In this document: positions 1-64,000 of the stretch, piece after piece
How the letters are laid out: each line of letters opens with the position of its first letter
Numbering within the stretch: position 1 is the stretch's first letter
From: Allonocardiopsis opalescens
Lineage (GTDB): Bacteria > Actinomycetota > Actinomycetes > Streptosporangiales > Streptosporangiaceae
Direction: 5' to 3'
DNA: 64,000 nucleotides
Assembly (NCBI RefSeq): GCF_003002095.1
Contig: NZ_PVZC01000004.1
Span: 434,001-498,000 of the forward strand
Program-made: the position numbers and the translations under genes
Notes under the pieces: model-generated
What the model was told of the DNA's origin: nothing
What the model saw: the letters and a program-made list of their open reading frames with translations, nothing else
Database searches by the model: none

Positions 1-78
1 TAGGACCGCGCAGCCCGGCAGGGTGTGACAGGCGGGCCTGTGGCCTGGGTCTCAGCCGCGCGTGGCGGCGGCCACAGA

Positions 79-1065
79 TCAGCCCAGCCGGCTGAGCGCC
101 GACATGGCCTCGCGCTCGACGCGCGAGAGCTCGGTGAGGACGGCGCCCGCCCGGGCGAGGCTCTGCGCGTCGCCCGACTCGCCGGCCGCCGCGATCAGTG
201 CCGCCGCCTCCGTCCACAAGGCGGCCGCCTCCCCGTACAGCCGGTGGCCGGTGCGCAGGTGGGGGCTGTCGAGCAGCTGGGTGCACTCGGCGAGGAAGTC
301 GCGGTAGATGCGGCGGAACAGGGCGCCGCCGGTACCGGCCTGCTCCATCAGCAGGGCGGCCTGCGGCAGGTCGCGCCCCGGGTGGTCGGTGCGCTGCAGC
401 CAGGTGGGCACCAGCCTGCCCGCCTTCTCGATGCCCCGGTGGCCGAGGTTGGCGATCGGCGGGGCGAGGAAGGCGGCGGCGCAGGCGGTGATGGCGGGCA
501 CGATCCGCTCACGTGGCGCGGGCGGCTTCGCCGGGGCGGTGAGGGTGAAGGAGCGGTGCCGGGCGGTCATCGGCCCGCGCGCCGCCCGGGCCGCAGCCAG
601 CCCGGCCAGGCTGGTGGACACCGCGCCGCCCTGCCCGGCGGTGTCCACCAGGAAGGCGCGTTCGTCGTCGTAGCCGTACATCGCGACGACATGTCCGCCG
701 AAGTGCACCTTGGACCCGAAGTAGTCCAGGTGGTAGCTGTCGAGCTGCAGCCCGACCGGGTGTCCGGAGTCGATGGGGGCCGCGATGTCCTGCCAGGCCC
801 GGCGGGGCGAGCTGGTCTCCTTGACCACGAGCTCCAGCCCGAGGGCGGCGGCGAGGTTCCGGGTCAGCTCGAAGGGCTTGACCCGGCCTCCGAGGAAGGG
901 GAAGTCCAGGTTCTTGCCGTCCCAGTAGATGAAGGACAGGCCGGAGCCCAGGCCGAAGATCATCGGCTCGGACAGGTCGATGCCCTGGTGCCGCAGCAGC
1001 ACCCCCAGAGCCGTCGTCTCGCAGTGCTGCGTGTCGCGGACCTCGATGCCCGTCACCGTCGCCAT
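79..1065 (-). CDS. BtrH N-terminal/DUF4872 family protein
   Basis: A 328-residue protein whose first 150 residues match the BtrH N-terminal fold, an acyl-transfer or cysteine-peptidase-like family named after butirosin BtrH. Visible marks are the early HCE (around residues 14-16), the GLGSGL stretch near 38-43, and a GGHVV/D-T-A-G block near 123-143. BtrH itself moves an acyl group from a carrier protein to an aminoglycoside. The C-terminal half is helical and DUF4872-like. The start is supported by an AAGGG ribosome site 7 nt upstream. No carrier protein or aminoglycoside genes lie nearby, so the substrate is unknown. Family assignment is fairly firm; function is open. Confidence 0.75.
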   Translation of the reverse strand: MATVTGIEVRDTQHCETTALGVLLRHQGIDLSEPMIFGLGSGLSFIYWDGKNLDFPFLGGRVKPFELTRNLAAALGLELVVKETSSPRRAWQDIAAPIDSGHPVGLQLDSYHLDYFGSKVHFGGHVVAMYGYDDERAFLVDTAGQGGAVSTSLAGLAAARAARGPMTARHRSFTLTAPAKPPAPRERIVPAITACAAAFLAPPIANLGHRGIEKAGRLVPTWLQRTDHPGRDLPQAALLMEQAGTGGALFRRIYRDFLAECTQLLDSPHLRTGHRLYGEAAALWTEAAALIAAAGESGDAQSLARAGAVLTELSRVEREAMSALSRLG

Positions 1066-1201
1066 GCCGCGCCCTTCTGACCGGGGATGACCAGCGGGGT
1101 CATCGGTTCGTCGTCTCGCACGCCACTATGGTGGACCCTCCCACGGTCGGAGAGTCCAAAGCCGGGTGGTCAGGCTCGTGGCGCGGCCGCGGCGCGGAGC
1201 G

Positions 1202-1825
1202 CTAGCCGTCGACCATGGTCGGATCGGCGGGCCCGAGGTGGTGGTGGGCGATGACGCGCAGGTCGGTGGCGGTGAATACGCGCTGGTCGTACTGGCAGAG
1301 CACGGTCGCGTCGTCGGCCGCGGCGATCTGGGCGAGGCGGGCCTCGTGGCCCGCGACGGCCTCTGGCGGGAACCCGGCGTCGGCGGCCCAGGCCATGTCG
1401 GCGGTGAGCCGCAGCCCGGCACGGCCCGCGGCGCGCGCTTCGGCGCCCCAGGCGGACACGGCGGCGGTCAGCAGGTCGGGCTCGGGACGACCGGCCGCCA
1501 GCAGGACCTGGTCGGCGGCCGCGATCAGCAGTCGGCCGTCGGCCACGGAGGCTTCGGTGTCGATCCCGCGAGCGGCCAGCCCGGCCTCGACGGCCAGCGG
1601 CAGCAGCGAATGCGTGATGTAGACGACCATGCGGTTCCGGCGCAGTCCTCCGGAGACGAACGCGGCCATCGCCGCGAGCCGTCGGGTGTCGTCGTCGAAG
1701 AAGTGGCAGACGTGGTCGCCCGGACGCAGCGGCACGGGGTGGTCGAGCGGGGCGCCGACGCCGCTCGCCGCCAGGGGAGTGCCGCCGGGCAGGCCGAAAC
1801 CGACCTCGGAAATCGGATCTCGCAT
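1202..1825 (-). CDS. MEDS (DcmR-like sensory) domain protein
   Basis: A 207-residue soluble protein. The stretch GDHVCHFFDDD near the N-terminus, followed by a P-loop-less Rossmann-like region with VVYIT and the WAADAG and LCQYD motifs, is characteristic of the MEDS domain found in methanogen/methylotroph sensors such as DcmR. In actinomycetes such proteins often act with anti-sigma or STAS partners, but none is next to it here. Two ATG codons are adjacent; the second (at 1825) is chosen because AAGGA lies 5 nt before it and only 2 nt before the first. It is probably a ligand or redox sensor; the signal is unknown. Confidence 0.75.
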   Translation of the reverse strand: MRDPISEVGFGLPGGTPLAASGVGAPLDHPVPLRPGDHVCHFFDDDTRRLAAMAAFVSGGLRRNRMVVYITHSLLPLAVEAGLAARGIDTEASVADGRLLIAAADQVLLAAGRPEPDLLTAAVSAWGAEARAAGRAGLRLTADMAWAADAGFPPEAVAGHEARLAQIAAADDATVLCQYDQRVFTATDLRVIAHHHLGPADPTMVDG

Positions 1826-2450
1826 CATCGTCCTTCGGCGGCGGCCGAACGGCCGGACCCACCGGGTTGAACGGGGACCGGGGCGCCACTCTGCTGGACA
1901 CCCGCCGGTCGTGGCGCGCGAGAGACGGATTGCTCGGGGAATCGGCTCGCGAGTGCGCCCATGTATGCATGGAACGCTACCAGGTGCGCCACGATCAAGG
2001 GCGTTTCGCGCGGCTGACGCGCTGGAGCGCCACCCGCGGTGACGGGGCGTGCCCGCGCCGTCAGACGCGGGCCCGGAGAAGGGGTGTGGGCGGGGCGCCG
2101 GTGGGGGCGCGCCCGCCCACGGGTGCCGTCCCCGCAGGGTGGGGCGGGGACGGCTGGAAAATGGTCTGAGGACCGGTGTGGCGGTCGCCTCTCGGCGAGT
2201 GGCGCGCCGCGGCTCCAGCCTGGCGGTATTCCGCGGCGGCGATTATTGGTGAGGCCCGGGGACCCAGACCACACCGGCCGTTCAGTAGAGCAACGGCGAG
2301 GGCCGGATCATTCCCTGCTTCGTCTGCTTTTGTCCGGGGCCCGCGTGCGAGCACGGCCGAGCATGCGAGCCCTGGACCGCACGACCCCCGGCGCCGGCCC
2401 CGGTCCCGACGGCGCCGATCCACTCTGACGGGCGGCTGCGAAGGAGTCCG
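1826..2450. other. Intergenic region with two hairpins, no gene seen
   Basis: This 625-base stretch separates two divergently oriented genes. I see no reading frame with a family signature or a believable ribosome site. It holds two hairpins: GCCCGCG/CGCGGGC (2051-2057 with 2066-2072) and an 11-bp perfect stem with an 8-nt loop (2125-2135 with 2144-2154). The region 2240-2340 is relatively AT-richer and may carry the promoter of the GPP34 gene. A long 5' leader for that gene is possible. Confidence 0.4.
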
Positions 2451-3083
2451 ATGGACCTGACCCTCCCCGAGCGGCTGTATCTGCTCTGCTGCGACCTGGA
2501 CAGACAGCGCTTCGACCCCACCAGCTCCCTCTACCGGGACAAGCTGCTGCGCGCCGCCGCCCTGGCGGAGCTGACCATCCAGGGCCTGCTCACCGACCGC
2601 AAGGGCAAGGCCGCCCGCTCCGGCGGGCCCGGTCCCCAGGACCCCGTGCTGGCCCAGGTACTGGCCGATGTGCCCCCGGACAAGCCGCGCAGCTGGACCA
2701 GCGTCGTGCTGCGCGAGCAGGGCAGGACCGAGACGGCCGTGCGCACCCGGCTGGCCGAGGCGGGCGTGATCACGGTGGAGCGCCGCCGCCTGCTCGGCCT
2801 GATCCCGATCCGCAAGGTCACCCCCAGGCATCCCGACCAGGTCCGCCTGCTGCGCGAGCAGGTGCGCCGCACGGCCTTCGACGGCCTGCCGGAGTCGGCG
2901 TCGATCGAGAGCGTGTGCCTGGCGGCGATCGCCGCCGAGGGCGACGTGGCGAGCGTCTTCACCCCGCGCGAGTGCCGGAACCACAAGACCGCGGTCAAGG
3001 CGGTCAAGGCTCACTTCGACGCGGCCGTCCCCGGCGTGCGCAAGGCGGTGCTCGCGGCCGTCGCGCACGGCCGATCGTCCTGA
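2451..3083 (+). CDS. GPP34/GOLPH3 family protein
   Basis: A 210-residue protein starting MDLTLPERLYLL, the usual opening of bacterial GPP34 proteins related to eukaryotic Golgi phosphoprotein GOLPH3. Family landmarks are the A-x-L-x-E-L block (near 36-42), the L-R-E-Q-x(2)-E region and the R-R-x(3)-I-P linker. Eukaryotic members bind phosphatidylinositol-4-phosphate; the role in actinomycetes is not established, though several copies per genome are common. The start follows a strong AAGGAGT site. It stands alone, convergent with the dehydrogenase downstream. Confidence 0.85.
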   Translation: MDLTLPERLYLLCCDLDRQRFDPTSSLYRDKLLRAAALAELTIQGLLTDRKGKAARSGGPGPQDPVLAQVLADVPPDKPRSWTSVVLREQGRTETAVRTRLAEAGVITVERRRLLGLIPIRKVTPRHPDQVRLLREQVRRTAFDGLPESASIESVCLAAIAAEGDVASVFTPRECRNHKTAVKAVKAHFDAAVPGVRKAVLAAVAHGRSS

Positions 3084-3201
3084 GGCCGGGCCCATGCCGC
3101 CGCGCGTCCGCCCGGCGAACGTCACCGCGGTGCGCGGCGCGCTGTGGCTTCGTCGCCGACGCGACGGTGCCGCCGCCACGGCCGGCAGCCGGGGCACGCG
3201 G

Positions 3202-3981
3202 TCAGTGCGCGGAGAAGCCGCCGTCCACGAACAGGTTCTGGCCGGTGACGTAGTCGGCCGCGCTGCTCGCCAGGAAGACGACCGGGCCGCGGAAGTCGGC
3301 GGTCTCGCCGTTGCGGCCGGTGAGGGTGCGCGCGGCCAGCCGCTCGGCCGTGCCGGGGTCGGCGAACAGCCGCTCGTTGAGCGGGGTGGCGACGACGCCG
3401 GGGGAGACGCAGTTGCAGGCGACGCCGTGCGGCGACCACGCCTCGGCCTGTGAACGGGTCAGCGCGACCAGGCCCGACTTGGCGGCACCGTAGGCGCCGC
3501 TGTCGCTGAACGCGCGGAAGGCCTGCTGGGACGCGATGTTGATGATCCGCCCCCAGCCGCGTGCGGCCATCCGCGGGCCGAAGTGCTGCCCGAGCAGGAA
3601 CGGGGCATCGAGGTTCACCGCCATGGTGCGGTCCCACTGCTCCTCGGTCAGCTCCGCCAGCGGCGGGCGGATGTTCACGGCCCCGCAGTTCACCAGGATG
3701 TCGATCTCGCCGAAGGGCTCGGCGGCCCGCTCGGCCAGCCGACGCACCTGCGCCCGCTCGCCCAGGTCGGCCGGGACGGCCGCCGCCGACAGGCCCGCGC
3801 CGGTCAGCTCGGCGACGGTGGCGGCCAGGTTCGCCTCGTTGCGGGCGCTGACCACCACGCTCGCCCCCGCCCCGGCCAGCGCCCCGGCGATCGCCCGCCC
3901 GATACCGGAGTTCCCGCCGGTCACCAGGGCGGCGCGGTCGCGCAGCGAGAACAAATCGGCGAGGTAGTCGGCGGTGCTCAT
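3202..3981 (-). CDS. SDR family NAD(P)-dependent oxidoreductase
   Basis: A classical short-chain dehydrogenase/reductase of 259 residues. The cofactor motif TGGNSGIG is at 21-28 and the catalytic triad is Ser151, Tyr164 and Lys168 (YGAAK). The usual NNAG motif reads NCGA (98-101). The C-terminal YVTGQNLFVDGG motif is standard for the gluconate 5-dehydrogenase/3-oxoacyl reductase branch. Position 42-44 after the first strand (SAR) suggests NADP preference, which is an inference. No pathway partner adjoins it, so the substrate is undetermined. Confidence 0.85.
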   Translation of the reverse strand: MSTADYLADLFSLRDRAALVTGGNSGIGRAIAGALAGAGASVVVSARNEANLAATVAELTGAGLSAAAVPADLGERAQVRRLAERAAEPFGEIDILVNCGAVNIRPPLAELTEEQWDRTMAVNLDAPFLLGQHFGPRMAARGWGRIINIASQQAFRAFSDSGAYGAAKSGLVALTRSQAEAWSPHGVACNCVSPGVVATPLNERLFADPGTAERLAARTLTGRNGETADFRGPVVFLASSAADYVTGQNLFVDGGFSAH

Positions 3982-4060
3982 GGGACAGGACTCTACGGCC
4001 TCGGCCCGCTGTCCCCGACCCCGCCGCGAGGTGGCGGAGGTGGGAACGACGGAGGCTGAT

Positions 4061-4135
4061 ACTTCACATCGTTGAAGTGAAAATGAGAGATCTCAAGTTT
4101 CAAGCTTTGACTTCTTAAGAAAATGAAGCTACTAA
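4061..4135 (+). promoter_or_regulatory. AT-rich promoter region with inverted repeat
   Basis: This stretch is markedly AT-rich for the window. It holds an inverted repeat ACTTCA-N6-TGAAGT (4061-4078), a GAGATCTC palindrome nearby, and a TTGACT -35-like hexamer (4107-4112). A weak TACTAA -10 candidate (4130-4135) follows 17 nt later. It precedes the SHOCT-like gene by about 115 nt. The -35 is good and the -10 poor, so exact positions are tentative. Confidence 0.4.
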
Positions 4136-4251
4136 TGAAGGTGTCGTTGAGGGTGGAGCCGAGGGGCCGCCCCCGGCAGCCCGATCGGGCGCGCGGAGAG
4201 CCGTACGGCCCTCCCCGTCAGCGCCGGACGAGACAGAGGAGACGCACCGCC

Positions 4252-4683
4252 ATGAACGAGCAGCGCCGCCAGATCCTGCAGATGCTCCCCGAGGGCCGGA
4301 TCAGCGCCGAGGAGGCCGAGCGGCTGATCGACGCGCTCGACCGGGAAGGGCCCGACTCGCCGCCGCACGCCCCGTCCGCCCCGCCACTCCGCCCTACCTA
4401 CCTGCGCGTGGTGGTGATCTCGGTGGACGGCATCGACGCCGAGGAGCCGACCCGGGTCGACGTCCGGGTCCCCCTCCGCCTGCTGCGCGCCGGGGTCCGC
4501 CTCACCGCTCTCGTCCCGCCGCAGGCCCTCACCAAGGTCAACGCGGAGCTGCGCAGGTCAGGGGTGCCGATCGACCTCACCGAACTCAGGCCGGAGCACA
4601 TCGAGGAGCTCATCGAGCAGCTCGACGGGCTCACCGTCGACGTCGACGACCCCGACACCAAGGTGCGGATCTACTGCGAGTGA
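4252..4683 (+). CDS. SHOCT-like domain protein
   Basis: A 143-residue protein. Residues 1-30 (MNEQRRQILQMLPEGRISAEEAERLIDAL) are the short helical SHOCT-like/YvlB N-terminal module, EGRISAEEAERL being the core. The rest carries beta strands with repeated V-R-V-P-L and D-V-D-D-P-D patterns. The start at 4252 is preferred over an upstream in-frame ATG at 4123 because GAGGAG precedes it and the module begins there. The function of this family is not established; related proteins are linked to envelope stress. It is probably transcribed from the AT-rich promoter upstream. Confidence 0.7.
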   Translation: MNEQRRQILQMLPEGRISAEEAERLIDALDREGPDSPPHAPSAPPLRPTYLRVVVISVDGIDAEEPTRVDVRVPLRLLRAGVRLTALVPPQALTKVNAELRRSGVPIDLTELRPEHIEELIEQLDGLTVDVDDPDTKVRIYCE

Positions 4684-4795
4684 CGCCCCAGAGCAGTCAA
4701 ACCCCGGCTCGCGGCCCGGCCGGTGACGGCGGGAAGCCGGACCCGGCGTCCGGACGGCCGCGAACGAAGCCCCCGAGCGGATCGGTGAGAAGTAC

Positions 4796-5611
4796 ATGAC
4801 GAACAGCACGTCCTCGACCGGGCCGACGTGGACCGGCATGGTGCCGGTCGACGACACGGCCCTGGCCGCCACCGACACCGGCGGCCCCGGCGTCCCCGTG
4901 GTCTACCTCAACGGCCAGTTCGCCACCCAGGGCTACTGGCGGCGGGTCATCGCCGACCTCGGCACGGAGTGGCGCCACATCACCTACGACGAGCGGGCCC
5001 GCGGCAGGAGGTCGAAGCGCTCGGCCGACTACTCCTTCGAGGCCGCGGTCCGCGACGTCGACGCCGTCCTCGCCGCCCGCGGCGTGCACCGGGCGCTGGT
5101 GGTGGGCTGGTCCTACGGCGCCTTCGTCGCGGCGCACTGGGCCGCCCGCAACCCCGACCGCACCGTGGGCGCGGTCCTGGTCGACGGCGCCCAGCCGTAC
5201 GACTGGCTCGACGACGCCATGGAGCAGCACATCCGCAAGCTGTTCCGGCGGATGGGCTGGTTCATGCCGCTGCTGCGCCCGACGGGCCTGGTCCCGAGGA
5301 TGAACCCCGAGGAGATGGCGAACAGCAACATCGAGCTGGGCAGGCTCGCCCGCGCCCGCGAGCTGGGCCCCGTCCTGGACGGCATCACCGTCCCCACCCG
5401 GCATGTGGTCGCCTCGGGCTCGTCCTTCGGCAGCAGCGGCGACGGGCAGGAGCTGATCCGCACCAGCCTGGCCGGGGTGACCGAGCGCAACCCGAACATC
5501 AAGATCTACGCGAAGGTCCCCAGCAACCACGGCGCGATCCTGCGCAAGGACTTCCGCGCCGTCGCCGGGGCCGTGCGCGAGGTCGCCGCACTCGACGGCG
5601 GGGAGCGCTGA
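4796..5611 (+). CDS. Alpha/beta hydrolase
   Basis: A 271-residue single-domain alpha/beta hydrolase. The nucleophile elbow GWSYGAF places the serine at 106, and the oxyanion-side strand VVYLNGQ lies near residue 35. The acid is probably the Asp of the VLVDGAQ strand or a later one, and the C-terminal histidine is in SNHGAIL. There is no signal peptide. No neighbour indicates a substrate, and esterase, lactonase and dehalogenase-like roles remain possible. It converges on the epoxide hydrolase across about 200 bases that contain a terminator. Confidence 0.8.
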   Translation: MTNSTSSTGPTWTGMVPVDDTALAATDTGGPGVPVVYLNGQFATQGYWRRVIADLGTEWRHITYDERARGRRSKRSADYSFEAAVRDVDAVLAARGVHRALVVGWSYGAFVAAHWAARNPDRTVGAVLVDGAQPYDWLDDAMEQHIRKLFRRMGWFMPLLRPTGLVPRMNPEEMANSNIELGRLARARELGPVLDGITVPTRHVVASGSSFGSSGDGQELIRTSLAGVTERNPNIKIYAKVPSNHGAILRKDFRAVAGAVREVAALDGGER

Positions 5612-5771
5612 CGACGGCCCGCGTCGGCGCCGTGCGGCCCGGTACCTTCCCCGGGTGGCCTCAGACCGGGGCCGACTGCGGGCCGGCCATGCCCTGTCGG
5701 CCGGGTAGGTGGAGCCGGCGGGCGACTCCGCCGGGCTGGTCGGCCCGCACGGCGGGATGCCGCGCCGGGTG

Positions 5772-5798
5772 CGGCCGGGCGGCTGAGCCGCCCGGCCG
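5772..5798 (-). terminator. Terminator hairpin after epoxide hydrolase
   Basis: A perfect 12-bp GC stem (5772-5783 with 5787-5798) closes on a TGA loop. It lies 11 bases beyond the stop of the minus-strand epoxide hydrolase and between two convergent genes, so it could act in both directions. No U-tract follows, which is usual for actinomycetes. Confidence 0.6.
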
Positions 5799-5808
5799 GC
5801 GCCGGGCT

Positions 5809-6930
5809 CTAACGCAGACTGCGGAAGAAGCCGCGGATGTCGTCCACCAGCACCTCGGGCACCTCGTGCGCGGCGAAGTGGCCGCCCACGTCGTAGACGT
5901 TCCAGGACCGGATGTCGCGGTGGTCGCGCTCGGCGAAGGGCCGGATGGACTGGAAGTCATTGGCGAAGTTCGCCAGCCCCAGCGGCACCGTCGTCGGCTC
6001 CGCGGGGTGCTCGGCGTGCGCGTCCTCGTAGTACAGCCGCGCCGAGGACGCCGAGGTGTTGGTGAGCCAGTAGATCATCACGTTGGTCAGCACGTAGTCC
6101 AGGCTCAGTGTCTCGCCGAGCAGCTGGGCGTTCCAGGCGAGCTGCCCGACGGGGGAGTCGGCGAGCGCGTGGGCGAGGGTCTGCGGCGCCTGCGACTGGA
6201 GCCGGTCGTAGCCGCCCACGTTCTCGTAGAACCACTGGAGGAACTTCACCTTGGCCAGGTCCTCCTCGCCCAGCTTCTCCAGCTCGGCCGGGTCGCCGGA
6301 CGGGAAGGAGAACACCTGGGTGACGTGCACGCCGATGACGTGCTCGGGGTCGAACCGGCCCACCTCGGGGGAGATGAGCGAGCCGCCGTCGTTGCCGTGC
6401 GCGCCGTAGCGCCGGTAGCCCAGGCGGCGCATCAGCTCGGCCCAGGCGCGGGCGATCCGGTAGCGGTTCCAGCCCTTCTCGCCGGTCGGGCCGGAGTAGC
6501 CGAAGCCGGGGACGGACGGGATGACCAGGTGGAAGGCGTCGGCCGGGTCGCCGCCGTGGGCGCGCGGGTCGCTGAGCGGGCCGATCACGTCCAGGTACTC
6601 GGCGACCGTGGTGGGCCAGCCGTGCGTGAGCACCAGCGGCACCGCGTCGGGCTCGGGGGAGCGGACGTGCAGGAAGTGCACGTTCTGGCCGTCGATCTCG
6701 GTGGTGAACTGCGGGTACGCGTTCAGCCGCGCTTCGGCGGCCCGCCAGTCGAAGCCGTTCTTCCAGTGGTCCAGCAGCCGGTGCACGTACTCCAGGGAGA
6801 CCCCGTACTCGGCGCCGACACCCGGCAGCTCGCCGGTGTGCCGGGTGCGGTCCAGGCGGTCGCGCAGGTCGGCGAGTTCGGCCTCGGAGGTCTCGATGCG
6901 GAAGGGACGGATGTCGTCGTTGTTCGTCAT
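5809..6930 (-). CDS. Epoxide hydrolase (copy 1)
   Basis: A 373-residue microsomal-type epoxide hydrolase. The N-terminal EHN domain spans about 1-110, with the DWRAAEA and [15 protein letters not shown] signatures. The alpha/beta hydrolase part has the oxyanion HGW at 103-105, the nucleophile Asp181 in HGNDGG, and the catalytic His in the VGGHFAAHE motif near the C-terminus. It would hydrate epoxides to diols through an alkyl-enzyme ester. The gene is divergent from a WYL regulator, and the same arrangement recurs at 51.3-53.6 kb. No Shine-Dalgarno is seen; the start is fixed by homology with the second copy. Confidence 0.88.
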   Translation of the reverse strand: MTNNDDIRPFRIETSEAELADLRDRLDRTRHTGELPGVGAEYGVSLEYVHRLLDHWKNGFDWRAAEARLNAYPQFTTEIDGQNVHFLHVRSPEPDAVPLVLTHGWPTTVAEYLDVIGPLSDPRAHGGDPADAFHLVIPSVPGFGYSGPTGEKGWNRYRIARAWAELMRRLGYRRYGAHGNDGGSLISPEVGRFDPEHVIGVHVTQVFSFPSGDPAELEKLGEEDLAKVKFLQWFYENVGGYDRLQSQAPQTLAHALADSPVGQLAWNAQLLGETLSLDYVLTNVMIYWLTNTSASSARLYYEDAHAEHPAEPTTVPLGLANFANDFQSIRPFAERDHRDIRSWNVYDVGGHFAAHEVPEVLVDDIRGFFRSLR

Positions 6931-6939
6931 GTCCCCGAC

Positions 6940-6971
6940 AATAGGAAGGCAATAGGCAAGGATCGTTCCTA
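6940..6971. promoter_or_regulatory. Candidate WYL-regulator operator (site 1)
   Basis: The short spacer between the divergent epoxide hydrolase and WYL regulator holds TAGG (6942-6945), TAGG (6953-6956) and the inverted half CCTA (6968-6971), that is TAGG-N7-TAGG-N11-CCTA. The first two lie within AATAGG direct repeats 11 bp apart, one helical turn. The first element starts 12 nt upstream of the hydrolase start codon. Site 2 at 52358-52387 has identical spacing, orientation and distance. Binding by the neighbouring regulator is inferred. Confidence 0.6.
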
Positions 6972-6992
6972 ATGGACGGGCAGGCTGGAAAA

Positions 6993-7952
6993 ATGTCGGA
7001 GACCTCGGCGCGGCTGCTGCGCCTGCTCGCCCTGTTGCAGACCCCCCGTGAATGGCCCGGCTCCGAGCTGGCCGAACGCCTCGGCGTCAGCGGACGCACC
7101 GTCCGCAAGGACGTCGAGCGGCTGCGTGAACTCGGCTACCCCGTCGACGCCACCCGCGGCTCCTCCGGCGGCTACCGGCTCGGGTCCGGCGCCGCCATGC
7201 CGCCGCTGCTGCTGGACGACGAGGAGGCGGTGGCGGTCGCCGTCGCGCTGCGCACCGTGGCACAGGGCGCGCTGGCGGGCGTGGAGGAGACGGCGCTGCG
7301 CGCGCTGGCCAAACTGGAGCAGGTGCTTCCCTCGCGGCTGCGCCGCCGGGTCGGCGCGCTGCACGCCTACACCGTGCCGGTGCCCAGCGACCGCCCCATG
7401 CCCTCCGTCGACCCTGAGCTGCTGACCGCGCTCGCCTCGGCCTGCCGCGACAGCGAGCGGCTGCGGCTGGACTACCGCCGCCACGACGGCTCGGCCACCC
7501 GCCGGGAGGTTGAGCCGCACCGGCTGGTGAACTGGGGCCGCCGCTGGTACCTGCTGGCCTACGACACCGCGCGCTCGGACTGGCGCACCTTCCGGGTGGA
7601 CCGCGTCGAGCTGCGCGGCCCGGCCGGTCCGCGCTTCACACCGCGCGAGCCGCCTGAGGGCGACGCGGCGGCCTTCGTATCGCGCGGCGTGTCGGCGGCG
7701 GCGTGGCGCCACCGCGCCCGCGTGGTGGTGCACGCACCGGCCGAGGCCGTCGCCGAACGGATCAGCCCCGCCGTCGGCGTGGTCGAGCCGGTCGACTCCG
7801 CCGGCTGCGTGCTGCACACCGGCGCGGACTCCGTGGAGACGCTGGCCGTGCACCTGGGGCTGCTCGGGGTGGACTTCGAGGTGGCGGACCTGCCCGAACT
7901 CGTCGCCCACCTGCGCGAGCTGGCGGCACGCTACGGGCGGGCGACCGGGTAG
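6993..7952 (+). CDS. WYL-domain transcriptional regulator (copy 1)
   Basis: A 319-residue YafY/DeoR-like regulator. An N-terminal winged helix (residues 1-65, LAERLGVSGRTVRKDVERLRELGYPV) is followed by the WYL domain (about 135-215, with RRWYLLAYD and DWRTFRVDRV) and a C-terminal WCX extension. WYL domains sense nucleic-acid or small-molecule ligands, and several members respond to DNA damage. The start at 6993 is chosen because MSETSARLLRLL aligns with MLDTSARLLRLL of the second copy; an ATG 21 nt upstream is the alternative. It is divergent from epoxide hydrolase copy 1, its likely target. Confidence 0.88.
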   Translation: MSETSARLLRLLALLQTPREWPGSELAERLGVSGRTVRKDVERLRELGYPVDATRGSSGGYRLGSGAAMPPLLLDDEEAVAVAVALRTVAQGALAGVEETALRALAKLEQVLPSRLRRRVGALHAYTVPVPSDRPMPSVDPELLTALASACRDSERLRLDYRRHDGSATRREVEPHRLVNWGRRWYLLAYDTARSDWRTFRVDRVELRGPAGPRFTPREPPEGDAAAFVSRGVSAAAWRHRARVVVHAPAEAVAERISPAVGVVEPVDSAGCVLHTGADSVETLAVHLGLLGVDFEVADLPELVAHLRELAARYGRATG

Positions 7953-8041
7953 CGGAGACGTCCGGTGTCCGCCGCGCGCCGCTCCGTGACGATCCGGGCG
8001 GCCGATGCAACCATTCCGGCGGTCCGGCGCGTAGCAGGGGT

Positions 8042-8902
8042 ATGAGACCTGTGCTTCTCACCGGCGCCCTGGCTACCCTCGCGCTCATGGCGATGAGCGG
8101 ATGCGGTGATGTGAGCGGGGCGGCGAGCTCCCCGGACGGCGGCGCCGGAGGGCTGGCCGACCGCGTGTTCACGGCGGAGTCCGTCACCGAGGGCGGGGCC
8201 GAACGGCCTCCGGTGGAGGGCACCGCCATCACGGTGGGCTTCCGCGACGGCCAGATCCATGCCGACGCCGGGTGCAACCAGATGACCGGCACGGCCACCA
8301 TCGGCGCCGACCGGATCGAGGTCGCGGAGCTGATGAGCACCGAGATGGGCTGCGACCCCGCCCGCCACGAGCAGGACGAGTGGCTGGCCGGGGTGCTCAC
8401 CGCGAACCCCGCCTACACCCTCGACGGCGACCGCTTGCGGCTGGAGACGGACACGACCGTGATCGAACTGCGCGAGCAGGCCGCCCCGGCCGACCAGCCG
8501 CTCGAAGGCACCGTCTGGGTCCTCGACACGATCATCACCGGTGAGACCGCCTCCTCCGTGCCGGTCGGCGCGCAACTCGTCTTCGGCGAGGGCGGCGTGA
8601 CCACGCGGATCGAGAACTGCAACCAGGGCAGCGCCGACACCGAGATCTCCGACGGCACGATCCGCTTCGGCGCGCTCGTCAGCACCCGGATGGCCTGCGC
8701 GGAGCCGGCCGCCGGAGTGGAGCGGGCGATCACCGCCGTGCTGGACGGCGGCGAGGTCGCCTACACCGTCGAGGGCGACTCCCTCACCCTGGAGCACCCC
8801 GACGGCACCGCGCTGCGCCTGCGCGCCGGCGGCGGGATCGCGCCCTCCGACCAGCCCGGGCAGACACCCACGCCGGAACCCTCCGTCCCAACGACCTTCT
8901 GA
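8042..8902 (+). CDS. Lipoprotein with two META (HslJ-like) domains
   Basis: A 286-residue secreted lipoprotein. It has a short signal peptide ending in the lipobox MSGC (Cys20). Two tandem META domains follow, at about 45-135 and 155-260. Each shows the family pattern of a cystine pair: GCNQMTG with MGC in the first, and NCNQG with RMAC in the second. META domains occur in HslJ-type heat-shock and envelope proteins with poorly understood roles. The start codon gives a clean signal peptide, whereas longer upstream frames do not. A large terminator hairpin follows 69 nt after the stop. Confidence 0.85.
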   Translation: MRPVLLTGALATLALMAMSGCGDVSGAASSPDGGAGGLADRVFTAESVTEGGAERPPVEGTAITVGFRDGQIHADAGCNQMTGTATIGADRIEVAELMSTEMGCDPARHEQDEWLAGVLTANPAYTLDGDRLRLETDTTVIELREQAAPADQPLEGTVWVLDTIITGETASSVPVGAQLVFGEGGVTTRIENCNQGSADTEISDGTIRFGALVSTRMACAEPAAGVERAITAVLDGGEVAYTVEGDSLTLEHPDGTALRLRAGGGIAPSDQPGQTPTPEPSVPTTF

Positions 8903-8970
8903 GCTCATCGCCGGCGAGGACCCCACGAGCCGCGGCACGAAATGCAGGACGGGGCGTGCCGCAGGGCGGC

Positions 8971-9035
8971 CCCCTCGCCGGCCGGCACCGCGCGGCGGGC
9001 AGCGGCCCGCCGCGTGACCGCCGGCCGGCGAGGGG
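8971..9035 (+). terminator. Very long nested hairpin (terminator)
   Basis: An outer perfect 15-bp stem (8971-8985 with 9021-9035) encloses an inner perfect 10-bp stem (8991-9000 with 9005-9014) closed by an AGCG tetraloop. Small bulges separate the two stems, giving 25 paired bases in all. It lies downstream of the META lipoprotein and just before a decayed gene. Termination of the lipoprotein transcript is the simplest reading. Confidence 0.65.
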
Positions 9036-9078
9036 CCTACCGCCGGCTCATGCGGTGAGGTGGGGCAGGAGCGTCTGA

Positions 9079-9420
9079 TCGGGCTCGGCCGCCGGGCCGT
9101 CTCGTGGCGAGCGCGTCGGCTCGGAACCGTCCGTACTCCTCTCCGGCGACGTCGCGGCGGCGATCGGCGAGTCGACCGCCGGGCCGGGAGGCGAACTCCA
9201 GGCGCACGGCGGCGTCGACCTGGTCCGGTGGCTGCTCGGCGAGCGGCTGCTGGACGGGCTCATCCTCCTCGTCCGCCCCGTGGTCGTCGGCCAGGGCAAG
9301 CGGTTCTTCCCCGAGGCGGGTCCGGACACGGCGCTCGAACCGGTCAAGACGCGAGCCTTCCCGAAGGGCATCGTGCTCCAGGTCCACCGGCCCACCGGGC
9401 GCCCGGAGTACGCGCTCTGA
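9079..9420 (+). pseudogene. Truncated dihydrofolate-reductase-like (RibD C-terminal) remnant
   Basis: Translation in this frame gives the C-terminal half of a DHFR-like protein. Recognisable blocks are SVLLSGDVAAAI, GGELQAHGG, a DLVRWLL helix, LVRPVVVGQGKRFF and the ending VHRPTGRPEYAL. In intact relatives, 90-100 residues precede this region and carry the cofactor-binding start (for example T-L-D-G). Here the frame is closed upstream by a stop at 9076-9078 and contains no ATG or GTG start. The upstream 170 bases encode nothing similar. It is read as a 5'-deleted pseudogene; an intact family member is at 45400-45969. Confidence 0.7.
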
Positions 9421-9441
9421 GCACGCGATGCGGGGCCGGGG

Positions 9442-10059
9442 CTAGGCCAGGGCGTGCAGGCGGGTGAGTGCGCGGCCGACGGCGTCGCGGTTCTTGGCCG
9501 AGGTCATCCAGCGGGGCAGGCGGTCGCCGAGGCTGAGGGTGGCGATGTCGCGGTGGCGGGCGGTCAGGTAGGCGTCGAGGTAGTCGAGGTGGCGGCGGTT
9601 GACCGCCCACAGGACGTGCCCGGCGCACGGGGTCTGCAGCCACAGCGGTAGGCCGAACAGGCGGTCGACCGGGTCGGCGGGGCGGACCACGTTGGACAGG
9701 GCGACGGCGAGGACGGTCGTGCGGTGGCAGCCCGGGCACTCGGCGCGGTGCTCGGCCGGGGCGGCCGAGCGGCGCGGGTACCGGGCCGACCAGGCCAGTT
9801 CGCGGCCGCAGCCGCCGCAGGCGCCGTTGGCGGCGGCGTCGGCGGGGCCGTGGAACCAGTGCGCGCTGGTGCCCTCCCACTCCCCGCAGCACGCGCACCA
9901 CCAGCCGGCCTCGGCGTCGGGATCGACGTGGGAGCGGCCGCAGCCCGTGCAGGCGAAGCGGTCGCCGGCGACCAGGCCGCGCGTGGCGCACCACGGGCAG
10001 CGCACCAGCGCGCCCGAGCGCGGTACGGCCCACAGTTCGGGGATGTGCTCGCGTGGCAT
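9442..10059 (-). CDS. Multi-zinc-ribbon protein of unknown function
   Basis: A 205-residue soluble protein with five CxxC knuckles: CPWC, CTGC, CACC, CGGC and CPGC. They are spaced as at least two zinc ribbons over residues 20-115. The C-terminal part carries the LDYLDAYLTARHRDIATLSLGDRLPRW block and is probably helical. Similar proteins occur in other actinomycetes without an assigned role. Nucleic-acid or protein binding is possible from the fold alone. It is a single gene, with a 382-base gene-free stretch upstream. Confidence 0.6.
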   Translation of the reverse strand: MPREHIPELWAVPRSGALVRCPWCATRGLVAGDRFACTGCGRSHVDPDAEAGWWCACCGEWEGTSAHWFHGPADAAANGACGGCGRELAWSARYPRRSAAPAEHRAECPGCHRTTVLAVALSNVVRPADPVDRLFGLPLWLQTPCAGHVLWAVNRRHLDYLDAYLTARHRDIATLSLGDRLPRWMTSAKNRDAVGRALTRLHALA

Positions 10060-10441
10060 GGCGGCAGGCTAGCGAGAGGACCGCGCCCGGCGCGAACGCG
10101 TTTTCCCGGCGGGGCGCGCTACCGGCCTGACGGGTGACGCCGGTGGGTGGTGGCCGCGGCCGGCTCGGCCGCGTCGGCCGCCGCCTCCCGCGCAGACGTC
10201 GAACCGGACGTCCACAGGCGGCGTCCCACCGGACGGCTTGTCCACAACCGCCCGGTAGGACCCGCGCCGCACACCTCAGGGCGGAAGGATTGTGTGCAGG
10301 GGAGTCCCCCAGGGAGGGCGGGGGACTGGATTCCTGAGGTTCGCCCCCAGCCACCGGGCCGGACCGCGGTGGGCGGCGCCACGTGCCGGGTGCGGACCCC
10401 GGCCGCTGAGGGCGGCCGGGGGCACGGACGGGCCCGCCGCC
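10060..10441. other. Gene-free region with DnaA-box-like repeats
   Basis: No coding sequence is supported in this stretch. It contains a perfect actinobacterial DnaA-box sequence TTGTCCACA (10238-10246) and a partial one, ACGTCCACA (10208-10216), 30 nt apart in the same orientation. Each is associated with a CCGGACG repeat. The right part forms the hairpin listed separately. Two boxes do not make an origin; a DnaA-titration or regulatory site is conceivable. Confidence 0.35.
10273..10340 (-). terminator. Nested hairpin, probable Lrp-gene terminator
   Basis: The outer arms ACCTCAGG (10273-10280) and CCTGAGGT (10333-10340) enclose an inner stem AGTCCCCC (10303-10310) with GGGGGACT (10320-10327) and a 9-nt loop. 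The element lies about 100 nt downstream of the minus-strand Lrp gene. Confidence 0.45.
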
Positions 10442-10915
10442 TCACCGACGCTCGCGGACGGGGGCGACGGCCGGGGCGCGCAGGTGCTCGTAGACGACGC
10501 TGGTCTCCACGTCGGCGACCTCGCGGCGTTCGGTGAGGCGGTCGATGACGAAGGCGTACAGGCCGTCGGTGTCGGGCACGGCGACGTGGATGAGGAAGTC
10601 GCGGGTTCCGGAGGTGACGAAGACGCTCACGGTCTCCGGCAGCCGGGCGACCCACTCGCGGAAGGACTCGATGTTGCCGCGCGACGGCGGACGGATCCGC
10701 ACCGAGATCATCGCCTGCACCTCGCGGCCGAGCGCGGCCAGGTCCACCTCGGCGCGGTAGCCGCGGATGACACCGCGCTCGCGCAGGGCGCGAACCCGCT
10801 CCAGCGAGGTGGACGGCGCGACCCCCGTCTTGGCGGCCAGTTCGCGGTTGGTCTGCCGTGCGTCGTACTGGAGTTCGCGCAGCAGCGCGCGGTCGAGTTC
10901 GTCCAGACGCTCCAT
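10442..10915 (-). CDS. Lrp/AsnC family transcriptional regulator
   Basis: A 157-residue feast/famine regulator. The N-terminal AsnC winged helix spans residues 1-60 (MERLDELDRALLRELQYDARQTNRELAAKTGVAPSTS in outline). The RAM ligand-binding/oligomerisation domain follows at about 70-150, with VFVTSGTRDFLIHVAVPD as its core. The ATG at 10915 is chosen because GGAGGAG precedes it and the helix begins there. The gene is divergent from a DUF2000 gene across about 145 bases, an arrangement typical of an Lrp regulator and its target. The effector is probably an amino acid; which one cannot be told. Confidence 0.88.
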   Translation of the reverse strand: MERLDELDRALLRELQYDARQTNRELAAKTGVAPSTSLERVRALRERGVIRGYRAEVDLAALGREVQAMISVRIRPPSRGNIESFREWVARLPETVSVFVTSGTRDFLIHVAVPDTDGLYAFVIDRLTERREVADVETSVVYEHLRAPAVAPVRERR

Positions 10916-11059
10916 CAGCCCTACTCCTCCGAACAAAATTCGGCACTGATTGTGTCTACCAGTATGTCTGATTAGCATCCAGCGCGGATCCCGTTCTGGG
11001 TGCGACGAAGTCTCGCTCAAGCGGTAGGAGATTCGACACATGGAGGGCTAGTGGACACC

Positions 11060-11578
11060 ATGCGGACCGCACCGCACCCGGCCGACGGAGTGCTCGACGC
11101 GCGCACCGCCGCCCGTTCGATGCCACGGCTGGCGCGCACCGACGTGCGCCCGGACCTGCCGACCCGCGAGGCGCGGCTCAAGTGGGTGATCGTGGTCGAC
11201 CAGGAGTTGCCCGCCGGGCTCGCCGCCAACGCCGCCGTCTGCCTGGGCGCCGCCGCGGGACGCGCGCTGCCCGAGGTGGTCGGCCCCGGCGGACCCGACG
11301 CCTCGGGCTCGCACCACCCCGGCCTGCCGTGGACCGGCTGCGCGATCCTGGCCGCCGACCAGGCGACCGTGCGCGCCATCAGGGAGCGGGCCGCCGCAAA
11401 GGCCGAGCTGCACCTGGTGGCCATGCCCGCCCTCGCACAGGAGTCCCGCGTCTACGACGGCTACCTGGCGGCGCTGGCCGCCACCCCGGAGCCGGAGCTG
11501 CGCTACTACGGCCTCAGCCTGATCGGCGCCCGCAACAAGGTCGACAAGCTGGTCGGCCGACTCCCGCTGCTGCGCTGA
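11060..11578 (+). CDS. DUF2000 family protein
   Basis: A 172-residue protein. The DUF2000 core begins at LKWVIVVDQELPAGLAANAAVCLGAAAG and ends with RYYGLSLIGARNKVDKLVGRLPLL, resembling the peptidyl-tRNA-hydrolase-like fold of this family. No biochemical role is established; DUF2000 genes commonly sit next to Lrp/AsnC regulators, as here. The start is uncertain: GGAGGG lies 12 nt before this ATG and 3 nt before an in-frame GTG at 11051. The 35 residues before the core are absent from most relatives as far as I know. Confidence 0.75.
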   Translation: MRTAPHPADGVLDARTAARSMPRLARTDVRPDLPTREARLKWVIVVDQELPAGLAANAAVCLGAAAGRALPEVVGPGGPDASGSHHPGLPWTGCAILAADQATVRAIRERAAAKAELHLVAMPALAQESRVYDGYLAALAATPEPELRYYGLSLIGARNKVDKLVGRLPLLR

Positions 11579-11802
11579 ACCCCCGTCCCGGCCACCCGGC
11601 CGACGCCGCGAGTACGGTCGGCTCCGGCGCGCGGCGGAGGCGCCGCGTCGGGAATGGCGCACCGCCGGGAAGGCGTCGGCCGCCGCGTCAACGCGGGTGT
11701 CCGGGCACAGCCGCCGGGACGGACGGCGTGTGGGCCGGTCGCCGAAGCCGGTGACGCGGGCGACGCGGGGGGATCCGGGCGACCCGCTCGGCGGGGCGGG
11801 GC

Positions 11803-12279
11803 TCAGTCGATCAGGTAGGCAGCGCGGCCGGTGCTGCGGGCGGTGAGGGCGGCGGCCAGCCGGGGCGCCTGCACGGGGTGCAGCAGGGCGGCGGCCTCCT
11901 GCGGGGTGGCGAAGGCATGGTCGTCCAGTTCCTCGGCCTGGAGGGTGATGGCGGCGCCCGGTGCGACGGTGCCGCCGTCGAAGACGAAGGACACGAACGG
12001 CCGGGGGCGCGCGCCCGCGGGGCCGTTCCAGTGGCAGACCAGCAGCTCGCGCGCCTCGATGGCCAGGCCGACCTCTTCGGCGACCTCGCGCTCGCAGCCG
12101 CGGTGCGGTTCCTCGCCGTGCTCGACCACCCCGCCGGGCAGCGCCCAGTGCTCGCGGTAGTTCGGCTTGACCACCAGCACGCGGCCGTCGCCATCGGTGA
12201 GCAGCGCGGCCGCGGCCAGGTAGGCCGTCGGCAGCTGGGCGAACCACACGTCATCGGGGAGCAGCTTGGGTGCGGCCAT
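11803..12279 (-). CDS. Nudix hydrolase
   Basis: A 158-residue single-domain protein with a complete Nudix box: GGVVEHGEEP followed by REVAEEVGL (about residues 45-67). It therefore has the metal-binding REVAEE helix needed to cleave nucleoside-diphosphate-X substrates. The start MAAPKLLPDDVWFAQLP fits the family. The substrate is unknown; no neighbour narrows it. It is divergent from the DUF952-cupin gene. The 224 bases downstream, before the convergent DUF2000 gene, hold no gene. Confidence 0.85.
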   Translation of the reverse strand: MAAPKLLPDDVWFAQLPTAYLAAAALLTDGDGRVLVVKPNYREHWALPGGVVEHGEEPHRGCEREVAEEVGLAIEARELLVCHWNGPAGARPRPFVSFVFDGGTVAPGAAITLQAEELDDHAFATPQEAAALLHPVQAPRLAAALTARSTGRAAYLID

Positions 12280-12413
12280 GGCACGAATGTACGGCACCCC
12301 GGCGCATGCCGGGGCCGAGCCGGCGGCAACGGAGCGGCCAGGGCAGCGCGGCCGGGACGGCGGTGCGCCGGGGCCGGGCGGCCGGGGTCCGGCGGGTGCG
12401 GGAGACTGGGGGC

Positions 12414-13199
12414 GTGAGCGAACCCGTGCTGCACCTGATCCCCCTGGAGCGGTGGCGCAGCGAGCCCGATATGCCGGTGGTGCCCTCGTCGCTGGACCAT
12501 GAGGGCTTTGTGCACGCGTCGCCCGACGCCGGCACCCTGCTGGCGGTGGCCGACGCCTTCTACCGCGACGCCGACCAGCCGATGGTGGCCCTGCTGATCG
12601 ATCCGGACCGGCTGTCGGCACCGCTGCGCTGGGAGGAGGCCCACGGCGCGCCGCCGCCCGGCGTGTCCGGCGAGGTGCGCTTCCCCCACATCTACGGACC
12701 GGTCGAGCGGTCGGCCGTGGTGGGGGTGCGCTACCTGCGCCGGGATCCGGCCGGGCGCCATGTCGCGCTGGAGGAGCGGACCGGCACGGCCGAGGCGCTG
12801 GACCTGCTGCCGCACCCCGAGGGCGGCTGGTACCGGGAGACCTGGCGGGCACCGGCCGAGTTCGAACCCGACGGCTACCCGGGCAGGCGCGCCAGCGCCA
12901 CCGCCATCTACTTCGCGCTCGCCCCCGGTGAGCGCTCGCGCTGGCACGCGGTGCGCTCCGACGAGCTGTGGCTGTGGCACTCCGGCGGGCCGCTCACCCT
13001 GCTGCTGGGCGGCGACGGCGAGCGCCCCGCCGAGCGGCCCGACAGGGTCGTGCTCGGCACCGGCCTCGCCGCCGGGCAGCGTCCGCAGGCGCTGGTGCCC
13101 GGCGGGGTGTGGCAGGCCGCGGAGGCCGGGGACGCCGAGACGCTGGTCAGCTGCGTGGTCTCGCCGGGATTCGACTTCGCGGACTTCCGGGCGGAGTGA
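12414..13199 (+). CDS. DUF952-cupin (DUF985) fusion protein
   Basis: A 261-residue two-domain protein. Residues 1-110 match DUF952: an N-terminal HLIPLERWRS, then DHEGFVHASPDA, LLIDPDRL and FPHIYGPV. Residues 125-258 match the cupin_5/DUF985 family: LDLLPHPEGGWYRETWRAP, ATAIYFALAPGERSRWH and ELWLWHSGGPL, with histidines suited to a cupin metal site. Neither domain has a firmly known reaction; DUF985 cupins have been linked to sugar isomerisation or epimerisation. The GTG start follows a G-rich stretch and begins exactly at the first domain. The fusion suggests linked chemistry, which is inference. Confidence 0.8.
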   Translation: MSEPVLHLIPLERWRSEPDMPVVPSSLDHEGFVHASPDAGTLLAVADAFYRDADQPMVALLIDPDRLSAPLRWEEAHGAPPPGVSGEVRFPHIYGPVERSAVVGVRYLRRDPAGRHVALEERTGTAEALDLLPHPEGGWYRETWRAPAEFEPDGYPGRRASATAIYFALAPGERSRWHAVRSDELWLWHSGGPLTLLLGGDGERPAERPDRVVLGTGLAAGQRPQALVPGGVWQAAEAGDAETLVSCVVSPGFDFADFRAE

Positions 13200-13210
13200 G
13201 GGGCCCGCGC

Positions 13211-14041
13211 TCAGTCGCCGGTTGCCGCCCGCCGGCCGTCCTCGATACGGCGCCAGGTGGCCACGATGACGATGCACACGGTCACCAGCAGCGCCCAGGC
13301 GCCGAACTTGGCCGGGTGGACCAGGTGCCACATGTCGGCCTGGTGGGGGTACTGCCAGGCGCCGAGCAGGGTGGCGATGTTCTCGGCGATCCACAGGAAG
13401 AAGCCGATCAGCACGAATGACAGCGCCAGCGGCAAGCGGTAGCGCACCGCGCCGACGGTGAAGCCGACCATGGTGCGCCAGGTGACGGCGACCATGAGCA
13501 CCGCGAGCGGCACCCGCATGTCGGGCAGCCAGTGGTGGGTGAGGAAGTTCAGGTAGATCGCGGCGGCGACGACGGCGGTGGCGACCGGGCGGTAGCCGCT
13601 CAGCTCCAGGTCCAGCCGCCGCCACGCCTGGACGGCGTAGCTGCCCACCGCCGCGTACAGGAAGCCGCTGTAGAGCGGTACTCCGGCGATCTTGGTGACG
13701 GCGTCCTCGGGGTAGCTCCAGGAGCCCATGTTCACCTTGACCAGCTCGAAGACCAGTCCGACCAGGTGGAAGCCGGCCACGGCCAGCGCCTCGCGGCCGG
13801 TCTCCAGCCGGGTGGCCCACAGCACGGCGGTCACGGCCAGCCCGTACAGCAGCAGCGCGTCGTAGCGGGCGATCGGCAGCGGCACCACCGAGGACGCGGC
13901 CAGCCCGGCGAAGAGCGCGACCGCGAACAGGCAGCTCAGCGACTGCGCCCAGGCGAAGCGGAGCACCTGGGCGACGGCGAACCAGTCGGCCGTCCGGGCT
14001 CTGCGCCATGGGCGCGCGCCGCCCGCCGCCTCCAGAGCCAT
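13211..14041 (-). CDS. DUF817 family integral membrane protein
   Basis: A 276-residue polytopic protein with about seven to eight hydrophobic segments from residue 20 to 260. The signature blocks are LVFELVKVNMGSWSYPE, GVPLYSGFLYAAVGSYA and FFLWIAENIATLLGAWQYP, all characteristic of DUF817. Function is unknown. The ATG at 14041 has GAGG 6 nt upstream, whereas the GTG four codons earlier does not. It follows the carbonic anhydrase gene on the same strand and ends 12 bases from the convergent cupin gene. Confidence 0.85.
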   Translation of the reverse strand: MALEAAGGARPWRRARTADWFAVAQVLRFAWAQSLSCLFAVALFAGLAASSVVPLPIARYDALLLYGLAVTAVLWATRLETGREALAVAGFHLVGLVFELVKVNMGSWSYPEDAVTKIAGVPLYSGFLYAAVGSYAVQAWRRLDLELSGYRPVATAVVAAAIYLNFLTHHWLPDMRVPLAVLMVAVTWRTMVGFTVGAVRYRLPLALSFVLIGFFLWIAENIATLLGAWQYPHQADMWHLVHPAKFGAWALLVTVCIVIVATWRRIEDGRRAATGD

Positions 14042-14125
14042 CGCACACCTCACCGTCCTGGCCGGTAGAACGGGGTCAAGCGTCCCACAGCGGACAGGAC
14101 GGCGGCGAGGCAGGACCGGAGCCGG

Positions 14126-14842
14126 TCAGCCCTTGGGCGGCAGGTCGGTGTAGACGGCGCGCTCGTGCGGCGGCTGCACCGGGCGGGCGTTGGGCCCGAT
14201 GCGCTTGGCGAAGGCGCCGATCTGCGCCTCGGCGGCGGTGACCGGCTCGGCCAGCACCACCCACCACACGCCCTCGCCGTACTCGCAGGTGGTGAGCGAG
14301 CCCGAGTAGCGGTAGGAGCCGCGCGAGGCCGGCAGCAGCGCGGCGAGGTCGAACAGCGGCACGTGGCGCTGGGCCTCCCCGGGCTCGGGGAAGGCCGCGA
14401 TGACCTGGTCCAGGACGGGGTGCGCCGGGCCGGGCTCCACCAGGACGGCCACCACCATGGCGTCGGAGGGCTCGCCGGTGCGGTGGTACTTCAGGTGCGC
14501 TTCCAGCGGAAACCGGTGCCCGGCGACGGTGTGCTCGGCCGGGGCGTGCCAGTGCACCTCGTCCAGTTCGTAGACCAGGTTGCGGTGCGCGTCGGTGACC
14601 ACGGCGGTCGCGCTGCCGTGCGAGGGGCGCGCGGCGATGTTCTCCTCGTCGTCGCGGTCGCAGCCGGGGGCGTGGGTCGCGGGCCGCACGGTGCCGAGGG
14701 TCAGCGCGCTGGGGCCGAAGGCGAAGGCGATGCCCGGCAGCGAGGGCACGTACTGGGCGCCGGCCGGATCGATGTCGATCGGGCTCTGCCTGCGGCCGGC
14801 GCGATCCGGACGCGGCTCGGTACGGCTGGGACCTAGCGTCAT
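14126..14842 (-). CDS. Alpha-type carbonic anhydrase
   Basis: A 238-residue alpha-carbonic anhydrase, which interconverts CO2 and bicarbonate at a zinc ion. Visible elements are QSPIDI near residue 20, the two zinc histidines in VHWHAPAEH, the third in EAHLKY, and the gatekeeper threonine region SLTTCEYGEGVWWVVL. All three zinc ligands are present. Unusually for bacterial alpha-CAs, the N-terminus (MTLGPSRTEPRPDRAGRRQS) is polar with no signal peptide, so it may be cytosolic unless the start is misplaced. It is divergent from the UbiB-like kinase. Confidence 0.85.
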   Translation of the reverse strand: MTLGPSRTEPRPDRAGRRQSPIDIDPAGAQYVPSLPGIAFAFGPSALTLGTVRPATHAPGCDRDDEENIAARPSHGSATAVVTDAHRNLVYELDEVHWHAPAEHTVAGHRFPLEAHLKYHRTGEPSDAMVVAVLVEPGPAHPVLDQVIAAFPEPGEAQRHVPLFDLAALLPASRGSYRYSGSLTTCEYGEGVWWVVLAEPVTAAEAQIGAFAKRIGPNARPVQPPHERAVYTDLPPKG

Positions 14843-15073
14843 GGGGGACTCTTCGGGCACGGGAGACGGCACGTCAGGCTGCCACCTGCGCCGTCGCAGG
14901 CCGCAGCAGCAGGATGCTGCCACGCGGGGGTGGGGTTCCGGTGGAAGGCCGCGCCGGTGCCCGCGTGACCTGTGCCGCACCGCGGCGCCGCGAAAGGGGC
15001 GCTTCGGGGCGGGCCGGACACCGGGCGGGGGATTCACGGCGGCGCGCGGTCCGTGACAAGATCGCGGACTGCT

Positions 15074-17020
15074 ATGGGATTGCTGGAGAACGTCTACGTC
15101 GCCGCGGCCGGCATGGTCACGGTCATGGTCCTCGCCTGGATCGCCGGGCTGCTGCTCGGTCTGCGGATCAGTCTGCCCAGGGCGGTGCTGGCCGGGCTGT
15201 TCGGCATGGCGACGGGCGGTGTGCTCGCCCAGGCGCTGTGGCCGCCCGGCGAGGTGCCGGCGGAGATCGACTGGCCGTACGGCACCATCGTGACCGGCAC
15301 GACCGTCCTGGGTGCGATGGCCTTCCTGGTCGCCGCCGAGGTGCTGGTCCCCCGGGGCACCCGGCTGCGCCCGGTGGCCCGGGTCAGGGGGCTGGGCGCC
15401 ATGGCCGGCCGTACCCGCCGCTACCTGCAGATCCTGCACATCGTGTTCCGGCACGGCCTGGGCCCCTACCTGTGGGGCCGCCGCGACCCGTCCGACCTCG
15501 CGCAGGGCCGGCGGCGGCTGGCCCGCTCGCTCGGGCGGGCGCTGGAGCGCGGCGGCGTCACCTTCGTCAAGCTGGGCCAGGTGCTGGCCACCCGGCGCGA
15601 CCTGCTGTCGCCGGTCTTCATCGAGGAGCTTGGCCGGCTGCACCACCAGGTCACCCCGGTGCCGTGGGAGCAGCTGGAGCCGCTGGTCGCCGAGGAGCTG
15701 GGCGCGCCCGTCGAGGAGTTCTTCGCCGAGTTCGACCGCGCGCCGCTGGCCTCGGCCTCCATCGCGCAGGTCTACCGGGCCCGGCTGCGCACCGGCGAGC
15801 AGGTCGTGGTCAAGGTGCAGCGGCCCGGCATCGGGCCCGTGGTCCGCCGCGACCTGGACATCGTGCGCCGGCTGGCCGGCACCCTGCACCGGCGGACCGG
15901 CTGGGGGCCGGCGCTGGGCGTGCTCGACCTGGCCGAGGGCTTCGCCGAGGCGCTGCTGGAGGAGCTGGACTTCCGCACCGAGGCGGCGAACATGGCGGCG
16001 GTCGCGGCCGCCGCGTCGGGGCGGGTGCGTGTGCCGCGCGTCCACGACGACCTGTGCACCGCGCGGGTGCTGGTGATGGAGCGGCTGGACGGCACCCCGC
16101 TCAGCGACGAGCGCGCCGTGCGGGACCTGACGGGCGAGGCGCGGGCGGAGCTGGCCACCACCCTGCTGGACTTCGTGCTCGACCAGGTGCTGCTGCACGG
16201 CGTCTTCCACGCCGACCCGCACCCGGGCAACATCTTCGTCCTGGCCGACGGGCGGCCGGGGCTGCTGGACTACGGCTCGGTGGGGCGGCTGGACGCGGCG
16301 CTGCGCGCCGCGCTGCAGCGGGTGCTGCTCGCGGTGGACCGCGGCGACCCCACCGGGCTCACCGACGGCCTGCTCGACCTCAGCCCGCTGCCCGACGAGG
16401 TCGACGAGCGGCGGCTGCGCCGGGCGCTCGGCCAGTTCATGGTGCGCTACCTCAACGGCGGCGCCGGCGCCGACGTGAAGATGTTCACCGACCTGCTGCT
16501 GCTGGTGTCGCGGCACGGTCTGGCCATGCCGCCGGAGATCGCCGCGGTGCTGCGGGCGCTGGCCACCCTGGAGGGGGCGCTCAGCCTGCTGGCGCCCGGC
16601 TTCGACCTGGTGGCGGAGGCCAGGCGCTTCGCGGCCGAGCGGGTCGGCGGCCAGGTCGGGCCCGCGGCGCTGCGGCAGACCGCCACCGAGGAGCTGGTCA
16701 ACCTGCTGCCGACGCTGCGGCGGCTGCCGCGCCGCTGGGACCGGATCTCGGCGGCGCTGGAGAGCGGCCGGCTGAGTGTCGCCGTGCGGCCGCTCGCCGA
16801 CGAGGACGACCGGCGCTTCCTGGCCGGGCTGGTCAACCAGTCGCTGCTCACCCTGATCGCGATCGCGGCCGGGGTGAGCGGGGTGCTGCTGCTCGGCACC
16901 ACCGGCGGGCCCGCCCTCGCCCCGGACCTGACCCTGTTCCAGGCGATGGGCTACAACCTGATGGTCGTCGGCTGCCTGCTGGTGCTGCGGGTGCTGCTGG
17001 TCATCTACCGGCGGCGCTGA
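15074..17020 (+). CDS. ABC1/UbiB-family atypical kinase, membrane-anchored
   Basis: A 648-residue protein. Three hydrophobic segments lie in the first 95 residues and two more at the C-terminus, flanking an ABC1/AarF/UbiB kinase domain (about 125-500). Diagnostic motifs are VKLGQ (165-169), the Ala-rich loop ASASIAQVYRA (226-236), Lys247 in VVVKVQRPG, HGVFHADPHPGNIF in the catalytic loop, and LLDYGSVGRL as the metal-binding DFG equivalent. UbiB proteins are ATPases tied to isoprenoid-quinone or lipid metabolism. The start is uncertain because no clear ribosome site is visible; an in-frame GTG is at 15053. Its 3' end overlaps the convergent GNAT gene by 20 bases. Confidence 0.85.
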   Translation: MGLLENVYVAAAGMVTVMVLAWIAGLLLGLRISLPRAVLAGLFGMATGGVLAQALWPPGEVPAEIDWPYGTIVTGTTVLGAMAFLVAAEVLVPRGTRLRPVARVRGLGAMAGRTRRYLQILHIVFRHGLGPYLWGRRDPSDLAQGRRRLARSLGRALERGGVTFVKLGQVLATRRDLLSPVFIEELGRLHHQVTPVPWEQLEPLVAEELGAPVEEFFAEFDRAPLASASIAQVYRARLRTGEQVVVKVQRPGIGPVVRRDLDIVRRLAGTLHRRTGWGPALGVLDLAEGFAEALLEELDFRTEAANMAAVAAAASGRVRVPRVHDDLCTARVLVMERLDGTPLSDERAVRDLTGEARAELATTLLDFVLDQVLLHGVFHADPHPGNIFVLADGRPGLLDYGSVGRLDAALRAALQRVLLAVDRGDPTGLTDGLLDLSPLPDEVDERRLRRALGQFMVRYLNGGAGADVKMFTDLLLLVSRHGLAMPPEIAAVLRALATLEGALSLLAPGFDLVAEARRFAAERVGGQVGPAALRQTATEELVNLLPTLRRLPRRWDRISAALESGRLSVAVRPLADEDDRRFLAGLVNQSLLTLIAIAAGVSGVLLLGTTGGPALAPDLTLFQAMGYNLMVVGCLLVLRVLLVIYRRR

Positions 17021-17537
17021 GCTCCTCGGGGGCCAGGTCGCGGCGCATGCACAGCCGCGGCCAGCGGTCCAGGCCCAGCTCGGCCTCGCGGCGGCGGATC
17101 TCGCGCAGCCCCGGGGTCAGCTCGTCGTCGGCGAGCGGCCGGAAGCCGATGCGCCGGTAGTAGGGGGCGTTCCACGGCACGTCGCGGAAGGTGGCGAGGG
17201 TCAGCGCCGGCAGGCCGCGCCGCACCGCCCAGCCGGCCAGGTGGTCGATCAGCGCCCGGCCCAGCCCGCGGCGGGCGTGGCCGGGGTGGACGGAGACCTG
17301 GTCGATGTGGGCGTCGCCGTCGACCAGGCTCGCGATCAGGTAGCCCACCGGGCGGTCGCCGGCGTCGGTGGCGACCCAGGCGCGGCCCGCCGCCCGGTGG
17401 GTCTCCAGCACCACCAGCGGCAGCGGCTGGTCGCCGGCGATCTCGGCCATGCCGATGTCGGCGAAGGGGCGCCCCGCGGCGACCTCGATGTCCTGCAGCA
17501 GCGCCAGTTCGGTGGGGTGCGCCGGGCGGATGCTCAC
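17001..17537 (-). CDS. GNAT family N-acetyltransferase
   Basis: A 178-residue GNAT enzyme expected to transfer an acyl group from CoA to an amine. The acetyl-CoA loop is HPGHARRGLGRALI (R/Q-x-x-G-x-G/A), preceded by the strand AHIDQVSV and followed by LTLATFRDVPWNAPYYRRIGF, the usual motif B with its tyrosines. The start codon is GTG. The acceptor is unknown. It is divergent from the serine hydrolase and overlaps the end of the UbiB gene. Confidence 0.85.
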   Translation of the reverse strand: MSIRPAHPTELALLQDIEVAAGRPFADIGMAEIAGDQPLPLVVLETHRAAGRAWVATDAGDRPVGYLIASLVDGDAHIDQVSVHPGHARRGLGRALIDHLAGWAVRRGLPALTLATFRDVPWNAPYYRRIGFRPLADDELTPGLREIRRREAELGLDRWPRLCMRRDLAPEELSAAGR

Positions 17538-17670
17538 CCGTCAAGTATGGACCGGGCGCAAGGGGCACCGGGTAGGGCGGGGTCCACCCCGGGCCTGCGG
17601 CGCGCCGCAGGGCGGGCGGGTGGCCGGCACCATCGCGCCGGGCCGGGCGCGGTCCGTAGTGTCGCCGACC

Positions 17671-19212
17671 GTGAATCCGACCCCGATCCTCCTGGGCGCG
17701 CTCGTGCTGTGCGGTGCGCTGCTCGCGGGCGCCGTGCCCGCCGCTCCCGCCGCCGCGGCCGAGGCACCGGCCCCCGCCGCCGTCGACCGCTACCTCACTG
17801 AGAGCCTGCGCGCCGCCGGGCTGCCCGGCGCGGTCGTCGCCATCACCCGCGGCGACGAGGTGCTGCACACCGCCGGCTACGGCCGCGACTCCGCCGGGGC
17901 GCCGCTGAGCGCCGGCAGCCCGGTGGCGATCGCCTCGCTCAGCAAGTCCTTCACCGCGCTGGCCGTGGCGATGCTGGCCGAGGAGGGCCGCCTGGACCTG
18001 GACGCGCCGGTGCGCGAATACCTGCCGGAGTTCCGCACCGCCGACCCGCGCTCGGACCGGATCACCGCCCGGATGCTGCTCACCCACACCTCGGGCCTGT
18101 CGGACTCGGTCTTCCCGGAGATGAGCCGCGAGCAGCCGGCCGACCTGCGCGGCGCGGTGGCGCGGCTGGCGGAGGTGCGCCTGTCCGCCGACCCGGGCAG
18201 CACCTGGAGCTACCACAACCCGAACTACCACGTGGCGGCCCGGCTGGTCGAGGCCGTCTCCGGGCGGCCCTTCGCCGACCACCTGTCCGAGCGGGTGTTC
18301 GGCCCGGCCGGGATGACCGCCACCGCCACCCGCGACAGTGCCGCCGAGCGTCCGTACGGCCTGCCCGACGGGTACGCCCCGGTGTTCGGCGCCATGGTGG
18401 CCAGACCCGCGCTGGACCACTTCGTCAACGGCTCGGGCGGCATCGTGTCCACCGCCGAGGACCTGGCCCGGTGGCTGATCGTGCAGAGCAACGGGGGCGT
18501 GGCGGCCGACGGCACCCGGGTGGTGTCCGCGGCCGCCCTCGCCGCCACCCGCGAGACCGTCCCGGCCGGCGGCGACTACGCGCTCGGCTGGGACCTGGAC
18601 ACCGACGGCGAGCGCGTGCTGCGGGTGCACCACGGCGGCACCATGTTCTCCGCCAGTGCCGAGCAGGTGCTGCTGCCCGCCGACGGGGACGGCGGCGGCG
18701 CCGACTACGGCGTCGCGATCGCCTTCAACTCGGCGAGCGCGACCGGCGCCGAGCAGCTGGCCATCGCCGAGGGCCTGGTCGAGCTGGTGCGGGGTGGGAG
18801 TCCCGAGCCGCCCGCGCCGGTGTCGGCGATCACCGACGCCGTGCTGGCCGCGCTGTGCGCCGCGACGGTGCTGCTCGGGGTGGTGCGGGTGCGCCGCGCC
18901 CCGGCCTGGGCGCGGCGCCGGGCGCGGCGCGGGCGGGCGCTGATCGCGCTCGGCCTGGCGCCGCGCCTGGTGCCGATCGCGCTCTTCCTCGGCCTACCGG
19001 CCCTGGCCGGGCTGCTGCTGGGCGGCCGGGACGTGACCTGGCCGACCATCCTCTACAGCTGGCCGGCCCTGGCGGCCTGGGCAGGACTGGCCGCCGCCGC
19101 GAGCGCCTGGATGCTGGCCGCCCGGCTGCGGGCGTGGGCGCGGGCCCGTCGCGCGGGCGGTGCGCGGCCGCCGGAACCACGACCCATTGACGCAACTCGT
19201 CAGTTGCCATAG
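17671..19212 (+). CDS. Membrane-anchored serine hydrolase (beta-lactamase/DD-peptidase fold)
   Basis: A 513-residue class-C beta-lactamase-fold protein. A signal peptide (1-30, ending in AAAA) is followed by the catalytic domain with SLSK (Ser89, Lys92), the YHN motif in SYHNPNYH as second catalytic element, and an HHGGT motif. After about residue 380 come three to four hydrophobic helices, so the catalytic domain faces outside and is tethered. Such proteins act as esterases, DD-carboxypeptidases or peptidases on the wall; the substrate is not determined. The GTG start gives the signal peptide. The last codons overlap the promoter/operator of the next operon. Confidence 0.82.
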   Translation: MNPTPILLGALVLCGALLAGAVPAAPAAAAEAPAPAAVDRYLTESLRAAGLPGAVVAITRGDEVLHTAGYGRDSAGAPLSAGSPVAIASLSKSFTALAVAMLAEEGRLDLDAPVREYLPEFRTADPRSDRITARMLLTHTSGLSDSVFPEMSREQPADLRGAVARLAEVRLSADPGSTWSYHNPNYHVAARLVEAVSGRPFADHLSERVFGPAGMTATATRDSAAERPYGLPDGYAPVFGAMVARPALDHFVNGSGGIVSTAEDLARWLIVQSNGGVAADGTRVVSAAALAATRETVPAGGDYALGWDLDTDGERVLRVHHGGTMFSASAEQVLLPADGDGGGADYGVAIAFNSASATGAEQLAIAEGLVELVRGGSPEPPAPVSAITDAVLAALCAATVLLGVVRVRRAPAWARRRARRGRALIALGLAPRLVPIALFLGLPALAGLLLGGRDVTWPTILYSWPALAAWAGLAAAASAWMLAARLRAWARARRAGGARPPEPRPIDATRQLP

Positions 19213-19235
19213 TGTAGCAACCGATGGGTTGCTAC
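19187..19235 (+). promoter_or_regulatory. Promoter with double ArsR-type operator
   Basis: Two inverted repeats sharing a GCAAC core sit just upstream of the SRPBCC gene: GCAACT-N4-AGTTGC (19192-19207) and the perfect GTAGCAAC-N6-GTTGCTAC (19214-19235). A TTGACG -35 (19187-19192) with a TAGTGT -10 candidate 17 nt downstream (19210-19215) is interleaved with them. Binding by the ArsR regulator encoded in the same operon would give autorepression. The palindromes are seen; the regulator assignment is inferred. Confidence 0.65.
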
Positions 19236-19248
19236 CTAAGGAGTCGGA

Positions 19249-19680
19249 ATGGGCTTTCCCGATCGCATCGAGCGGACCGTCGAGCTCGCTCACCCGCCGA
19301 CCGCGGTGTGGGCGGCGCTGACCACGGCCGAGGGCCTGGGGACGTGGTTCGGCGAGGCCGCCTCGATCGACCTGCGTCCTGGCGGCGCCGGCCGCTTGCG
19401 CTGGAACGACGGATCAGCCGCCGACCTGCGGGTGGAACGGGTGGAGGAACCGACATCCTTCGGTTTCACCTGGCGGCCCGGCGGCCTGCCCGAGGACGAC
19501 CCGCGCCGCACCTACGTCGAGTTCACCCTGGAACCCCTTGACGGCCGGACGCGGCTGACCGTGGTCGAGACCGGCTTCGCGCAGCTGCCGGACGCGGCCT
19601 ACCGCGAGGAGTTCGACGCGCACGTCGAGGGTTGGGAGCGCGAGCTCGGCGAACTCGTCGCGTACCTCGATGCCGGCTGA
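19249..19680 (+). CDS. SRPBCC (AHSA1-like) domain protein
   Basis: A 143-residue START/Bet v1-like protein. The family opening IERTVELAHPPTAVWAALTTAEGLGTWFG is followed by the RPGGAGRLRW strand, FGFTWRP, and the C-terminal helix EEFDAHVEGWERELGELVAYL. These domains bind hydrophobic ligands in a cavity; the ligand here is unknown. AAGGAG precedes the start. It overlaps the ArsR gene by 11 bases. SRPBCC-ArsR pairs are common, and the pair is taken to sense and respond to a small compound. Confidence 0.85.
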   Translation: MGFPDRIERTVELAHPPTAVWAALTTAEGLGTWFGEAASIDLRPGGAGRLRWNDGSAADLRVERVEEPTSFGFTWRPGGLPEDDPRRTYVEFTLEPLDGRTRLTVVETGFAQLPDAAYREEFDAHVEGWERELGELVAYLDAG

Positions 19681-20050
19681 GATCGAGGCGGTCGCCGAAC
19701 AGGTCTTCATCGCGCTGGCCGATCCGACCCGGCGCAACATCCTGGCCGCCCTGGCCGCCGACGGCCCCGCCACGGTCACCGAGCTGGCGGCCCGGCTGCC
19801 GATCACCCGGCAGGCCATCGCCAAGCACCTGGCGCTGCTGTCGGAGGCCGGTTTGATCACCGCCGAGCCGGGGGAGCGGCGCCGGGTCCGCTACCGGCTG
19901 CGATCCGCGCCGATGCGGGTCGCCCAGCAGTTCCTCGCCGCGCTCGCACGCGACTGGGACACCCCGCTCGGCGCGCTGGCCGAGCACCTCGACCGCACCG
20001 CCGCGAACACACCGCCCCACGACGGGGAACCGCACCAGAGGAGGACCTGA
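19670..20050 (+). CDS. ArsR/SmtB family transcriptional regulator
   Basis: A 126-residue winged-helix repressor. Residues 10-85 hold the fold, with FIALADPTRRNILAALA and the recognition region ITRQAIAKHLALLSEAGLI. It lacks the ELCVCDL metal-binding motif of true arsenic or zinc sensors, so it probably belongs to the non-metal subgroup linked to SRPBCC proteins. It is co-transcribed with the SRPBCC and DUF899 genes, and the double palindrome upstream of the operon is its likely operator. Confidence 0.85.
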   Translation: MPAEIEAVAEQVFIALADPTRRNILAALAADGPATVTELAARLPITRQAIAKHLALLSEAGLITAEPGERRRVRYRLRSAPMRVAQQFLAALARDWDTPLGALAEHLDRTAANTPPHDGEPHQRRT

Positions 20051-20052
20051 AC

Positions 20053-20838
20053 ATGAACGACGCCCGCCCGCTGCCGCCGGTGGCCGACCGCACCCGCTGG
20101 CAGGCCGAGATCGACGCGCTCCGCGTCCGGGAGAAGGCGCACACCCGGGAGGGCGACGCGATCGCCGCGGCCCGGCGGCGCCTGCCCATGGTCGAGGTCG
20201 ACGCCACCGCCGAACTGATCGGGCCCGACGGGCCGGTCACCCTGCTCGACGCCTTCGAGGGGCGCCGGCAGCTCATCGCCTACTACTTCATGTGGTACCC
20301 CGGTCAGCCCGCGGCCGAGCAGTGCCAGGGCTGCACCTGGTGCACCACCCAGGTGGCGGAGCTGTCCTACCTGCACTCCCGCGACATCACCTACGCGGTC
20401 GTGTGCCAGGGCCCCTACGAGGAGGGCGCCCGCTACCACGACTTCATGGGCTGGCAGATGCCGTGGTACTCGGCGCAGGACTCCCTGGACACGCTCCTTG
20501 CCGGGCGCCGCGTCGGCATGATGCACCTCGTGTGCTACCTGCGCGACGGCGACCGCGTCTTCGAGACGTACTGGACCTGGCTCCGGGGCGTGGAGGCGAT
20601 GGACTACAGCAACGCGCTCATGGACCTCACCGTGTACGGGCGGCAGGAGACCTGGGAGGACTCGCCCGCCGGCTGGCCGCAGCCCTGGTCGGCCGACGTG
20701 CCCTGGCGGATCGACGGACGCCCCATCGCCCAGTGGTCGCGCGTCCGGGCCGGCCGCTCCGACAGCCTCACCGGCGCTCCGTCGCAGCAGGCGGAGGGCG
20801 GCGGACCGCCGCACGGCTGCTGCGGGGGCGGCTCCTAG
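20053..20838 (+). CDS. DUF899 thioredoxin-like protein
   Basis: A 261-residue member of the DUF899 family, a thioredoxin-fold group. Conserved blocks include REKAHTREGDAIAAARRRLPMVEV near residue 30, LIAYYFMW, and a Cys-rich QGCTWCTTQ where a redox CxxC (CTWC) sits at the fold's usual position. The C-terminus ends in a CCGGG tail. The enzymatic role is not established. It starts 2 bases after the ArsR gene and is the last gene of the operon, ending 9 bases from the convergent urease operon. Confidence 0.82.
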   Translation: MNDARPLPPVADRTRWQAEIDALRVREKAHTREGDAIAAARRRLPMVEVDATAELIGPDGPVTLLDAFEGRRQLIAYYFMWYPGQPAAEQCQGCTWCTTQVAELSYLHSRDITYAVVCQGPYEEGARYHDFMGWQMPWYSAQDSLDTLLAGRRVGMMHLVCYLRDGDRVFETYWTWLRGVEAMDYSNALMDLTVYGRQETWEDSPAGWPQPWSADVPWRIDGRPIAQWSRVRAGRSDSLTGAPSQQAEGGGPPHGCCGGGS

Positions 20839-20847
20839 CGGCCCCGC

Positions 20848-21570
20848 TCAGCGCTCCGCGCGGGCGCGGCCCCGCGCCAGCAGGGCGTCGAGGGCGGCCG
20901 CGTCGGGGGCCAGCGCGGTGACCAGGACGCCGGGCCCGGCCAGCGGGGTGACCGCCAGGCCGGGCTCGGCGTGCACGGGCACCGGGGCGGCGGCGTACTC
21001 GGGGCCGGCCAGCAGCAGCAGGCCCACGGCGCGGGCGTCGTCGAGCACGGCGGGGCCCGCGTGCGGCTCGTGGGGGCCGAGCCGCAGTTCGTGCCGGAGC
21101 AGCGGGACGCCGCCGCGGACCACGTCCAGCCGGGACCGGTGGCCGCCCGGCTCCTCGCCGTGGCGGCCCAGCACCACCCGCTCGGTCCAGTCCAGCCGGG
21201 CGCCGGGCCGCAGCCGCACGCGGGCGTGCGCCCGGTGCGCGGCGCCGCGGGTCACGATCACCGGCTCCGGGCGGTGGTCGAGCAGCCCGTCCTCGGCGAC
21301 CTCGGCGGCCACGTCGTAGCGCGAGGCGCCCGACAGCACCAGCATCGCCGCGGCCGAGCGCAGCCGCAGCGCGGCGCCCGGCCGCACCTGGCAGTCCAGC
21401 CGCAGGTCATCGCCGTGCAGCGGGCCCGCGGCCGCGCCCACCAGGTGTATCCGACCCCCGCCGGTTGCGCGCAGCGCCAGCGGCCCCCCGCCGCGCAGCA
21501 CGGGGAAGCGGGTGCCGCCGGCGCCGTCGGACTCGGCGACGACGGCGGCCCTGGCCTCCAGTCCGGTCAA
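20848..21570 (-). CDS. ureD: Urease accessory protein UreD
   Basis: A 240-residue UreD (UreH), the scaffold that binds apo-urease and recruits UreF and UreG for nickel insertion. The family features are [26 protein letters not shown]-like strands, [14 protein letters not shown] (equivalent to the conserved W-x-P-x-E region) and the RSRLDV strand. No ATG or GTG is usable. A TTG overlapping the ureG stop as TTGA (21567-21570) is the best start and implies translational coupling. It is the last gene of the urt-ure operon. Confidence 0.85.
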
Positions 21571-22271
21571 TGCGCGTGCCCGCTGCCCGCCAGCTCGGCG
21601 CCGCCGGCCGCCTGGTTCGCCCGCCACCACGCGATCTGGGCGCGCACCCAGGAGGCGATCTCCGGCACGTCGGGGTGCTCGCGGACCGAGGTCGCGATCA
21701 CCGGGCGGCCCTCGCGGACGTGGTCGGCGTCGGAGGTCATCACGTCCAGGTCGGCGCCCACGCGCGAGGCCAGGTCGATCTTGTTGATCACCAGCAGGTC
21801 GGCCAGGGTCACCCCGGGGCCGCCCTTGCGCGGCACCTTGTCGCCGCCGGCCACGTCGAGCACGAAGATCTGCCGGTCGGCGAGCCCCTGGCTGAAGGAC
21901 GCCGTCAGGTTGTCGCCGCCGCTCTCCACGATGACGAGGTCCAGCGGGCCGAGCCTGGACTCGTGCGCCTCCACCGCGTCCAGGTTGGCGGTGATGTCGT
22001 CGCGGATCGCGGTGTGCGGGCAGCACCCGGTGCGCACCGCGCTGATGCGCTCCGGCGCCAGCACCCCGGTGCGGTGCAGGAAGTCGGCGTCCTCGGTGGT
22101 GTAGATGTCGTTGGTGACGACGGCCAGCGCGAAGTCCTCGCGCAGCACCCGGCACAAGGCCGCCACCAGGGCGGTCTTCCCGCCGCCGACCGGGCCGCCG
22201 ATGCCCAGCCGCAGCGCCCGCCCGGCCGCCGGTGCCGGGTGGTGCGGGTCGTGTTCGTGATTGGCGCCCAT
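21567..22271 (-). CDS. ureG: Urease accessory GTPase UreG
   Basis: A 234-residue SIMIBI GTPase that powers nickel delivery to urease. The P-loop is [14 protein letters not shown] (about 24-37). Metal-binding CPH is present as [11 protein letters not shown], with the ESGGDNL switch, and the base-recognition motif NKID is near residue 165. A short His-rich N-terminus (HEHDPHH) may bind nickel. ATG at 22271 begins the conserved protein; longer frames upstream are not family-like. It overlaps ureD by 4 bases. Confidence 0.95.
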
Positions 22272-22386
22272 GCTGATCGCCTTCCGTATGCGGGCCGGCC
22301 CGGTGGGGCCGGCGTGGTGTGTCGCTTCTTCGGTCGTGGTCGTGGTTCGGCCGGCGCGCGCACGGGTGGCGTCCGCGGCGGCCGGG

Positions 22387-23103
22387 TCAGGATTCGAACA
22401 GGCGCAGGCGCTGCCCCCGGTGCAGTTCGGCGTGGACGTCCAGCGCCGGAGCGCTGACCGCGGGCAGTTCGGCAGGGGAGTCGGGCACGGCGCGGGCTTC
22501 GGCGGCCACCGCGTCCACGCTCGGGGCGAGTTCGGCCAGTACGCCGTGCACGGCCAGCGGGTCCAGCGCCAGCAGCCGGACCGCGGCCGAGGCGGGCCCG
22601 GTGACCGCCGCGGACGCGGCCAGCAGCGCGGCGTGCGCGGGCGCGTGCTCGGGGGCGGCGGCGTGCGCCGCGGCGCCCAGCGCCAGCGGGTGGTGCGCGC
22701 CGCCGGGGGAGGCGGCGGCGAGGGCGGCCAGCGCGGGGGCGGGCCACACGGTGTGGGCGGTGCGCAGCAGGGCCCGGCCCTGGGCGCGCGACGCCTCCCG
22801 CTGGGCGGGCGAGGGGGTGCGCGCGTCGAGTTCGGCGTCGAAGGCGGCCCAGCGCGGCTCGGGCCGCGCGCACTCGGCGGCGGCCGCCGCCGCGAAGGCG
22901 GCCGCGACCAGTCCGGCCGTGGCGAGCCGTCCGCGCAGGAACTCCGCGAGCGCGGCGACGGTGCGCACCCGTCCGGCCGCCGCGGCGGGCTCCAGGCCGC
23001 CGGAGTGCACATGGGCGCCGGTGGGCAGCCGCGAGTCGGCGAGCAGCAGCAGCGAGGCCGGGAGCGGGGCGGGCGCGGTGGACGCAGCGGGCACGGTCGG
23101 CAT
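22387..23103 (-). CDS. ureF: Urease accessory protein UreF
   Basis: A 238-residue all-helical UreF, which acts as a GTPase-regulating partner in the UreD-UreF-UreG complex. The N-terminal [23 protein letters not shown] is the family signature (usual P-x-G-x-F/Y-x-H-S-x-G-L-E). The body is very alanine-rich. Its ATG overlaps the ureC stop by one base (TGATG), so the two are translationally coupled. A 115-base gap separates it from ureG. Confidence 0.9.
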
Positions 23104-24836
23104 CAGAACAGGAAGTACCGCTGGGCCATCGGCAGCTCGCGCGGCGGGTCGGCCTCGATCGGCTCGCCGTCGACGCGCACCTCGAAGCTGTCGGGGTCGA
23201 CGGCGATGTCGGGCAGCGCGTCGTTGAGCGGCATGTCGGCCTTGCCCAGCCCCCGCACGTCGCGGACGGCCACCAGCCGCCGCGCCAGCCCGAGCCGCTC
23301 GGCCAGCCCGTCGTCGAGGGCGGCCTGGGCGACGAAGTGCACGCTGGTGTCGGCTGCCGCGGCCGGGGCCGCGCCGAACATGGGGCGGGGCAGCACCGGC
23401 TGCGGGGTGGGGATGGAGGCGTTGGCGTCGCCCATCGCGGCCCAGGCCGTCAGGCCGCCCTTGAGGACCAGGTGCGGGCGGACCCCGAAGAAGGCGGGCT
23501 CCCACAGCACCAGGTCGGCGAGCTTGCCGACCTCCACCGAGCCGATCTCGCCGTCCATGCCGTGGGCGCGGGCCGGGCAGATCGTGTACTTGGCGACGTA
23601 GCGGCGGGCGCGCAGGTTGTCGGCGGGCTCGGGGTGCGGGCCCGCCAGGGTGCCGCGGCGCGCCTTCATCACGTGCGCCGTCTGCCAGGTGCGCAGCACG
23701 GTCTCGCCGATGCGGCCCATGGCCTGGGAGTCCGAGCCGATCATCGAGATCGCGCCGAGGTCGTGCAGCACGTCCTCGGCGGCCATCGTGCTCGGTCGGA
23801 TGCGGCTCTCGGCGAAGGCGAGGTCCTCGGGCACCGACGGGTTGAGGTGGTGGCAGACCATCAGCATGTCGAGGTGCTCGTCGAGGGTGTTGACGGTGTG
23901 CGGCCGGGTGGGGTTGGTGGAGCTGGGCAGCACGTTGGGGTGGGCGGCGACCGTGATGATGTCGGGGGCGTGGCCGCCCCCGGCGCCCTCGGTGTGGTAG
24001 GCGTGGATGGCGCGGCCGTCGATGGCGGCCAGGGTGGACTCCACGTATCCGGCCTCGTTGAGGGTGTCGCTGTGCAGGGCGACCTGCACCCCCGAGGCGT
24101 CGGCCACCCGCAGGCAGGCGTCGATGGCGGCCGGGGTGGAGCCCCAGTCCTCGTGCAGCTTGAAGCCGGCGGCGCCGGCCCGCAGCTGCTCCCACAGCGC
24201 GTCCTCGCGCACGGTGTTGCCCTTGCCGAGCAGTGCGACGTTGACGGGGTGGCCGTCGAGCGCGCGCAGCATCCGGGCCAGGTTCCAGGCGCCGGGCGTC
24301 ACGGTGGTCGCCTTGGAGCCCTCGGCGGGGCCGGTGCCGCCGCCGACGACGGTGGTGACGCCCGCGCCCAGCGCCTCGTCCAGCAGCTGCGGGCAGATCA
24401 GGTGCACGTGGGAGTCGACGGCCCCGGCGGTGAGGATGCGTCCGTTGCCGGCGATCACCTCGGTGGAGGGGCCGATGACCAGCTCGGGGTGGACGCCGTC
24501 CATGGTGTCGGGGTTGCCGGCCTTGCCCAGCGCGGTGATGCGGCCGTCGCGGACGCCGATGTCGGCCTTGACGATCCCCCAGTGGTCCAGCACCACGGCG
24601 CCGGTGATCACCAGGTCGGGGGCGCCTTCGGCGCGGGTGGCCCGGCCCTGCCCCATCGACTCGCGGATGACCTTCCCGCCGCCGAACACCGCCTCGTCGC
24701 CCGAGCCGGCCGGGCCGATGCTGCGGTCCTCGGTGATCTCGATGAACAGGTCGGTGTCGGCCAGCCGGATCCGGTCCCCGGCCGTGGGCCCGAACAGCGC
24801 CGCGTACCGGCCCCGCTCGATGTACGCCTCCGTCAT
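23103..24836 (-). CDS. ureC: Urease subunit alpha (catalytic)
   Basis: A 577-residue urease catalytic subunit, hydrolysing urea to ammonia and carbamate at a di-nickel centre. Ligand motifs are intact: [10 protein letters not shown], the carbamylated lysine in [11 protein letters not shown], the HSDTLNEAG and [13 protein letters not shown] histidines, and the flap [21 protein letters not shown] with its His. The [12 protein letters not shown] motif carries the aspartate ligand. Length is normal for the family. ATG at 24836 follows a weak AAGGCGG site. A 184-base gap before it separates it from ureB. Confidence 0.97.
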
Positions 24837-25020
24837 CGCACCGCCTTCGCTGAGCCGCGTGTCAAACCGACCGCCGAGTCGTGCACAGATCCGGGCCGCC
24901 GCGGCGGCGTCGTCCACAGCCCTCGGCCGGCCCTCGCCGCGGCGCATGGCGGCGCGGGAGAATGGATGTGGGGTCGCCCCCCTGGGCGGGAGGGGGATCG
25001 GGTGAGGGGCGGGGAGGCGG

Positions 25021-25371
25021 TCACGGCCGCTCCGCCCGGTCGAGGTCGCCCGCCGACTCCGGGCGGAGGCCGGCGATGTGGCGGGCGCCGGCGAAGGGCA
25101 CCAGGGCCACCTCGCGGCGCACGCCGGGCTCGAAGCGCACGGCGGTGCCGGCCGGCACGTCCAGCCGCATCCCCCAGGCCGCCTCGCGGTCGAGGTCCAG
25201 GGCCGGATTGGCGGCGGCCAGGTGGTAGTGCGAGCCGACCTGGACCGGCCGGTCGCCGGTGTTGAGCACACTGACGGTGCGCCGCTCGCGCCCGGGGTTC
25301 AGCGGTACGGGCGCCTGCCCGGTGCGCACTTCGCCGGGGGCCCAGCCCGGCCCCTGCCCGGTGCCGCTCAC
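25021..25371 (-). CDS. ureB: Urease subunit beta
   Basis: A 116-residue UreB, the small structural subunit of the urease trimer. The core [51 protein letters not shown] is typical in order and spacing; only its outline is needed for identification. The N-terminus is extended about 10 residues. It overlaps ureA by 4 bases. The unusual feature is the gap to ureC, where most operons have these genes abutting. Confidence 0.95.
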
Positions 25372-25670
25372 GGGATCGGCCGGTGCACGGTGACGAGCTT
25401 GGTGCCGTCGGGGAAGGTCGCCTCGACCTGCACCGAGTCCAGCATCTCCGGCACGCCGGCCATCACGTCCTCGCGGGTCAGCACGGTGCGGCCGGAGTCC
25501 ATCAGCTCCGCCACACTGCGGCCGTCGCGGGCGCCCTCCAGCAGGTGCACGGTGATCAAGGCGGTCGCCTCCGGGTGGTTGAGCCGCAGCCCTCGGGCGC
25601 GGCGCTGCTCGGCGACCTGCGCCGCCACGTGGATGAGCAGCCGTTCCTGTTCGTGGGGGGTGAGCTTCAT
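25368..25670 (-). CDS. ureA: Urease subunit gamma
   Basis: A 100-residue UreA, full length for the family. It starts [31 protein letters not shown] and contains the diagnostic [22 protein letters not shown]-type C-terminal region. It is the first urease gene, only 40 bases after urtE, so importer and enzyme are probably read on one message. GGAAGGT-like sequence precedes the start. Confidence 0.96.
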
Positions 25671-25710
25671 CGGACCTTCCGTCCTGGACCTTCCCTACTC
25701 CGGCGCGGCC

Positions 25711-26406
25711 TCAGATCGCCAGCAGCCGCTGGATCTCGCCGTCGCGCAGTTCGGCCCGGCCGCCCTGGCGCACCACCGATCCCCGGTCGATCACGGTGAA
25801 CGCGTCGGCCAGCCGTAGGGCGATGTCCAGATACTGCTCCACCAGCAGCACGGTCAATCCCCTGTTCTGGTGAAGTGTGGTGATCGCCTCTTCGATCTCG
25901 GCCACGATCGAGGGCTGGATGCCCTCGGTCGGTTCGTCCAGGACGAGCAGCCGGGGGTCGGTGACCAGCGCCCGCGCGATCGCGAGCTGCTGCTGCTGGC
26001 CGCCGGACAGGAAGCCGGCCCGCCGCTTGAGCAGCTCCCGCAGCCTCGGGAAGACGCCGAGGGCGGCCGCCACGCCGCCGGGGTCGCGCCGCCCGGTCGC
26101 CTCCCAGGCCACCAGCAGGTTCTCCTCGACGGTGAGCTGCGGGAAGGTCCCATGGCCCTGCGGCACATAGCCGATGCGGCCGCGCACCCGGGCGTGGGTG
26201 CCGCGGCGGGTGATGTCGGCGCCGTCGAACAGCACCCGGCCGCCGGTGGCGGGCAGTACGCCCATGACGGTGTTCAGCAGGGTGGTCTTGCCGACGCCGT
26301 TGCGCCCCATCACGCTGACCACCGCCCCGGCCGGCACCTCCAGGTCGATGCCGAACAGCACCTGCGCCCTGCCGTACCCGGCGGTCAGCCCCTCGACCCG
26401 CAGCAC
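25711..26406 (-). CDS. urtE: Urea ABC transporter ATP-binding protein UrtE
   Basis: A 231-residue LivF-type ATPase of the urea importer. It has Walker A GRNGVGKT near 34-41, the Q-loop YVPQGHGTFPQLTVEENL, the signature LSGGQQQQLAIARAL and Walker B LLVLDEPTEGIQPSI. The GTFPQLTVEENL and TEGIQPSI variants are typical of UrtE as opposed to branched-chain amino-acid LivF. The GTG start overlaps the urtD stop by one base. Confidence 0.92.
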   Translation of the reverse strand: MLRVEGLTAGYGRAQVLFGIDLEVPAGAVVSVMGRNGVGKTTLLNTVMGVLPATGGRVLFDGADITRRGTHARVRGRIGYVPQGHGTFPQLTVEENLLVAWEATGRRDPGGVAAALGVFPRLRELLKRRAGFLSGGQQQQLAIARALVTDPRLLVLDEPTEGIQPSIVAEIEEAITTLHQNRGLTVLLVEQYLDIALRLADAFTVIDRGSVVRQGGRAELRDGEIQRLLAI

Positions 26407-27203
26407 TAGCCCACCTCCCCGCCGGCCGGCACCGCCGGCTCATCCCCGGCGCCCCGCCGGCCCAGGTACACCTCGCGGACCCGCGGGTCGGCCTGCACCT
26501 GCGCCACGTCGCCCTCGGTGAGCACCCGGCCCTCGTGCAGCACGGTGACGGTGCGGGCGTAGCTGCGCAGGAAGGCCATGTCGTGCTCGACCACCACCAC
26601 GGTGTGGTCGCGGGCGATCTCCAGCAGCAGCTCGCCGGTGCGCTCGCGCTCGTCGCGGCTCATCCCGGCCACCGGCTCGTCCAGCAGCAGCAGCCGGGGC
26701 CGCTGCGCGAGCAGCATGGCGATCTCCAGCCACTGCCGCTGGCCGTGCGAGAGCTCCCCGGCGGGCCGGTCGGCCAGCGCGGTCAGGCCGGTGCGCTCCA
26801 GTGCCTCGGCCACGGTGCCGCTCACGCCCCTGCGCACCCGCAGCAGCCGGGGCAGGCCGAGCCGGAAGGCGGCGGCCAGGTCGACGTTCTCCACCACGCT
26901 CAGCCGCTCGAAGACCACCGAGGTCTGAAAGGTGCGGCCCACGCCCAGCCGGACGATGCGGTGCTCGCGCCGCCCCACCAGCTCGGTGCCGTCGAACAGC
27001 ACCTGCCCGGCGGCCGGGCGGGTCAGCCCGGTGACGACGTCGATCAGGGTGGTCTTGCCCGCGCCGTTGGGGCCGATCAGGAAGCGCAGCTCCCCTTCGG
27101 CGACCGTCAGGTCGAGCCCGTCGACGGCGGTGAAGCCGTCGAAGACCACGCGCAGCCCACGTACCTCCAGCAGCGGCCGCGCCGCCGGGGCGGTGCCGGT
27201 CAC
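26406..27203 (-). CDS. urtD: Urea ABC transporter ATP-binding protein UrtD
   Basis: A 265-residue LivG-type ATPase. It has Walker A GPNGAGKTT near residue 44, the UrtD-like VGRTFQTSVVFERLSVVENVDLA, a modified signature LSHGQRQWLEIAMLL and Walker B LLLLDEPVAGMSRDERE. The SHGQRQWLEI form is characteristic of UrtD. The GTG start overlaps the end of urtC by 4 bases (GTGA). It pairs with UrtE to drive the UrtB-UrtC permease. Confidence 0.92.
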   Translation of the reverse strand: MTGTAPAARPLLEVRGLRVVFDGFTAVDGLDLTVAEGELRFLIGPNGAGKTTLIDVVTGLTRPAAGQVLFDGTELVGRREHRIVRLGVGRTFQTSVVFERLSVVENVDLAAAFRLGLPRLLRVRRGVSGTVAEALERTGLTALADRPAGELSHGQRQWLEIAMLLAQRPRLLLLDEPVAGMSRDERERTGELLLEIARDHTVVVVEHDMAFLRSYARTVTVLHEGRVLTEGDVAQVQADPRVREVYLGRRGAGDEPAVPAGGEVG

Positions 27204-28351
27204 GGGGTGCCTCCTTCGGCCGGTGCGCCGGCGGCCGGGGCGGCGGTCCGGCGGGTGCGCAGCCGCGACAGCAGCTCGCGGCCGGACGCGGCCAGCCCGG
27301 CGATGCCGCGCGGGGCGAACACGATGACGGCGATGAACAGCGCGCCCTGCAGGTACAGCCAGCCGTCGGCGAACTGCTCGGAGAAGGAGGTGCGGGCCAG
27401 GTTCAGCAGCAGCGCGCCGGCCACGGCGCCGGCCAGGCTGTAGCGGCCGCCGATGGCCACCGCGATGACCAGCTCGATCGAGGGCACCACCCCGAACAGC
27501 GCCGGGGAGATGATCCCGGCCACCGGCACGAACAGGGCACCGGCCAGCCCGGCGACCATGGCCGACAGGGTGTAGGCGAGGGTCTTGACCACGGTGGGGT
27601 CGTAGCCGAGGAAGCGGACCCGGTCCTCGCCGTCGCGGACCGCCACCAGCAGCCGGCCCAGCCGGGAGCGGTCGAAGGCGCGCAGCGCCAGGTAGACGGC
27701 GGCCACCGCCAGCACCACCGCGACGTAGAGGCCGAGCTGGCTCTCCGGCCGGTTGAGGTCGACGCCGAGCAGGACGGGGAAGTCGGTCAGGCCGTTGGAG
27801 CCGCCGGTCAGGCCCTGCTGGCCGATCAGCAGGATGACGAAGGCCGCCGCCAGCGCCTGGTTGAGGATGGCGAAGTAGGCGCCGCGCACCCGCTGCCGGA
27901 ACACCGACCAGCCCAGCACCGCCGCGACCAGCCCCGGCAGCAGCACCACCGCGGGCAGTGCCACATAGGGGCTGGCGAAGGGCGCCCACAGCAGCGGCAT
28001 CTCGGTCACCCCGCTCCACACCATGAAGTCGGGCAGCCCGCCCGGGCCCGCCTCGGTGAGCTTCAGGTGCATCGCCATCGCGTAGCCGCCGATGCCGAAG
28101 AACACCCCCTGGCCCAGGGTGAGCATGCCGCCCTTGCCCCAGGCCAGCGCGATGCCCAGCGCGGCCAGCGCGTAGCACAGGTAGCGGGCGTAGAGGTTGA
28201 TCTGGAACGGCGGCGCGACGGCCGGCACCACCACCAGCGCGAGCAGCAGCACGGCGGTGAAGGCGGCCGGGCCGGTCCAGCGGGGCAGGGCCGGTGCGGC
28301 CGCGGGCGGCGGCGCGGCCGTACCGGCGGCCGGAGGCGAGGTCAGGGTCAT
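27200..28351 (-). CDS. urtC: Urea ABC transporter permease UrtC
   Basis: A 383-residue LivM-type permease. A Pro/Ala-rich cytoplasmic N-terminus is followed by about ten hydrophobic segments. UrtC-type landmarks are LAWGKGGMLTLGQGVFFGIGGYAMAMHLK and FVILLIGQQGLTGGSNGLTDF, with the EAA-like loop RDGEDRVRFLGYDPTVVKTLAYTLSA. The RDGEDRVRF variant distinguishes it from amino-acid LivM. It overlaps urtB by 4 bases (ATGA) and urtD by 4. Confidence 0.92.
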   Translation of the reverse strand: MTLTSPPAAGTAAPPPAAAPALPRWTGPAAFTAVLLLALVVVPAVAPPFQINLYARYLCYALAALGIALAWGKGGMLTLGQGVFFGIGGYAMAMHLKLTEAGPGGLPDFMVWSGVTEMPLLWAPFASPYVALPAVVLLPGLVAAVLGWSVFRQRVRGAYFAILNQALAAAFVILLIGQQGLTGGSNGLTDFPVLLGVDLNRPESQLGLYVAVVLAVAAVYLALRAFDRSRLGRLLVAVRDGEDRVRFLGYDPTVVKTLAYTLSAMVAGLAGALFVPVAGIISPALFGVVPSIELVIAVAIGGRYSLAGAVAGALLLNLARTSFSEQFADGWLYLQGALFIAVIVFAPRGIAGLAASGRELLSRLRTRRTAAPAAGAPAEGGTP

Positions 28352-29226
28352 GTCAGTGCCCTCGATCGAAGGACGAAGAGGCCCTGCGGGCGCACCTGCA
28401 GGAAGGCGATGATCACCGCGAACACGACGACCTTGGCCAGGCTGGCGTCGGACCAGAACTCGGCGTAGGCGTTGAGCAGGCCGAGCACCGCCGCCGCGAG
28501 GACGGCGCCGCGCAGCTGGCCGAGCCCGCCGACCACGACGACCAGGAAGGCGTCCACGATGTAGGTGGAGCCGAGGGTGGGGCCGATCGGCCCGATCAGG
28601 GTGAGCGCCACCCCGGCCACCCCGGCCACGCCCGAGCCGATGAAGAAGGTGATCTGGTCCACCCGCGCGGTGTCGATGCCGCTGCACGCCGCCAGCTGCC
28701 GGTTCTGGGTGACCGCGCGCATCTGCCGCCCGGTGCGCGAGCGCGCCAGGTACCAGCCGACCGCGAGCACGCACAGCACGGCCAGGGCCAGGATGAACAG
28801 CCGGGAGTAGTGCAGCCGCACCCCGGCCGCGTCCACGCCCCCGGCCAGCCAGCCGGGCGCGGCCACGTCGACGTTGGGCGCGCCGAACACGTCCCTGGCC
28901 ACCTGCTGCAGGATGAGGCTGACGCCCCAGGTGAGCAGCAGGGTGTCCAGCGGGCGGCCGTAGAAGTGCCGGATCAGGCCGCGTTCGAGCGCCAGGCCCA
29001 TCAGGCCGACGACGACGAAGGCGACCGGCAGGCCGACCAGCACGGACTGGGCGCCGAACCACGCCTGCAGCACGAAGGCGGTGTAGGCGCCGGCCATCAG
29101 GAACTCGCCGTGCGCCATGTTCACCACGCCCATCTGGCCGAAGGTGAAGTTCAGGCCGAGGGCGACCAGCAGCAGTACGGCGCCGATCGACAGCCCGACC
29201 GGCAGCTGGCCGAGGAGTGCGTGCAC
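28348..29226 (-). CDS. urtB: Urea ABC transporter permease UrtB
   Basis: A 292-residue LivH-type permease with about eight hydrophobic segments. Diagnostic stretches are GQMGVVNMAHGEFLMAGAYTAF near residue 30, LLTWGVSLILQQVARDVFG, and the loop RTGRQMRAVTQNRQLAACSGI. The last is the UrtB version of the EAA loop. The start is GTG, with GGAGG in the stretch upstream. A 102-base G-rich gap separates it from urtA. Confidence 0.92.
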   Translation of the reverse strand: MHALLGQLPVGLSIGAVLLLVALGLNFTFGQMGVVNMAHGEFLMAGAYTAFVLQAWFGAQSVLVGLPVAFVVVGLMGLALERGLIRHFYGRPLDTLLLTWGVSLILQQVARDVFGAPNVDVAAPGWLAGGVDAAGVRLHYSRLFILALAVLCVLAVGWYLARSRTGRQMRAVTQNRQLAACSGIDTARVDQITFFIGSGVAGVAGVALTLIGPIGPTLGSTYIVDAFLVVVVGGLGQLRGAVLAAAVLGLLNAYAEFWSDASLAKVVVFAVIIAFLQVRPQGLFVLRSRALT

Positions 29227-29328
29227 GGTCCTCCGATCGCGGGGGGCGGTGGGGTGGCGTCCCCGGCGGCGCGGGCGTGGGAGGAGAGGAGGGTTCGGCC
29301 CGTGCCGCCGGGGAGTTCGGGGGAGGGG

Positions 29329-30552
29329 TCAGCCGGCGGCCAGGTCCGCGGCCCAGGGGTAGCCCTCCAGATAGGGGTCGGGCTCGATCGGCTCGCCGGA
29401 GTTCCAGACCTCCTCGATCGTGCCGTCGGGCTGGACGATGCCGATCCTGGCCACCTTGAAGACGTGCTGGGTGTCGCCGTCGATGGTGATCTCGCCCTCG
29501 GGGGCGGCCAGGCTGATCCCGGCCGCCGCCTCGCGCACCGCGTCGGCCTCGAAGGAGCCGGCGGCCTCGGCCGCCGCCGCCCACAGGTAGACGGCGTTGT
29601 AGGCCGACTGCATCGGGTCGGAGGTGACGCGGTCCTCGCCGTAGGCGGCCTGGAAGGCGGCGACGAACTCCTCGTTGGCCCCGCCCTCGGTGGTCTGGTA
29701 GTAGTTCCAGGCCACCGGGTGGCCGGCGATGTTGTCGGGGCCGATGCCCGCGACCTCCTCCTCGGCCACGCTCACCGAGAGCACCGGCATGTCCTCGGCG
29801 GTGATGCCCGAGGAGACCAGCTGGGTGAAGAACGCGACATTGCTGTCGCCGTTGAGGGTGTTGAAGACGGCGTCGGGCTCGGCGTCGGAGATGCCGTTGA
29901 TCAGGGTGGTGTACTCGGTGTGGCCGAGCGGGGTGTACTCCTCGCCGACGATCTCCATGCCGTTGGCCTCGGCGTAGGCGTGGATGATCTGGTTGGCGGT
30001 TCGGGGGAACACGTAGTCACTGCCGACCAGGTAGATGCGGGTGTGGCCCTCCTCGCGCAGGTAGTCGAGCGCGGGCACGATCTGCTGGTTGGTGGTGGCG
30101 CCGGTGTAGAAGATGTTGGGCGAGCTCTCCAGCCCCTCGTACTGCACCGGGTACCACAGCAGCGCGTTGTTGCGCTCGAAGACCGGCAGCATGGCCTTGC
30201 GGCTGGCCGAGGTCCAGCCGCCGAAGACGGTGGCGACCTGGTCCTGGGCGATCAGCTTCTGGGCGCGTTCGGCGAAGATGGCCTGGTCGGAGGCGCCGTC
30301 CTCGATGATCGGCACGATCTGGCGGCCCAGCACCCCGCCCGCGGCGTTGATCTCCTCGATGGCCAGCAGTTCGGCGTCGCGGACGGTCACCTCGCTGATG
30401 GCCATCGTGCCGCTGAGGGAGTGCAGGATGCCGACCTCGACGGTGTCGCCGTCGGCTCCGGCTGCTCCGCCGCAGGCGGCGGAGGCGAGCAGTACGGCGG
30501 CGGACAGGGCGGACAGTAGGCGTCGCGGTGTTCTTCGCGTGGGCTGGCGCAC
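29329..30552 (-). CDS. urtA: Urea ABC transporter substrate-binding lipoprotein UrtA
   Basis: A 407-residue periplasmic-binding-type lipoprotein. The signal peptide ends with lipobox SAAC (Cys27 region). The mature part opens [17 protein letters not shown], the invariant UrtA start. [36 protein letters not shown] and the Y-Q-T and [14 protein letters not shown] segments form the urea/short-amide pocket of this family. The GTG start has GAGGAGG about 10 nt upstream. It is the first gene of the urt-ure operon. Confidence 0.93.
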
Positions 30553-30609
30553 CTGGCGGGCCTCCTCAGCGGCCGGGGATCAGGTTGCGCATGAGTCTGA
30601 CGAGGCCGT

Positions 30610-30647
30610 ATTTCCGCTCTGGGTCCCGTGCGTTACGGCGTTGTTCC
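30610..30647 (-). promoter_or_regulatory. Possible GlnR-like half-sites upstream of urtA
   Basis: Reading the minus strand, GGAAC (30647-30643) is followed after 6 nt by GTAAC (30636-30632), and GAAAT lies a further 17 nt on (30614-30610). Actinobacterial GlnR boxes alternate gTnAC and GaAAC half-sites at 11-bp periodicity, so two adjacent half-sites fit well and the others poorly. Nitrogen control of urea uptake and urease by GlnR is known in actinomycetes. The match is partial and could be chance. Confidence 0.3.
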
Positions 30648-30691
30648 GCGTTCCGCCCTTGCGTGGCGCGGACGCGCCGCCCGCGGGGCCG

Positions 30692-31246
30692 TCAGGCGGG
30701 CAGGCTGGCGGTGACCATCGCGATCAGCCGCTGGTAGCTGTCGTCCAGGTCCTCGGGCAGCCCGAAGCCGCCCGCGAGTTCCAGGGAGGTGAAGCCGTGC
30801 ACGGCGGCGCGCAGCCGGCGGGTGGCGTGCACGGCGTCGGCGCCGTGCAGGCCGTAGCCGCGCAGGACGGCGAGGAACACCTCCATCAGCCGCTGCCCGG
30901 CCTCGGCCTGGGCCGGCTCGTGCAGCGGGTCCAGCGGCATGGCGGCGTAGCGGTGCGGGTGCTCGCGCACGTAGGCGCGGGTGGCGCGCATCAGCGCGGC
31001 GACGGCGTCGTCGCGGGAGAGCCCCATCACGGCGGCGCCCAGCCGCTCGGCCAGGTCCTCCACCAGCCGGGCGCCGACCAGGACGCGCAGCTCGCCGAGG
31101 CTGCGCACGTGCTTGTACAGCGAGGGCACCGCCACGCCGGTGCGCTTGGCCACGGCGGCCAGGGTGAGGGCGTCGGGCCCGCCGCCGTCCAGGACCGCGA
31201 GCGCGGCGTCGACCACGGCGGCCGGCGACAGCCCCGCCCTAGGCAC
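30692..31246 (-). CDS. TetR family regulator with WHG-type C-terminal domain
   Basis: A 184-residue regulator. The N-terminal HTH has VVDAALAVLDGGGPDALTLAAVAKRTGVAVPSLYKHVRSLGEL. The C-terminal portion RRLRAAVHGFTSLELAGGFGLPEDLDDSYQRL is the WHG/TetR_C_33 ligand domain. It overlaps the upstream alpha/beta hydrolase gene by 8 bases, so the two are co-transcribed. The inverted repeat in front of the hydrolase is its likely operator. Confidence 0.87.
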   Translation of the reverse strand: MPRAGLSPAAVVDAALAVLDGGGPDALTLAAVAKRTGVAVPSLYKHVRSLGELRVLVGARLVEDLAERLGAAVMGLSRDDAVAALMRATRAYVREHPHRYAAMPLDPLHEPAQAEAGQRLMEVFLAVLRGYGLHGADAVHATRRLRAAVHGFTSLELAGGFGLPEDLDDSYQRLIAMVTASLPA

Positions 31247-32054
31247 GCACGGCCCCGGCCAGGAAGGAGACGACGGCCGGCGCGACCTCGCCGGGGCGCT
31301 CGATGTGCGGGTAGTGGCCGGCCCCCTCGACCAGGTGCACGGTGACGGACGCGGCCGACGGCGCCAGCCGCCGCTGGGCCAGACGGGCCTCGGCGGCGGG
31401 GTCGGGGAAGTCGGGGTCGGCGGTGCCCATGACGACCAGGGCCGGGCAGCGGACCTCGGCCATCCGGGCGTTCGCGTTCGCCTTGGACGCGTTGCCCACG
31501 CCGCGGAGCGCGGTGAGCCGGCCCGGTTCGGCCAGCTTGGCGCGCATGGCGTCGGTGTAGACGGCGAGGTCGTCCGGCCGCCCGCCCTTGTACAGCGAGG
31601 GGTAGAAGACCTTGGCGAACAGGGTCGGGCTGCGCATGATGACGCCGGCCGCCAGTCGCAGCAGCGGGCTGGTCTTCGGCTCGCTCACCCACGGGGCGAT
31701 CAGCGTGATCGAGCTGACGGCGTCGGGCGCCTCGGCGGCCGCCCACACCACGGGGGCGGGGGAGAAGGAGTGGCCGATCAGCGCGGCGGGGCCGCCCAGG
31801 TGGCGGACGAGCGCGAGCAGGTCGGCGCCGGCCGCCTCGGGGGAGTAGTCGGCCCAGCCGGTGCTGGACTCGCCGTGGCCGCGCAGGTCGACGGTCGCCA
31901 CACGGTGGCCGGCTTCGAGCAGGGCGGGGACGAGGAAGCGGTAGCTCGCCCGCACGTCGCCCATGCCGGGCGCGCACACCACCAGGGGGCCCTTGTCCGG
32001 GCCGGTGAGTTCGTAGGCGAGTCTGCCGCCGGGAACGTCGAGGAACTGCGTCAT
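31239..32054 (-). CDS. Alpha/beta hydrolase (TetR-linked)
   Basis: A 271-residue alpha/beta hydrolase. It has strand VVCAPGMGD with the oxyanion hole, DLRGHGESS, the nucleophile elbow GHSFSPAPV (serine about residue 94), VVMGTADPDFPDP with the acid, and EGAGHYPHIERP with the catalytic histidine. No signal peptide is present. It heads a two-gene operon with a TetR repressor, suggesting inducible turnover or detoxification of an ester or similar compound; the substrate is not evident. Confidence 0.87.
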   Translation of the reverse strand: MTQFLDVPGGRLAYELTGPDKGPLVVCAPGMGDVRASYRFLVPALLEAGHRVATVDLRGHGESSTGWADYSPEAAGADLLALVRHLGGPAALIGHSFSPAPVVWAAAEAPDAVSSITLIAPWVSEPKTSPLLRLAAGVIMRSPTLFAKVFYPSLYKGGRPDDLAVYTDAMRAKLAEPGRLTALRGVGNASKANANARMAEVRCPALVVMGTADPDFPDPAAEARLAQRRLAPSAASVTVHLVEGAGHYPHIERPGEVAPAVVSFLAGAVRA

Positions 32055-32079
32055 GATCGGCCTCCAGGGCTCATGTTGA

Positions 32080-32093
32080 TAGCTGTAAAGCTA
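32080..32093. promoter_or_regulatory. Candidate TetR operator
   Basis: TAGCT-GTAA-AGCTA lies 26 bases upstream of the hydrolase start inside an AT-rich island, flanked by TGTT and AACA. It is the only clear inverted repeat before the hydrolase-TetR operon. Autorepression by the TetR protein is inferred. Confidence 0.45.
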
Positions 32094-32262
32094 ACAGCAT
32101 TAGCTTCGCCTGGCAAGGGCGCGTCCGCGGGCCCCGACGGGCGCACCGGCACCGGATCCGCAACTGGACCGTTATCGGCCGACCGGAACGCCGGCGGCCC
32201 CGATGCCTTCTCATGGTCAGGGGCGGACCGGCCCCCACCGGAGCCGCGGCGCAGGAGGGTCC

Positions 32263-33147
32263 ATGGGCGTATCAGGGGCGACCTGGGGCATCCCCGGCCC
32301 CGTGTTCCTCGCCGGATACATCGCGCTCGCGCTCGCGCTGGTCATCATCGCGGTGCTGGTGCGGTGGTTCGCCTTCCGCGGCACCCCCGCCTCCGCCCAC
32401 CCGCACCCCTACGAGCTGGCCTTCCTGGCGGGCGGACGCCACCGCGCGGCGCTCGCCTCCGTCGCCGTGCTGCGGGCGCGCGGGGCGATCGAGGTCGCCG
32501 CCGGCGGCCGGCTGCGGCCCACCGGGCAGGCGGCCGCCGACCCCACCCCACTGGACTCCGCCGTCATGGCGGCGCTGCGCGGCCCCACCGGGCCGACGGC
32601 GAGCGGCCTCGCCTCCGAAGACGGCGTCCGCGCCGCACTCGACCACGTCGAGCAGCGGCTCGTCCAGCGCGGCCTGGTCCCCTCGCGCCGGGACCGGCTG
32701 ATGGTCCGGCTGGCCGGCCTGGCGCTGGGCCTGGTGGTCGCCCTCGGCGTGGTCCGCTTCGCCGCCGGCATCGTCAACGGCGCCCCCGTCGAATTCCTCC
32801 TCGGCGCCGTCATCGCCTCGGCCGTCGCCATGTGCTACCTGCTCTCCCAGCCGGTCGCCACCTCCGCCGGACGCGACCTGGTGCAGGCGGCCACCGCCGC
32901 CTCCCGCCACCTGCGCCCGAAGATGAACCCCGCGATGGCCACCTACGGCGTCGCCGGCGCGGCCGTCGCGGTGGCGCTGTTCGGCGGCCCCGCCCTCATC
33001 GGCCTCGACCCCGCCTTCGCCGACGACGGCCGGCTGAACAGCGGCGCGGACGGCGGCAGCGGCGGGAGCGACGGCGGAGGCGGCGGGGGCGGCGACGGCG
33101 GTGGAGGCGGCTGCGGTGGCGGAGGCGGCTGCGGGTGCGGCGGATGA
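32263..33147 (+). CDS. TIGR04222 membrane protein with Gly/Cys-rich tail
   Basis: A 294-residue protein. A transmembrane segment lies at about 14-36. A cytoplasmic TIGR04222 region follows (HPHPYELAFLAGGRHRAALASVAVLRARGAIEV and the second winged-helix-like repeat). Two to three more hydrophobic segments lie at about 148-195 and 230-255. The last 40 residues are almost only Gly, Asp, Ser and Cys, ending GGCGGGGGCGCGG with cysteines at 284, 290 and 292. TIGR04222 is defined by the region preceding such low-complexity tails. The ATG has GGAGGG upstream. Its stop overlaps the MNIO start (ATGA), so the tail is the probable modification substrate. Confidence 0.85.
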   Translation: MGVSGATWGIPGPVFLAGYIALALALVIIAVLVRWFAFRGTPASAHPHPYELAFLAGGRHRAALASVAVLRARGAIEVAAGGRLRPTGQAAADPTPLDSAVMAALRGPTGPTASGLASEDGVRAALDHVEQRLVQRGLVPSRRDRLMVRLAGLALGLVVALGVVRFAAGIVNGAPVEFLLGAVIASAVAMCYLLSQPVATSAGRDLVQAATAASRHLRPKMNPAMATYGVAGAAVAVALFGGPALIGLDPAFADDGRLNSGADGGSGGSDGGGGGGGDGGGGGCGGGGGCGCGG

Positions 33148-33962
33148 CCCCGCCCGAACTGGGCGTCGGCATCGGCTGGCGCCCCGAGATCGCCGGCTTC
33201 GTCGCCGCCCTGCCCGGACTGCGCTTCACCGAGGTGATCGCCGAATCGGTCGACGCCGACCACCCCGACCCGCAGCTGCTCGCGCTGCGCGAGCGGGGCG
33301 TCACCGTGGTGCCGCACGGTGTGCGGCTCTCGCTCGGCGGCGCCGAACCGGTGCGCCCCGAGCGGGTCGCCCTGCTGGCCGACCGGGCGCAACTGCTGGA
33401 AGCGCCGCTGGTCAGCGAGCACATCGCCTTCGTGCGGGCCGGCGGCCTGGAGGCCGGCCACCTGCTGCCGGTGCCGCGCAACCGCGCCGCCCTCGACGTG
33501 CTCGCCGACAACATCCGCCGCACCACCGACGCCCTACCGGTGCCGCTGGCGGTCGAGCCGATCGCCGCCCTGTTCGACTGGCCCGACGCCGAGTACGACG
33601 AAGCCGGCTTCCTCACCGAACTGCTCGACCGCACCGACGCGCTGCTGCTGCTCGACGTGGCCAATGTGTACGCCAACGCCCGCAACCGGGGCGAGGACCC
33701 GCTCGACCTGATCGAGCGGCTGCCGCTGGAGCGGATCGCCTACTGCCACGTCGCCGGCGGCGACGACCGGGAGGGCGTCTACCACGACACCCACAGCCAT
33801 CCGGTGCCGCCCGAGGTGTTCGGCCTGGTGCGCGAGCTGTGCGCGCGGCACCGGCCACCCGGCCTGATGATCGAGCGCGACGGCGCCTACCCGTCCGCCG
33901 CCGAACTGCGCGGCGAACTGGACGCCCTGGCCGACGCCGCCGGGCTGCCCCGCGTCACATGA
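33144..33962 (+). CDS. MNIO (DUF692) multinuclear iron oxidase
   Basis: A 272-residue DUF692/MNIO family TIM-barrel enzyme. Related proteins such as MbnB and TglH use two or three iron ions to remodel cysteine or other residues in ribosomal peptides. Ligand motifs are intact: HGVRLSLG, VSEHIAF, LAVEPIA, LLLDVANVY, IAYCHVAGG, DTHSHPVPPEV and MIERDGAYP. The N-terminal GVGIGWRPEIAGFV is the TIGR04222-linked form rather than the usual GxGLRxxH. It overlaps the precursor-like gene and the downstream partner by 4 bases each, indicating tight coupling. The substrate is inferred to be the Cys tail of the upstream protein. Confidence 0.88.
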   Translation: MTPPELGVGIGWRPEIAGFVAALPGLRFTEVIAESVDADHPDPQLLALRERGVTVVPHGVRLSLGGAEPVRPERVALLADRAQLLEAPLVSEHIAFVRAGGLEAGHLLPVPRNRAALDVLADNIRRTTDALPVPLAVEPIAALFDWPDAEYDEAGFLTELLDRTDALLLLDVANVYANARNRGEDPLDLIERLPLERIAYCHVAGGDDREGVYHDTHSHPVPPEVFGLVRELCARHRPPGLMIERDGAYPSAAELRGELDALADAAGLPRVT

Positions 33963-34429
33963 GCGCGCCGTCCGACGGCGGCCGCGCCGCCCTGGCAGCC
34001 GCCCAGGAGCGGCTGCTGCGCGCCCTGGTCGCCGGGGCCGAAGCGCCCGACGGCTTCGACCGCGAGCGGCTGGCCGTGGCCGCCCGCGCCCTGCTGCGCA
34101 AGCGGGCCGCCGGCGTCGCGCGGGCCTGGCCCCGGCTGGCGCACGGGTACGGCGAGCGCTGGCCCGAGGTCTTCGCCGAGTGGGCCGCCGCCCGCCCCAC
34201 CGCCGGCGCCTGGCGCGACGGGTGGGACTTCGCCCGGGCGCACCGTGCGGCGCTGCCACCGCCGGCCGCCCGGGAGCTGGCCGGGCAGGAGTGCCGCTGG
34301 CGCTACGACGGCGCGGCCGACCCGCGTCCGCGCCGCGGCCCGGCGCTGCGCCGGGTGCCCGGCGGTGTGGTGGTCGGCCTGCTCGGCCGGACCGCCGCGT
34401 TCGTGCGGGACGCCCCCCGGGATCGGTGA
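33959..34429 (+). CDS. Small partner protein of the MNIO operon
   Basis: A 156-residue protein with no motif I can name firmly. Residues 10-60 are a helical LAAAQERLLRALVAGAEAPDGFDRERLAVAARALLRKR stretch, followed by RAWPRLAHGYGERWPEVFAEW. This resembles the helical DUF2063-type proteins (HvfC/TglI-like) that accompany many MNIO enzymes and help bind the peptide. The C-terminal third is Arg/Pro-rich with a short beta segment, VPGGVVVGLLGR. It overlaps the MNIO stop by 4 bases. A substrate-presenting role is inferred from position. Confidence 0.6.
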   Translation: MSAPSDGGRAALAAAQERLLRALVAGAEAPDGFDRERLAVAARALLRKRAAGVARAWPRLAHGYGERWPEVFAEWAAARPTAGAWRDGWDFARAHRAALPPPAARELAGQECRWRYDGAADPRPRRGPALRRVPGGVVVGLLGRTAAFVRDAPRDR

Positions 34430-34449
34430 GCGGGCGCGGCGCCGCCGGC

Positions 34450-34851
34450 TCAGGGCTGCCGCTCCCTGGTCCGCTCCGCCTGGATGCGCCAGGACTCCCG
34501 GCTCAGCGAGGAGGCGCGCGCCAGCGACGCCTTGACCGAGCGGTCCTGGTCGAGCAGTTCGTCCATGATCTCGGCCAGGCCGGTGATCGGCAGGCCGAAG
34601 GCGGCGTGGTGGGAGGCGCAGATACCCGCGATGAACGGCTCCACCTCGGTGGGCCGCAGCACCAGGGTGCGGCCGTCGGTCGTGGTGACCTCGTACTCCT
34701 CGTCCTGGCCGTCGTCGAGCGGAGCGAGGGTGATGACGCCGACCAGTTCGGCGAGCTTGAGCAGATCATGGCGGAACGGGCGGGTGCCGCGGCCGGTCTT
34801 GGTGGCGCTCAGCACCGCGAGCATGTACTGGTCGTCGCGGCCCAGGTTCAT
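34450..34851 (-). CDS. Conserved hypothetical protein
   Basis: A 133-residue soluble protein, not recognised. It opens MNLGRDDQYMLAVLSATKTGRGTRPF, has a central acidic stretch (DDGQDEEYEVTTTDG), a short beta section TLVLRPTEVEPFIAGI and a helical, charged C-terminus. Its ATG overlaps the stop of the adenosine-deaminase-like gene by 4 bases, so it is translationally coupled to it. No catalytic motif is apparent. Confidence 0.6.
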   Translation of the reverse strand: MNLGRDDQYMLAVLSATKTGRGTRPFRHDLLKLAELVGVITLAPLDDGQDEEYEVTTTDGRTLVLRPTEVEPFIAGICASHHAAFGLPITGLAEIMDELLDQDRSVKASLARASSLSRESWRIQAERTRERQP

Positions 34852-35894
34852 GGGGCGAGACTACGCCGGGGCCGATCATCACGTGAAGATCCGCCGGCCA
34901 GCCAGCCGTCGATGCCCGCGTGCAGCTCAGCGCGCACCCGCGTGGGGGCGAAGGACGCGTCGGCGGCGGTGCGGGCGAAGCCGGCCAGCTCGGCGTCGCC
35001 GTAGCCGAACGCGTCGCGCACCCGCCGGTACTCCTCGGCCAGGGTGGTGCGGGCCGCCGCCGGCACGTCCGTGTTCAGGGTCACCGCGAGCCCGGCCGCC
35101 ACCAGCGCGGGCAGCGGGTGGGCGGCGAGCGAGGGCACCAGGCCCAGGGCGACATTGGACGACGGGCACAGCTCCAGCGGGATCGCGCGCTCGCGCAGCT
35201 CCGCCACGGCCGCGGGGTCCTCCAGCACCCGGAAGCCGTGTCCGATCCGCGCGGCCCGGCCGAGCCCGACGGCCTCGCGCACGCTCGCCGCGCCCGCGCA
35301 CTCGCCCGCGTGGTGCACCAGCCGCACGCCCGCCGCGGCCGCCGCGTCGACCACCTCGGCGAACGGCGCCAGTGGGTGGGACTCGTCGCCCGCCACGCCG
35401 ATGCCGACCACGCCCCGCGGCGCGTAGCGCAGCGCCAGGTCCAGGGTGCGCCGGAACCGCGCCGCCGAGCGGCGCCGGGAGTGGTCGAGCAGCACGCCGA
35501 ACTCCACCCCGTGCGCGGCGCGGCCCCGCTCCAGCCCGGCCAGCACCGCCGCCAGCGGCATCTCCAGGTCGCCCAGGCGCTCGCCGTGCGAGGCGGCCGT
35601 GAAGGTCACCTCCACGTAGCGCACGCCCTGCGCCGCCTCGTCGGCCAGGAACTCCTCGGCGACCCGGGTGAAGTCCTCCGGCCGGCGCAGGCAGGCGCGG
35701 ACCAGGGCGTTGTGGTCGGCGAAGGCGCGGAAGCCGTCGAAGCCCGCCACCGGCGGCGGCTCGGGCGGCACCGCGCCGACCGCCGCCGCGATCTCGCGCA
35801 GCGTCGCCTGGCGCACCGCCGCCTCCAGGTGGACGTGCAGATGCGCCTTCGGCAGCAGGGCCAGGTCGCGGCCGGTGCGGGAGGGGTCGGGCAC
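34848..35894 (-). CDS. Adenosine-deaminase-family amidohydrolase
   Basis: A 348-residue TIM-barrel amidohydrolase of the adenosine deaminase group, which hydrolyses adenosine to inosine or similar amino-purines. It has the zinc pair HLHVHLE, the HHAGE catalytic Glu motif with its His ligand, IGHGFR and LCPSSNVALGLV. The metal Asp is in LNTDVP. Canonical enzymes read NTDDP; the second Asp, which contacts purine N7, is Val here, so the substrate may differ. The GTG at 35894 begins the conserved LALLPKAHLHVH region with few extra residues. It is coupled to the small protein downstream and divergent from the aldo/keto reductase. Confidence 0.82.
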   Translation of the reverse strand: MPDPSRTGRDLALLPKAHLHVHLEAAVRQATLREIAAAVGAVPPEPPPVAGFDGFRAFADHNALVRACLRRPEDFTRVAEEFLADEAAQGVRYVEVTFTAASHGERLGDLEMPLAAVLAGLERGRAAHGVEFGVLLDHSRRRSAARFRRTLDLALRYAPRGVVGIGVAGDESHPLAPFAEVVDAAAAAGVRLVHHAGECAGAASVREAVGLGRAARIGHGFRVLEDPAAVAELRERAIPLELCPSSNVALGLVPSLAAHPLPALVAAGLAVTLNTDVPAAARTTLAEEYRRVRDAFGYGDAELAGFARTAADASFAPTRVRAELHAGIDGWLAGGSSRDDRPRRSLAP

Positions 35895-36046
35895 GGCGGC
35901 GAGCCTACCCGGCCGGGCGGCGGATCCGATCATGCAGCCGCACTGCACGCTGCGTTGCCCGTTCCGGCGTTGATGGCCCGGAGCCGGGCGGCCACAGTGA
36001 GAGCCGTCCGGACCTGCTCCGGACGCACCGACGACGGAAGAGAACG

Positions 36047-37099
36047 ATGCGATACAAACTGCTGGGCCGCACCGGCATCCGAGTCTCCGAGCTGTGCCTG
36101 GGCACGATGACCTTCGGCGAGGCGTGGGGCTGGGGAGCGGCGAAGGAGGAGAGCGGACGCATCCTGGAGGCCTTCGCCGAGGCCGGCGGGAACTTCATCG
36201 ACACCGCCAACCGCTACACCGACGGCGAGAGCGAGAACATCGTCGGCGAACTGATCGCCGGCGACCGCGACCACTGGGTGCTGTCCACCAAGTACGCGCT
36301 GAACACCCGCCCCGACGACCCCAACGCGGGCGGCAGCCACCGCAAGAACCTGGCCCGGTCTCTCGACGCCAGCCTCAAGCGCCTGGGGACCGACCACATC
36401 GACCTGTACTGGGTGCACATCTGGGACGCCTTCACCCCCGTAGAGGAGGTGATGCGGGCCCTCGACGACGCCGTGCGCGCCGGCAAGGTGCTCGCCGTCG
36501 GCATCTCCGACACCCCCGCCTGGCTGGTGTCCCAGGCCAACACCATCGCCGACCTGCGCGGCTGGACCCCGTTCGCCGGACTCCAGGTGCCCTACAACGT
36601 GGTCGAGCGCACCGTGGAGCGCGAACTGCTCCCGGTGGCGCGCGGCCTGGACCTGACCGTCACGGCGTGGGGCCCGCTGGCCGGCGGCCTGCTCACCGGG
36701 CGCTACGGCACCGACCGGCCGCGCCCCGACAGCGGGCGCATCGCCGGCCAGAGCAGCTACTCCGACCTGTTCCTCAACGAACGCAACCTCCGGATCGCCG
36801 ACGCGCTGAACGCGGTGGCCGAGGCGCGCGGCGTCTCCACGGCGCAGGCGGCGATCGCCTGGGTGCGCGCCCAGCAGCACCGCGCCTCGATCGTCCCGAT
36901 CGTCGGCGCGCGCACCGCCGAGCAGATGGCCGCCAACCTCGGCGTGCTGGACGTGCACCTCACCGAGGAGGAGCTGGCGGCGCTGGACGAGGTGAGCCGG
37001 ATCGAGGCCGGCTTCCCGTACGACTTCCCCGGGCGGCGTCTGGCCTACGGCGACACCTTCGACCTCATCGACGCGCCCGGGCTGAAGATCGACGCCTGA
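36047..37099 (+). CDS. Aldo/keto reductase
   Basis: A 350-residue AKR enzyme, NADPH-dependent carbonyl reduction being the expected reaction. The catalytic tetrad is visible: Asp and Tyr in FIDTANRYTDGESE, Lys in VLSTKYAL, His in LYWVHIWD. The cofactor segment AWGPLAGGLLTGRY and IVPIVGARTAEQM are standard. GGAAGAGAACG precedes the ATG. It belongs to the Tas/YajO-like group that reduces diverse aldehydes and quinones. It is convergent with a LysR gene 10 bases away. Confidence 0.9.
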   Translation: MRYKLLGRTGIRVSELCLGTMTFGEAWGWGAAKEESGRILEAFAEAGGNFIDTANRYTDGESENIVGELIAGDRDHWVLSTKYALNTRPDDPNAGGSHRKNLARSLDASLKRLGTDHIDLYWVHIWDAFTPVEEVMRALDDAVRAGKVLAVGISDTPAWLVSQANTIADLRGWTPFAGLQVPYNVVERTVERELLPVARGLDLTVTAWGPLAGGLLTGRYGTDRPRPDSGRIAGQSSYSDLFLNERNLRIADALNAVAEARGVSTAQAAIAWVRAQQHRASIVPIVGARTAEQMAANLGVLDVHLTEEELAALDEVSRIEAGFPYDFPGRRLAYGDTFDLIDAPGLKIDA

Positions 37100-37109
37100 G
37101 GGCGCGCGC

Positions 37110-38036
37110 TCAGCCCTTGGTCCACCCCAGGTCCGCGCCGGTCCGCGCCGCCACGGCGGCGAGCCCGCGGACCTGGGGTGTGTCGCGCTCCGGCGGCCAG
37201 ACCGGCACGCACACGACCGGCGGCAGGCCGACCAGCGGAAGGGTGACCGTGCCCTCGATCGGGAACAGCCGCGGCAGGTCGGCGATGACCACGTGGACGA
37301 GATCGCCGTCGGCCATCACCCGGGGCAGGTCCTCCAGGTAGTGCGCGTCCCGGTGCACCCGCCGGATCGGCCGCCCGCCCGGCGTGGCGGCGGGCGTCCA
37401 CGCGTCGGCGTACTGCGGGTGGCCCGACGGGAAGAGCACGTCGTGGTCGGCCAGTTCCTCGACGTCCACGACGCTGCGGCGCGCCAGCGGATGGTTCGGC
37501 GGCATGATGACCCCGCGCGGCTCGCGGCGCACCACCGGACCCGAGCGCAGCCTCCCGGGCACCAGCGGCGGATCGCCCGGCGACCAGAGGAAGAACAGGT
37601 CGACCTCGAACTCGTCGCGCTCCAGCCAGCGGTAGAGGTCGTTGGGCGGGTGGGTGGAGGCCACCAGCCGAGGGGCCGGGTCGGCGGCGGCGAAGGCGGC
37701 CAGCAGCGTCGGCTGCACCTCGGAGAACAGGGTGCTGGCGAAGCCGACCCGGATGACGGCGGTGGCCGTCGTCGGATGCGCCGCCTGCTGCGCCTCGCGC
37801 AGGCCCTCGCGCAGCCGCTGGTAGGCGGGGGCGAAGTCCGCGAGCAGCCGGCGACCCAGCGGGGTGAGCCGCACCCGCCGGCTCGACCGCTCGAACAGGG
37901 GGGCGCCCACCCGCCGTTCCAGTACGCGGACGGTCTGGCTGATCCGGGACGGACTGATGTGCAGGCGGCGTGCCGCCCGGCCGAAATGAAGTTCCTCGGC
38001 CACGGCCAGGAAGGCCTCGACTTCTCTCATCTCCAT
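37110..38036 (-). CDS. LysR family transcriptional regulator
   Basis: A 308-residue LysR protein. The N-terminal winged helix includes REVEAFLAVAEELHFGRAARRLHISPSRISQTVRVLERRVGAPLFERSSRRVRLTP-type sequence across residues 1-60. The effector domain follows, with FEVDLFFLWSP and LPSGHP-like strands, so it can bind a small inducer. Start choice is uncertain: MEMREVEAF at 38036, MREVEAF at 38030 or a farther ATG at 38072; none has a good ribosome site. No divergent target adjoins it, so its regulon is unclear. Confidence 0.85.
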   Translation of the reverse strand: MEMREVEAFLAVAEELHFGRAARRLHISPSRISQTVRVLERRVGAPLFERSSRRVRLTPLGRRLLADFAPAYQRLREGLREAQQAAHPTTATAVIRVGFASTLFSEVQPTLLAAFAAADPAPRLVASTHPPNDLYRWLERDEFEVDLFFLWSPGDPPLVPGRLRSGPVVRREPRGVIMPPNHPLARRSVVDVEELADHDVLFPSGHPQYADAWTPAATPGGRPIRRVHRDAHYLEDLPRVMADGDLVHVVIADLPRLFPIEGTVTLPLVGLPPVVCVPVWPPERDTPQVRGLAAVAARTGADLGWTKG

Positions 38037-38361
38037 GATATCCGTATTCTGACACTCCAGACCGAATGTCATCCGAAATGCGGTCGCCGTTCCAGTGGTT
38101 TCATCGGGCTGCCGCAGGACGATTCGGTCCGATGATCTTCACGGCGCCGTCGGCGGGGCCGTGAGCGGGCACTCCCCGCCGCGGGGCCGGGCCGTGCGCA
38201 GAGCTTAGGCCACCGGACCCGCCGAGCCGTCAGGGACTTCGCTCGCGGTCGCGAAGCGGGAAGGTCCATTCGGCACGCGCCCGTTCCCGGACCGGCGGGG
38301 ACCTCGGCGCGTTCCGCATGTCGCTCCGTGCCAAGCCGGACGGAGCGCGCCGGACCGGGGC
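38037..38361. other. Intergenic region without a gene
   Basis: These 325 bases separate two minus-strand regulator genes. No reading frame shows family likeness. A small CTTCGC/GCGAAG hairpin is present near 38240-38260, which could end the WYL-promoter-side transcript or be incidental. The promoter of the LysR gene must lie at the left end. Confidence 0.35.
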
Positions 38362-39372
38362 TCAGCCCGGCAGGGGAGGCGCGGCGTTGCGGCGGGCGAT
38401 CGCGGCGCCGAGCGCGGCCAGTTCCGCGCGCAGGCTCGGCGGCTCCAGCACCTCCACCTCGGCGCCGAGCGCGACGAGCTGGGACAGGGCGATGTCCAGG
38501 GACTCCACGCCCACCTCCACCGGCCGCCACCCCTCGGCGTCGGGCGGCCCGGCCGCCTCGGCGGCCTCCGCCGCCGCCAGCGAGCCCAGGACGTGCGGGA
38601 GCCGGCGCAGGCCGAGCGGGCTCAGCCGCAGGCGCACGCGGTCGCGCAGCAGGGTGCCGTCGAAGCGCACGGCCGACTCCGCCCACCACTCGGCCAGGTC
38701 GAAGCCTGCCGGACGCTCGAACCGCTCGCCGCCACCGGCTTCGGCCGCCGCGACCCGCGCGACCCGGTAGGTGCGGACCGGAGCGTCGGCGCCGCCGGTG
38801 CCGTCGGGCACCCGCGCCACCAGGTACCACATCCCGGCCTTGAGGACGAGGCCCAGCGGCTCCACGAGCCGGCGCACCGACCGGTCGCCGCGCCGGTACT
38901 CCATCGCGATCCGGCGCTGCTCCCACACCGCCTCGGCCAGCGCGCCCAGGTGCGGCAGTTCCTCGCGCCGCTGGAACCAGCCCGGCGCGTCCAGGTGGAA
39001 GCGCTCGCGGATCCGGGTCGCCCGGCCGCGCAGCTCCGGCGGCAGGGTGGCCAGCACCTTGGCCTGCGCGGCCACCAGCACCGTACCCAGCCCCAGCTCG
39101 GCCAGCGCGTCGGGCGCACCGCCCAGGAACAGCGCGCCCGCCTCCTGCGAGGTGAGCCCGTCCAGCCGGGTCCGCCAGCCCTCCACCAGCCGGAACCCGC
39201 CGCCCGGCCCCGGCTCGGCCCACAGCGGCACCCCGGCCGCCTGCAGCGCCGCGACATCGCGGTAGACCGTCCGCTCCGAGACCTCCAGCGCCGCCGCCAG
39301 GGCGGCGGCCGTGGCCCCGCGCGGCTGCCGCTGCAGGGTCAGCAGCAGGGCGACCAGCCGGCCGGCGCGCAT
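38362..39372 (-). CDS. WYL-domain transcriptional regulator (copy 3)
   Basis: A 336-residue YafY-like regulator. Its winged helix (1-60) includes ALEVSERTVYRDVAALQAAGVPLWAEPGPGGGF. The WYL region (about 145-215) carries RRLVEPLGLVLKAGMWYLVARV and VRTYRVARV. A C-terminal WCX domain follows. It differs clearly from the two epoxide-hydrolase-linked copies. It is divergent from a pyridoxamine-oxidase-like gene, with a CCCTGAC inverted repeat between them that is the likely operator. Confidence 0.87.
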   Translation of the reverse strand: MRAGRLVALLLTLQRQPRGATAAALAAALEVSERTVYRDVAALQAAGVPLWAEPGPGGGFRLVEGWRTRLDGLTSQEAGALFLGGAPDALAELGLGTVLVAAQAKVLATLPPELRGRATRIRERFHLDAPGWFQRREELPHLGALAEAVWEQRRIAMEYRRGDRSVRRLVEPLGLVLKAGMWYLVARVPDGTGGADAPVRTYRVARVAAAEAGGGERFERPAGFDLAEWWAESAVRFDGTLLRDRVRLRLSPLGLRRLPHVLGSLAAAEAAEAAGPPDAEGWRPVEVGVESLDIALSQLVALGAEVEVLEPPSLRAELAALGAAIARRNAAPPLPG

Positions 39373-39417
39373 GGGCGGCCTCCTTCGTACAGGATCTCAG
39401 CGGCGACACAGCTTAAA

Positions 39418-39438
39418 CCCTGACCGCGGATGTCAGGG
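39418..39438. promoter_or_regulatory. Candidate WYL operator (CCCTGAC palindrome)
   Basis: A perfect 7-bp inverted repeat CCCTGAC-N7-GTCAGGG lies midway between the divergent WYL regulator and the flavin-oxidase-like gene. It ends 21 bases before the latter's start. Similar palindromes between YafY-type regulators and divergent small oxidase genes are common; binding is inferred. Confidence 0.5.
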
Positions 39439-39459
39439 ATAGGGCGCCATGCTCGGGCC

Positions 39460-39945
39460 ATGACTTCTTGGCATGAGTTCGAGCGGGCCGCTCCCGAGCT
39501 GGCGGGGACGGCCAGGGCGCGCTTCGACGCCTTCGGCGGCCTGGCGCTGGTGGCGACGCTGCGCAGGGACGGATCGCCGCGGATCAGCGGGATCGAGGTG
39601 ACCTTCGCCGGAGGAGAGCTGTGGATCGGGATGATGCCGGGCTCCCGCAAGGCCGAGGACCTGCGCCGCGACCCGCGGCTGGCCCTGCACTCGGCGTCGA
39701 GCGACCCGAAGATCCCCGACGGCGACGCGAAGCTGTCCGGGCTCGGCGTGCCGGTGGAGCCGGGCGAGGCGTGGCGGGAGTACGCGGCGCTGATGAAGGA
39801 CGCCATCGAGCACCCCGTGGACGAGTGGTTCCCGGCCTTCCGGGTGGACCTGCGCGAGGCGTCGACGGTCCGGGTGGCCGGAGACCGGCTGGTGATCGAC
39901 GTCTGGAAGGAAGGGGAGGCGCCCCGGCGGATCGAGCGGCGCTGA
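39460..39945 (+). CDS. Pyridoxamine 5'-phosphate oxidase family protein
   Basis: A 161-residue split-barrel flavin/F420-binding protein. It has FGGLALVATLRRDGSPRISGIEV, then LWIGMMPGSRKAEDLRRDPRLALHSA, the usual strand order for the PPOX fold, and a C-terminal VDLREASTVRV strand. These proteins bind FMN, F420 or haem; which is used here is unknown. The ATG at 39460 begins the fold and an upstream in-frame GTG is less likely. It is divergent from, and probably regulated by, the WYL protein. Confidence 0.82.
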   Translation: MTSWHEFERAAPELAGTARARFDAFGGLALVATLRRDGSPRISGIEVTFAGGELWIGMMPGSRKAEDLRRDPRLALHSASSDPKIPDGDAKLSGLGVPVEPGEAWREYAALMKDAIEHPVDEWFPAFRVDLREASTVRVAGDRLVIDVWKEGEAPRRIERR

Positions 39946-39957
39946 CCGGCGGCGCGG

Positions 39958-40611
39958 TCAGCCGGGCCCGGCGCCCAGGCCGCTGACCCGGATGGTGATG
40001 TTCAGCCGCCCCGACGTGAGGCCGCCGCGCGGGTCGGCGGTGCCGGGATGGATCCGGGGCACGCCGTGGTAGGCGAGCCGCGCCGGGCCGCCGAAGACGA
40101 ACAGGTCGCCGCCGCGCAGCTCCACGTCGGTCCACGGCCGGCCGCGCCGCTCGGTGTTGCCGAAGCGGAAGACGCACGCGTCGCCGAGACTGAGCGAGAC
40201 CACCGGCGCGGCCGAGCGCTCGTCGCTGTCGCGGTGCAGGCCCATGGCGGCGTCGGCGTCGTAGAAGTTCACCAGGGCGACGTCGTAGCGCTCGGCCACC
40301 GCGAAGCCGGCGGCGGCCGCGCCGCGCGCGGCCAGCGCGCCGAGCACCGGCGGGAAGGGCTTGACCGGCTCCCCGTCCGGCAGGGTGCGCCGGTAGCGGT
40401 AGGGCGCCCAGTGCCGGCCGAGGCTGACCATCCGCACGCTCATCCGCCCGCCGCCCGGGGTGGTGTGCCGCACCATCCCGGCCGGGGGCCGCGCCCACTC
40501 CCGGCAGGCGTCCACCAGCTCGCGCTGCTCGGCGAGGTCCAGCCAGCCCGGCAGGTGCACGGCCCCCGGGGCCACGGTGACGGGGCCCCGGGGGAACAGC
40601 TCATCGGTCAC
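39958..40611 (-). CDS. AlkB-family Fe(II)/2-oxoglutarate dioxygenase
   Basis: A 217-residue AlkB-like enzyme that oxidatively removes alkyl groups from N1-methyladenine or N3-methylcytosine in nucleic acids. The iron facial triad is present: HRDSDE (His and Asp) and the distal His in AYHGVPRI. The 2-oxoglutarate arginines lie in RLNITIRVSG. MSVRMVSLGRHWAPYRY is the nucleotide-recognition lid, and NFYDADAAMGLHRDSDE matches the family. It is a repair gene convergent with the PPOX gene. Confidence 0.92.
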   Translation of the reverse strand: MTDELFPRGPVTVAPGAVHLPGWLDLAEQRELVDACREWARPPAGMVRHTTPGGGRMSVRMVSLGRHWAPYRYRRTLPDGEPVKPFPPVLGALAARGAAAAGFAVAERYDVALVNFYDADAAMGLHRDSDERSAAPVVSLSLGDACVFRFGNTERRGRPWTDVELRGGDLFVFGGPARLAYHGVPRIHPGTADPRGGLTSGRLNITIRVSGLGAGPG

Positions 40612-40626
40612 GTTGTCACGGTGCGG

Positions 40627-41145
40627 TCACTTGGTGACCTTCGCGACGCGGTTGCCAAGGTCGATCTGGTTCGCCTCTATGGCGGAAAGCTTGCTGGAAA
40701 TCGACTTGATCAGGTCGGACTGCTCGCGCGCCTCCATGTACTGCAGGCTGACCTTGCTGTGGACCTCCTTGAGGTCGTACGCAAGAGCGCCAGTCCGATG
40801 ATCCAACTGCTCCATCCGGTCGTTGAGACCGTTCACGCTGGTGTCGAGCGTGTCCATGCGCTCGTTGAGTCCGCTCACGCTGGTGTCGAGCGTGTCCATG
40901 CGCTCGTTGAGTCCGCTCACGCTGGTGTCGAGCGTGTCCATGCGCTCGTTGAGACCGTTCACGCTGGTGTCGAGCTTGGTGTCCAGTTTCTCCATGCGGT
41001 CCGCGAGCCGGTCCTGACCGGCCAGGATGCGATTCAGACCCTCGAACATCGCCGTCGACACGCGCTGCTGCTCCACCACCAGGGTGCGCAGCAACTCGCC
41101 CTCCTGCTCCACGCGGTCCATCCGCGCCTCCACGTCGGTACTCAC
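40627..41145 (-). CDS. Coiled-coil protein with 14-residue repeats
   Basis: A 172-residue protein predicted to be a single long coiled coil. Residues 56-111 contain four tandem 14-residue units of the type TSVSGLNERMDTLD, two heptads each. The flanks are also heptad-patterned (VEARMDRVEQEGELLRTLV; SISSKLSAIEANQIDLGNRV). There is no membrane segment. The GTG start follows GGAGGAG with good spacing. Its role is unknown; a structural or oligomerising adaptor is plausible. Composition is less GC-rich than that of its neighbours. Confidence 0.75.
   Translation of the reverse strand: MSTDVEARMDRVEQEGELLRTLVVEQQRVSTAMFEGLNRILAGQDRLADRMEKLDTKLDTSVNGLNERMDTLDTSVSGLNERMDTLDTSVSGLNERMDTLDTSVNGLNDRMEQLDHRTGALAYDLKEVHSKVSLQYMEAREQSDLIKSISSKLSAIEANQIDLGNRVAKVTK
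40817..40984. repeat. Four tandem 42-bp repeats (in-frame)
   Basis: Units at 40817-40858, 40859-40900, 40901-40942 and 40943-40984 are nearly identical; units 2 and 3 are the same base for base. Each encodes 14 residues of the coiled coil. Such identity at the DNA level implies recent duplication or ongoing copy-number change. Confidence 0.95.
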
Positions 41146-41480
41146 CGTGCTCCTCCAGAACGATCTCAGCGTACGTCTCGGTCATCCCGGGGCGCTGGTC
41201 GACGGCCCGGGCGATGGCCCAACGCTACGAGAATTCGAGGATGAACGAGTCGATCAACTTCCCGTCCGTACCGATTTCGCGGCTATCACTCCTCTGTCCG
41301 CATGTGGCCATGGCGGTCACCGCTGTGCGGATTCCGGACAGTACGCCCGGGTCATGATCGTCTGCCCGCCCGTCGCGCCGCCTGTCCGGTCCCGCGCCGC
41401 GCGGTGAATCGTGACTACCATCGTGGATCGGCCCCGAGCAGCGGTCCTGCTCCGGCGGCCCACCGGCGGAAGGGGGTCGT
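41146..41480. other. Intergenic region without a recognisable gene
   Basis: This 335-base stretch between the divergent coiled-coil and acyl-CoA ligase genes is less GC-rich than average, especially 41220-41300. I find no ribosome site followed by a family-like frame. A plus-strand fragment reading E-R-V-D-Q-L-P-V-R-T-D could be the worn end of a former gene but is too short to name. The ligase promoter must lie here. Confidence 0.35.
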
Positions 41481-43277
41481 ATGCGCCAGTACTCCGCGAA
41501 CGCCCCGGAGGACGAGCGCTTCAGGGGGCTCACCGACCTGATCTACGCCAATGCCAAGGAGGCGCCGCACGACGCGGTGTTCAGCAGGCGGGTCGGCGGC
41601 GAGTGGCAGGACGTCACCACCACCGCCTTCCTGCAGGCCGTGGTGGAGGTGGCCCGTGGCCTGGTGGCGACGGGCATCATGCCGGGCGACCGCGTCGCCC
41701 TGCTCTGCCGCACCCGCTACGAGTGGCCGCTGGTGAACTTCGCGGTCTGGGCGGTGCGGGCCGTGCTGGTGCCGGTCTACCCCACCGCCTCGGTCGAGCA
41801 GCTGCGCTGGGTGCTCGGCGACTCCGGCGCGGTCGCCGTCGTGGTCGAGACGGCCGAGGACGCCGAGAAGGTGGCGGCGGCCCGGACCGGCCTGCCGGGC
41901 CTGTCGCACGTGTGGCGGCTGGACGCGGGCGTCCTCGGCCAGCTCACCGAGGCCGGCCGCTACCTGGACCCCAATGCCGTCAACGAGCTCAGGCTCGCCG
42001 CGACGCCCGACGACACCGCCACCATCACCTACACCTCGGGCACCTCGGGGATGCCCAAGGGCTGCACGCTCACGCACGGCAACTTCCTGCGCGAGACCCA
42101 GACCGCGATGGGAGCGGTCGAACCGCTGCTGGAGCGCATGCGCGAACTGGGGGAGCCGCGCTGCACGCTGCTGTTCGTCCCGCTCGCGCACGTGCTCGGC
42201 CACGTGGTGCAGATCGGCTGCGTGCGCGCCCGGGTGCGCGTCGGGCACACCCCCGACACCAGCGCCCTCTCCGCCGACCTGGCCGACTTCCGGCCCACCT
42301 TCCTGCTCGCCGTCCCCTACGTGCTGGAGCGGCTGGTCGGCGCGGCCCGGCGCCGGGCGGAGGAGGCGGGCCGCGCCAAGGCCTTCGACGGCGCGGTCGC
42401 CGTGGCCGCCGCCAACGGCCGCACCCGGGGCAGGCTCGGCCGCTGGGACCGCATCCGCTACGCCGCCTACGACCGGCTCGTCTACAACAAGATCCGGGCG
42501 GCCCTGGGCGGCCGGCTGCGCTTCGTGCTCACCGGCGGCGCCTCGCTGGCGCCCCGGCTGCACCACTTCTTCCAGGGCATCGACATCCGGGTGCTGGAGG
42601 GCTACGGCCTCACCGAGACGACCGCCGCCATCACCCTCAACACCCCTGCGCACACCCGGGCCGGCACGGTCGGCCGCCCGCTGCCCGGCGTCACCATCGG
42701 CATCTCCGACGACGGCGAGGTGCTGGTCAAGGGCGAGCACGTCTTCCGCGGCTACTGGCGCAACGCCGCCGCCACCGACGCCGCCTTCATCGACGGCTGG
42801 TTCGCCACCGGCGATCTCGGCCGGCTGGACGACGACGGCTACCTCACCATCACCGGCCGCCGCAAGGAGCTGATCGTGACCAGCGGCGGCACCAACGTGG
42901 CGCCGGTCGCGGTGGAGGACCACCTGCGCGCCCACCCGCTGATCAGTCAGGCGATGGTCGTCGGCGACAACCGGCCCTACCCGGCGGCGCTGATCACCCT
43001 GGACGCCGAGTACCTGGAGTACTGGAAGATCGTCAACCGCAAGCCGCTGTCGGCCACCCCGGCCGAGCTGGCCGCCGACCGCGAGCTGCTGGCCGAGCTG
43101 CAGCAGGCCGTCGACGCGGCCAACCTCGCGGTCTCCCGGCTGGAGTCGGTGCGCGCCTTCCGCGTGCTGGACCGCGACTTCACCGTCGACAACGGCTACC
43201 TCACCCCGTCACTCAAGCTGCGGCGCACGGCGATCGAGACCGACTTCGCCGCCGCCATCGCCGCGCTCTACCGCTGA
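41481..43277 (+). CDS. Long-chain fatty-acid-CoA ligase (AMP-binding)
   Basis: A 598-residue adenylate-forming enzyme of the FadD15/FACL type, activating fatty acids to acyl-CoA. The P-loop is TYTSGTSGMPKGC; other motifs are GYGLTETTAAITLN (A5), the hinge GWFATGDLGRLDDDGYLTITGRRKELI and a C-terminal lysine in LTPSLKLRRT. No signal or membrane segment is seen. GGAAGGGGGT precedes the ATG. The gene's last 69 bases overlap the end of the convergent cation-efflux gene. No other fatty-acid genes are adjacent. Confidence 0.93.
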   Translation: MRQYSANAPEDERFRGLTDLIYANAKEAPHDAVFSRRVGGEWQDVTTTAFLQAVVEVARGLVATGIMPGDRVALLCRTRYEWPLVNFAVWAVRAVLVPVYPTASVEQLRWVLGDSGAVAVVVETAEDAEKVAAARTGLPGLSHVWRLDAGVLGQLTEAGRYLDPNAVNELRLAATPDDTATITYTSGTSGMPKGCTLTHGNFLRETQTAMGAVEPLLERMRELGEPRCTLLFVPLAHVLGHVVQIGCVRARVRVGHTPDTSALSADLADFRPTFLLAVPYVLERLVGAARRRAEEAGRAKAFDGAVAVAAANGRTRGRLGRWDRIRYAAYDRLVYNKIRAALGGRLRFVLTGGASLAPRLHHFFQGIDIRVLEGYGLTETTAAITLNTPAHTRAGTVGRPLPGVTIGISDDGEVLVKGEHVFRGYWRNAAATDAAFIDGWFATGDLGRLDDDGYLTITGRRKELIVTSGGTNVAPVAVEDHLRAHPLISQAMVVGDNRPYPAALITLDAEYLEYWKIVNRKPLSATPAELAADRELLAELQQAVDAANLAVSRLESVRAFRVLDRDFTVDNGYLTPSLKLRRTAIETDFAAAIAALYR

Positions 43278-44300
43278 GCCGGCGCCGGCCGGGCTGACCC
43301 GCACCATCGCGTCGGCCAGCCGGGGCACCGATCCGATCAGCGCGCGGCGCACCCGCTCGGCCAGCTCGTCGGCGGCGGGCAGGCTGAGCGCGGGATCGGC
43401 CAGGACGACCGCCTCGGCGCGCAGCCGGTTGCCGATCCAGCGCAGCCGCAGCTCGGCCAGGCCGGCCACCCCGGGCGCGGTCAGCGCGGCGGCGCGGGCC
43501 GCGTCGGTGCGCTCGGGCTCCACCGCGTCCATCAGCCTCCAGTAGACCTGGAGGGCCGCCGACCGCAGCACACCGAGGATCAGCACGCAGATCGCCAGCG
43601 CCGCGACCGGGTCGGCCAGCGGCAGCCCGAGCGCGACGCCGCCCGCCCCGGCCACCACGGCCAGCGAGGTGAGCCCGTCGACGCGGGCGTGCAGCCCGTC
43701 GGCGACCAGCGCGGCCGAGCCGATGCGGCGGCCCACCCGCACCCGGTACAGCGCCACCGCCTCGTTGCCGAGGAAGCCGACCAGCCCGGCGGCCGCCACC
43801 CAGCCCAGGTGGTGCACCTCTGCCGGCTCCGCCAGCCGCCGCACCGCCTCGAAGGCGGCCCAGGCCGCCGACGCGGCGATGGCCAGCACCACGAAGACGC
43901 CCGCCAGGTCCTCGGCGCGGCCGTAGCCGTAGGTGTAGCGGCGGTCGGCCGGGCGGCGCGCGGTGAGGAAGGCGATGCCCAGCGGTACGGCGGTGAGCGC
44001 GTCGGCCAGGTTGTGCACGGTGTCGGCGGCCAGCGCCACCGAGCCGGAGGCGGCCACCACGGCCAGCTGGGCCAGGAAGGTGGCGCCCAGGCCGGCCAGC
44101 CCGATCCAGACCGCCCGCATGCCCTCGGCCGAACCCTCCACGGCCGCGTCCAGGGAGTCGGCGTGGCCGTGCGTGTGCGGGCTGAGCCAGTGCCCGAGCG
44201 TATGACGCACCCGCCGCCACCGGCCCGGTCGGCCGGCCGTGCGCGCCTCGGCGTGCCCGTGTCCCGTTCCCATGCCGTGAGGGTCGCACGTCAGGTCCAT
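43209..44300 (-). CDS. Cation diffusion facilitator (CDF) metal exporter
   Basis: A 363-residue CDF transporter with a His-rich N-terminus (HGMGTGHGHAEA and SPHTHGHADS) and six transmembrane segments between about 60 and 250. The metal site is seen as HNLADAL in TM2 and HARVDGL in TM5, both HxxxD, the form of Zn/Cd/Co exporters. A cytoplasmic C-terminal domain follows. The start is uncertain: 44300 (MDLTC) or 44273 (MGTGHG), neither with a clear ribosome site. The 3' part overlaps the acyl-CoA ligase on the opposite strand. Confidence 0.88.
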   Translation of the reverse strand: MDLTCDPHGMGTGHGHAEARTAGRPGRWRRVRHTLGHWLSPHTHGHADSLDAAVEGSAEGMRAVWIGLAGLGATFLAQLAVVAASGSVALAADTVHNLADALTAVPLGIAFLTARRPADRRYTYGYGRAEDLAGVFVVLAIAASAAWAAFEAVRRLAEPAEVHHLGWVAAAGLVGFLGNEAVALYRVRVGRRIGSAALVADGLHARVDGLTSLAVVAGAGGVALGLPLADPVAALAICVLILGVLRSAALQVYWRLMDAVEPERTDAARAAALTAPGVAGLAELRLRWIGNRLRAEAVVLADPALSLPAADELAERVRRALIGSVPRLADAMVRVSPAGAGSAVERGDGGGEVGLDRRAPQLE

Positions 44301-44457
44301 TGCGGCGACGAGGCAGCTGGACGGCCTGCGCAGCTGCGGTACCATCGCGGTTCGCCCACCCGTCCGACCTGCGCGGCCGTCCCGGCCGCGCCGCGGTGGG
44401 CCCGGGGCGGGCGAGCGACATCACACCATCCGGTCCACCGGTGGAAGGGGGGGCGCG

Positions 44458-45345
44458 GTGCGGTCGGACGGAGCCGCGCCCGGCGCCGGCCCAAGGGCGG
44501 GCGCGGCGGCGGCCCTGGCCGCGCTGCGCTGCCCGCTGTGCGGGCGGCCGCTGCGCGCGGCGGGCAGCTCGCTGCGCTGCCCGGACCGCCACAGCTTCGA
44601 CCGGGCCAGGCAGGGCTATGTGAACCTGCTGCCCGGCGGCGCCGACGCGGCCACGGCCGACACCGCGCCCATGGTGGCCGCCCGCGAGAGCTTCCTGGCC
44701 GCCGGCCACTACGCGCCGCTGACCGCCGCCGTGGCGCACGCCGCCGCCCGGGCGGCACCGCCCGGCGCGCTCGTGCTCGACGCCGGTGCGGGCACCGGCC
44801 ACTACCTCGCCGCCGTGCTGGACGCCCTGCCGGGCGCGGGCGGCCTGGCCCTGGACCTCTCCAAGTACGCACTGCGCCGCGCCGCCCGCGCGCACCCCGC
44901 GATCACCGCCGCCGTGTGGGACCTGTGGCGGCCGCTGCCCGTCGCCGACGGCGCCGCCGGGCTGGTGCTGAACGTGTTCGCGCCCCGCAACCCGGCCGAG
45001 TTCCGCCGGGTCCTGGCCCCCGGCGGCGCCCTGCTGGTGGTCACCCCCACCGCCGACCACCTCGCCGAACTGGTCGAGGCCGTCGGCACCCTCACCGTGG
45101 ACGCCGACAAGGACGCCCGGCTGGAGCGCGCGCTGGCCGGGCACTTCGCCCCGGCCGGGCGCACCGGGCACCGCCACCGCGCCGTGCTGGGCGCCGACGA
45201 CGTCGAACGCCTCGTCCGGATGGGGCCGACAGCCCACCATCTGGGCGCGGACGAGCTGAGGGAGCGGATCTCCCGGCTAGAATCCCACGGGCCCGGATTC
45301 GCGGTCACCGTCTCGTGCACGCTGTCGCTGTACCGCCCGGCCTGA
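44458..45345 (+). CDS. RlmA/TlrB-like 23S rRNA (guanine-N1)-methyltransferase
   Basis: A 295-residue SAM-dependent methyltransferase. An N-terminal zinc motif CPLCGRPL-x(9)-CPDRHSFD is followed by RARQGYVNLLPGG, both typical of RlmA-type enzymes acting on G745/G748 of 23S rRNA. Methyltransferase motif I is VLDAGAGTGHYL and motif IV-like is GLVLNVFAPRN. TlrB relatives confer macrolide (tylosin-type) resistance, so a resistance role is possible. The GTG start follows a GGAAGGGG site. It heads an apparent three-gene operon with the DHFR-like and hydrolase genes. Confidence 0.87.
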   Translation: MRSDGAAPGAGPRAGAAAALAALRCPLCGRPLRAAGSSLRCPDRHSFDRARQGYVNLLPGGADAATADTAPMVAARESFLAAGHYAPLTAAVAHAAARAAPPGALVLDAGAGTGHYLAAVLDALPGAGGLALDLSKYALRRAARAHPAITAAVWDLWRPLPVADGAAGLVLNVFAPRNPAEFRRVLAPGGALLVVTPTADHLAELVEAVGTLTVDADKDARLERALAGHFAPAGRTGHRHRAVLGADDVERLVRMGPTAHHLGADELRERISRLESHGPGFAVTVSCTLSLYRPA

Positions 45346-45399
45346 CCCGTCGACCGCCGGGCCCCACCCCGCACACCTCAGGAGACAGGCCGCTTCCGC

Positions 45400-45969
45400 A
45401 TGCGCAGACTCGTCTACTACGTCGCGACCACCATCGACGGGTTCATCGCCGCCCCCGACGGGGGCATGGCCGCCTTCCCGACCGAGGGCGACCACATCGA
45501 GGCGATCATCGCCGAGTACCCCGAGACCATCCCCGGCCACATGCGCGACCAGATGGGGCTGGACGCCCCCAATCGGCACTTCGACACCGTCGTGATGGGC
45601 CGGGGCACCTACCAGCCCGCCGTCGACCTCGGCGTCCCGAACCTCTATCCGCAGCTGCGCCAGTACGTGGTCACCCGCACCATGGAGCGCAGCCCTCACC
45701 CCGCCGTCGAGCTGGTCACCGGCGACCCGGTCGCGAAGGTCAGGGAGCTGAAGGCCGAGGACGGCCTGGACATCTGGCTGTGCGGCGGCGGCGCCCTGGC
45801 CGGGGTGCTGTACCCGGAGGTCGACGAGCTGTTCGTCAAGATCAACCCCGTCGTCTTCGGCTCCGGCACCCCGCTGTTCGGCATGGACTTCCAGCCGTCG
45901 GCCTTCGAGCCGGCCGGCACCACCGCCTACCGCAGCGGCGTCGTGACGGCCCGCTACCTGCGGCCGTGA
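45400..45969 (+). CDS. Dihydrofolate-reductase-like (RibD C-terminal) protein
   Basis: A 189-residue member of the RibD C-terminal/DHFR-like family. It starts MRRLVYYVATTIDGFIAAPDGG, the usual nucleotide-binding opening. Other blocks are FDTVVMGRGTYQ, VVTRTM, the cofactor motif IWLCGGGALAGVL and VDELFVKINPVVFGSGTPLF. These enzymes are NADPH-dependent reductases of undefined substrate in most bacteria. GGAGAC lies upstream. It overlaps the hydrolase downstream by 4 bases (GTGA). Confidence 0.88.
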   Translation: MRRLVYYVATTIDGFIAAPDGGMAAFPTEGDHIEAIIAEYPETIPGHMRDQMGLDAPNRHFDTVVMGRGTYQPAVDLGVPNLYPQLRQYVVTRTMERSPHPAVELVTGDPVAKVRELKAEDGLDIWLCGGGALAGVLYPEVDELFVKINPVVFGSGTPLFGMDFQPSAFEPAGTTAYRSGVVTARYLRP

Positions 45970-46769
45970 CCGCGCCCGTGGAGGCGTTCGCCACCGTGCG
46001 CGGGCTGCGCCTGGCCTACCTGGACCACGGCGGCCCCGGCACTCCGCTGCTGGTGCTGCACGGCCACTTCGGCCGGGCCCGCCACCTCGCCTACCTGGGC
46101 GGCGCGCTCGCGCCCGGGCACCGGGTGATCGCGCTGGAGCAGCGCGCCCACGGCCGCAGCGGCCGCGACGGCGACCTGAGCCCGGACGCCTACGTGGCGG
46201 ACGCCGCCGCCTTCCTGCGCGGGCTCGGCACCGGTCCGGCGGTCGTGCTGGGCCACTCCATGGGCGGCGTCGTCGCCTTCCGGCTGGCCGCCAGGTACCC
46301 CGAGCTGGTCAGCGCGCTGGTGGTGGAGGAGGGCGGCGCCTGCAACCGGCCGCCGGAGGTCCCGCACCCCGTGCTGGACGTGCGCGGCTGGCCCCGGCGT
46401 GCCCCCACCCTGCGCGGCCTGGCCGACGCGGTGCGCGCGCAGGGCGTGCCCGACCCGGCGTACTTTCTGGAGAGCGCCGCGGAGTTCCCCGACGGCTGGG
46501 GCTTCCTGTTCGACTACGAGGACATGGTGGAGTCCCAGCGGCTGCTGGTCGGCGACTGGTGGGCCGACTGGCTCGGCTCGTCGTGCCCGGCGCTGCTGGT
46601 GCACGGCGCCGACAGCTCCGTCCTGCCCACCGCCGTGGCCCGCGAGATGGCGCGGCGGCGTCCGGCCACCCGGCTGGAGGTCTTCGAGGGCTGCGGCCAC
46701 TGGGTGCACGACGACGACCCCAGCGGCTTCGCCGCGGCGGTGCGGCGGTTCCTGGTCACCCTGGACTGA
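45966..46769 (+). CDS. Alpha/beta hydrolase (operon with DHFR-like gene)
   Basis: A 267-residue alpha/beta hydrolase. It has the oxyanion strand LLVLHGHFG, EQRAHGRSG, the nucleophile elbow LGHSMGGVV (Ser about residue 97), LLVHGADSSVLP with the acid and CGHWVHDDDP with the histidine. The GTG start overlaps the stop of the DHFR-like gene, so the two are co-translated. It resembles soluble esterases and haloperoxidase-like enzymes. The C-terminus overlaps the convergent IMPACT gene by 14 bases. Confidence 0.86.
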   Translation: MTAPVEAFATVRGLRLAYLDHGGPGTPLLVLHGHFGRARHLAYLGGALAPGHRVIALEQRAHGRSGRDGDLSPDAYVADAAAFLRGLGTGPAVVLGHSMGGVVAFRLAARYPELVSALVVEEGGACNRPPEVPHPVLDVRGWPRRAPTLRGLADAVRAQGVPDPAYFLESAAEFPDGWGFLFDYEDMVESQRLLVGDWWADWLGSSCPALLVHGADSSVLPTAVAREMARRRPATRLEVFEGCGHWVHDDDPSGFAAAVRRFLVTLD

Positions 46770-47406
46770 GCCGCCCGTCCTCCTCCGCGGGCCGTTCGCG
46801 GACGGCCGAGCCCGTCACGGCCCAGCGGGCCCGGCCGCCGACGGACTCGGCGAGCCAGGAGGCGAAGGCGTCCAGCTCGGGCTCGGCGACGGCGGCGGCA
46901 ACGGTCAGCCCGGCCCCGCCGTAGTCGGTGTCCACCACCTCGAAGCGCGAGGCCCGCAGGGTGCTCTCCAGCCGGCCGGCGTCGGCGTAGTCGGCGGTCA
47001 CCGCCACCAGCAGCACCCGGCGCAGCTCCAGCAGCCCGACCTTGTCCAGCGCGGCCGACACCGCGCCGCCGTAGGCGCGCACCAGCCCGCCCGCGCCGAG
47101 CTTCACCCCGCCGAAGTAGCGGGTGACGACCGCCGCGACCTCGGTCAGCTCCCGGCGGCGCAGCACCTCCAGCATCGGCATACCCGCGGTGCCCGAGGGC
47201 TCGCCGTCGTCATTGGAGCGCTGGACGCCGCCGTCGGCGCCGAGCACGTAGGCGGTGCAGTTGTGGGTGGCGGTCCCGTGCAGCCGCCGCCGCTCGGCGA
47301 TGAAGGCCCGCGCCTCCTCCTCGGTGCGCACCCGCCGCAGCGCGCACAGGAAGCGCGAGCGCCTGATCTCCAGTTCGTGCTCGCCGTCGCGGCCGATGGT
47401 CCTCAC
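46756..47406 (-). CDS. IMPACT/YigZ family protein
   Basis: A 216-residue UPF0029/YigZ protein. The N-terminal IMPACT domain carries the defining blocks RSRFLCALRRVRTEEEARAFIAERRR, ATHNCTAYVLG, SNDDGEPSGTAGMPMLEVL and VVTRYFGGVKLGAGGLVRAY. The C-terminal DUF1949-like RNA-binding-type domain follows. Eukaryotic IMPACT modulates Gcn2; the bacterial role is unclear and probably tied to translation. The GTG at 47406 is the start that opens the IMPACT domain. Confidence 0.92.
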   Translation of the reverse strand: MRTIGRDGEHELEIRRSRFLCALRRVRTEEEARAFIAERRRLHGTATHNCTAYVLGADGGVQRSNDDGEPSGTAGMPMLEVLRRRELTEVAAVVTRYFGGVKLGAGGLVRAYGGAVSAALDKVGLLELRRVLLVAVTADYADAGRLESTLRASRFEVVDTDYGGAGLTVAAAVAEPELDAFASWLAESVGGRARWAVTGSAVRERPAEEDGRLSPG

Positions 47407-47423
47407 CCGCCGACTATCGCAGG

Positions 47424-47459
47424 CCGGGGCGGGGCGCGGAGGGGCGCGCCCCGCCCCGG
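47424..47459 (-). terminator. Terminator after the CBM2-bearing oxidase gene
   Basis: A perfect 15-bp GC stem (47424-47438 with 47445-47459) closes on a 6-nt loop. It lies 55 bases beyond the stop of the minus-strand polysaccharide oxidase gene and immediately before the IMPACT gene start, so it insulates the two. Confidence 0.7.
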
Positions 47460-47513
47460 GTCTGGCCGTTCCACCGGGACGGGGCGCGCAGGGACCGCCT
47501 GACCGGGGTCGGA

Positions 47514-48815
47514 TCAGGCGGTGGCGCAGGTGGCGCCGTTGAGGGTGAAGGTGCTGGGCGCCGGGTTGCCCGAGGCGGTGGTGGCGTTGAAGCCCGCCTC
47601 GACCGAGCCGCCCGGCTGGATGGTGCCGTTCCAGCTCGCGCTGCGTGCGGTGACGACCTGGCCGGACTGGCTCCACGTCGCCGACCAGCCCTGGCTCACC
47701 GTCTGGCCGCCGCCGAAGGAGAAGGACAACTCCCAGCCGTTGACGGCCGTCGTGCCGGTGTTGGTGATGCGCACCGTGCCGGTGAAGCCGCCGTTCCAAG
47801 TGCTGCCGACGCTGTACTGCACCCGGCAGGGGCCGGTCGTCGGCTGCGCGTTGGTGCTGGCCGCCACCGACGGCGAGGCGGGCGAGCGGTTGCCGGCCGC
47901 GTCGCGGGCCACCACGTAGAAGGTGTAGTCCGAATCGGGCTCCAGTCCGGTCACCGTCGCCGAGTTGGTGGTGGCCGTCGCCACCAGCTGGTCGCCGCCC
48001 GCGGCCGCGCGGTAGACGTCGTAGCCCGCCACCCGCCGGTCATCGGTGGAGGCGGCCCAGCTCAGGCCGATGGTCGAGCCGGTCGCGCCGGTGACGGACG
48101 GGGTGCCGGGCGCGGTCGGCGCCTGGGTGTCGGGCTCCTCGTTCCCGCCGGTGAAGACGACGTCGGAGCAGTTGTAGAAGGCCTCGGGGCTGTCCGAGCG
48201 CTCCCAGACGGAGTAGATGACGTGCCGTCCGGTGCGTTCGGGCAGCACCGCGTTCCAGGTGTACTCGGCGCCGTGCGGGCCGCTGCCGTTGATGGGCGGG
48301 TTGGTGACCTCGTCGAAGACCTCCAGGTCGTCCCAGCGCAGCGGCTGCGAGGGGTCCCAGCCCTGCGGGGTGACGTACTGGGTCCAGGTGCCCGGATGCG
48401 CCGCCCAGGCGTTGTAGCGGAAGGTGATGGGGGCGCCGGACTCCAGGGTGGTGGTGGGCCAGTCGGGGTGCGGCATCCGGTAGGCGGCGAAGGTCGCGCC
48501 GGGGCCGCAGAGGTTGCCGTCGGGGATGACCTCCTCGTGCCGGCCCGCCGAGTCCGACAGCAGGTTGCCGAACCAGTTCCACAGCGGGGTCTTGCCGCCG
48601 ATGCGCACGGCTTCGGCGCAGGCCGGGTTGGTCGGGTTCAGGTCGCCGCCGTTGCCGCCGGCGAGGCCGTCCACATAGCAGGCGTAGGTGCGGGTCGCCG
48701 GGTAGGTCATGCCGCCGTGGGCCAGGGCCGGTGCGGTCGGCGCGACGAAGGTGAGCGTGCCCGCCACGGTGGCGAGTGCGAGGCTCAGTGCGGTCCAACT
48801 GCGTCGTCGGTTCAA
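47514..48815 (-). CDS. Secreted AA10 lytic polysaccharide monooxygenase with FnIII and CBM2
   Basis: A 433-residue secreted copper oxidase cleaving crystalline cellulose or chitin. The signal peptide (1-32) ends in APALA, leaving His33 as the mature N-terminus and first half of the copper brace (HGGMTYPATRTYAC). The second copper histidine is in YNAWAAHPGTW. The AA10 domain ends at YNCSDVVF (about 230). A fibronectin type III domain (about 240-325) and a C-terminal family 2 carbohydrate-binding module (STWNGGF, NGWELSFSF and WSATWSQ tryptophans) follow. A TTG start with AAGGAG 6 nt upstream is used. Two CelR/CebR-type boxes precede it. Confidence 0.92.
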   Translation of the reverse strand: MNRRRSWTALSLALATVAGTLTFVAPTAPALAHGGMTYPATRTYACYVDGLAGGNGGDLNPTNPACAEAVRIGGKTPLWNWFGNLLSDSAGRHEEVIPDGNLCGPGATFAAYRMPHPDWPTTTLESGAPITFRYNAWAAHPGTWTQYVTPQGWDPSQPLRWDDLEVFDEVTNPPINGSGPHGAEYTWNAVLPERTGRHVIYSVWERSDSPEAFYNCSDVVFTGGNEEPDTQAPTAPGTPSVTGATGSTIGLSWAASTDDRRVAGYDVYRAAAGGDQLVATATTNSATVTGLEPDSDYTFYVVARDAAGNRSPASPSVAASTNAQPTTGPCRVQYSVGSTWNGGFTGTVRITNTGTTAVNGWELSFSFGGGQTVSQGWSATWSQSGQVVTARSASWNGTIQPGGSVEAGFNATTASGNPAPSTFTLNGATCATA

Positions 48816-48861
48816 TGAGACTCCTTGCGTGCGGAGCGTCCGGGGGAGAACCAGAGCGAGT

Positions 48862-48875
48862 TGGGAGCGCTCCCA
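48862..48875. promoter_or_regulatory. CelR/CebR-type operator, perfect
   Basis: TGGGAGCGCTCCCA, the exact 14-bp palindrome recognised by the cellobiose-responsive LacI-family regulators CelR and CebR in actinomycetes. It lies 47 bases upstream of the CBM2-bearing oxidase start. Confidence 0.9.
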
Positions 48876-48936
48876 CAAGCGAAGGGGTGGCAGGCGCCGT
48901 CCGGTCGCGTGAGGGTGCGGAAGGCGCCACTTGCCG

Positions 48937-48950
48937 TGGGAACGCTCCCA
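48937..48950. promoter_or_regulatory. CelR/CebR-type operator, one mismatch
   Basis: TGGGAACGCTCCCA differs at one base from the consensus. It sits just downstream of the -10 hexamer, about where transcription should start, so repressor binding would block initiation. Confidence 0.85.
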
Positions 48951-48955
48951 CGCGC

Positions 48956-48984
48956 AGTGCAACACCGCTGGTCAGAGCTGTCAA
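48956..48984 (-). promoter_or_regulatory. Promoter of the CBM2-bearing oxidase gene
   Basis: On the minus strand TTGACA (48984-48979) is separated by 17 nt from TGCACT (48961-48956). The spacer ends in AGCGGTGT, shared with the promoter of the second oxidase gene. The -35 is perfect and the -10 is fair. Confidence 0.6.
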
Positions 48985-49072
48985 GACGGTTAACGGCATG
49001 TGACGGACGTGACCGTAAATAGGGAGGTGCCGAAATCCGGTGGGCTACGCACCGTCAGCCGCCCGCGTGGAC

Positions 49073-49119
49073 GGGCGGAGGTCCGGGCGTGCGGGCGGCT
49101 GGGCCGCGGACCTCCGCCC
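49073..49119 (-). terminator. Terminator after the single-domain oxidase gene
   Basis: A perfect 13-bp repeat, GGGCGGAGGTCCG (49073-49085) with its complement at 49107-49119, has a 21-nt loop. It lies 47 bases beyond the stop of the minus-strand oxidase gene. The rest of the 48816-49165 spacer holds the promoter and boxes listed separately. Confidence 0.6.
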
Positions 49120-49165
49120 CGCGCGCGGGCGCCGGGATCAGAGCGCCCGCGCGCTGCGGGAGACG

Positions 49166-49831
49166 TCAGTTGAAGATGACGTCAGAGCAGTTGTAGAAGG
49201 CCTCGGGGCTGTCCGAGCGCTCCCAGATCGAGAAGATGATGTGCTGGCCGCTGCGCTGCGGGAGCCTGGCGTTCCAGGTGTACTCGCGGCCGTGCGGGCC
49301 CTGTCCGTTGATCGGCGGGTTGGTGACCTGGTCGAAAAGCTCCAGGTCCGACCAGCGCAGCGGCTGGTTGGGGCTCCAGCCCTGCCGGGTCACGTACTGG
49401 TACCAGGTGCCGGGGTGGTGCGCCCAGGCGTTGTACCGGAAGGTGATCGAGGCGCCGGAGCGCAGCGTGGTGGTCGGCCAGTCGGAGCGGGCCAGCCGGT
49501 AGGCGGCGAAGGTCGAGCCGGGGCCGCACAGGTTCCCGTCGGGGATGACCTCGCGGTGGCGTCCGGCCGAGTCCGAGAGCAGGTTGCCGAACCAGTTCCA
49601 CAGCGGAGTCTTGCTGCCGATGCGCACGGCCTCGGCGCAGGCCGGGTTGGTCGGGTTCAGGTCGCCGCCCTGGCCGCCTTCCAGGCCGTTCACATAGCAG
49701 GCGTAGGTGCGGGTGGCGGGGTAGGTCATGCCGCCGTGCGCGCTCGCGGAGCTGGCCGGCAGGCCGATCGCGAGCAGGCCAGTCAGCGCGGCGAGAGCGC
49801 CGAGGGCGGTCCAACTGCGTCGTCGAGCCAC
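49166..49831 (-). CDS. Secreted AA10 lytic polysaccharide monooxygenase, catalytic domain only
   Basis: A 221-residue AA10 oxidase without accessory domains. The signal peptide (1-31) ends in SSASA, exposing His32 (HGGMTYPATRTYAC). The second copper histidine is in YNAWAHHPGTW, and the domain closes with YNCSDVIF. It is very similar to the catalytic domain of the neighbouring larger oxidase, so the pair arose by tandem duplication. The GTG start follows GGAGGAG. Without a binding module it may act on more accessible substrate. A CelR/CebR-type box lies upstream. Confidence 0.92.
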   Translation of the reverse strand: MARRRSWTALGALAALTGLLAIGLPASSASAHGGMTYPATRTYACYVNGLEGGQGGDLNPTNPACAEAVRIGSKTPLWNWFGNLLSDSAGRHREVIPDGNLCGPGSTFAAYRLARSDWPTTTLRSGASITFRYNAWAHHPGTWYQYVTRQGWSPNQPLRWSDLELFDQVTNPPINGQGPHGREYTWNARLPQRSGQHIIFSIWERSDSPEAFYNCSDVIFN

Positions 49832-49888
49832 GTGGACTCTCCTCCTTGGATGCGGGCGTCCGCGGGCCGGCCGCGGACGATGTCTGCA

Positions 49889-49902
49889 TGGGAGCGCTCC
49901 CA
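49889..49902. promoter_or_regulatory. CelR/CebR-type operator, perfect
   Basis: TGGGAGCGCTCCCA, 58 bases upstream of the single-domain oxidase start and downstream of its promoter. It matches the box at 48862-48875 exactly. Confidence 0.9.
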
Positions 49903-49968
49903 GCCACTCCGTACCGATCCGTGCCTTGGGGGCGACACGGGGAGGGGCGGGACAGCGGTCCCACCGCG

Positions 49969-49997
49969 ACCTCAACACCGCTCACTCGGCGTGTCAA
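49969..49997 (-). promoter_or_regulatory. Promoter of the single-domain oxidase gene
   Basis: On the minus strand TTGACA (49997-49992) is followed after 17 nt by TGAGGT (49974-49969), with the same AGCGGTGT before the -10 as in the neighbouring oxidase promoter. Farther upstream, GGTGCCGAAA is also shared (near 49026 and 50041). The remaining bases to 50204 show no gene. Confidence 0.55.
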
Positions 49998-50204
49998 GCG
50001 CGTCACGTTCCCGTACGGCGCCGCTCGGCCCAATACGGCGGTGCCGAAACCGGGCGGGACTACCCGCCGTCAGGGCGGTCGGGGCCGTGCCGTTCGGTAG
50101 TCGTCCGATCACATGACGGTGCGGACGAGGGGGCGGCGGTCGCGGTACCGCGCCGCCGGAGCGACAGAAGGTTATCGATTACGGACATTACGGTCAGCTC
50201 GCGG

Positions 50205-51326
50205 CTACCCGGCGGTGCGCACCCGGACCTCGCGGCGGGCGGCGCGGGGCGCGGCGAACTCCAGCAGCCGGCCGCCCTCCTCGGCGATCGCGCTCTCATG
50301 GGCCGCGCAGTCGGCGTCGAAGAGTTCGACGGTGAGCGTGGCGGTGCCGGCGCTGGTGGCGACCGTCCAGGTTCCGGCCGCGAAGCCGTCGAGCAGCACG
50401 GTCGAGCGGACGATGCCGTTGACGGTGAACAGCCGGGCCCGCGCGGGCTCGGACATGATCCGGGAGCGGTCGGCATGGCCGAGCAGCACGGAGTCGAACT
50501 CACCGAGCAGCCGCACCGGCACCGGCGCCTCGGGGTCGGGCCGGGGCGCGTCGGGCAGGTCGAGCAGTTCGGCGCCGTCGGCGGCCTGGAAGCGCACCAG
50601 GCACCCGCTGAGGCGGTCGGCGACCTCGCGCAGCCTGGTCAGCCCCGACCAGGTCTGGACGTCGCGGATGGTGGCGGGGCCGAAGGCGGCGAGGTAGCGC
50701 AGCACCATCCGGTCGACCGAGGGCGCGGCCGCCATCGGCCGGCCCAGCCAGCTCTCCGCGGTGGTGTGCACGGCCGGGCCGCCGCGCCCCCACACGCCGC
50801 GGGGCGGCGGCTGCACCAGCGGGACCAGGGAGCGCACGGTCGCGGCGAGGGAGCCGGGGACGCCGCCGGGCCAGCGCTCGGCGAGCAGCCGGCCCAGCTC
50901 GTCGAAGGTCATCGGCCGCCGCTCGACCAGCGCGCGGCCCGCCTCGGCCAGCTCCGCGGGGTCGGCCGCGCCGATGCGCCGGCCGTGGTTGCCGCGCGCG
51001 CCGCGCTCCAGCACCGGCTGGAGCAGCGGCCGCAGTTCGAGGCAGTCGTCGGCGGTGACCAGGTGGATGGTGCCGCGCATCAGCGCGATCCGCACCGCGG
51101 AGCGGTCCAGCAGCAGCCGGCCGAGGTGGTCGGGGGCGAAGTCGGCCAGCCGGTTCCACAGCGCGTAGTAGGGCGGCAGCGGCGCCTGGGACTGGAGGCC
51201 GACCAGGTGCTCGACCGCCTGCGCGGCGGTCATGGCGGAGCGGCGGTCCAGCAGCTGGCGGGAGAGGAGCGCGCGGTTGAGGGCGCGGGGGCCCAGGACG
51301 GTGGAGGTGGCCGTCGTGCCGCTCAT
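50205..51326 (-). CDS. AlkZ-like (HTH_42) DNA glycosylase family protein
   Basis: A 373-residue protein of the winged-helix DNA-binding HTH_42/AlkZ family. It has three winged-helix-like modules, with ALNRALLSRQLLDRR at the start and the catalytic-type motif Gln45-Ser46-Gln47 in VGLQSQAP. AlkZ of azinomycin producers excises bulky alkylated bases and unhooks crosslinks, and QxQ is its active-site pattern. Other family marks are MRGTIHLVTADD and VLLDGFAAGTW. Its ATG overlaps the end of the upstream WYL regulator by 4 bases, so both are co-expressed. Activity on DNA is inferred. Confidence 0.8.
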   Translation of the reverse strand: MSGTTATSTVLGPRALNRALLSRQLLDRRSAMTAAQAVEHLVGLQSQAPLPPYYALWNRLADFAPDHLGRLLLDRSAVRIALMRGTIHLVTADDCLELRPLLQPVLERGARGNHGRRIGAADPAELAEAGRALVERRPMTFDELGRLLAERWPGGVPGSLAATVRSLVPLVQPPPRGVWGRGGPAVHTTAESWLGRPMAAAPSVDRMVLRYLAAFGPATIRDVQTWSGLTRLREVADRLSGCLVRFQAADGAELLDLPDAPRPDPEAPVPVRLLGEFDSVLLGHADRSRIMSEPARARLFTVNGIVRSTVLLDGFAAGTWTVATSAGTATLTVELFDADCAAHESAIAEEGGRLLEFAAPRAARREVRVRTAG

Positions 51327-52336
51327 GGAGCCTCCCGGTCGTCGGGGAACCGGCGGTCGCCGGGATGAGAGATTGTCGCAGAGGGCTCGGTCACCGAGCG
51401 GCGGAGGCGGTCGGCCAGGGTGCGGACGTGCCGCACCAGTTCGGGCGGCTCGTGCACCTGGAAGGGGGCGCCGATCGCGGCGACGTACAGGGCCAGCTCG
51501 TCCAGCGAGTGGGAGCCGGTGCGCAGCGTGCAGCTGCCGGCGTCGATCGGCTCGACCCGGCCGACAGCCGGGCCGATGCGCTCGGTGACCCGCTCCGCGG
51601 GCGCGTGCACGGTGAAGCGGCCGCGGTAGCGGTAGACCTCGCTGGACACGGCGCGCGAGGTGTAGCCGGCGATATCGGGGTCGGGCGGCTCCCGTGGGGC
51701 GAAGCGCGGGCCGGTGGGGGTCTTCGGGGCGATCCGGTCGGCGCGGAAGGTGCGCCAGTCGGCCCGGTCGGTGTCGTAGGCGAGCAGGTACCAGCGGCGG
51801 CCGGAGTGCACCAGGCGGTGCGGTTCGGCGGTGCGGGGCGCGGTCGCGCCGTCGCGGCCGGTGTAGTCGAAGCGGAGCAGGTGTCGGTCGCGGCAGGCGG
51901 CGGCCAGCAGGCTGAGGGTGCCGGGGTCCACCGGCGGGCCGCCGCCGGCCATCGGAACGGTGAAGCTCTGCACCGCGTTGACGCGGCGGCGCAGCCGCTC
52001 GGGCAGCACCTGCTCGAGTTTGGCCAGGGCGCGCACCGAGGTCTCCTCGATACCGGCGACGGTGCCGCCCGCGGCGGTGCGCAGGCCGACGGCAACCGCG
52101 ACGGCCTCCTCGTCGTCCAGCAGCAGCGGCGGCAGCGCGGCACCTGGACCGAGGCGGTAGCCGGCGGTGCCGGGCACCGCGTGCACGGGGTAGCCGAGGG
52201 CGCGCAGCTTCTCCACGTCGCGGCGGACGGTGCGGTCGGACACGCCGAGGCGCTCGGCCAGTTCGGGGCCCGGCCAGTCGCGGCGCGCCTGCAGCAGCGA
52301 AAGCAGCCGCAGCAGCCGGGCGGAGGTATCCAGCAT
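51323..52336 (-). CDS. WYL-domain transcriptional regulator (copy 2)
   Basis: A 337-residue regulator closely similar to copy 1. The winged helix has LAERLGVSDRTVRRDVEKLRALGYPV. The WYL part has RRWYLLAYD and DWRTFRADRI, followed by the C-terminal WCX domain. MLDTSARLLRLL is taken as the start by comparison with copy 1; an ATG six codons upstream is possible. It is divergent from epoxide hydrolase copy 2 and co-transcribed with the AlkZ-like gene. The triple TAGG/CCTA operator lies between it and the hydrolase. Confidence 0.88.
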   Translation of the reverse strand: MLDTSARLLRLLSLLQARRDWPGPELAERLGVSDRTVRRDVEKLRALGYPVHAVPGTAGYRLGPGAALPPLLLDDEEAVAVAVGLRTAAGGTVAGIEETSVRALAKLEQVLPERLRRRVNAVQSFTVPMAGGGPPVDPGTLSLLAAACRDRHLLRFDYTGRDGATAPRTAEPHRLVHSGRRWYLLAYDTDRADWRTFRADRIAPKTPTGPRFAPREPPDPDIAGYTSRAVSSEVYRYRGRFTVHAPAERVTERIGPAVGRVEPIDAGSCTLRTGSHSLDELALYVAAIGAPFQVHEPPELVRHVRTLADRLRRSVTEPSATISHPGDRRFPDDREAP

Positions 52337-52357
52337 TCCGCCAGTCTGGTGCATTGC

Positions 52358-52388
52358 TAGGACCGGTTCTGACCTAGCGGCCTCCTAG
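52358..52388. promoter_or_regulatory. Candidate WYL-regulator operator (site 2)
   Basis: On the minus strand this reads TAGG (52387-52384), N7, TAGG (52376-52373), N11, CCTA (52361-52358), the same geometry as site 1. The first element is again 12 nt from the epoxide hydrolase start codon. The outer elements are CTAGGA and TCCTAG. Conservation between two loci 45 kb apart makes a shared operator likely. Confidence 0.6.
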
Positions 52389-52398
52389 TGTCCCGGGT

Positions 52399-53568
52399 AT
52401 GGCAGACGACGAGACAATCCGCCCGTTCCGCATCGACGTGCCGCAGGCCGAACTGGACGACCTCGTCCGGCGGCTGGCCGACGCCCGGTGGCCCGAGCCG
52501 CTGCCGGGTGACGACTGGACGACGGGCGTGCCGGTGGCGTGGCTGCGCGGGCTGAGCGAGTACTGGGCGACGGCTTACGACTGGCGTGCGGCCGAGGCGG
52601 AGCTGAACGCGTACCCGCAGTTCACCACCGAGATCGACGGGCAGAACGTGCACTTCCTGCACGTCTGCTCCCCCGAGCCCGCCGCGCTGCCGCTGATCCT
52701 CACACACGGCTGGCCGGGCTCGGTGGTGGAGTTCCTGGACGTCATCGGGCCGCTGGCCGACCCGCGCGCCCACGGCGCGGACCCCGGGACCGCCTTCCAC
52801 CTCGTCATCCCGTCGCTCCCCGGCTTTGGGCTGTCGGGGCCGGTGCGGGAGGCGGGCTGGGACACGGCGCGGACCGCACGCGCCTGGGCCGAGCTGATGC
52901 GGCGGCTGGGGTACGAGCGCTACGGCGCGCACGGCGGCGACATCGGCGCGGCGGTGTCGCCGCAGCTGGGCCGGGTGGCGCCGGACCGCGTGGTGGGCGT
53001 GCACGTCAACGGGGGCCCCGGACCGATGCCGGAGCTGCCGTTGTCCGAGGCCGAGCGGGCCGCACTCGGCGAGGTGGAGCGGGACCGGGTGCGGCGCATC
53101 GAGGCGTTCATGCAGGAGGAGTTCGGCTACATCGCGATCCAGTCGACCCGCCCGCAGGCGCTGGCCTACGGCCTGGTGGACTCGCCCGTCGGGCAGCTCG
53201 CCTGGATCATGGACAAGTTCCGCGAGTGGACCCATCCGCGCGGAGCCGATCCCGACACGGTGGTGGACCGCGACCGGCTGCTCACCAATGTGATGCTGTA
53301 CTGGCTGACCCGCACCGCCGGTTCGGCGGCCTACGTCGGCTACGCGCAGCAGGGCGCGTGGGGGGAGGCGCTGCCGGACTCCGGTGTTCCCACGGCGGCG
53401 CTGGTCCTCGCGCACGATGTGGGGATCCGCCGCTACGCCGAGCGGGAGAACACGATCGTGCGCTGGACGGACGTGGACCGGGGCGGCCACTTCGCCGCCC
53501 TGGAGGAGCCCGGGCTGCTGGTGGACGACGTGCGGGCCTTCTTCGGTGCCCTGCGCGAGGCGGCGTAG
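52399..53568 (+). CDS. Epoxide hydrolase (copy 2)
   Basis: A 389-residue microsomal-type epoxide hydrolase paralogous to copy 1. It has an EHN domain 1-110, HGW at 103-105, nucleophile Asp181 in HGGDIG and the His in [12 protein letters not shown]. Residues 74-89 around [15 protein letters not shown] are identical in both copies. The middle cap region (about 190-330) differs most, suggesting another epoxide substrate. It is divergent from WYL copy 2. No ribosome site is evident. Confidence 0.88.
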
Positions 53569-53583
53569 CGCGGCCCCGCGGAT

Positions 53584-53626
53584 CCGGCGGGCGGGGACCG
53601 GAAAGGGTTCGGTCCCCGCCCGCCGG
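53584..53626. terminator. Bidirectional terminator hairpin
   Basis: A perfect 17-bp stem (53584-53600 with 53610-53626) and a 9-nt loop fill the 60-base gap between the ends of the convergent epoxide hydrolase and ABC exporter genes. Confidence 0.8.
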
Positions 53627-53628
53627 GG

Positions 53629-55548
53629 TCAGCGGGCCGTGGCGGCGGCGTCGAGCTCGCGGCCGGCGCCCAGGGGCGCCTCGGGGGCGTCCTGGTCGAA
53701 CTGGGTGCGGTACAGCTCCTGGTAGCGGCCGCCCCTGGCCAGCAGTTCCTCGTGGGTCCCGCGCTCGACCACCCGGCCGGCCTCCACGACCAGGATGAGG
53801 TCGGCGGCCCGCACGGTGGACAGCCGGTGCGCGATGACGACTGCGGTGCGGCCGTCCAGGGCCTCGGCGAGCGCCGCCTGGACCGCCGCCTCGGAGGTGG
53901 AGTCGAGGTGGGCGGTCGCCTCGTCCAGGATGACCACCCGGGGCTGGGCCAGCAGCAGCCGGGCGATGGTCAGCCGCTGCCGCTCGCCGCCGGACAGCCG
54001 GTAGCCGCGTTCGCCGACGACGGTGTCGAGGCCGTCGGGCAGTGAGGCCACCAGTTCGTCCAGGCGCGCCCGGCGCAGCGCCGCCCACAGCTCCTCCTCG
54101 GTCGCCTCGGGTCTGCCGAGGGTGAGGTTGGCGCGGATGGACTCGTGGAAGAGGTGGCCGTCCTGGGTGACCATGCCCAGGGTGGCGCGGATGTCGTCGA
54201 AGGAGAGGTCGCGCACGTCGACGCCGGCCAGCCGCACCGAGCCGGAGTCGGCGTCGTAGAGGCGGGGGAGCAGCTGGGCCATGGTGGACTTGCCCGCCCC
54301 CGAGGAGCCGACCAGCGCGACCATCTGCCCGGGCTCGGCCCGGAAGGAGACGCCGTGCAGCACCTCGACCCCGGCGCGGTGGTCGAGCTTGGCGACCTCC
54401 TCCAGCGAGGCCAGCGAGACCTTGTCGGCCGAGGGGTAGCCGAAGTGGACGTCGTCGAACTCCACCGAGACGGGGCCCTCGGGCATCGGGACGGGGTGGT
54501 CCTTCTCGCGGATCAGCGGCGCGAGGTCGAGCACCTCGAAGACGCGCTCGAAGCTGACGAAGGCGCTCATGACCTCGACCCGGGCGCTGGCCAGCGCGGT
54601 CAGCGGGGCGTACAGGCGGGTGAGCAGCATGGCGAGCGCGACGACGTCGCCGGGGTTGAGCTGCCCGACCAGCGCGTAGAAGCCGCCGAGGCCGTAGACC
54701 AGCGCGAGGGCGAGCGCGGAGACGAGGGTCAGCGCGGTCATGAAGATCCACTGGAGCATGGCGGTGCGCACGCCGATGTCGCGCACCCGGCCCGCGCGCG
54801 CCGCGAACTCGGCGGACTCGTGGGAGGGGCGGCCGAACAGCTTGACCAGGGTGGCGCCGGGCGCGGAGAAGCGCTCGGTCATCTGGGTGCTCATGGCGGC
54901 GTTGTGGGCGGCGGCCTCGCGCTCGAGGCGGGCCAGCCGGGCGCCCATCATCCGGGCGGGGAGCACGAACAGCGGCAGCAGGACGAGGGCGACCAGGGTG
55001 ACCTGCCAGGACAGCCCGATCATCACTGCGAAGGTCAGCGCCAGCATCACGGTGTTGCTGACCACGCCGGACAGGGTGTCGCTGAACGCGCGCTGCGCGC
55101 CGAGCACGTCGTTGTTGAGGCGGCTGACCAGCGCGCCGGTGCGAGTGCGGGTGAAGAAGGCGACCGGCATCCGCTGGACGTGGTCGTAGACGGTGGTGCG
55201 CAGGTCGAGGATCAGGCCCTCACCGATCTTTGCCGACATCCACCGGTTGGCGGTGCCGATCCCGGCCTCGGCCAGCGCGATGACGGCGATCAGGACGGCG
55301 ATCCCGATCACCACGCCGACGTCGGCCCTGGCCAGGATCGCGTCGACCACCCGGCCCGCCAGCACCGGGGTGGCGACCGCGAGCACGGCGATCAGCACGC
55401 TCAGCACCAGGAACCACAGCAGCCGGACGCGGTGCGGGCGGGCGAAGGCCGCGATCCGGCGCAGGGTGGCCCGTGAGAACGGGCGTTTGTCCTGCTGCGC
55501 GGTCGTCATGTGGTGCAGTGACATCCACGCGGTGGTCTCCATGTCCAT
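53629..55548 (-). CDS. ABC exporter half-transporter (fused permease-ATPase)
   Basis: A 639-residue ABCB-type exporter. Six transmembrane segments lie between about 40 and 330. The nucleotide-binding domain has Walker A VGSSGAGKST, the Q-loop MVTQDGHLFHESI, the signature LSGGERQRLTIARLL, Walker B VVILDEATAHLDS and the H-loop AHRLSTV. All catalytic motifs are intact, so it could work as a homodimer to export drugs or lipids. The ATG at 55548 follows GGAGAAG. A SoxR/MerR-type promoter lies upstream, as for the S. coelicolor SoxR-controlled ABC exporter. Confidence 0.92.
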   Translation of the reverse strand: MDMETTAWMSLHHMTTAQQDKRPFSRATLRRIAAFARPHRVRLLWFLVLSVLIAVLAVATPVLAGRVVDAILARADVGVVIGIAVLIAVIALAEAGIGTANRWMSAKIGEGLILDLRTTVYDHVQRMPVAFFTRTRTGALVSRLNNDVLGAQRAFSDTLSGVVSNTVMLALTFAVMIGLSWQVTLVALVLLPLFVLPARMMGARLARLEREAAAHNAAMSTQMTERFSAPGATLVKLFGRPSHESAEFAARAGRVRDIGVRTAMLQWIFMTALTLVSALALALVYGLGGFYALVGQLNPGDVVALAMLLTRLYAPLTALASARVEVMSAFVSFERVFEVLDLAPLIREKDHPVPMPEGPVSVEFDDVHFGYPSADKVSLASLEEVAKLDHRAGVEVLHGVSFRAEPGQMVALVGSSGAGKSTMAQLLPRLYDADSGSVRLAGVDVRDLSFDDIRATLGMVTQDGHLFHESIRANLTLGRPEATEEELWAALRRARLDELVASLPDGLDTVVGERGYRLSGGERQRLTIARLLLAQPRVVILDEATAHLDSTSEAAVQAALAEALDGRTAVVIAHRLSTVRAADLILVVEAGRVVERGTHEELLARGGRYQELYRTQFDQDAPEAPLGAGRELDAAATAR

Positions 55549-55607
55549 GGGGGCACTTCTCCAGAATCGTCGCGGGGCGATCGGACTGCCGACCGCCGAC
55601 GCGACCG

Positions 55608-55638
55608 ACCGTACGACCTCAACTATGGTTGAGGTCAA
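55608..55638 (-). promoter_or_regulatory. SoxR/MerR-type promoter of the ABC exporter
   Basis: On the minus strand TTGACC (55638-55633) and TACGGT (55613-55608) are separated by 19 nt, the long spacer typical of MerR-family activation. Inside is the perfect palindrome ACCTCAAC-TATG-GTTGAGGT (55616-55635), close to the actinobacterial SoxR box. The same CTCAA-N6-TTGAG core is at 58801-58816. Confidence 0.75.
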
Positions 55639-55832
55639 CTGCGCGGCCGGGGATCCGATCGCCGGACCGGCCGCTACGGCCAGCATGGCGCCCGGGTATG
55701 ACAGCGGCGCTCCCGGTCGGTTGCGGGGCGGCGAGCGGCTGGACCGTCACGACTAGGACAGGATCCGACCGCATTGCCGCTTACCGTCGGGCGGGTACGC
55801 GACAGCGCCCCGAACAGCCGAGGAGCCCCTTC

Positions 55833-57053
55833 ATGCCCGCTACGCAGCTCGCCGCCCCGAACGTGCCTTCGCCCCGGCCGGAGGCGGCCGCGCACCGGCT
55901 GACCTGGGCCGACGTCAGCGCGCGGCGACTGGAGCGCGCCGGCCTCGCCGCGCCGCGCGGAGCGGGCGCGGCGGACGAGGCCGGCACCGTCGCGGCCATG
56001 TGCGGCGCGCACGCGCAGGTGCTGTCGGCGGGGGAGCTGTCGGTCGGCCTGCGCATGGCGGGCGGCACCAGGGACGGGGTGCGCGACGCGCTGTGGCGGC
56101 GGCGCGAGCTGGTCAAGACCTTCGGCCCGCGCGGCACCGTGCACCTGCTGCCCGTCCGCGAGCTGCCGATGTGGACCGGGGCGCTGGCCGCCGTCCCGGC
56201 GGGCGGCGCCGCCCTGGCCAAGGGCGCCCGGCTCACGCCCGAGCAGACCGAGCAGGTGGTCGACGCCATCGGCGCGGCGCTGCGCGAGGCCGAACTGACG
56301 GCGGAGGAACTGGACGAGGCGGTGGTCGCCGCGACCGGACCGTGGGCGGGCGACCCCGTCATGCCCGCGTTCCAGGGCTTCTGGCCGCGGTGGCGGCAGG
56401 CGCTGCACCTGGCCGCGCACCGGGGCGAGCTGTGCTTCGGCGCCAACCGCGGCCGGAAGGCCACCTACACCAGCCCGCGCCGGCTGGTGCCCGGCTTCGC
56501 GCCCGAGGCCGCCGCGCCCGCGCTGCGCGCACTGCTCCGCCGCTACCTGCACGCCTACGGCCCCGCCACCCCGCAGCACTTCGCCACCTGGCTGGCGGCG
56601 CCGCGCAGGTGGGCGGCCGAGCTGTTCGCGTCGATGGGGGAGGAGGTCGAACGGGTCCGGATCGCCGAGAGCGGCGCCGACGGGTGGGTGCTCGCGGGCG
56701 ACACCGAACCGGCGGCCGAAGCGCCGCGCGGCCTGCGGCTGCTGCCCTACTTCGACGCCTACACGGTCGCCGCCCAGCCCCGCGAACTGCTCTTCCCCGG
56801 CCGCGCCGCCGAACGGGCCCTGGCCGGCGGCCAGGCGGGGAACTTCCCCGTCGTCCTGGTCGACGGCACCGTGTCCGGAGTGTGGCACCTGCGCCGCTCC
56901 GGCCGCCGCTGCCGGATCACCGTCGAGCCCCTGAGGGCCCTCCGTCCCGCCGATGAGCGCGAACTCGCCGAGCAGGTCGAGCGCGTCGGCGCCTTCCTCG
57001 GCGAGCGCGCGGAATCGGCGATCGGGCCGATCAGCGTGGGACCGCACGCCTGA
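55833..57053 (+). CDS. AlkZ-like (HTH_42) winged-helix protein, variant active site
   Basis: A 406-residue HTH_42 family protein from a branch different from the first. Family blocks are LTWADVSARRLERAGL, the TVAAMCGAHAQVLSAGELS region, the RRRELVKTFGPRGTVHLLP motif and LPYFDAYTVA near the C-terminus. At the catalytic position it reads His60-Ala61-Gln62 where AlkZ has QxQ, so glycosylase activity may be altered. GAGGAG precedes the ATG. It is divergent from the SoxR-promoter ABC exporter and convergent with an MFS exporter. Confidence 0.78.
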   Translation: MPATQLAAPNVPSPRPEAAAHRLTWADVSARRLERAGLAAPRGAGAADEAGTVAAMCGAHAQVLSAGELSVGLRMAGGTRDGVRDALWRRRELVKTFGPRGTVHLLPVRELPMWTGALAAVPAGGAALAKGARLTPEQTEQVVDAIGAALREAELTAEELDEAVVAATGPWAGDPVMPAFQGFWPRWRQALHLAAHRGELCFGANRGRKATYTSPRRLVPGFAPEAAAPALRALLRRYLHAYGPATPQHFATWLAAPRRWAAELFASMGEEVERVRIAESGADGWVLAGDTEPAAEAPRGLRLLPYFDAYTVAAQPRELLFPGRAAERALAGGQAGNFPVVLVDGTVSGVWHLRRSGRRCRITVEPLRALRPADERELAEQVERVGAFLGERAESAIGPISVGPHA

Positions 57054-57118
57054 CGGGGGGCGACCGCGGCCGGGTGAGGCGCCGGGACGGCTCGACCTGG
57101 ACCTGAGGGTGAGGGCCG

Positions 57119-58474
57119 TCAGGCCCGCCCGTGCCGCCGGTGCGCCCACAGGGCCAGGGCGAGGCCCGCCGCCAGGCAGGCCGCCGCGACGGCGGCCAGA
57201 GCCGCAGGGGTGTCGGCCGCGCCGGTCAGGCCGAGGCCGAGACCGCCCGTCACCGTGACGGCCGTCTTGGTGAGCCCGGACGCCGCGCCGGCCCGCTCCG
57301 GGCGGACGACCGCCTGGGTCGCGGTGAGCGTCAGCGCGTTGGCCGCACCCAGCAGCCCGCCGCAGCAGACCGCCGCCGGCAGCAGGGCGCCCGGCGACCC
57401 GGCGGCCGGCACGGCCCACAGCGCGGCCGAGCCGCCGCACAGGCAGCCCGCCAGCACGCCGGGGGCCCACGCCGGCGGCACCCGTCCGGCCACCGGACCG
57501 GCCAGTGCCATGGCGGCGGCCGGGGCGAGGAAGGCGAGCCCGGCCTGGCCGGGCCCCAAATCCCAGTCCTCTTGCAGCGCGAGCGGAACGGCGAACAGGA
57601 ACACCACGGCCGCCGCGTTGGCGACCGACCCCGCCGCCGTGAGCGCCGCGAAGGGGCCCTCGCGCAGCAGGGCGAGATCCGGCGGACCGGACGCCGCCCG
57701 CCGCGCCGCGCCGAACACGAGCAGCAGCACGGCGGCGGCCGCCGGCACCGCGACCGCCGCGCCCGACAGCCGGCCCCAGGCCGGCGCCCCTTCCGCGTAG
57801 GCCGCGACCCAGCCCAGCGCCCCCGTCCCGGCCAGCAGCCCGAGCAGGCCGATCCGCCGGCGCCCGCCGACCCCGGATCCGGCGGACGGGTCCACGGCCG
57901 CTGCCGCCGCGCCGGGGCGCGAGCGGGCGGCGGTAAGGACGGCGAGGGCCGTCAGGGGCACGTTGAGCCAGAACACGCCGGGCCAGCCGAAGCCCTCGGT
58001 GACGGCGCCGCCGATGAAGGGCCCCGCGGCGGTGGCGGCGCCGCCGATGCCGAGCGCCCAGCCGGTGGCGCGCGAGCGCGCGCCGGGCGGGAACGCGGTG
58101 GTGAGCAGCGCGAGCCCGGCGGGCATGATGGCCGCCGCGCCCGCGCCCTGGGCGGCCCGGGCCGCCAGGAGGGCGGGCAGATCGGGCGCGAGTGCGCAGG
58201 CCGCTGAGGCGGCGCCGAACAGGGCGAGACCGGCGGTGAGCACGCGGTGGTGCCCGAGCCGGTCGCCCAGCCGCCCGGCGGGGATCATCAGTGTTCCGGC
58301 GGCCAGCAGGTAGACGCCGACCGCCCAGCCGATGCTCTCGGTGTCCGCGCCGAGATCGCCTGCCAGATCGGGCAGGGCCAGGTTCAGCGCGAACGCGTCC
58401 AGTTGCACGCAGAAGACTCCGAGCGCCACCGCGCCGAAGGCCGGCGCCCGTCGGGCGCGCCCCTGTCCTCGCAT
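57119..58474 (-). CDS. MFS drug exporter (DHA2-like)
   Basis: A 451-residue major facilitator transporter with about 13-14 hydrophobic segments. It opens FGAVALGVFCVQLDAFALNLALPDLAGDLG, the DHA2 motif with the acidic residue in TM1. Motif A is GRLGDRLGHHRVL, and motif C-like GIGGAATAAGPFIGGAV follows in TM5. The expected role is proton-driven efflux of a toxic compound. The ATG follows AAAGGACG. It is shorter than typical 14-helix DHA2 pumps but not truncated at a motif. Confidence 0.87.
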   Translation of the reverse strand: MRGQGRARRAPAFGAVALGVFCVQLDAFALNLALPDLAGDLGADTESIGWAVGVYLLAAGTLMIPAGRLGDRLGHHRVLTAGLALFGAASAACALAPDLPALLAARAAQGAGAAAIMPAGLALLTTAFPPGARSRATGWALGIGGAATAAGPFIGGAVTEGFGWPGVFWLNVPLTALAVLTAARSRPGAAAAAVDPSAGSGVGGRRRIGLLGLLAGTGALGWVAAYAEGAPAWGRLSGAAVAVPAAAAVLLLVFGAARRAASGPPDLALLREGPFAALTAAGSVANAAAVVFLFAVPLALQEDWDLGPGQAGLAFLAPAAAMALAGPVAGRVPPAWAPGVLAGCLCGGSAALWAVPAAGSPGALLPAAVCCGGLLGAANALTLTATQAVVRPERAGAASGLTKTAVTVTGGLGLGLTGAADTPAALAAVAAACLAAGLALALWAHRRHGRA

Positions 58475-58861
58475 GGTCCGTCCTTTCCGCCGCCGCACGG
58501 CGGCGCCGGCCGGCGCGCCCGGTGCGTACGGGCGCGCGTCGTCGCGCAGGTCGGTGGGGGAGGCGGGCACCGGGACGGCGCCGCGGGACGGAGCCGGCGG
58601 CATGCGGTGCGGAGAACGGGCGGCCGGGCCGCGCTCGATCGGAAGGATCCCGGGTGCGGCGGGCAATCGGCTCGGCCGAACATCCGCGCGACGGGAGACG
58701 GCTCCAGCCTAGCCCCTCGCACCGGGCAACCGGCGCGCTCGGACGGACGACGGGGCGCCGTGACCCGGCTCACCTCGCCTGCCGCGTTCACGGCATTGAC
58801 CTCAAGTTTGGTTGAGCTTGCAGACTCGGCGGAGCGGATGACGAGTGGACGGGGAGCGGAC
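58475..58861. other. Divergent spacer without a gene
   Basis: These 387 bases lie between the MFS exporter and the oxidoreductase genes. No frame in it resembles a protein family. The right end carries the SoxR/MerR-type promoter listed separately; the promoter of the exporter must be toward the left but is not obvious. Confidence 0.4.
58796..58826 (+). promoter_or_regulatory. SoxR/MerR-type promoter of the oxidoreductase
   Basis: TTGACC (58796-58801) and CAGACT (58821-58826) are 19 nt apart. CTCAA-N6-TTGAG lies at 58801-58816, overlapping the -35. This is the same layout and sequence as at the ABC exporter promoter. The -10 is weak, which fits an activator-dependent promoter. Confidence 0.7.
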
Positions 58862-59830
58862 ATGAGAGCGATCCAGGTCGATGGGTTCGGCGGGCCGGAG
58901 GTGCTGCGGCCGGTCGAGCTGCCCGAGCCCGAGCCGGGTGCCGGACAGGTGCTGGTCGAGGTGGCGGCGGCCGACACGCTGTTCGTGGAGACGGTCATCC
59001 GCAGCGGACACGGCGGGGACGCCTTCCCGGTGCGGCCCCCGTTCGTGCCCGGGCACGGGGTGGCCGGGACGGTGGTCGCGGTCGGCGCCGGGGTGGCCAG
59101 GGGCTGGGTGGGGCGGCGCGTCGCGGCGCGCACCCCGGGCGGCGGCTACGCGCAGCGCGTCGCGGCCGACGTGGCGGCGCTGGTGCCGGTGCCCGACAGG
59201 CTCGGCCTGCCCGAGGCGGCCGCGCTGCTGCACGACGGCGCGACGGCGCTGGGCCTGTTCGACGCGGCGCGGGTCCGGGCGGCCGAGGAGGTGCTGGTGC
59301 TGCCGGCGGGGGGCGGCGCCGGTGTGCTGCTGGTGCAGCTGGCGCACGGCGCCGGGGCGCGGGTGACCGGGGCCGCGCGCGGCGCGGCCAAGCTGGAGCG
59401 GGTGCGCGGCCTGGGCGCCGACGCGGTGGCCGACTACTCGGAGGCGGGCTGGGACGACAAGCTCCGCGCGTCGACGGGCGGGCGAGGCTTCGACGTGGTC
59501 TTCGACGGCGTCGGCGGCGAGGCCGGCGCCGCGAGCCTCGCCCTGGCGGCCGACGGCGCCCGCTTCCTCGGCTACGGCATGCCCGGCGGCGGGTTCACCG
59601 CCGCCGACTCCGACGACGTGCGGCGCCGCGGCATCGAGGTGCACGGCATCGGGGTGGTGCAGTTCGACCCGGAGGACGCGGTCCGCTACATCGCCCGCGC
59701 ACTTGAGGCCGCGGCGGAGGGCCGGCTCCGCCCGGTGGTGGGCCGGACCTTCCCGCTGGACCGCGCCGCCGAGGCGCACGCCGCGATCGAGGGGCGCCAG
59801 GTCACCGGGAAGACCCTGCTGCTGGCCTGA
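58862..59830 (+). CDS. Zinc-type alcohol dehydrogenase/quinone oxidoreductase family protein
   Basis: A 322-residue medium-chain reductase. It starts MRAIQVDGFGGPEVLRPVELPEP, the usual quinone oxidoreductase opening. FVPGHGVAGTVVAVGAG is the first domain mark. The Rossmann motif is modified to LPAGGGAGVLLVQLAHGAGARV (AxGGxG), and FDVVFDGVGG follows. It lacks the structural-zinc cysteine cluster, as QOR/ CurA-like enzymes do. NADPH-dependent reduction of quinones or enones is expected. The SoxR/MerR-type promoter suggests induction by redox-cycling drugs. Confidence 0.88.
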   Translation: MRAIQVDGFGGPEVLRPVELPEPEPGAGQVLVEVAAADTLFVETVIRSGHGGDAFPVRPPFVPGHGVAGTVVAVGAGVARGWVGRRVAARTPGGGYAQRVAADVAALVPVPDRLGLPEAAALLHDGATALGLFDAARVRAAEEVLVLPAGGGAGVLLVQLAHGAGARVTGAARGAAKLERVRGLGADAVADYSEAGWDDKLRASTGGRGFDVVFDGVGGEAGAASLALAADGARFLGYGMPGGGFTAADSDDVRRRGIEVHGIGVVQFDPEDAVRYIARALEAAAEGRLRPVVGRTFPLDRAAEAHAAIEGRQVTGKTLLLA

Positions 59831-59848
59831 GGCGCGGCCCCGGACGCG

Positions 59849-59894
59849 GCCCGCCCCGGCCGGGCGCCCCGAGCCGCGTCCGGCCGGGGCGGGC
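59849..59894 (+). terminator. Terminator after the oxidoreductase
   Basis: A perfect 15-bp stem (59849-59863 with 59880-59894) with a 16-nt loop starts 18 bases after the oxidoreductase stop. Confidence 0.7.
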
Positions 59895-60023
59895 GGCGGG
59901 CGGGGCCGTGAAGTGCGATGAGTCCGGACCGGTCCGCGGGTCTGTGCTGTGGGTGCCGACGCGCTCCGTCCGCGGAGCGCCGCCCGGGACGGAGGTGGCG
60001 GGATGGCGGGACGGTCCGGGGGC

Positions 60024-60431
60024 TCAGCCGGCCGGCAGCCGGATCACTCCGGCGTCGGTGGGGCGGAAGCCGCAGGCGTCGAAGTAGAAGGCGCGCAGGT
60101 GGGGCTCGAAGTCCACGTGCAGCCATTCGCAGCCGGCCCGTCCGGCGGCGGCCGTCGCGCGGCGGACGAGTTCGGTGCCGATGCCGAGGTGCTGGTGGTC
60201 GGGGCGCACCTTGGGGTCGAGCAGGAAGGCGTGGTCGGCGCCGTCCCAGGCGACATTGGCGAAGCCGACCAGCGGGGCGCCCTCGCGGTGCGCGCTCACC
60301 CAGCCCAGGCTGTGCGGTCGGACGCGGTCCCACCAGCCGCGCTGCGCGCGGCCGCCGTGGGAGGCGGTCAGCTCGGCCAGCTCATCGTCGGACAGTTCGG
60401 CACGCCAGCGGTAGTCGATCGCGAGGTCCAC
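60024..60431 (-). CDS. GNAT family N-acetyltransferase (small)
   Basis: A 135-residue minimal GNAT. It has LVGFANVAWDGADHAFLLDPKVRPDHQHLGIGTELVRRA, with the acetyl-CoA loop HQHLGIG (Q-x-x-G-x-G/A class), and CEWLHVDFEPHLRAFYFDACGFRPT as motif B. The start MDLAIDYRWRAELSDDELAELTASH is typical of this small actinobacterial group. The acceptor is unknown. The 219 bases between it and the HxlR gene hold nothing recognisable. Confidence 0.85.
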   Translation of the reverse strand: MDLAIDYRWRAELSDDELAELTASHGGRAQRGWWDRVRPHSLGWVSAHREGAPLVGFANVAWDGADHAFLLDPKVRPDHQHLGIGTELVRRATAAAGRAGCEWLHVDFEPHLRAFYFDACGFRPTDAGVIRLPAG

Positions 60432-60650
60432 CGCATGACGGTCTCATACCGGGCGCCGGGCGGGCCGCCGGTTTTCCGGCCCGCGCCCTGCGCCGGGGCC
60501 AAGGCCGGACCGCGGCCGGCGGTGCGGAGCGGGAGCGGGGGCCCCGCTCGGCCCGCCGGGCGCGGTCCGGCCGGCGGCGGTAGCGATGTCAGAGGCGGCC
60601 GTCAGGCTGCACACGGTCCCGCTTCCGGGCGCCGGTCGACGCGGTGCCGC

Positions 60651-61325
60651 TCAGGCGCCGGTCCGCGGCCGGGGCGCGGGCGGCGGGATGCGGAAGAGGC
60701 CGGTGAACCGGTCGAGCAGAGCGGGGTCGCCGGTGAGGCGGACGGCGCCGCCGGTGATGGCGTCGGTGGGGGTGAGGGTGCCGTGCAGCAGCGCGCCGAG
60801 CGCGGGACCGGTCTCGATGACGAGGTCGGCGCCGGGCAGCGGGCCCGGCGCGGCGGTGAGCGCGCCGCCGGCCACCCGGGCGTGCACGACGGCGCCGTCC
60901 ACCCGCAGTTCGTAGCCGACGTCCGGGCCGGCCGCCGCCTCGGGCCTGAAGACGGACCGCAGCGCCATGACCAGGGAGTCGGGGGTGACCACATCGCCGG
61001 GCCTGGGCTGGGTGCCCAGCCGCGCCCCCCAGCGGCCGAGCGCGACCACGGCCTCCTCCAGGTCGGCGCCGTACTCGGTCAGTTCGTAGACGACCGCCGA
61101 CGACGGCCGGGGCAGCAGCCGGCGCCGGACCACTCCGGACAGCTCCAGGTCCTTGAGGCGGCTGGACAGGATGTTGGTCGGGATGCGGGGCAGCCCCTTG
61201 CGCAGCTCGGTGTAGCGCCTGGGACCCACCAGCAGGTCGCGGACGATGAGCAGCGCCCAGCGTTCACCGACGACTTCGAGGGCGTGGGCCAGGCCGCACG
61301 CCTCTCCATAGCTTCGCTGCACCAT
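60651..61325 (-). CDS. HxlR family regulator with SCP2-like C-terminal domain
   Basis: A 224-residue regulator. The HxlR winged helix covers residues 5-100: CGLAHALEVVGERWALLIVRDLLVGPRRYTEL and LPRIPTNILSSRLKDLELSGVV, with a single Cys10 where redox-sensing HxlR proteins have theirs. The C-terminal 105 residues resemble the SCP2/sterol-carrier fold (YELRVDGAVVHARVAGG). The C-terminal domain could bind a hydrophobic inducer. It is divergent from a DHA2 exporter, its probable target. Confidence 0.87.
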   Translation of the reverse strand: MVQRSYGEACGLAHALEVVGERWALLIVRDLLVGPRRYTELRKGLPRIPTNILSSRLKDLELSGVVRRRLLPRPSSAVVYELTEYGADLEEAVVALGRWGARLGTQPRPGDVVTPDSLVMALRSVFRPEAAAGPDVGYELRVDGAVVHARVAGGALTAAPGPLPGADLVIETGPALGALLHGTLTPTDAITGGAVRLTGDPALLDRFTGLFRIPPPAPRPRTGA

Positions 61326-61363
61326 GCTTAGAATGTTAGATCACCGTTGGCTTGACGAACAGT

Positions 61364-61380
61364 GCTTGCTTTTGACAAGC
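61364..61380. promoter_or_regulatory. Candidate HxlR operator
   Basis: GCTTG-N7-CAAGC lies between the divergent HxlR regulator and exporter genes in an AT-rich spacer, overlapping a TTGACA hexamer (61372-61377). Only 5-bp arms are present, so this is tentative. Confidence 0.35.
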
Positions 61381-61422
61381 TATCGCTCAGTCGTTCGAAA
61401 CCACACAGGCAGGGGAACCGGC

Positions 61423-63093
61423 ATGCACGAGCAAGTAACGGCACCGCGGCGGCGGGCCGGACGGCGGGAATGGCTCGGACTCGCGGTCCTCGCGCTGCCC
61501 ACCCTGCTGCTCGCCCTGGACATGAGCGTGCTGTACCTGGCGCTCCCGCACCTGAGCGCCGACCTCGGCGCCAGCGCCACCCAGCAGCTGTGGATCACCG
61601 ACATCTACGGCTTCATGATCGCGGGCTTCCTGGTCACCATGGGCGGCATCGGCGACCGGATCGGCCGAAGACGCCTGCTGCTGATCGGCGCCGCCGCCTT
61701 CGGAGCCGCCTCGGTGCTGGCGGCCTACGCGCCCACCGCCGAGACGCTGATCCTGGCCCGGGCGGCCCTCGGCATCGCCGGGGCCACCCTGATGCCCTCC
61801 ACGCTCGCGCTGATCAGCAACATGTTCCGCGACCCCCGCCAGCGCGGGGTGGCGGTCGCCGTGTGGATCAGCTGCTTCATGGGCGGCTCCGCGGTCGGCC
61901 CGGTGATCGGCGGGGTGCTGCTGGAGGCGTTCTGGTGGGGCTCGGTCTTCCTGCTCGGCGTGCCCGTCATGGTGCTGCTGCTGGTCTCCGCCCCGGTGCT
62001 GCTGCCGGAGTACCGCGACCCCGCCGCCCAGGGGCGCGGCCCGCTGGCCGGTGTCGACCTGCTCAGCGTCGGGCTGTCTCTGGGCACCATGCTGCCGCTG
62101 GTGTACGGCCTCAAGGAGCTGGCCCAGCACGGCCTGAGCCCCGTGCCGGTCGCGGCGGTGCTGCTCGGCGCGGCCGTGGGCGCCGCCTTCGTGGCCAGGC
62201 AGCGGCGGCTTGAGGAGCCGCTGCTGGACCTGACGCTGTTCCGCAACCGCTCGCTCAGCGCCGCGCTCTCGATCAACCTCGTCAGCGGCCTGGTGATGGG
62301 CGGGGTGTTCTTCCTGGTCAACCTGTACATGCAGCTGGTCGCCGGGCTCTCGCCGCTGGAGGCCGGGCTGTGGTCGGTGCCGCAGGCCATCGTGATGGTC
62401 GCCGCCACCCAGTTCGCGCCCCGGCTGGCCCGCCGGATCCGCCCGGCCTACCTGATGGGCGGCGGCCTGCTGGTCGCGGCCGCCGGGATCGGGCTGCTCA
62501 CCCAGCTGGCGGCGCCCGTGGGCGGCATCGCGGCGAACCCCGCCCCGCCGCTGCTGGCCATCGCCGCCTTCGTGGTCGTCTCCGTGGGCATGGCGCCGGT
62601 GGTCTCGCTCGGCACCGACATGGTCCTCGGCGCGGCGCCGCCGGAGAAGGCCGGCTCGGCCGCCTCGCTGTCGGAGACCGGTGCCGAACTGGGCATCGCG
62701 ATGGGCGTGGCCGTGCTGGGCAGCGCCGCCTCCGCCGTCTACCGGGGCGTCCTGACCGGCTCGCTGCCCGAGGGCCTGCCCGCCGGCGCCGGCGCGGCGG
62801 CCCAGGAGAGCCTGGCCGGCGCCATCGCCGCCGCCGGTGAGCTGTCGGCTCCGGTCGCCGTCGAACTGGTCGACGCCGCCCGCGCGGCCTTCACCTCCGG
62901 TATGCAGGTGATCGCGCTGCTGGGCCTGGTGGCCTTCGCCGTGCTCGCCGTGCTCGCGATCGCCCTGCTGCGCCACATCGAGCCCGTCTCGGGCGAGGCC
63001 GAGGAGTCCGGCCCGGCCGAGGAGCCCGCGGCCGACACCGCCGCGCCGGCGGCCCCGCCCGCCGACGACCGCGAGCCGGTCGCGGTCGGCTGA
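61423..63093 (+). CDS. DHA2-family MFS multidrug exporter
   Basis: A 556-residue 14-helix exporter of the SmvA/QacA type. TM1 has LLLALDMSVLYLALPHLSADL with the D in ALDMSV. Motif A is GGIGDRIGRRRLLL, and motif C-type GGSAVGPVIGGVLLEAFWWG is in TM5. LPLVYGLKELAQHG is a family mark between halves. The C-terminus is a long Glu/Ala/Pro-rich cytoplasmic tail (about 45 residues). Quaternary ammonium compounds or antibiotics are likely substrates by family. It is divergent from the HxlR-type regulator. Confidence 0.9.
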   Translation: MHEQVTAPRRRAGRREWLGLAVLALPTLLLALDMSVLYLALPHLSADLGASATQQLWITDIYGFMIAGFLVTMGGIGDRIGRRRLLLIGAAAFGAASVLAAYAPTAETLILARAALGIAGATLMPSTLALISNMFRDPRQRGVAVAVWISCFMGGSAVGPVIGGVLLEAFWWGSVFLLGVPVMVLLLVSAPVLLPEYRDPAAQGRGPLAGVDLLSVGLSLGTMLPLVYGLKELAQHGLSPVPVAAVLLGAAVGAAFVARQRRLEEPLLDLTLFRNRSLSAALSINLVSGLVMGGVFFLVNLYMQLVAGLSPLEAGLWSVPQAIVMVAATQFAPRLARRIRPAYLMGGGLLVAAAGIGLLTQLAAPVGGIAANPAPPLLAIAAFVVVSVGMAPVVSLGTDMVLGAAPPEKAGSAASLSETGAELGIAMGVAVLGSAASAVYRGVLTGSLPEGLPAGAGAAAQESLAGAIAAAGELSAPVAVELVDAARAAFTSGMQVIALLGLVAFAVLAVLAIALLRHIEPVSGEAEESGPAEEPAADTAAPAAPPADDREPVAVG

Positions 63094-63112
63094 CCGCCGC
63101 GCCCGTGCCGCG

Positions 63113-63150
63113 AGCGGCCGGTCCGGTTCCGCGGAACCGGACCGGCCGCT
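63113..63150. terminator. 38-bp perfect palindrome, bidirectional terminator
   Basis: The two 18-base arms (63113-63130 and 63133-63150) match perfectly around a central GC that is itself self-complementary, so the whole 38 bp is a perfect palindrome. It lies between the ends of the convergent exporter and mycothiol-type genes. Confidence 0.75.
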
Positions 63151-63207
63151 TCGCCGTTGCCCGCCCTCCGCCGCGGTCCGCCGTCCGGGCGGGTCGCGTG
63201 CTTCCGG

Positions 63208-63984
63208 CTACAGCGAGACGCGCTGCAACCAGGCGTCGAGCAGCGGCGCCGAGCCGATGACCTCCACCCGGTCGGTGGTGGCGGGCCGCCGCCGGTACAG
63301 CACCAGCAGCAGCTCGGTGAGCGGGCCGCGCACGGCGGTGTCGGCCCGCTGGTGCGCGCGGCGCCAGCCGAAGCCCTCGGCCCCGAACTCCAGCAGCCAC
63401 TCGGCCCGCAGCTCCGGCACGGTGTCGGTGGCGTGCAGGTGCAGGGCGGAGCCGTGCTCGGCCAGCCGCTCCAGGCCGGGGAACATGCCGGCCGCCGCCA
63501 TGTCCAGCAGCTCGTCGACGGCGTCGGCGGCCAGCTCGGGGGCGAGCGCGTAGTCGGCACCGATGGCGAGCGCGGCGTCGGCGCGGTGGACGGCGATGTC
63601 GTGGGCGGCGCGGCGGGCCCAGCCGTCGACCCGGTCGCCGAAGCCCCACACGGTCGCCGTCGCGGCGGGCTCGGCCGCGCGCACGGCGGCGGCGAAGGCG
63701 TCGGCCGCCTCGGTCAGCCAGGGCGCCAGCGCACCGAGCCCGGTGCCCGACGGCCCGTCCAGCTCGGCGACCTGGGTGGCGGGGTCGTCGACGGGGCGGC
63801 CGGTGCGCACCGCCGTTCCCACGGTGCGCAGATTGCCGCCGATGTGCCGGAGCAGGTCGGCCAGCGACCAGCCGGGGCAGGTGGGGACGGGCGCGGAGAG
63901 GTCGGCGCCGCCCAGCAGCTCGACCAGCTCGCGGGTCTGGGCGGTGGTCTCGGCGCAGAAGCGGTCGAGCGTGACGGCGGTCAT
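63208..63984 (-). CDS. Maleylpyruvate isomerase family mycothiol-dependent-type protein
   Basis: A 258-residue DinB-like protein of the actinobacterial maleylpyruvate isomerase family. Residues 1-140 hold the mycothiol_MPI_N four-helix bundle, with VPTCPGWSLADLLRHIGG and WARRAAHDIAVHRADAALA. The histidines H47, H128 and H132 (approximate) fit the metal triad of the fold. The C-terminal domain ends RGPLTELLLVLYRRRP, as usual. It would use mycothiol as cofactor or detoxify electrophiles with it. The start lies 16 bases from the window edge. Confidence 0.87.
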   Translation of the reverse strand: MTAVTLDRFCAETTAQTRELVELLGGADLSAPVPTCPGWSLADLLRHIGGNLRTVGTAVRTGRPVDDPATQVAELDGPSGTGLGALAPWLTEAADAFAAAVRAAEPAATATVWGFGDRVDGWARRAAHDIAVHRADAALAIGADYALAPELAADAVDELLDMAAAGMFPGLERLAEHGSALHLHATDTVPELRAEWLLEFGAEGFGWRRAHQRADTAVRGPLTELLLVLYRRRPATTDRVEVIGSAPLLDAWLQRVSL

Positions 63985-64000
63985 CGTGGCCTCCCGGCCG

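Follow-up and report, generated by a model that had tools for sequence, protein, structure and literature searches.

The cysteines in the Gly-rich C-terminal tails of TIGR04222 proteins come and go with an MNIO enzyme across about 140 genomes, which suggests that the MNIO most likely alters these tail cysteines. Judging from the sequences, the operon that encodes the TIGR04222 protein, the MNIO and a helical partner is likely to be a post-translational modification module, in which the enzyme and its partner would oxidise the cysteines of a Gly/Ser-rich tail. In the best explanation, what is conserved as the substrate is the tail, for which the TIGR04222 domain is one anchor among several. An initial annotation had read the operon as a system oxidising the Cys tail of a large membrane-anchored protein; its observation is confirmed here, and its interpretation is partly supported, being plausible and now better supported. 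The substrate hypothesis itself is already in print: Antoine et al. surveyed MNIO clusters in 2025 and put forward, as a hypothesis without experimental test, that some groups of TIGR04222 proteins serve MNIOs as substrates by way of the cysteines at their C-terminus; they also noted that MNIO genes are absent from a third of TIGR04222-bearing genomes (PMC12452194). What we add is a co-variation test, fused partners, scaffold exchange and a revised topology.

In the window, the 64,000-nucleotide stretch of Allonocardiopsis opalescens DNA analysed here, three plus-strand open reading frames encode the TIGR04222 membrane protein, the putative substrate (32263-33147; 294 aa), the MNIO of the DUF692/PF05114 type (33144-33962; 272 aa) and a partner resembling PME-type 2 (33959-34429; 156 aa). 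As described initially, the three genes overlap by exactly 4 bases, both junctions reading ATGA. The TIGR04222 and MNIO genes are each present in one copy in this genome, both at this locus. The same gene order with Cys tails recurs in seven other named genera (Actinomadura, Micromonospora, Actinoplanes, Catellatospora, Nocardia, Rhodococcus and Pseudonocardia), so the arrangement is not due to chance. The flanking genes, which we take to be a urea-type ABC transporter and an alpha/beta hydrolase upstream and an adenosine-deaminase-like gene downstream, are not common to the relatives, and we thus delimit the unit to three genes; no protease gene lies within it. Elsewhere the contexts vary by lineage (presumably PEPCK/UPPS/PhoH, pfkA-like, hemQ/hemY or argC/pheT), so that genomic neighbours offer no consistent functional hint.

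The first gene product matches the NCBIfam model TIGR04222 with an E-value of 1.2e-40 (139.6 bits against a cut-off of 43). Three transmembrane helices are predicted at residues 12-37, 142-171 and 177-194, and in the structural model (pLDDT 88) residues 49-135 form a soluble domain built from helices plus a small hairpin, and the tail is disordered with a pLDDT below 50. The protein contains four cysteines, at positions 191, 284, 290 and 292, and the last three fall inside the Gly-rich tail (residues 261-294; 33043-33144, plus strand), which ends in GGGGGGGDGGGGGCGGGGGCGCGG and is the putative modification site. The earlier description of a membrane protein with Gly-tail cysteines 284, 290 and 292 thus holds. 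As a 294-aa polytopic protein with three predicted transmembrane helices, it lacks the cleavable Sec signal peptide that marks bufferin-type precursors. A Foldseek search with the model gave no match at E<=0.001, and a scan of the genome contigs with the window protein as query returned nothing, the family being too diverse. In a PDB sequence search with the TIGR04222 profile, the top matches came from Gly linkers together with weak Crp-type winged-helix matches, and were set aside as a clue to function. In one alignment of the family (A2), 16 of 51 members weakly match DUF2207_C (best E 2e-4) and 5 of 51 match GPP34 (best E 3e-6), which suggests that the TIGR04222 domain may be akin to these two families.

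The second gene product matches PF05114 (MbnB_TglH_ChrH) with an E-value of 3e-76 (256.6 bits against a cut-off of 25). Aligned to TglH, whose iron ligands served as reference (PMC10880893), it carries all nine ligands: H58, H93, E138, D171, H202 and E244, plus N174, D215 and H217 at site 3. All nine are invariant or nearly so across 103 MNIO homologues, in agreement with the initial description of an MNIO equipped with all its iron ligands. BufB and HvfB are the closest NCBIfam models, and the window MNIO scores below the equivalog cut-offs of both (NF050167, 171.6 bits against 310; NF003818, 139.4 bits against 360) as well as of ApyH, ChrH and MbnB. At the structural level, the MNIO barrel of a homologous natural fusion (L091) has TglH (8hi7) as its best match, with a Z score of 29.7 and 2.8 A over 267 residues, and the MNIO domain of such a fusion aligns to MbnB with a Z score of 28.5.

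We surveyed 160 actinobacterial loci in addition to the window, which yielded 191 TIGR04222 proteins and 104 loci with an MNIO. For 185 proteins with a complete 3' end, a Cys tail was defined as at least two cysteines in a Gly/Ser context. An MNIO gene lies within 3 kb on the same strand for 109 of the 124 Cys-tailed proteins versus 20 of the 61 others (Fisher p=5e-14). Of the 15 remaining Cys tails, 14 belong to genomes encoding an MNIO elsewhere, as checked in the genomes without an adjacent MNIO. Counted by genome, an MNIO accompanies the Cys tail in 96 of 97; the sole exception (L155) is an artefact, an open reading frame misread through Ns. With this artefact removed, the MNIO is present in 39/39 genera with a Cys tail versus 2/11 without (p=2e-8). 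One of these two genera includes a genome that is fragmentary at the MNIO (G531), and the other (G416, G471) has an MNIO cluster of another type, whose partner is a true DUF2063 protein. In a further set of 80 named loci, retrieved by way of their MNIO, a Cys tail lies directly upstream of the enzyme in all 70 with enough upstream sequence, counting two (L287 and L327) where the TIGR04222 frame that carries the tail is broken or partial.

At a locus type whose outer genes we take to be PEPCK, UPPS and PhoH, the order PEPCK-T-MNIO-partner-UPPS-PhoH, with T the TIGR04222 gene, has shrunk in one lineage (genomes G462 and G494) to PEPCK-T-UPPS-PhoH. No MNIO is left in either genome, and both tails are devoid of Cys, the Gly tail of G462 reading GGGDGGGGDGGGE. 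Further MNIO-less lineages likewise keep Gly-rich tails without Cys; hence it is Cys, not Gly, that tracks the MNIO. Parsimony on the TIGR04222 tree gave 14 changes of Cys and 19 of MNIO, and in this rough test only 5 fell on the same branch in the same direction, which counts somewhat against the link, though about 0.7 would be expected at random over 360 branches. The proposed link between enzyme and tail is supported by the presence of Cys tail and MNIO in the same genomes, even at separate loci, and by at least one joint loss.

The residues around the tail cysteines are also strongly constrained. In 108 MNIO-linked tails with 556 cysteines, the following residue is G in 454 cases, S in 61, A in 40 and C in 1, and the preceding residue is mostly G, S or A. 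Only 1 CC pair was observed versus 57 expected from shuffled tails, and 5 polar or charged neighbours versus 49 expected; successive cysteines are mostly 3-8 residues apart. The window tail ends in C-G-C-G-G (33130-33138), and its Cys spacing of two is unique among the 108 tails. These patterns bear on the alternative that the TIGR04222 protein is a helper or regulator and its tail an assembly or solubility feature, so that the linkage merely reflects operon inheritance. TIGR04222 proteins without Cys and without MNIO are indeed widespread, and the published survey found tail cysteines absent in more than a quarter of TIGR04222 proteins (PMC12452194). However, the co-occurrence of tail and MNIO holds at different loci, the Cys context is constrained far beyond composition, and the TIGR04222 domain can be absent while the tail stays. 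We consider this alternative very improbable.

The last point comes from an actinobacterial family (f92) in which 26 of 35 genomes have an MNIO and the nine without it have no TIGR04222 protein. In five of its genomes (G690, G606, G653, G805 and G659), an MNIO is present with no detected TIGR04222, and a Cys tail is found on another protein beside the enzyme. At three loci (L364, L366 and L367) the tail is carried by a one-helix mini-protein of roughly 95-115 aa, and at two (L348 and L357) by a protein of 400-450 aa with no Pfam match and no transmembrane segment (KD19 maximum 1.26 and 1.39). Four other genomes (G631, G601, G666 and G684) have mini-proteins between MNIO and partner plus Cys-tailed TIGR04222 genes elsewhere. 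Cys-tail mini-proteins span 83-115 aa, and at six loci (L341, L342, L344, L364, L366 and L367) the start of the mini gene overlaps the MNIO stop by 4 bases. One locus (L243) has two different one-helix Cys-tail mini-proteins of 60 and 90 aa in tandem between MNIO and partner (5875-6057 and 6190-6462, plus strand). In one genome (G596) no tail adjoins the MNIO and a Cys-tailed TIGR04222 is encoded elsewhere, and in another (G626; L137/L351) the MNIO is intact and the tail is without Cys. Since the same Cys tail occurs on other scaffolds beside the same enzyme, the tail rather than TIGR04222 is the constant element, and recognition cannot need the TIGR04222 domain, given the mini-proteins that lack it. 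The scaffolds thus comprise the three-helix TIGR04222 protein, one-helix mini-proteins and a soluble protein, and are mostly membrane-tethered. Membrane anchoring, supposed in the initial annotation, is not essential, as the same tail is found on a soluble scaffold. This exchange of scaffolds under the Cys tail, seen in the sequences of one family, is new here.

Exceptions of the opposite kind occur in a genus (g3) that, from its sequences, we take to be Streptomyces. About 15 of its genomes contain an MNIO-partner fusion and only a tail-less TIGR04222 paralogue. The MNIO is adjacent in 13 of them (L079, L080, L083, L086-L088, L090-L093, L118, L120 and L121), where its ligands are intact, so a degenerate enzyme was rejected as the explanation. 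The Cys-less proteins with an MNIO nearby form a single clade and in several genomes stand beside a Cys-tailed copy; no Cys-tail open reading frame was found within about 5 kb of the tail-less loci. Six such genomes (L104, L105, L107 and L256-L258) encode, at another locus, a short TIGR04222-like paralogue with exactly one Cys in a Gly-rich tail and no detected N-terminal helix. This soluble paralogue is possibly a substrate in trans; because it is present in only some genomes, it was rejected as a general answer and kept as a lead. The tail-less Streptomyces may use a substrate encoded elsewhere or be losing the pathway. Their MNIO cluster (L079-L093 and similar) lies beside genes that we presume to be hemQ and hemY of the coproporphyrin heme pathway, and a secreted alpha/beta hydrolase-like gene is also found there. 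The refuting outcome named in the initial annotation, tail cysteines not conserved beside an MNIO, was mostly not seen, the exceptions being this tail-less paralogue lineage and one other genome, which keep an intact MNIO.

These loci lend some weight to another reading, in which the Cys tail acts simply through its thiols or by binding metal, and the MNIO and partner modify a different residue, a small peptide or a small molecule in the same pathway. Streptomyces retain enzyme and partner beside a tail-less TIGR04222 protein, and MNIOs can act on residues other than Cys (PMC12452194). In contrast, the Cys tail is the only feature common to three unrelated scaffolds beside the enzyme, and enzyme and tail cysteines were lost together in G462 and G494. 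Moreover, MbnB binds its substrate Cys thiolate at iron, and HvfB makes 5-thiooxazoles from Cys (PMC13419390). A plain tail thus appears unlikely to us, and we regard it as likely, on this comparative evidence, that the tail cysteines are modified at all.

The third gene product of the window has no NCBIfam or Pfam family match. With a profile built from stand-alone third-gene products, we found that 35 of 104 MNIO loci encode the partner domain as a C-terminal extension of the enzyme (E 1e-17 to 1e-41), mostly in the Streptomyces-like genus and in family f92. Adding 67 separate genes, the partner is present in 102 of the 104 loci; the other two are a locus with a short partner (L138) and one that stops at a contig edge (L143). 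All 80 further named loci found through the MNIO also have it. An AlphaFold2 model of one fusion (L091; pLDDT 91.6, pTM 0.88) shows the MNIO barrel followed by a helical domain at residues 301-429. Structure comparison of the fusion gave matches that span the MNIO domain only, and the partner sequence has no match in the PDB; by sequence methods it shows no likeness to NGO1945 (3dee) or TglI. Only 2 of 42 partner homologues hit DUF2063 (PF09836), at best with E=0.033, and hhalign of the partner to a true DUF2063 pair returned a probability of 1%, which is no support. A PME-type 1 identity (DUF2063 plus RRE, about 260 aa) was accordingly rejected for a protein of 156 aa without a Pfam match. 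The window partner instead has the features of the short partners named PME-type 2 in the published survey, in being encoded downstream of the MNIO, short, without a DUF2063 signature and, as seen in the fused homologue, helical (PMC12452194). The Micromonospora matsumotoense homologue (L281) is 158 aa long from its ATG, the same length as the published PME-type 2 example from this species, WP_091237309 (PMC12452194). The 35 natural fusions and this homologue corroborate the suggestion that the third gene encodes an MNIO partner. That the partner is fused to the MNIO in many loci and, by profile detection, essentially always present is new here, and the fusions account for at least part of the many TIGR04222-MNIO clusters that seemed partner-less in the survey (PMC12452194).

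The side of the membrane on which the tail lies was assessed in 177 aligned TIGR04222 proteins, taking segments with KD19>=1.6 as transmembrane-like. The K/R density is 0.16 in predicted inside regions versus 0.05 outside, with an inside excess in 176/177 proteins. The segment preceding the tail is transmembrane-like in 24/177, versus 161-169/177 for helices 1-3. In the mini-proteins, 5-7 K/R directly follow the helix and 0-1 precede it. Together, the K/R patterns and the non-transmembrane fourth segment point to an N-out, C-in topology with a cytosolic tail. It is fairly likely, on these predictions, that the tail is on the cytosolic side, together with the enzyme. This revised topology is new here and predicts a location at odds with the periplasmic one assigned by Antoine et al. 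from predicted topology (PMC12452194), in which the tail would be modified before export and act beyond the membrane, comparable to the periplasmic bufferins. The window protein itself gives some reason for that view: its helix at residues 225-240 is hydrophobic with no charged residue (KD19 2.05), which makes its tail side less sure, and a fourth transmembrane pass at 225-240 that places the tail outside is possible. Nevertheless, across the family the fourth segment is not transmembrane-like and the positive-inside counts agree on N-out/C-in, and the basic flank of the mini-proteins and the transmembrane-free soluble scaffold also place the tail in the cytosol. An extracytoplasmic tail is thus rather unlikely in our estimation.

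In the mechanism that we propose, the MNIO-partner complex would bind the flexible tail, a tail Cys thiolate would ligate the di-iron centre, as in MbnB (PMC13419390), and O2-dependent oxidation would convert the tail cysteines one by one. From the kinship of the enzyme to BufB and HvfB, a thiooxazole would be the most likely product. A heterocycle derived from Cys, like the 5-thiooxazole found in bufferins and oxazolin, is a tentative assignment that we hold with clearly less than even confidence. A tethered metal (copper) or redox-active surface as the outcome is slightly more doubtful; binding of copper or another metal by the modified tail is proposed by analogy. We also entertain, at somewhat short of even confidence, a portable Gly/Cys tag, on which a cytosolic MNIO and partner would make a metal-binding or redox heterocycle on intact proteins, and which would have moved between unrelated scaffolds.

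Among known systems, the TIGR04222-MNIO-PME-type 2 clusters of the 2025 survey (PMC12452194) have the same three families in the same order as the window unit. They were pictured as a loose association, often partner-less and with a periplasmic tail, whereas in our survey almost every MNIO locus has the partner, frequently as a fusion, the MNIO is tracked by Cys and not by the TIGR04222 domain, and the tail is also found on other scaffolds and is predicted to be cytosolic. The bufferin and oxazolin systems (BufB/BufC and HvfB/HvfC) likewise use an MNIO with a required partner on several cysteines, which become copper-binding 5-thiooxazoles (for the HvfB product, PMC13419390). When HvfB and HvfC were joined artificially, the resulting protein mimicked their complex with high activity (PMC13419390), and the Streptomyces loci here contain such an arrangement naturally. 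In contrast, the bufferin and oxazolin substrates are Sec-exported precursors and their partners DUF2063-RRE proteins, and the window unit has neither; its MNIO falls short of both equivalog assignments and its partner of the DUF2063 signature. TglHI (3-thiaglutamate) and MbnBC (methanobactin) share the fold and iron ligands of the MNIO, but their substrates are small peptides, with no TIGR04222 protein or Gly/Cys tail.

In the cited literature, the MNIO substrates characterised by experiment are peptides or small exported precursors, and our proposal, if true, would carry RiPP chemistry beyond peptides, to a tail borne by resident proteins of the cell. If such modification takes place, a three-gene unit common among soil actinobacteria would put new cofactor-like groups on full-length membrane proteins, probably at their cytosolic face. 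The mini-proteins and the natural MNIO-partner fusions offer a minimal two-gene system for a direct test, which bears on the question raised by the 2025 survey of whether and how TIGR04222 tails are modified where the partner gene seems absent.

Two further arrangements were encountered in the survey. At L148 (genome G568), in the usual site, which we take to be argC/pheT, the Cys tail continues directly into a remnant that resembles the partner, with no MNIO in between, which looks like a deletion of the enzyme gene; elsewhere this genome has a truncated MNIO accompanied by a partner (L248). Two loci (L255, 4299-6641, and L259, 4180-6528) contain a distinct MNIO cluster, in which a 10-Cys protein of 208-223 aa and an MNIO, both resembling the adjamnio-I type of the 2025 survey (PMC12452194), are accompanied by a true DUF2063 partner.

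Follow-up and report, generated by a model that had tools for sequence, protein, structure and literature searches.

Introduction

In Escherichia coli, the SoxR operator lies within a 19-bp promoter spacer, an arrangement shared by the promoters described here. Among the closest described counterparts of our system is that of Streptomyces coelicolor, whose SoxR targets are SCO7008/ecaA, SCO1909/ecaB, SCO1178/ecaC, SCO4266/ecaD, SCO2478 and SCO0320ext (PMC4146615). S. coelicolor SoxR binds promoters of such architecture in vitro (PMC4146615). Redox-active compounds oxidise it directly, which turns on a transporter and redox enzymes (PMC4146615, PMC5288332). S. coelicolor soxR is reported to be without autoregulation, a potential upstream box is given for roughly 13 percent of soxR genes in Streptomyces, and a transketolase soxbox is noted for S. 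avermitilis SAV_1623 only (PMC4146615).

For Streptosporangium-like genera, our literature search returned no paper on a SoxR regulon. Here we describe one predicted from sequence, starting from two promoters in a single window, meaning the whole 64-kb stretch analysed (G000:C4:434001-498000), which belongs to an assembly of 6.97 Mb in 22 contigs. Positions are those of the window unless a contig or locus is named.

Results

Two SoxR-type promoters in the window

The initial annotation had described two promoters, TTGACC-N19-TACGGT and TTGACC-N19-CAGACT, each enclosing CTCAA-N6-TTGAG, and both proved exact. The first lies on the minus strand (55608..55638), with its -35 TTGACC at 55638-55633 and, after a 19-bp spacer, its -10 TACGGT at 55613-55608. 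Its soxbox (55633-55618) reads CTCAACCATAGTTGAG, and the spacer between TTGACC and TACGGT (within 55638-55608) reads TCAACCATAGTTGAGGTCG. This promoter precedes an ABC exporter gene on the same strand (53629..55548; Pfam PF00664, ABC_membrane, and PF00005, ABC_tran), with 90 bp between the ATG at 55548 and the first -35 base. The second promoter lies on the plus strand (58796..58826), with its -35 TTGACC at 58796-58801 and, again after a 19-bp spacer, its -10 CAGACT at 58821-58826. Its soxbox (58801-58816) reads CTCAAGTTTGGTTGAG, and the spacer between TTGACC and CAGACT (within 58796-58826) reads TCAAGTTTGGTTGAGCTTG. Here, 66 bp separate the first -35 base from the ATG, at 58862, of a zinc-type (quinone) oxidoreductase gene (322 aa; 58862..59830, plus strand; Pfam ADH_N, ADH_zinc_N and ADH_zinc_N_2).

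Both promoters follow the pattern TTGACCTCAA-N6-TTGAG with a 19-bp spacer ahead of the -10. The wider dyad is exact in the exporter promoter (CCTCAA-N6-TTGAGG) and reads CCTCAA-N6-TTGAGC in the oxidoreductase promoter. CTCAA-N6-TTGAG is exact at 55618-55633 and 58801-58816 and, with one mismatch allowed, still occurs nowhere else in the 64 kb, while shuffles of the window gave a mean of 0.17 boxes and a maximum of 1.

Two genes lie between the promoters, an AlkZ-like glycosylase (55833-57053) and an MFS gene (57119-58474). Both were rejected as box-controlled genes, as the promoters point away from them. The glycosylase gene (PF06224, plus strand) is divergent from the box-bearing exporter gene, and an ORF at 50205-51326 (minus strand) appears, judged by eye only, to encode a second member of the AlkZ-like family. 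This family is linked with drug-crosslink repair.

The two boxes lie 3.2 kb apart, a closeness only slightly out of the ordinary (for any two of seven boxes, P is about 0.02). A conserved twin locus was rejected: across 80 orthologous exporter loci, we saw no AlkZ-like, MFS or oxidoreductase neighbour and no second exact promoter. Because such neighbours are absent from these loci, the twin arrangement is local and does not represent a conserved unit, and the closeness of the two window boxes is probably due to chance.

Sites across the genome

Exact CTCAA-N6-TTGAG occurs seven times in the whole genome, and the same pattern read backward, used as a control, does not occur. All seven exact sites carry TTGACC together with the A and T of the -10 after a 19-bp spacer. 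A search for the full promoter (TTGACC, box, 19-bp spacer, and A and T of the -10) recovered these seven sites without mismatch, along with three sites at one mismatch and two at two mismatches. One of the two-mismatch sites is an exact site read on its other strand. The five exact sites outside the window precede genes for an NmrA-type reductase (L011), an MFS exporter of 526 aa (L012), the N-terminal half of a transketolase (L013, with the soxbox promoter at 6750-6788; the C-terminal half follows, by eye), a luciferase-like protein (L010; a sub-threshold match) and an EutQ/cupin protein (L014). The one-mismatch sites precede genes for a SnoaL_4/DUF4440 protein, a second ADH-type oxidoreductase and a DSBA-like protein, and a two-mismatch site 605 bp to the left of the window precedes a luciferase-like monooxygenase. 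The regulon is therefore dispersed, as the initial annotation had proposed, with five further exact and three one-mismatch boxes before exporters, oxidoreductases and small-molecule-modifying enzymes.

These counts bear on whether the boxes could be chance look-alikes of soxboxes, either ordinary sigma-70-like promoters or palindromes. The window holds more copies of TTGACC by itself than expected (24 vs 11), so a lone hexamer carries little information. However, only about 0.0003 full -35/box sites of the form TTGACCTCAA-N6-TTGAG are expected in the genome from the window base composition (75% GC), against the seven found. This refutes a chance origin statistically, and the box upstream of the exporters is moreover conserved in many genera, leaving such an origin with next to no probability.

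Conservation at orthologous exporters

The conservation of the box was assessed at 80 orthologous exporters from named genomes of Streptosporangium, Actinomadura, Streptomyces, Micromonospora, Rhodococcus and others, of which 78 loci were examined and two were dropped for having less than 300 bp upstream. The best upstream box had 0, 1, 2, 3 or 4 mismatches in 32, 27, 12, 4 and 3 loci, so that 59/78 hold a box at one mismatch or fewer and 71/78 at two or fewer. In an equal stretch inside the gene, used as a control, the best match had 3, 4 or 5 mismatches in 2, 75 and 1 loci, with none at two or fewer. The promoter context is also kept: TTGACC stands ahead of the box in 65 of the 71 exporter loci, and TAnnnT follows a 19-bp spacer in 56 of the 71 but is absent at spacers of 15-18 and 20-24.

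The SoxR regulator

A profile search found no MerR domain within the window (C4:434001-498000), in agreement with the earlier proposal that the regulator is encoded elsewhere. The whole-genome search for a SoxR gene and more boxes gave, besides the seven exact boxes, a single SoxR locus on contig C11 (G000:C11:35945-36361; gene at L009 5919-6512), which scores 223.9 bits against the TIGR01950 cut-off of 116.9. The protein has the CX2CXCX5C [2Fe-2S] ligand motif (CIGCGCLSLGHC), it matches E. coli SoxR (2zhg/2zhh) best among PDB entries (phmmer, 2zhg_A, E 6.4e-49, residues 6-151), and its recognition segment VAVSALHFYE-KGLI is nearly identical to that of E. coli SoxR. With a 19-bp spacer at 7/7 exact sites and one SoxR present, the sequence supports the predicted MerR/SoxR control; the initial annotation had called this spacer the hallmark of MerR-family control.

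The soxR gene itself has an upstream box, GACCTGAATATTAGTTGAGGTC, with one mismatch and about 20 bp before the ATG (L009 5884-5899), and this box is outside the TTGACC-N19 activation register. Its presence suggests that SoxR may limit its own transcription. Within 250 bp upstream of 40 soxR genes from 40 genomes of the order, we found an exact box in 6 and a one-mismatch box in 10 (16/40 at one or fewer), whereas the control stretch gave 0/40 at one mismatch or fewer and a single two-mismatch case. At L144/L145, soxR and an NmrA-type gene are separated by a single perfect palindrome with TTGACC on both strands, an arrangement resembling the soxR-soxS divergon of E. coli.

Box loci in related genomes

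In a non-random draw, 80 box loci were chosen from among the roughly 150 matches listed in a scan of 297 genomes of the order, which has further matches beyond those listed. These contain 82 oriented boxes, of which 27 have TAnnnT at spacer 19, 2 have it at 24 and none at the remaining eight spacings. A downstream ORF was called for 78, and these fall into clusters named MFS (13), FMN reductase (9), ABC (7), transketolase (7), oxidoreductase (6), NmrA (6) and others, names that rest on the Pfam matches of one or a few members. The blastp cluster of the window oxidoreductase accounts for 6/78 box-downstream ORFs of other genomes.

The boxes could in principle be used by another MerR-family regulator, as PF00376, the MerR domain model, matches 47 times in this genome, with 45 matches above the cut-off. 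At one of the 80 chosen loci (L100, G143:C1:326500-333500), a non-SoxR MerR gene is divergent from a perfect soxbox, the sole such case among them. In contrast, a soxR-like gene with GCGCLS lies within about 3 kb of 18/80 chosen loci, where about 0.1 is expected, in a search that used SoxR as the query and would miss distant MerR proteins. At L100, the perfect soxbox faces a methyltransferase-like ORF, and the MerR protein there is a possible second user of the box.

SoxR was detected in 279 of the 297 genomes and the full box in 234. The box is present in 231/279 genomes with soxR, leaving 48 without an exact box, and in 3/18 without soxR (Fisher P 9e-9, pooled). This contrast comes mainly from genera with few or no boxes, and genera holding both kinds show little contrast (tabulated by eye); since the contrast depends on genus, the pooled test carries no independent weight. 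The three assemblies with boxes and no detected soxR (G005, G084 and G290; 470-540 contigs each) have only weak MerR matches, and the boxes of G084 face an ABC exporter and a transketolase. Either soxR falls in an assembly gap in these genomes or another factor acts there, and the latter would favour a different regulator. Against this, CCTCAA is a SoxR operator half-site, as in E. coli soxS. The gene set also agrees with the experimentally defined S. coelicolor SoxR regulon (PMC4146615). Taken together, we consider a regulator other than SoxR very improbable.

A cysteine tail on SoxR

SoxR of this genome has a long C-terminal tail with two CxxC motifs, CVPC-x8-CPDC. Among the best 30 SoxR matches, a sample biased to the closest relatives, at least two tail cysteines are found in 28/29 other proteins, and the tail is variable and Ala/Pro-rich. 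Cysteine makes up 67/769 tail residues (8.7%) in those 29 vs 0.4% in nine other proteins of the genome. Tail cysteines are absent from 15/18 other SoxR-like proteins adjoining boxes. One speculative reading, to which we give a low likelihood, is that the tail serves as a second thiol- or metal-based input, or as a handle for electron transfer or reduction, such that the promoters would integrate two redox signals. As part of the same doubtful proposal, SoxR here may belong to an actinobacterial class in which a fast-evolving Ala/Pro-rich C-terminal tail keeps a cysteine pair. Our literature search of titles and abstract openings found no mention of the cysteine tail, and we make no claim that it is unpublished.

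Discussion

Our analysis indicates, with a probability of roughly 0.93, that the two sites serve as operators for the SoxR encoded in this genome, the oxidised form of which would raise expression of the exporter, the oxidoreductase and at least five dispersed promoters. What the sequence itself shows is the sites and their geometry, the SoxR gene, and a regulon that is conserved. The remaining elements, namely binding to DNA, sensing by oxidation, distortion of the DNA and the role in physiology, are modelled on characterised SoxR systems. By that analogy, SoxR would be a [2Fe-2S] MerR-family activator that occupies the CCTCAA-N6-TTGAGG dyad in the over-long 19-bp spacer. A redox-active compound (a quinone, phenazine or similar) would oxidise the SoxR cluster, and the oxidised protein would distort the DNA and so make the -35 and -10 usable for RNA polymerase. 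The genes for the ABC exporter and the quinone oxidoreductase, together with at least five further dispersed promoters, would then be transcribed more strongly, and the compound would be exported or chemically modified.

The boxes may be SoxR operators of a regulon that defends against foreign xenobiotics and has no part in handling an endogenous pigment, an alternative that competes only with the physiological part of our explanation. No phenazine operon was seen: the sole PF03284 match is a stand-alone NTF2-like gene, and this candidate phenazine signal, located some 5 kb away from the one-mismatch box at C4:624229, was rejected on finding no phenazine operon around it by eye. The type II polyketide cyclase model PF04673 gave no match here but also none in any control genome, so this result is uninformative on absence. 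On the other hand, the search for endogenous pigments covered two marker families only, and SoxR of S. coelicolor and of P. aeruginosa responds to the organisms' own antibiotics (PMC4146615). We judge defence against foreign compounds and a role with endogenous pigments to be evenly balanced, with control by SoxR presumed under both.

The regulon described here adds a further actinobacterial genome, with seven to ten promoters listed, to the SoxR regulon defined by experiment in Streptomyces, and the exporter and its soxbox are kept across genera as different as Streptosporangium, Actinomadura, Streptomyces, Micromonospora and Rhodococcus. A soxbox promoter lies immediately 5′ of the split transketolase gene, and 7 box-downstream ORFs elsewhere share its cluster. 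The transketolase soxbox hints that central carbon flow is part of the SoxR response, and its place in the regulon suggests that carbon flow and NADPH supply are adjusted jointly with drug export. The cysteine tail and the degenerate box before soxR are less ordinary than the regulon itself, with the tail being the least ordinary, and the tail raises the question, open to direct testing, of how SoxR senses its signals in organisms that make antibiotics.

Compared with the SoxR-SoxS system of E. coli, SoxR here matches over the whole length of the E. coli protein, including the DNA-binding helix and the [2Fe-2S] ligands, but has a longer C-terminal tail with extra cysteines; in addition, we assume no SoxS relay, with SoxR acting directly on effector genes. 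P. aeruginosa, likened here by description, also has a small SoxR regulon, whose direct targets are transporters and a monooxygenase and which is phenazine-induced there (PMC4146615). The parallel to S. coelicolor drawn in the initial annotation, with an ABC exporter and oxidoreductases under SoxR, agrees with PMC4146615. Both systems have few dispersed targets with the same promoter architecture, and both include an ABC transporter, a quinone oxidoreductase and other oxidoreductases, matched by function and not by sequence orthology (PMC4146615). Unlike in S. coelicolor, the regulon here also includes an MFS exporter, a transketolase, a luciferase-like protein and a cupin, as well as one-mismatch sites before SnoaL-like, DSBA-like and second ADH genes. 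A one-mismatch box also precedes soxR here, whereas S. coelicolor soxR is described as not autoregulated (PMC4146615). Overall, this is an actinobacterial SoxR regulon resembling that of S. coelicolor, and it illustrates an established system well without being a new one.
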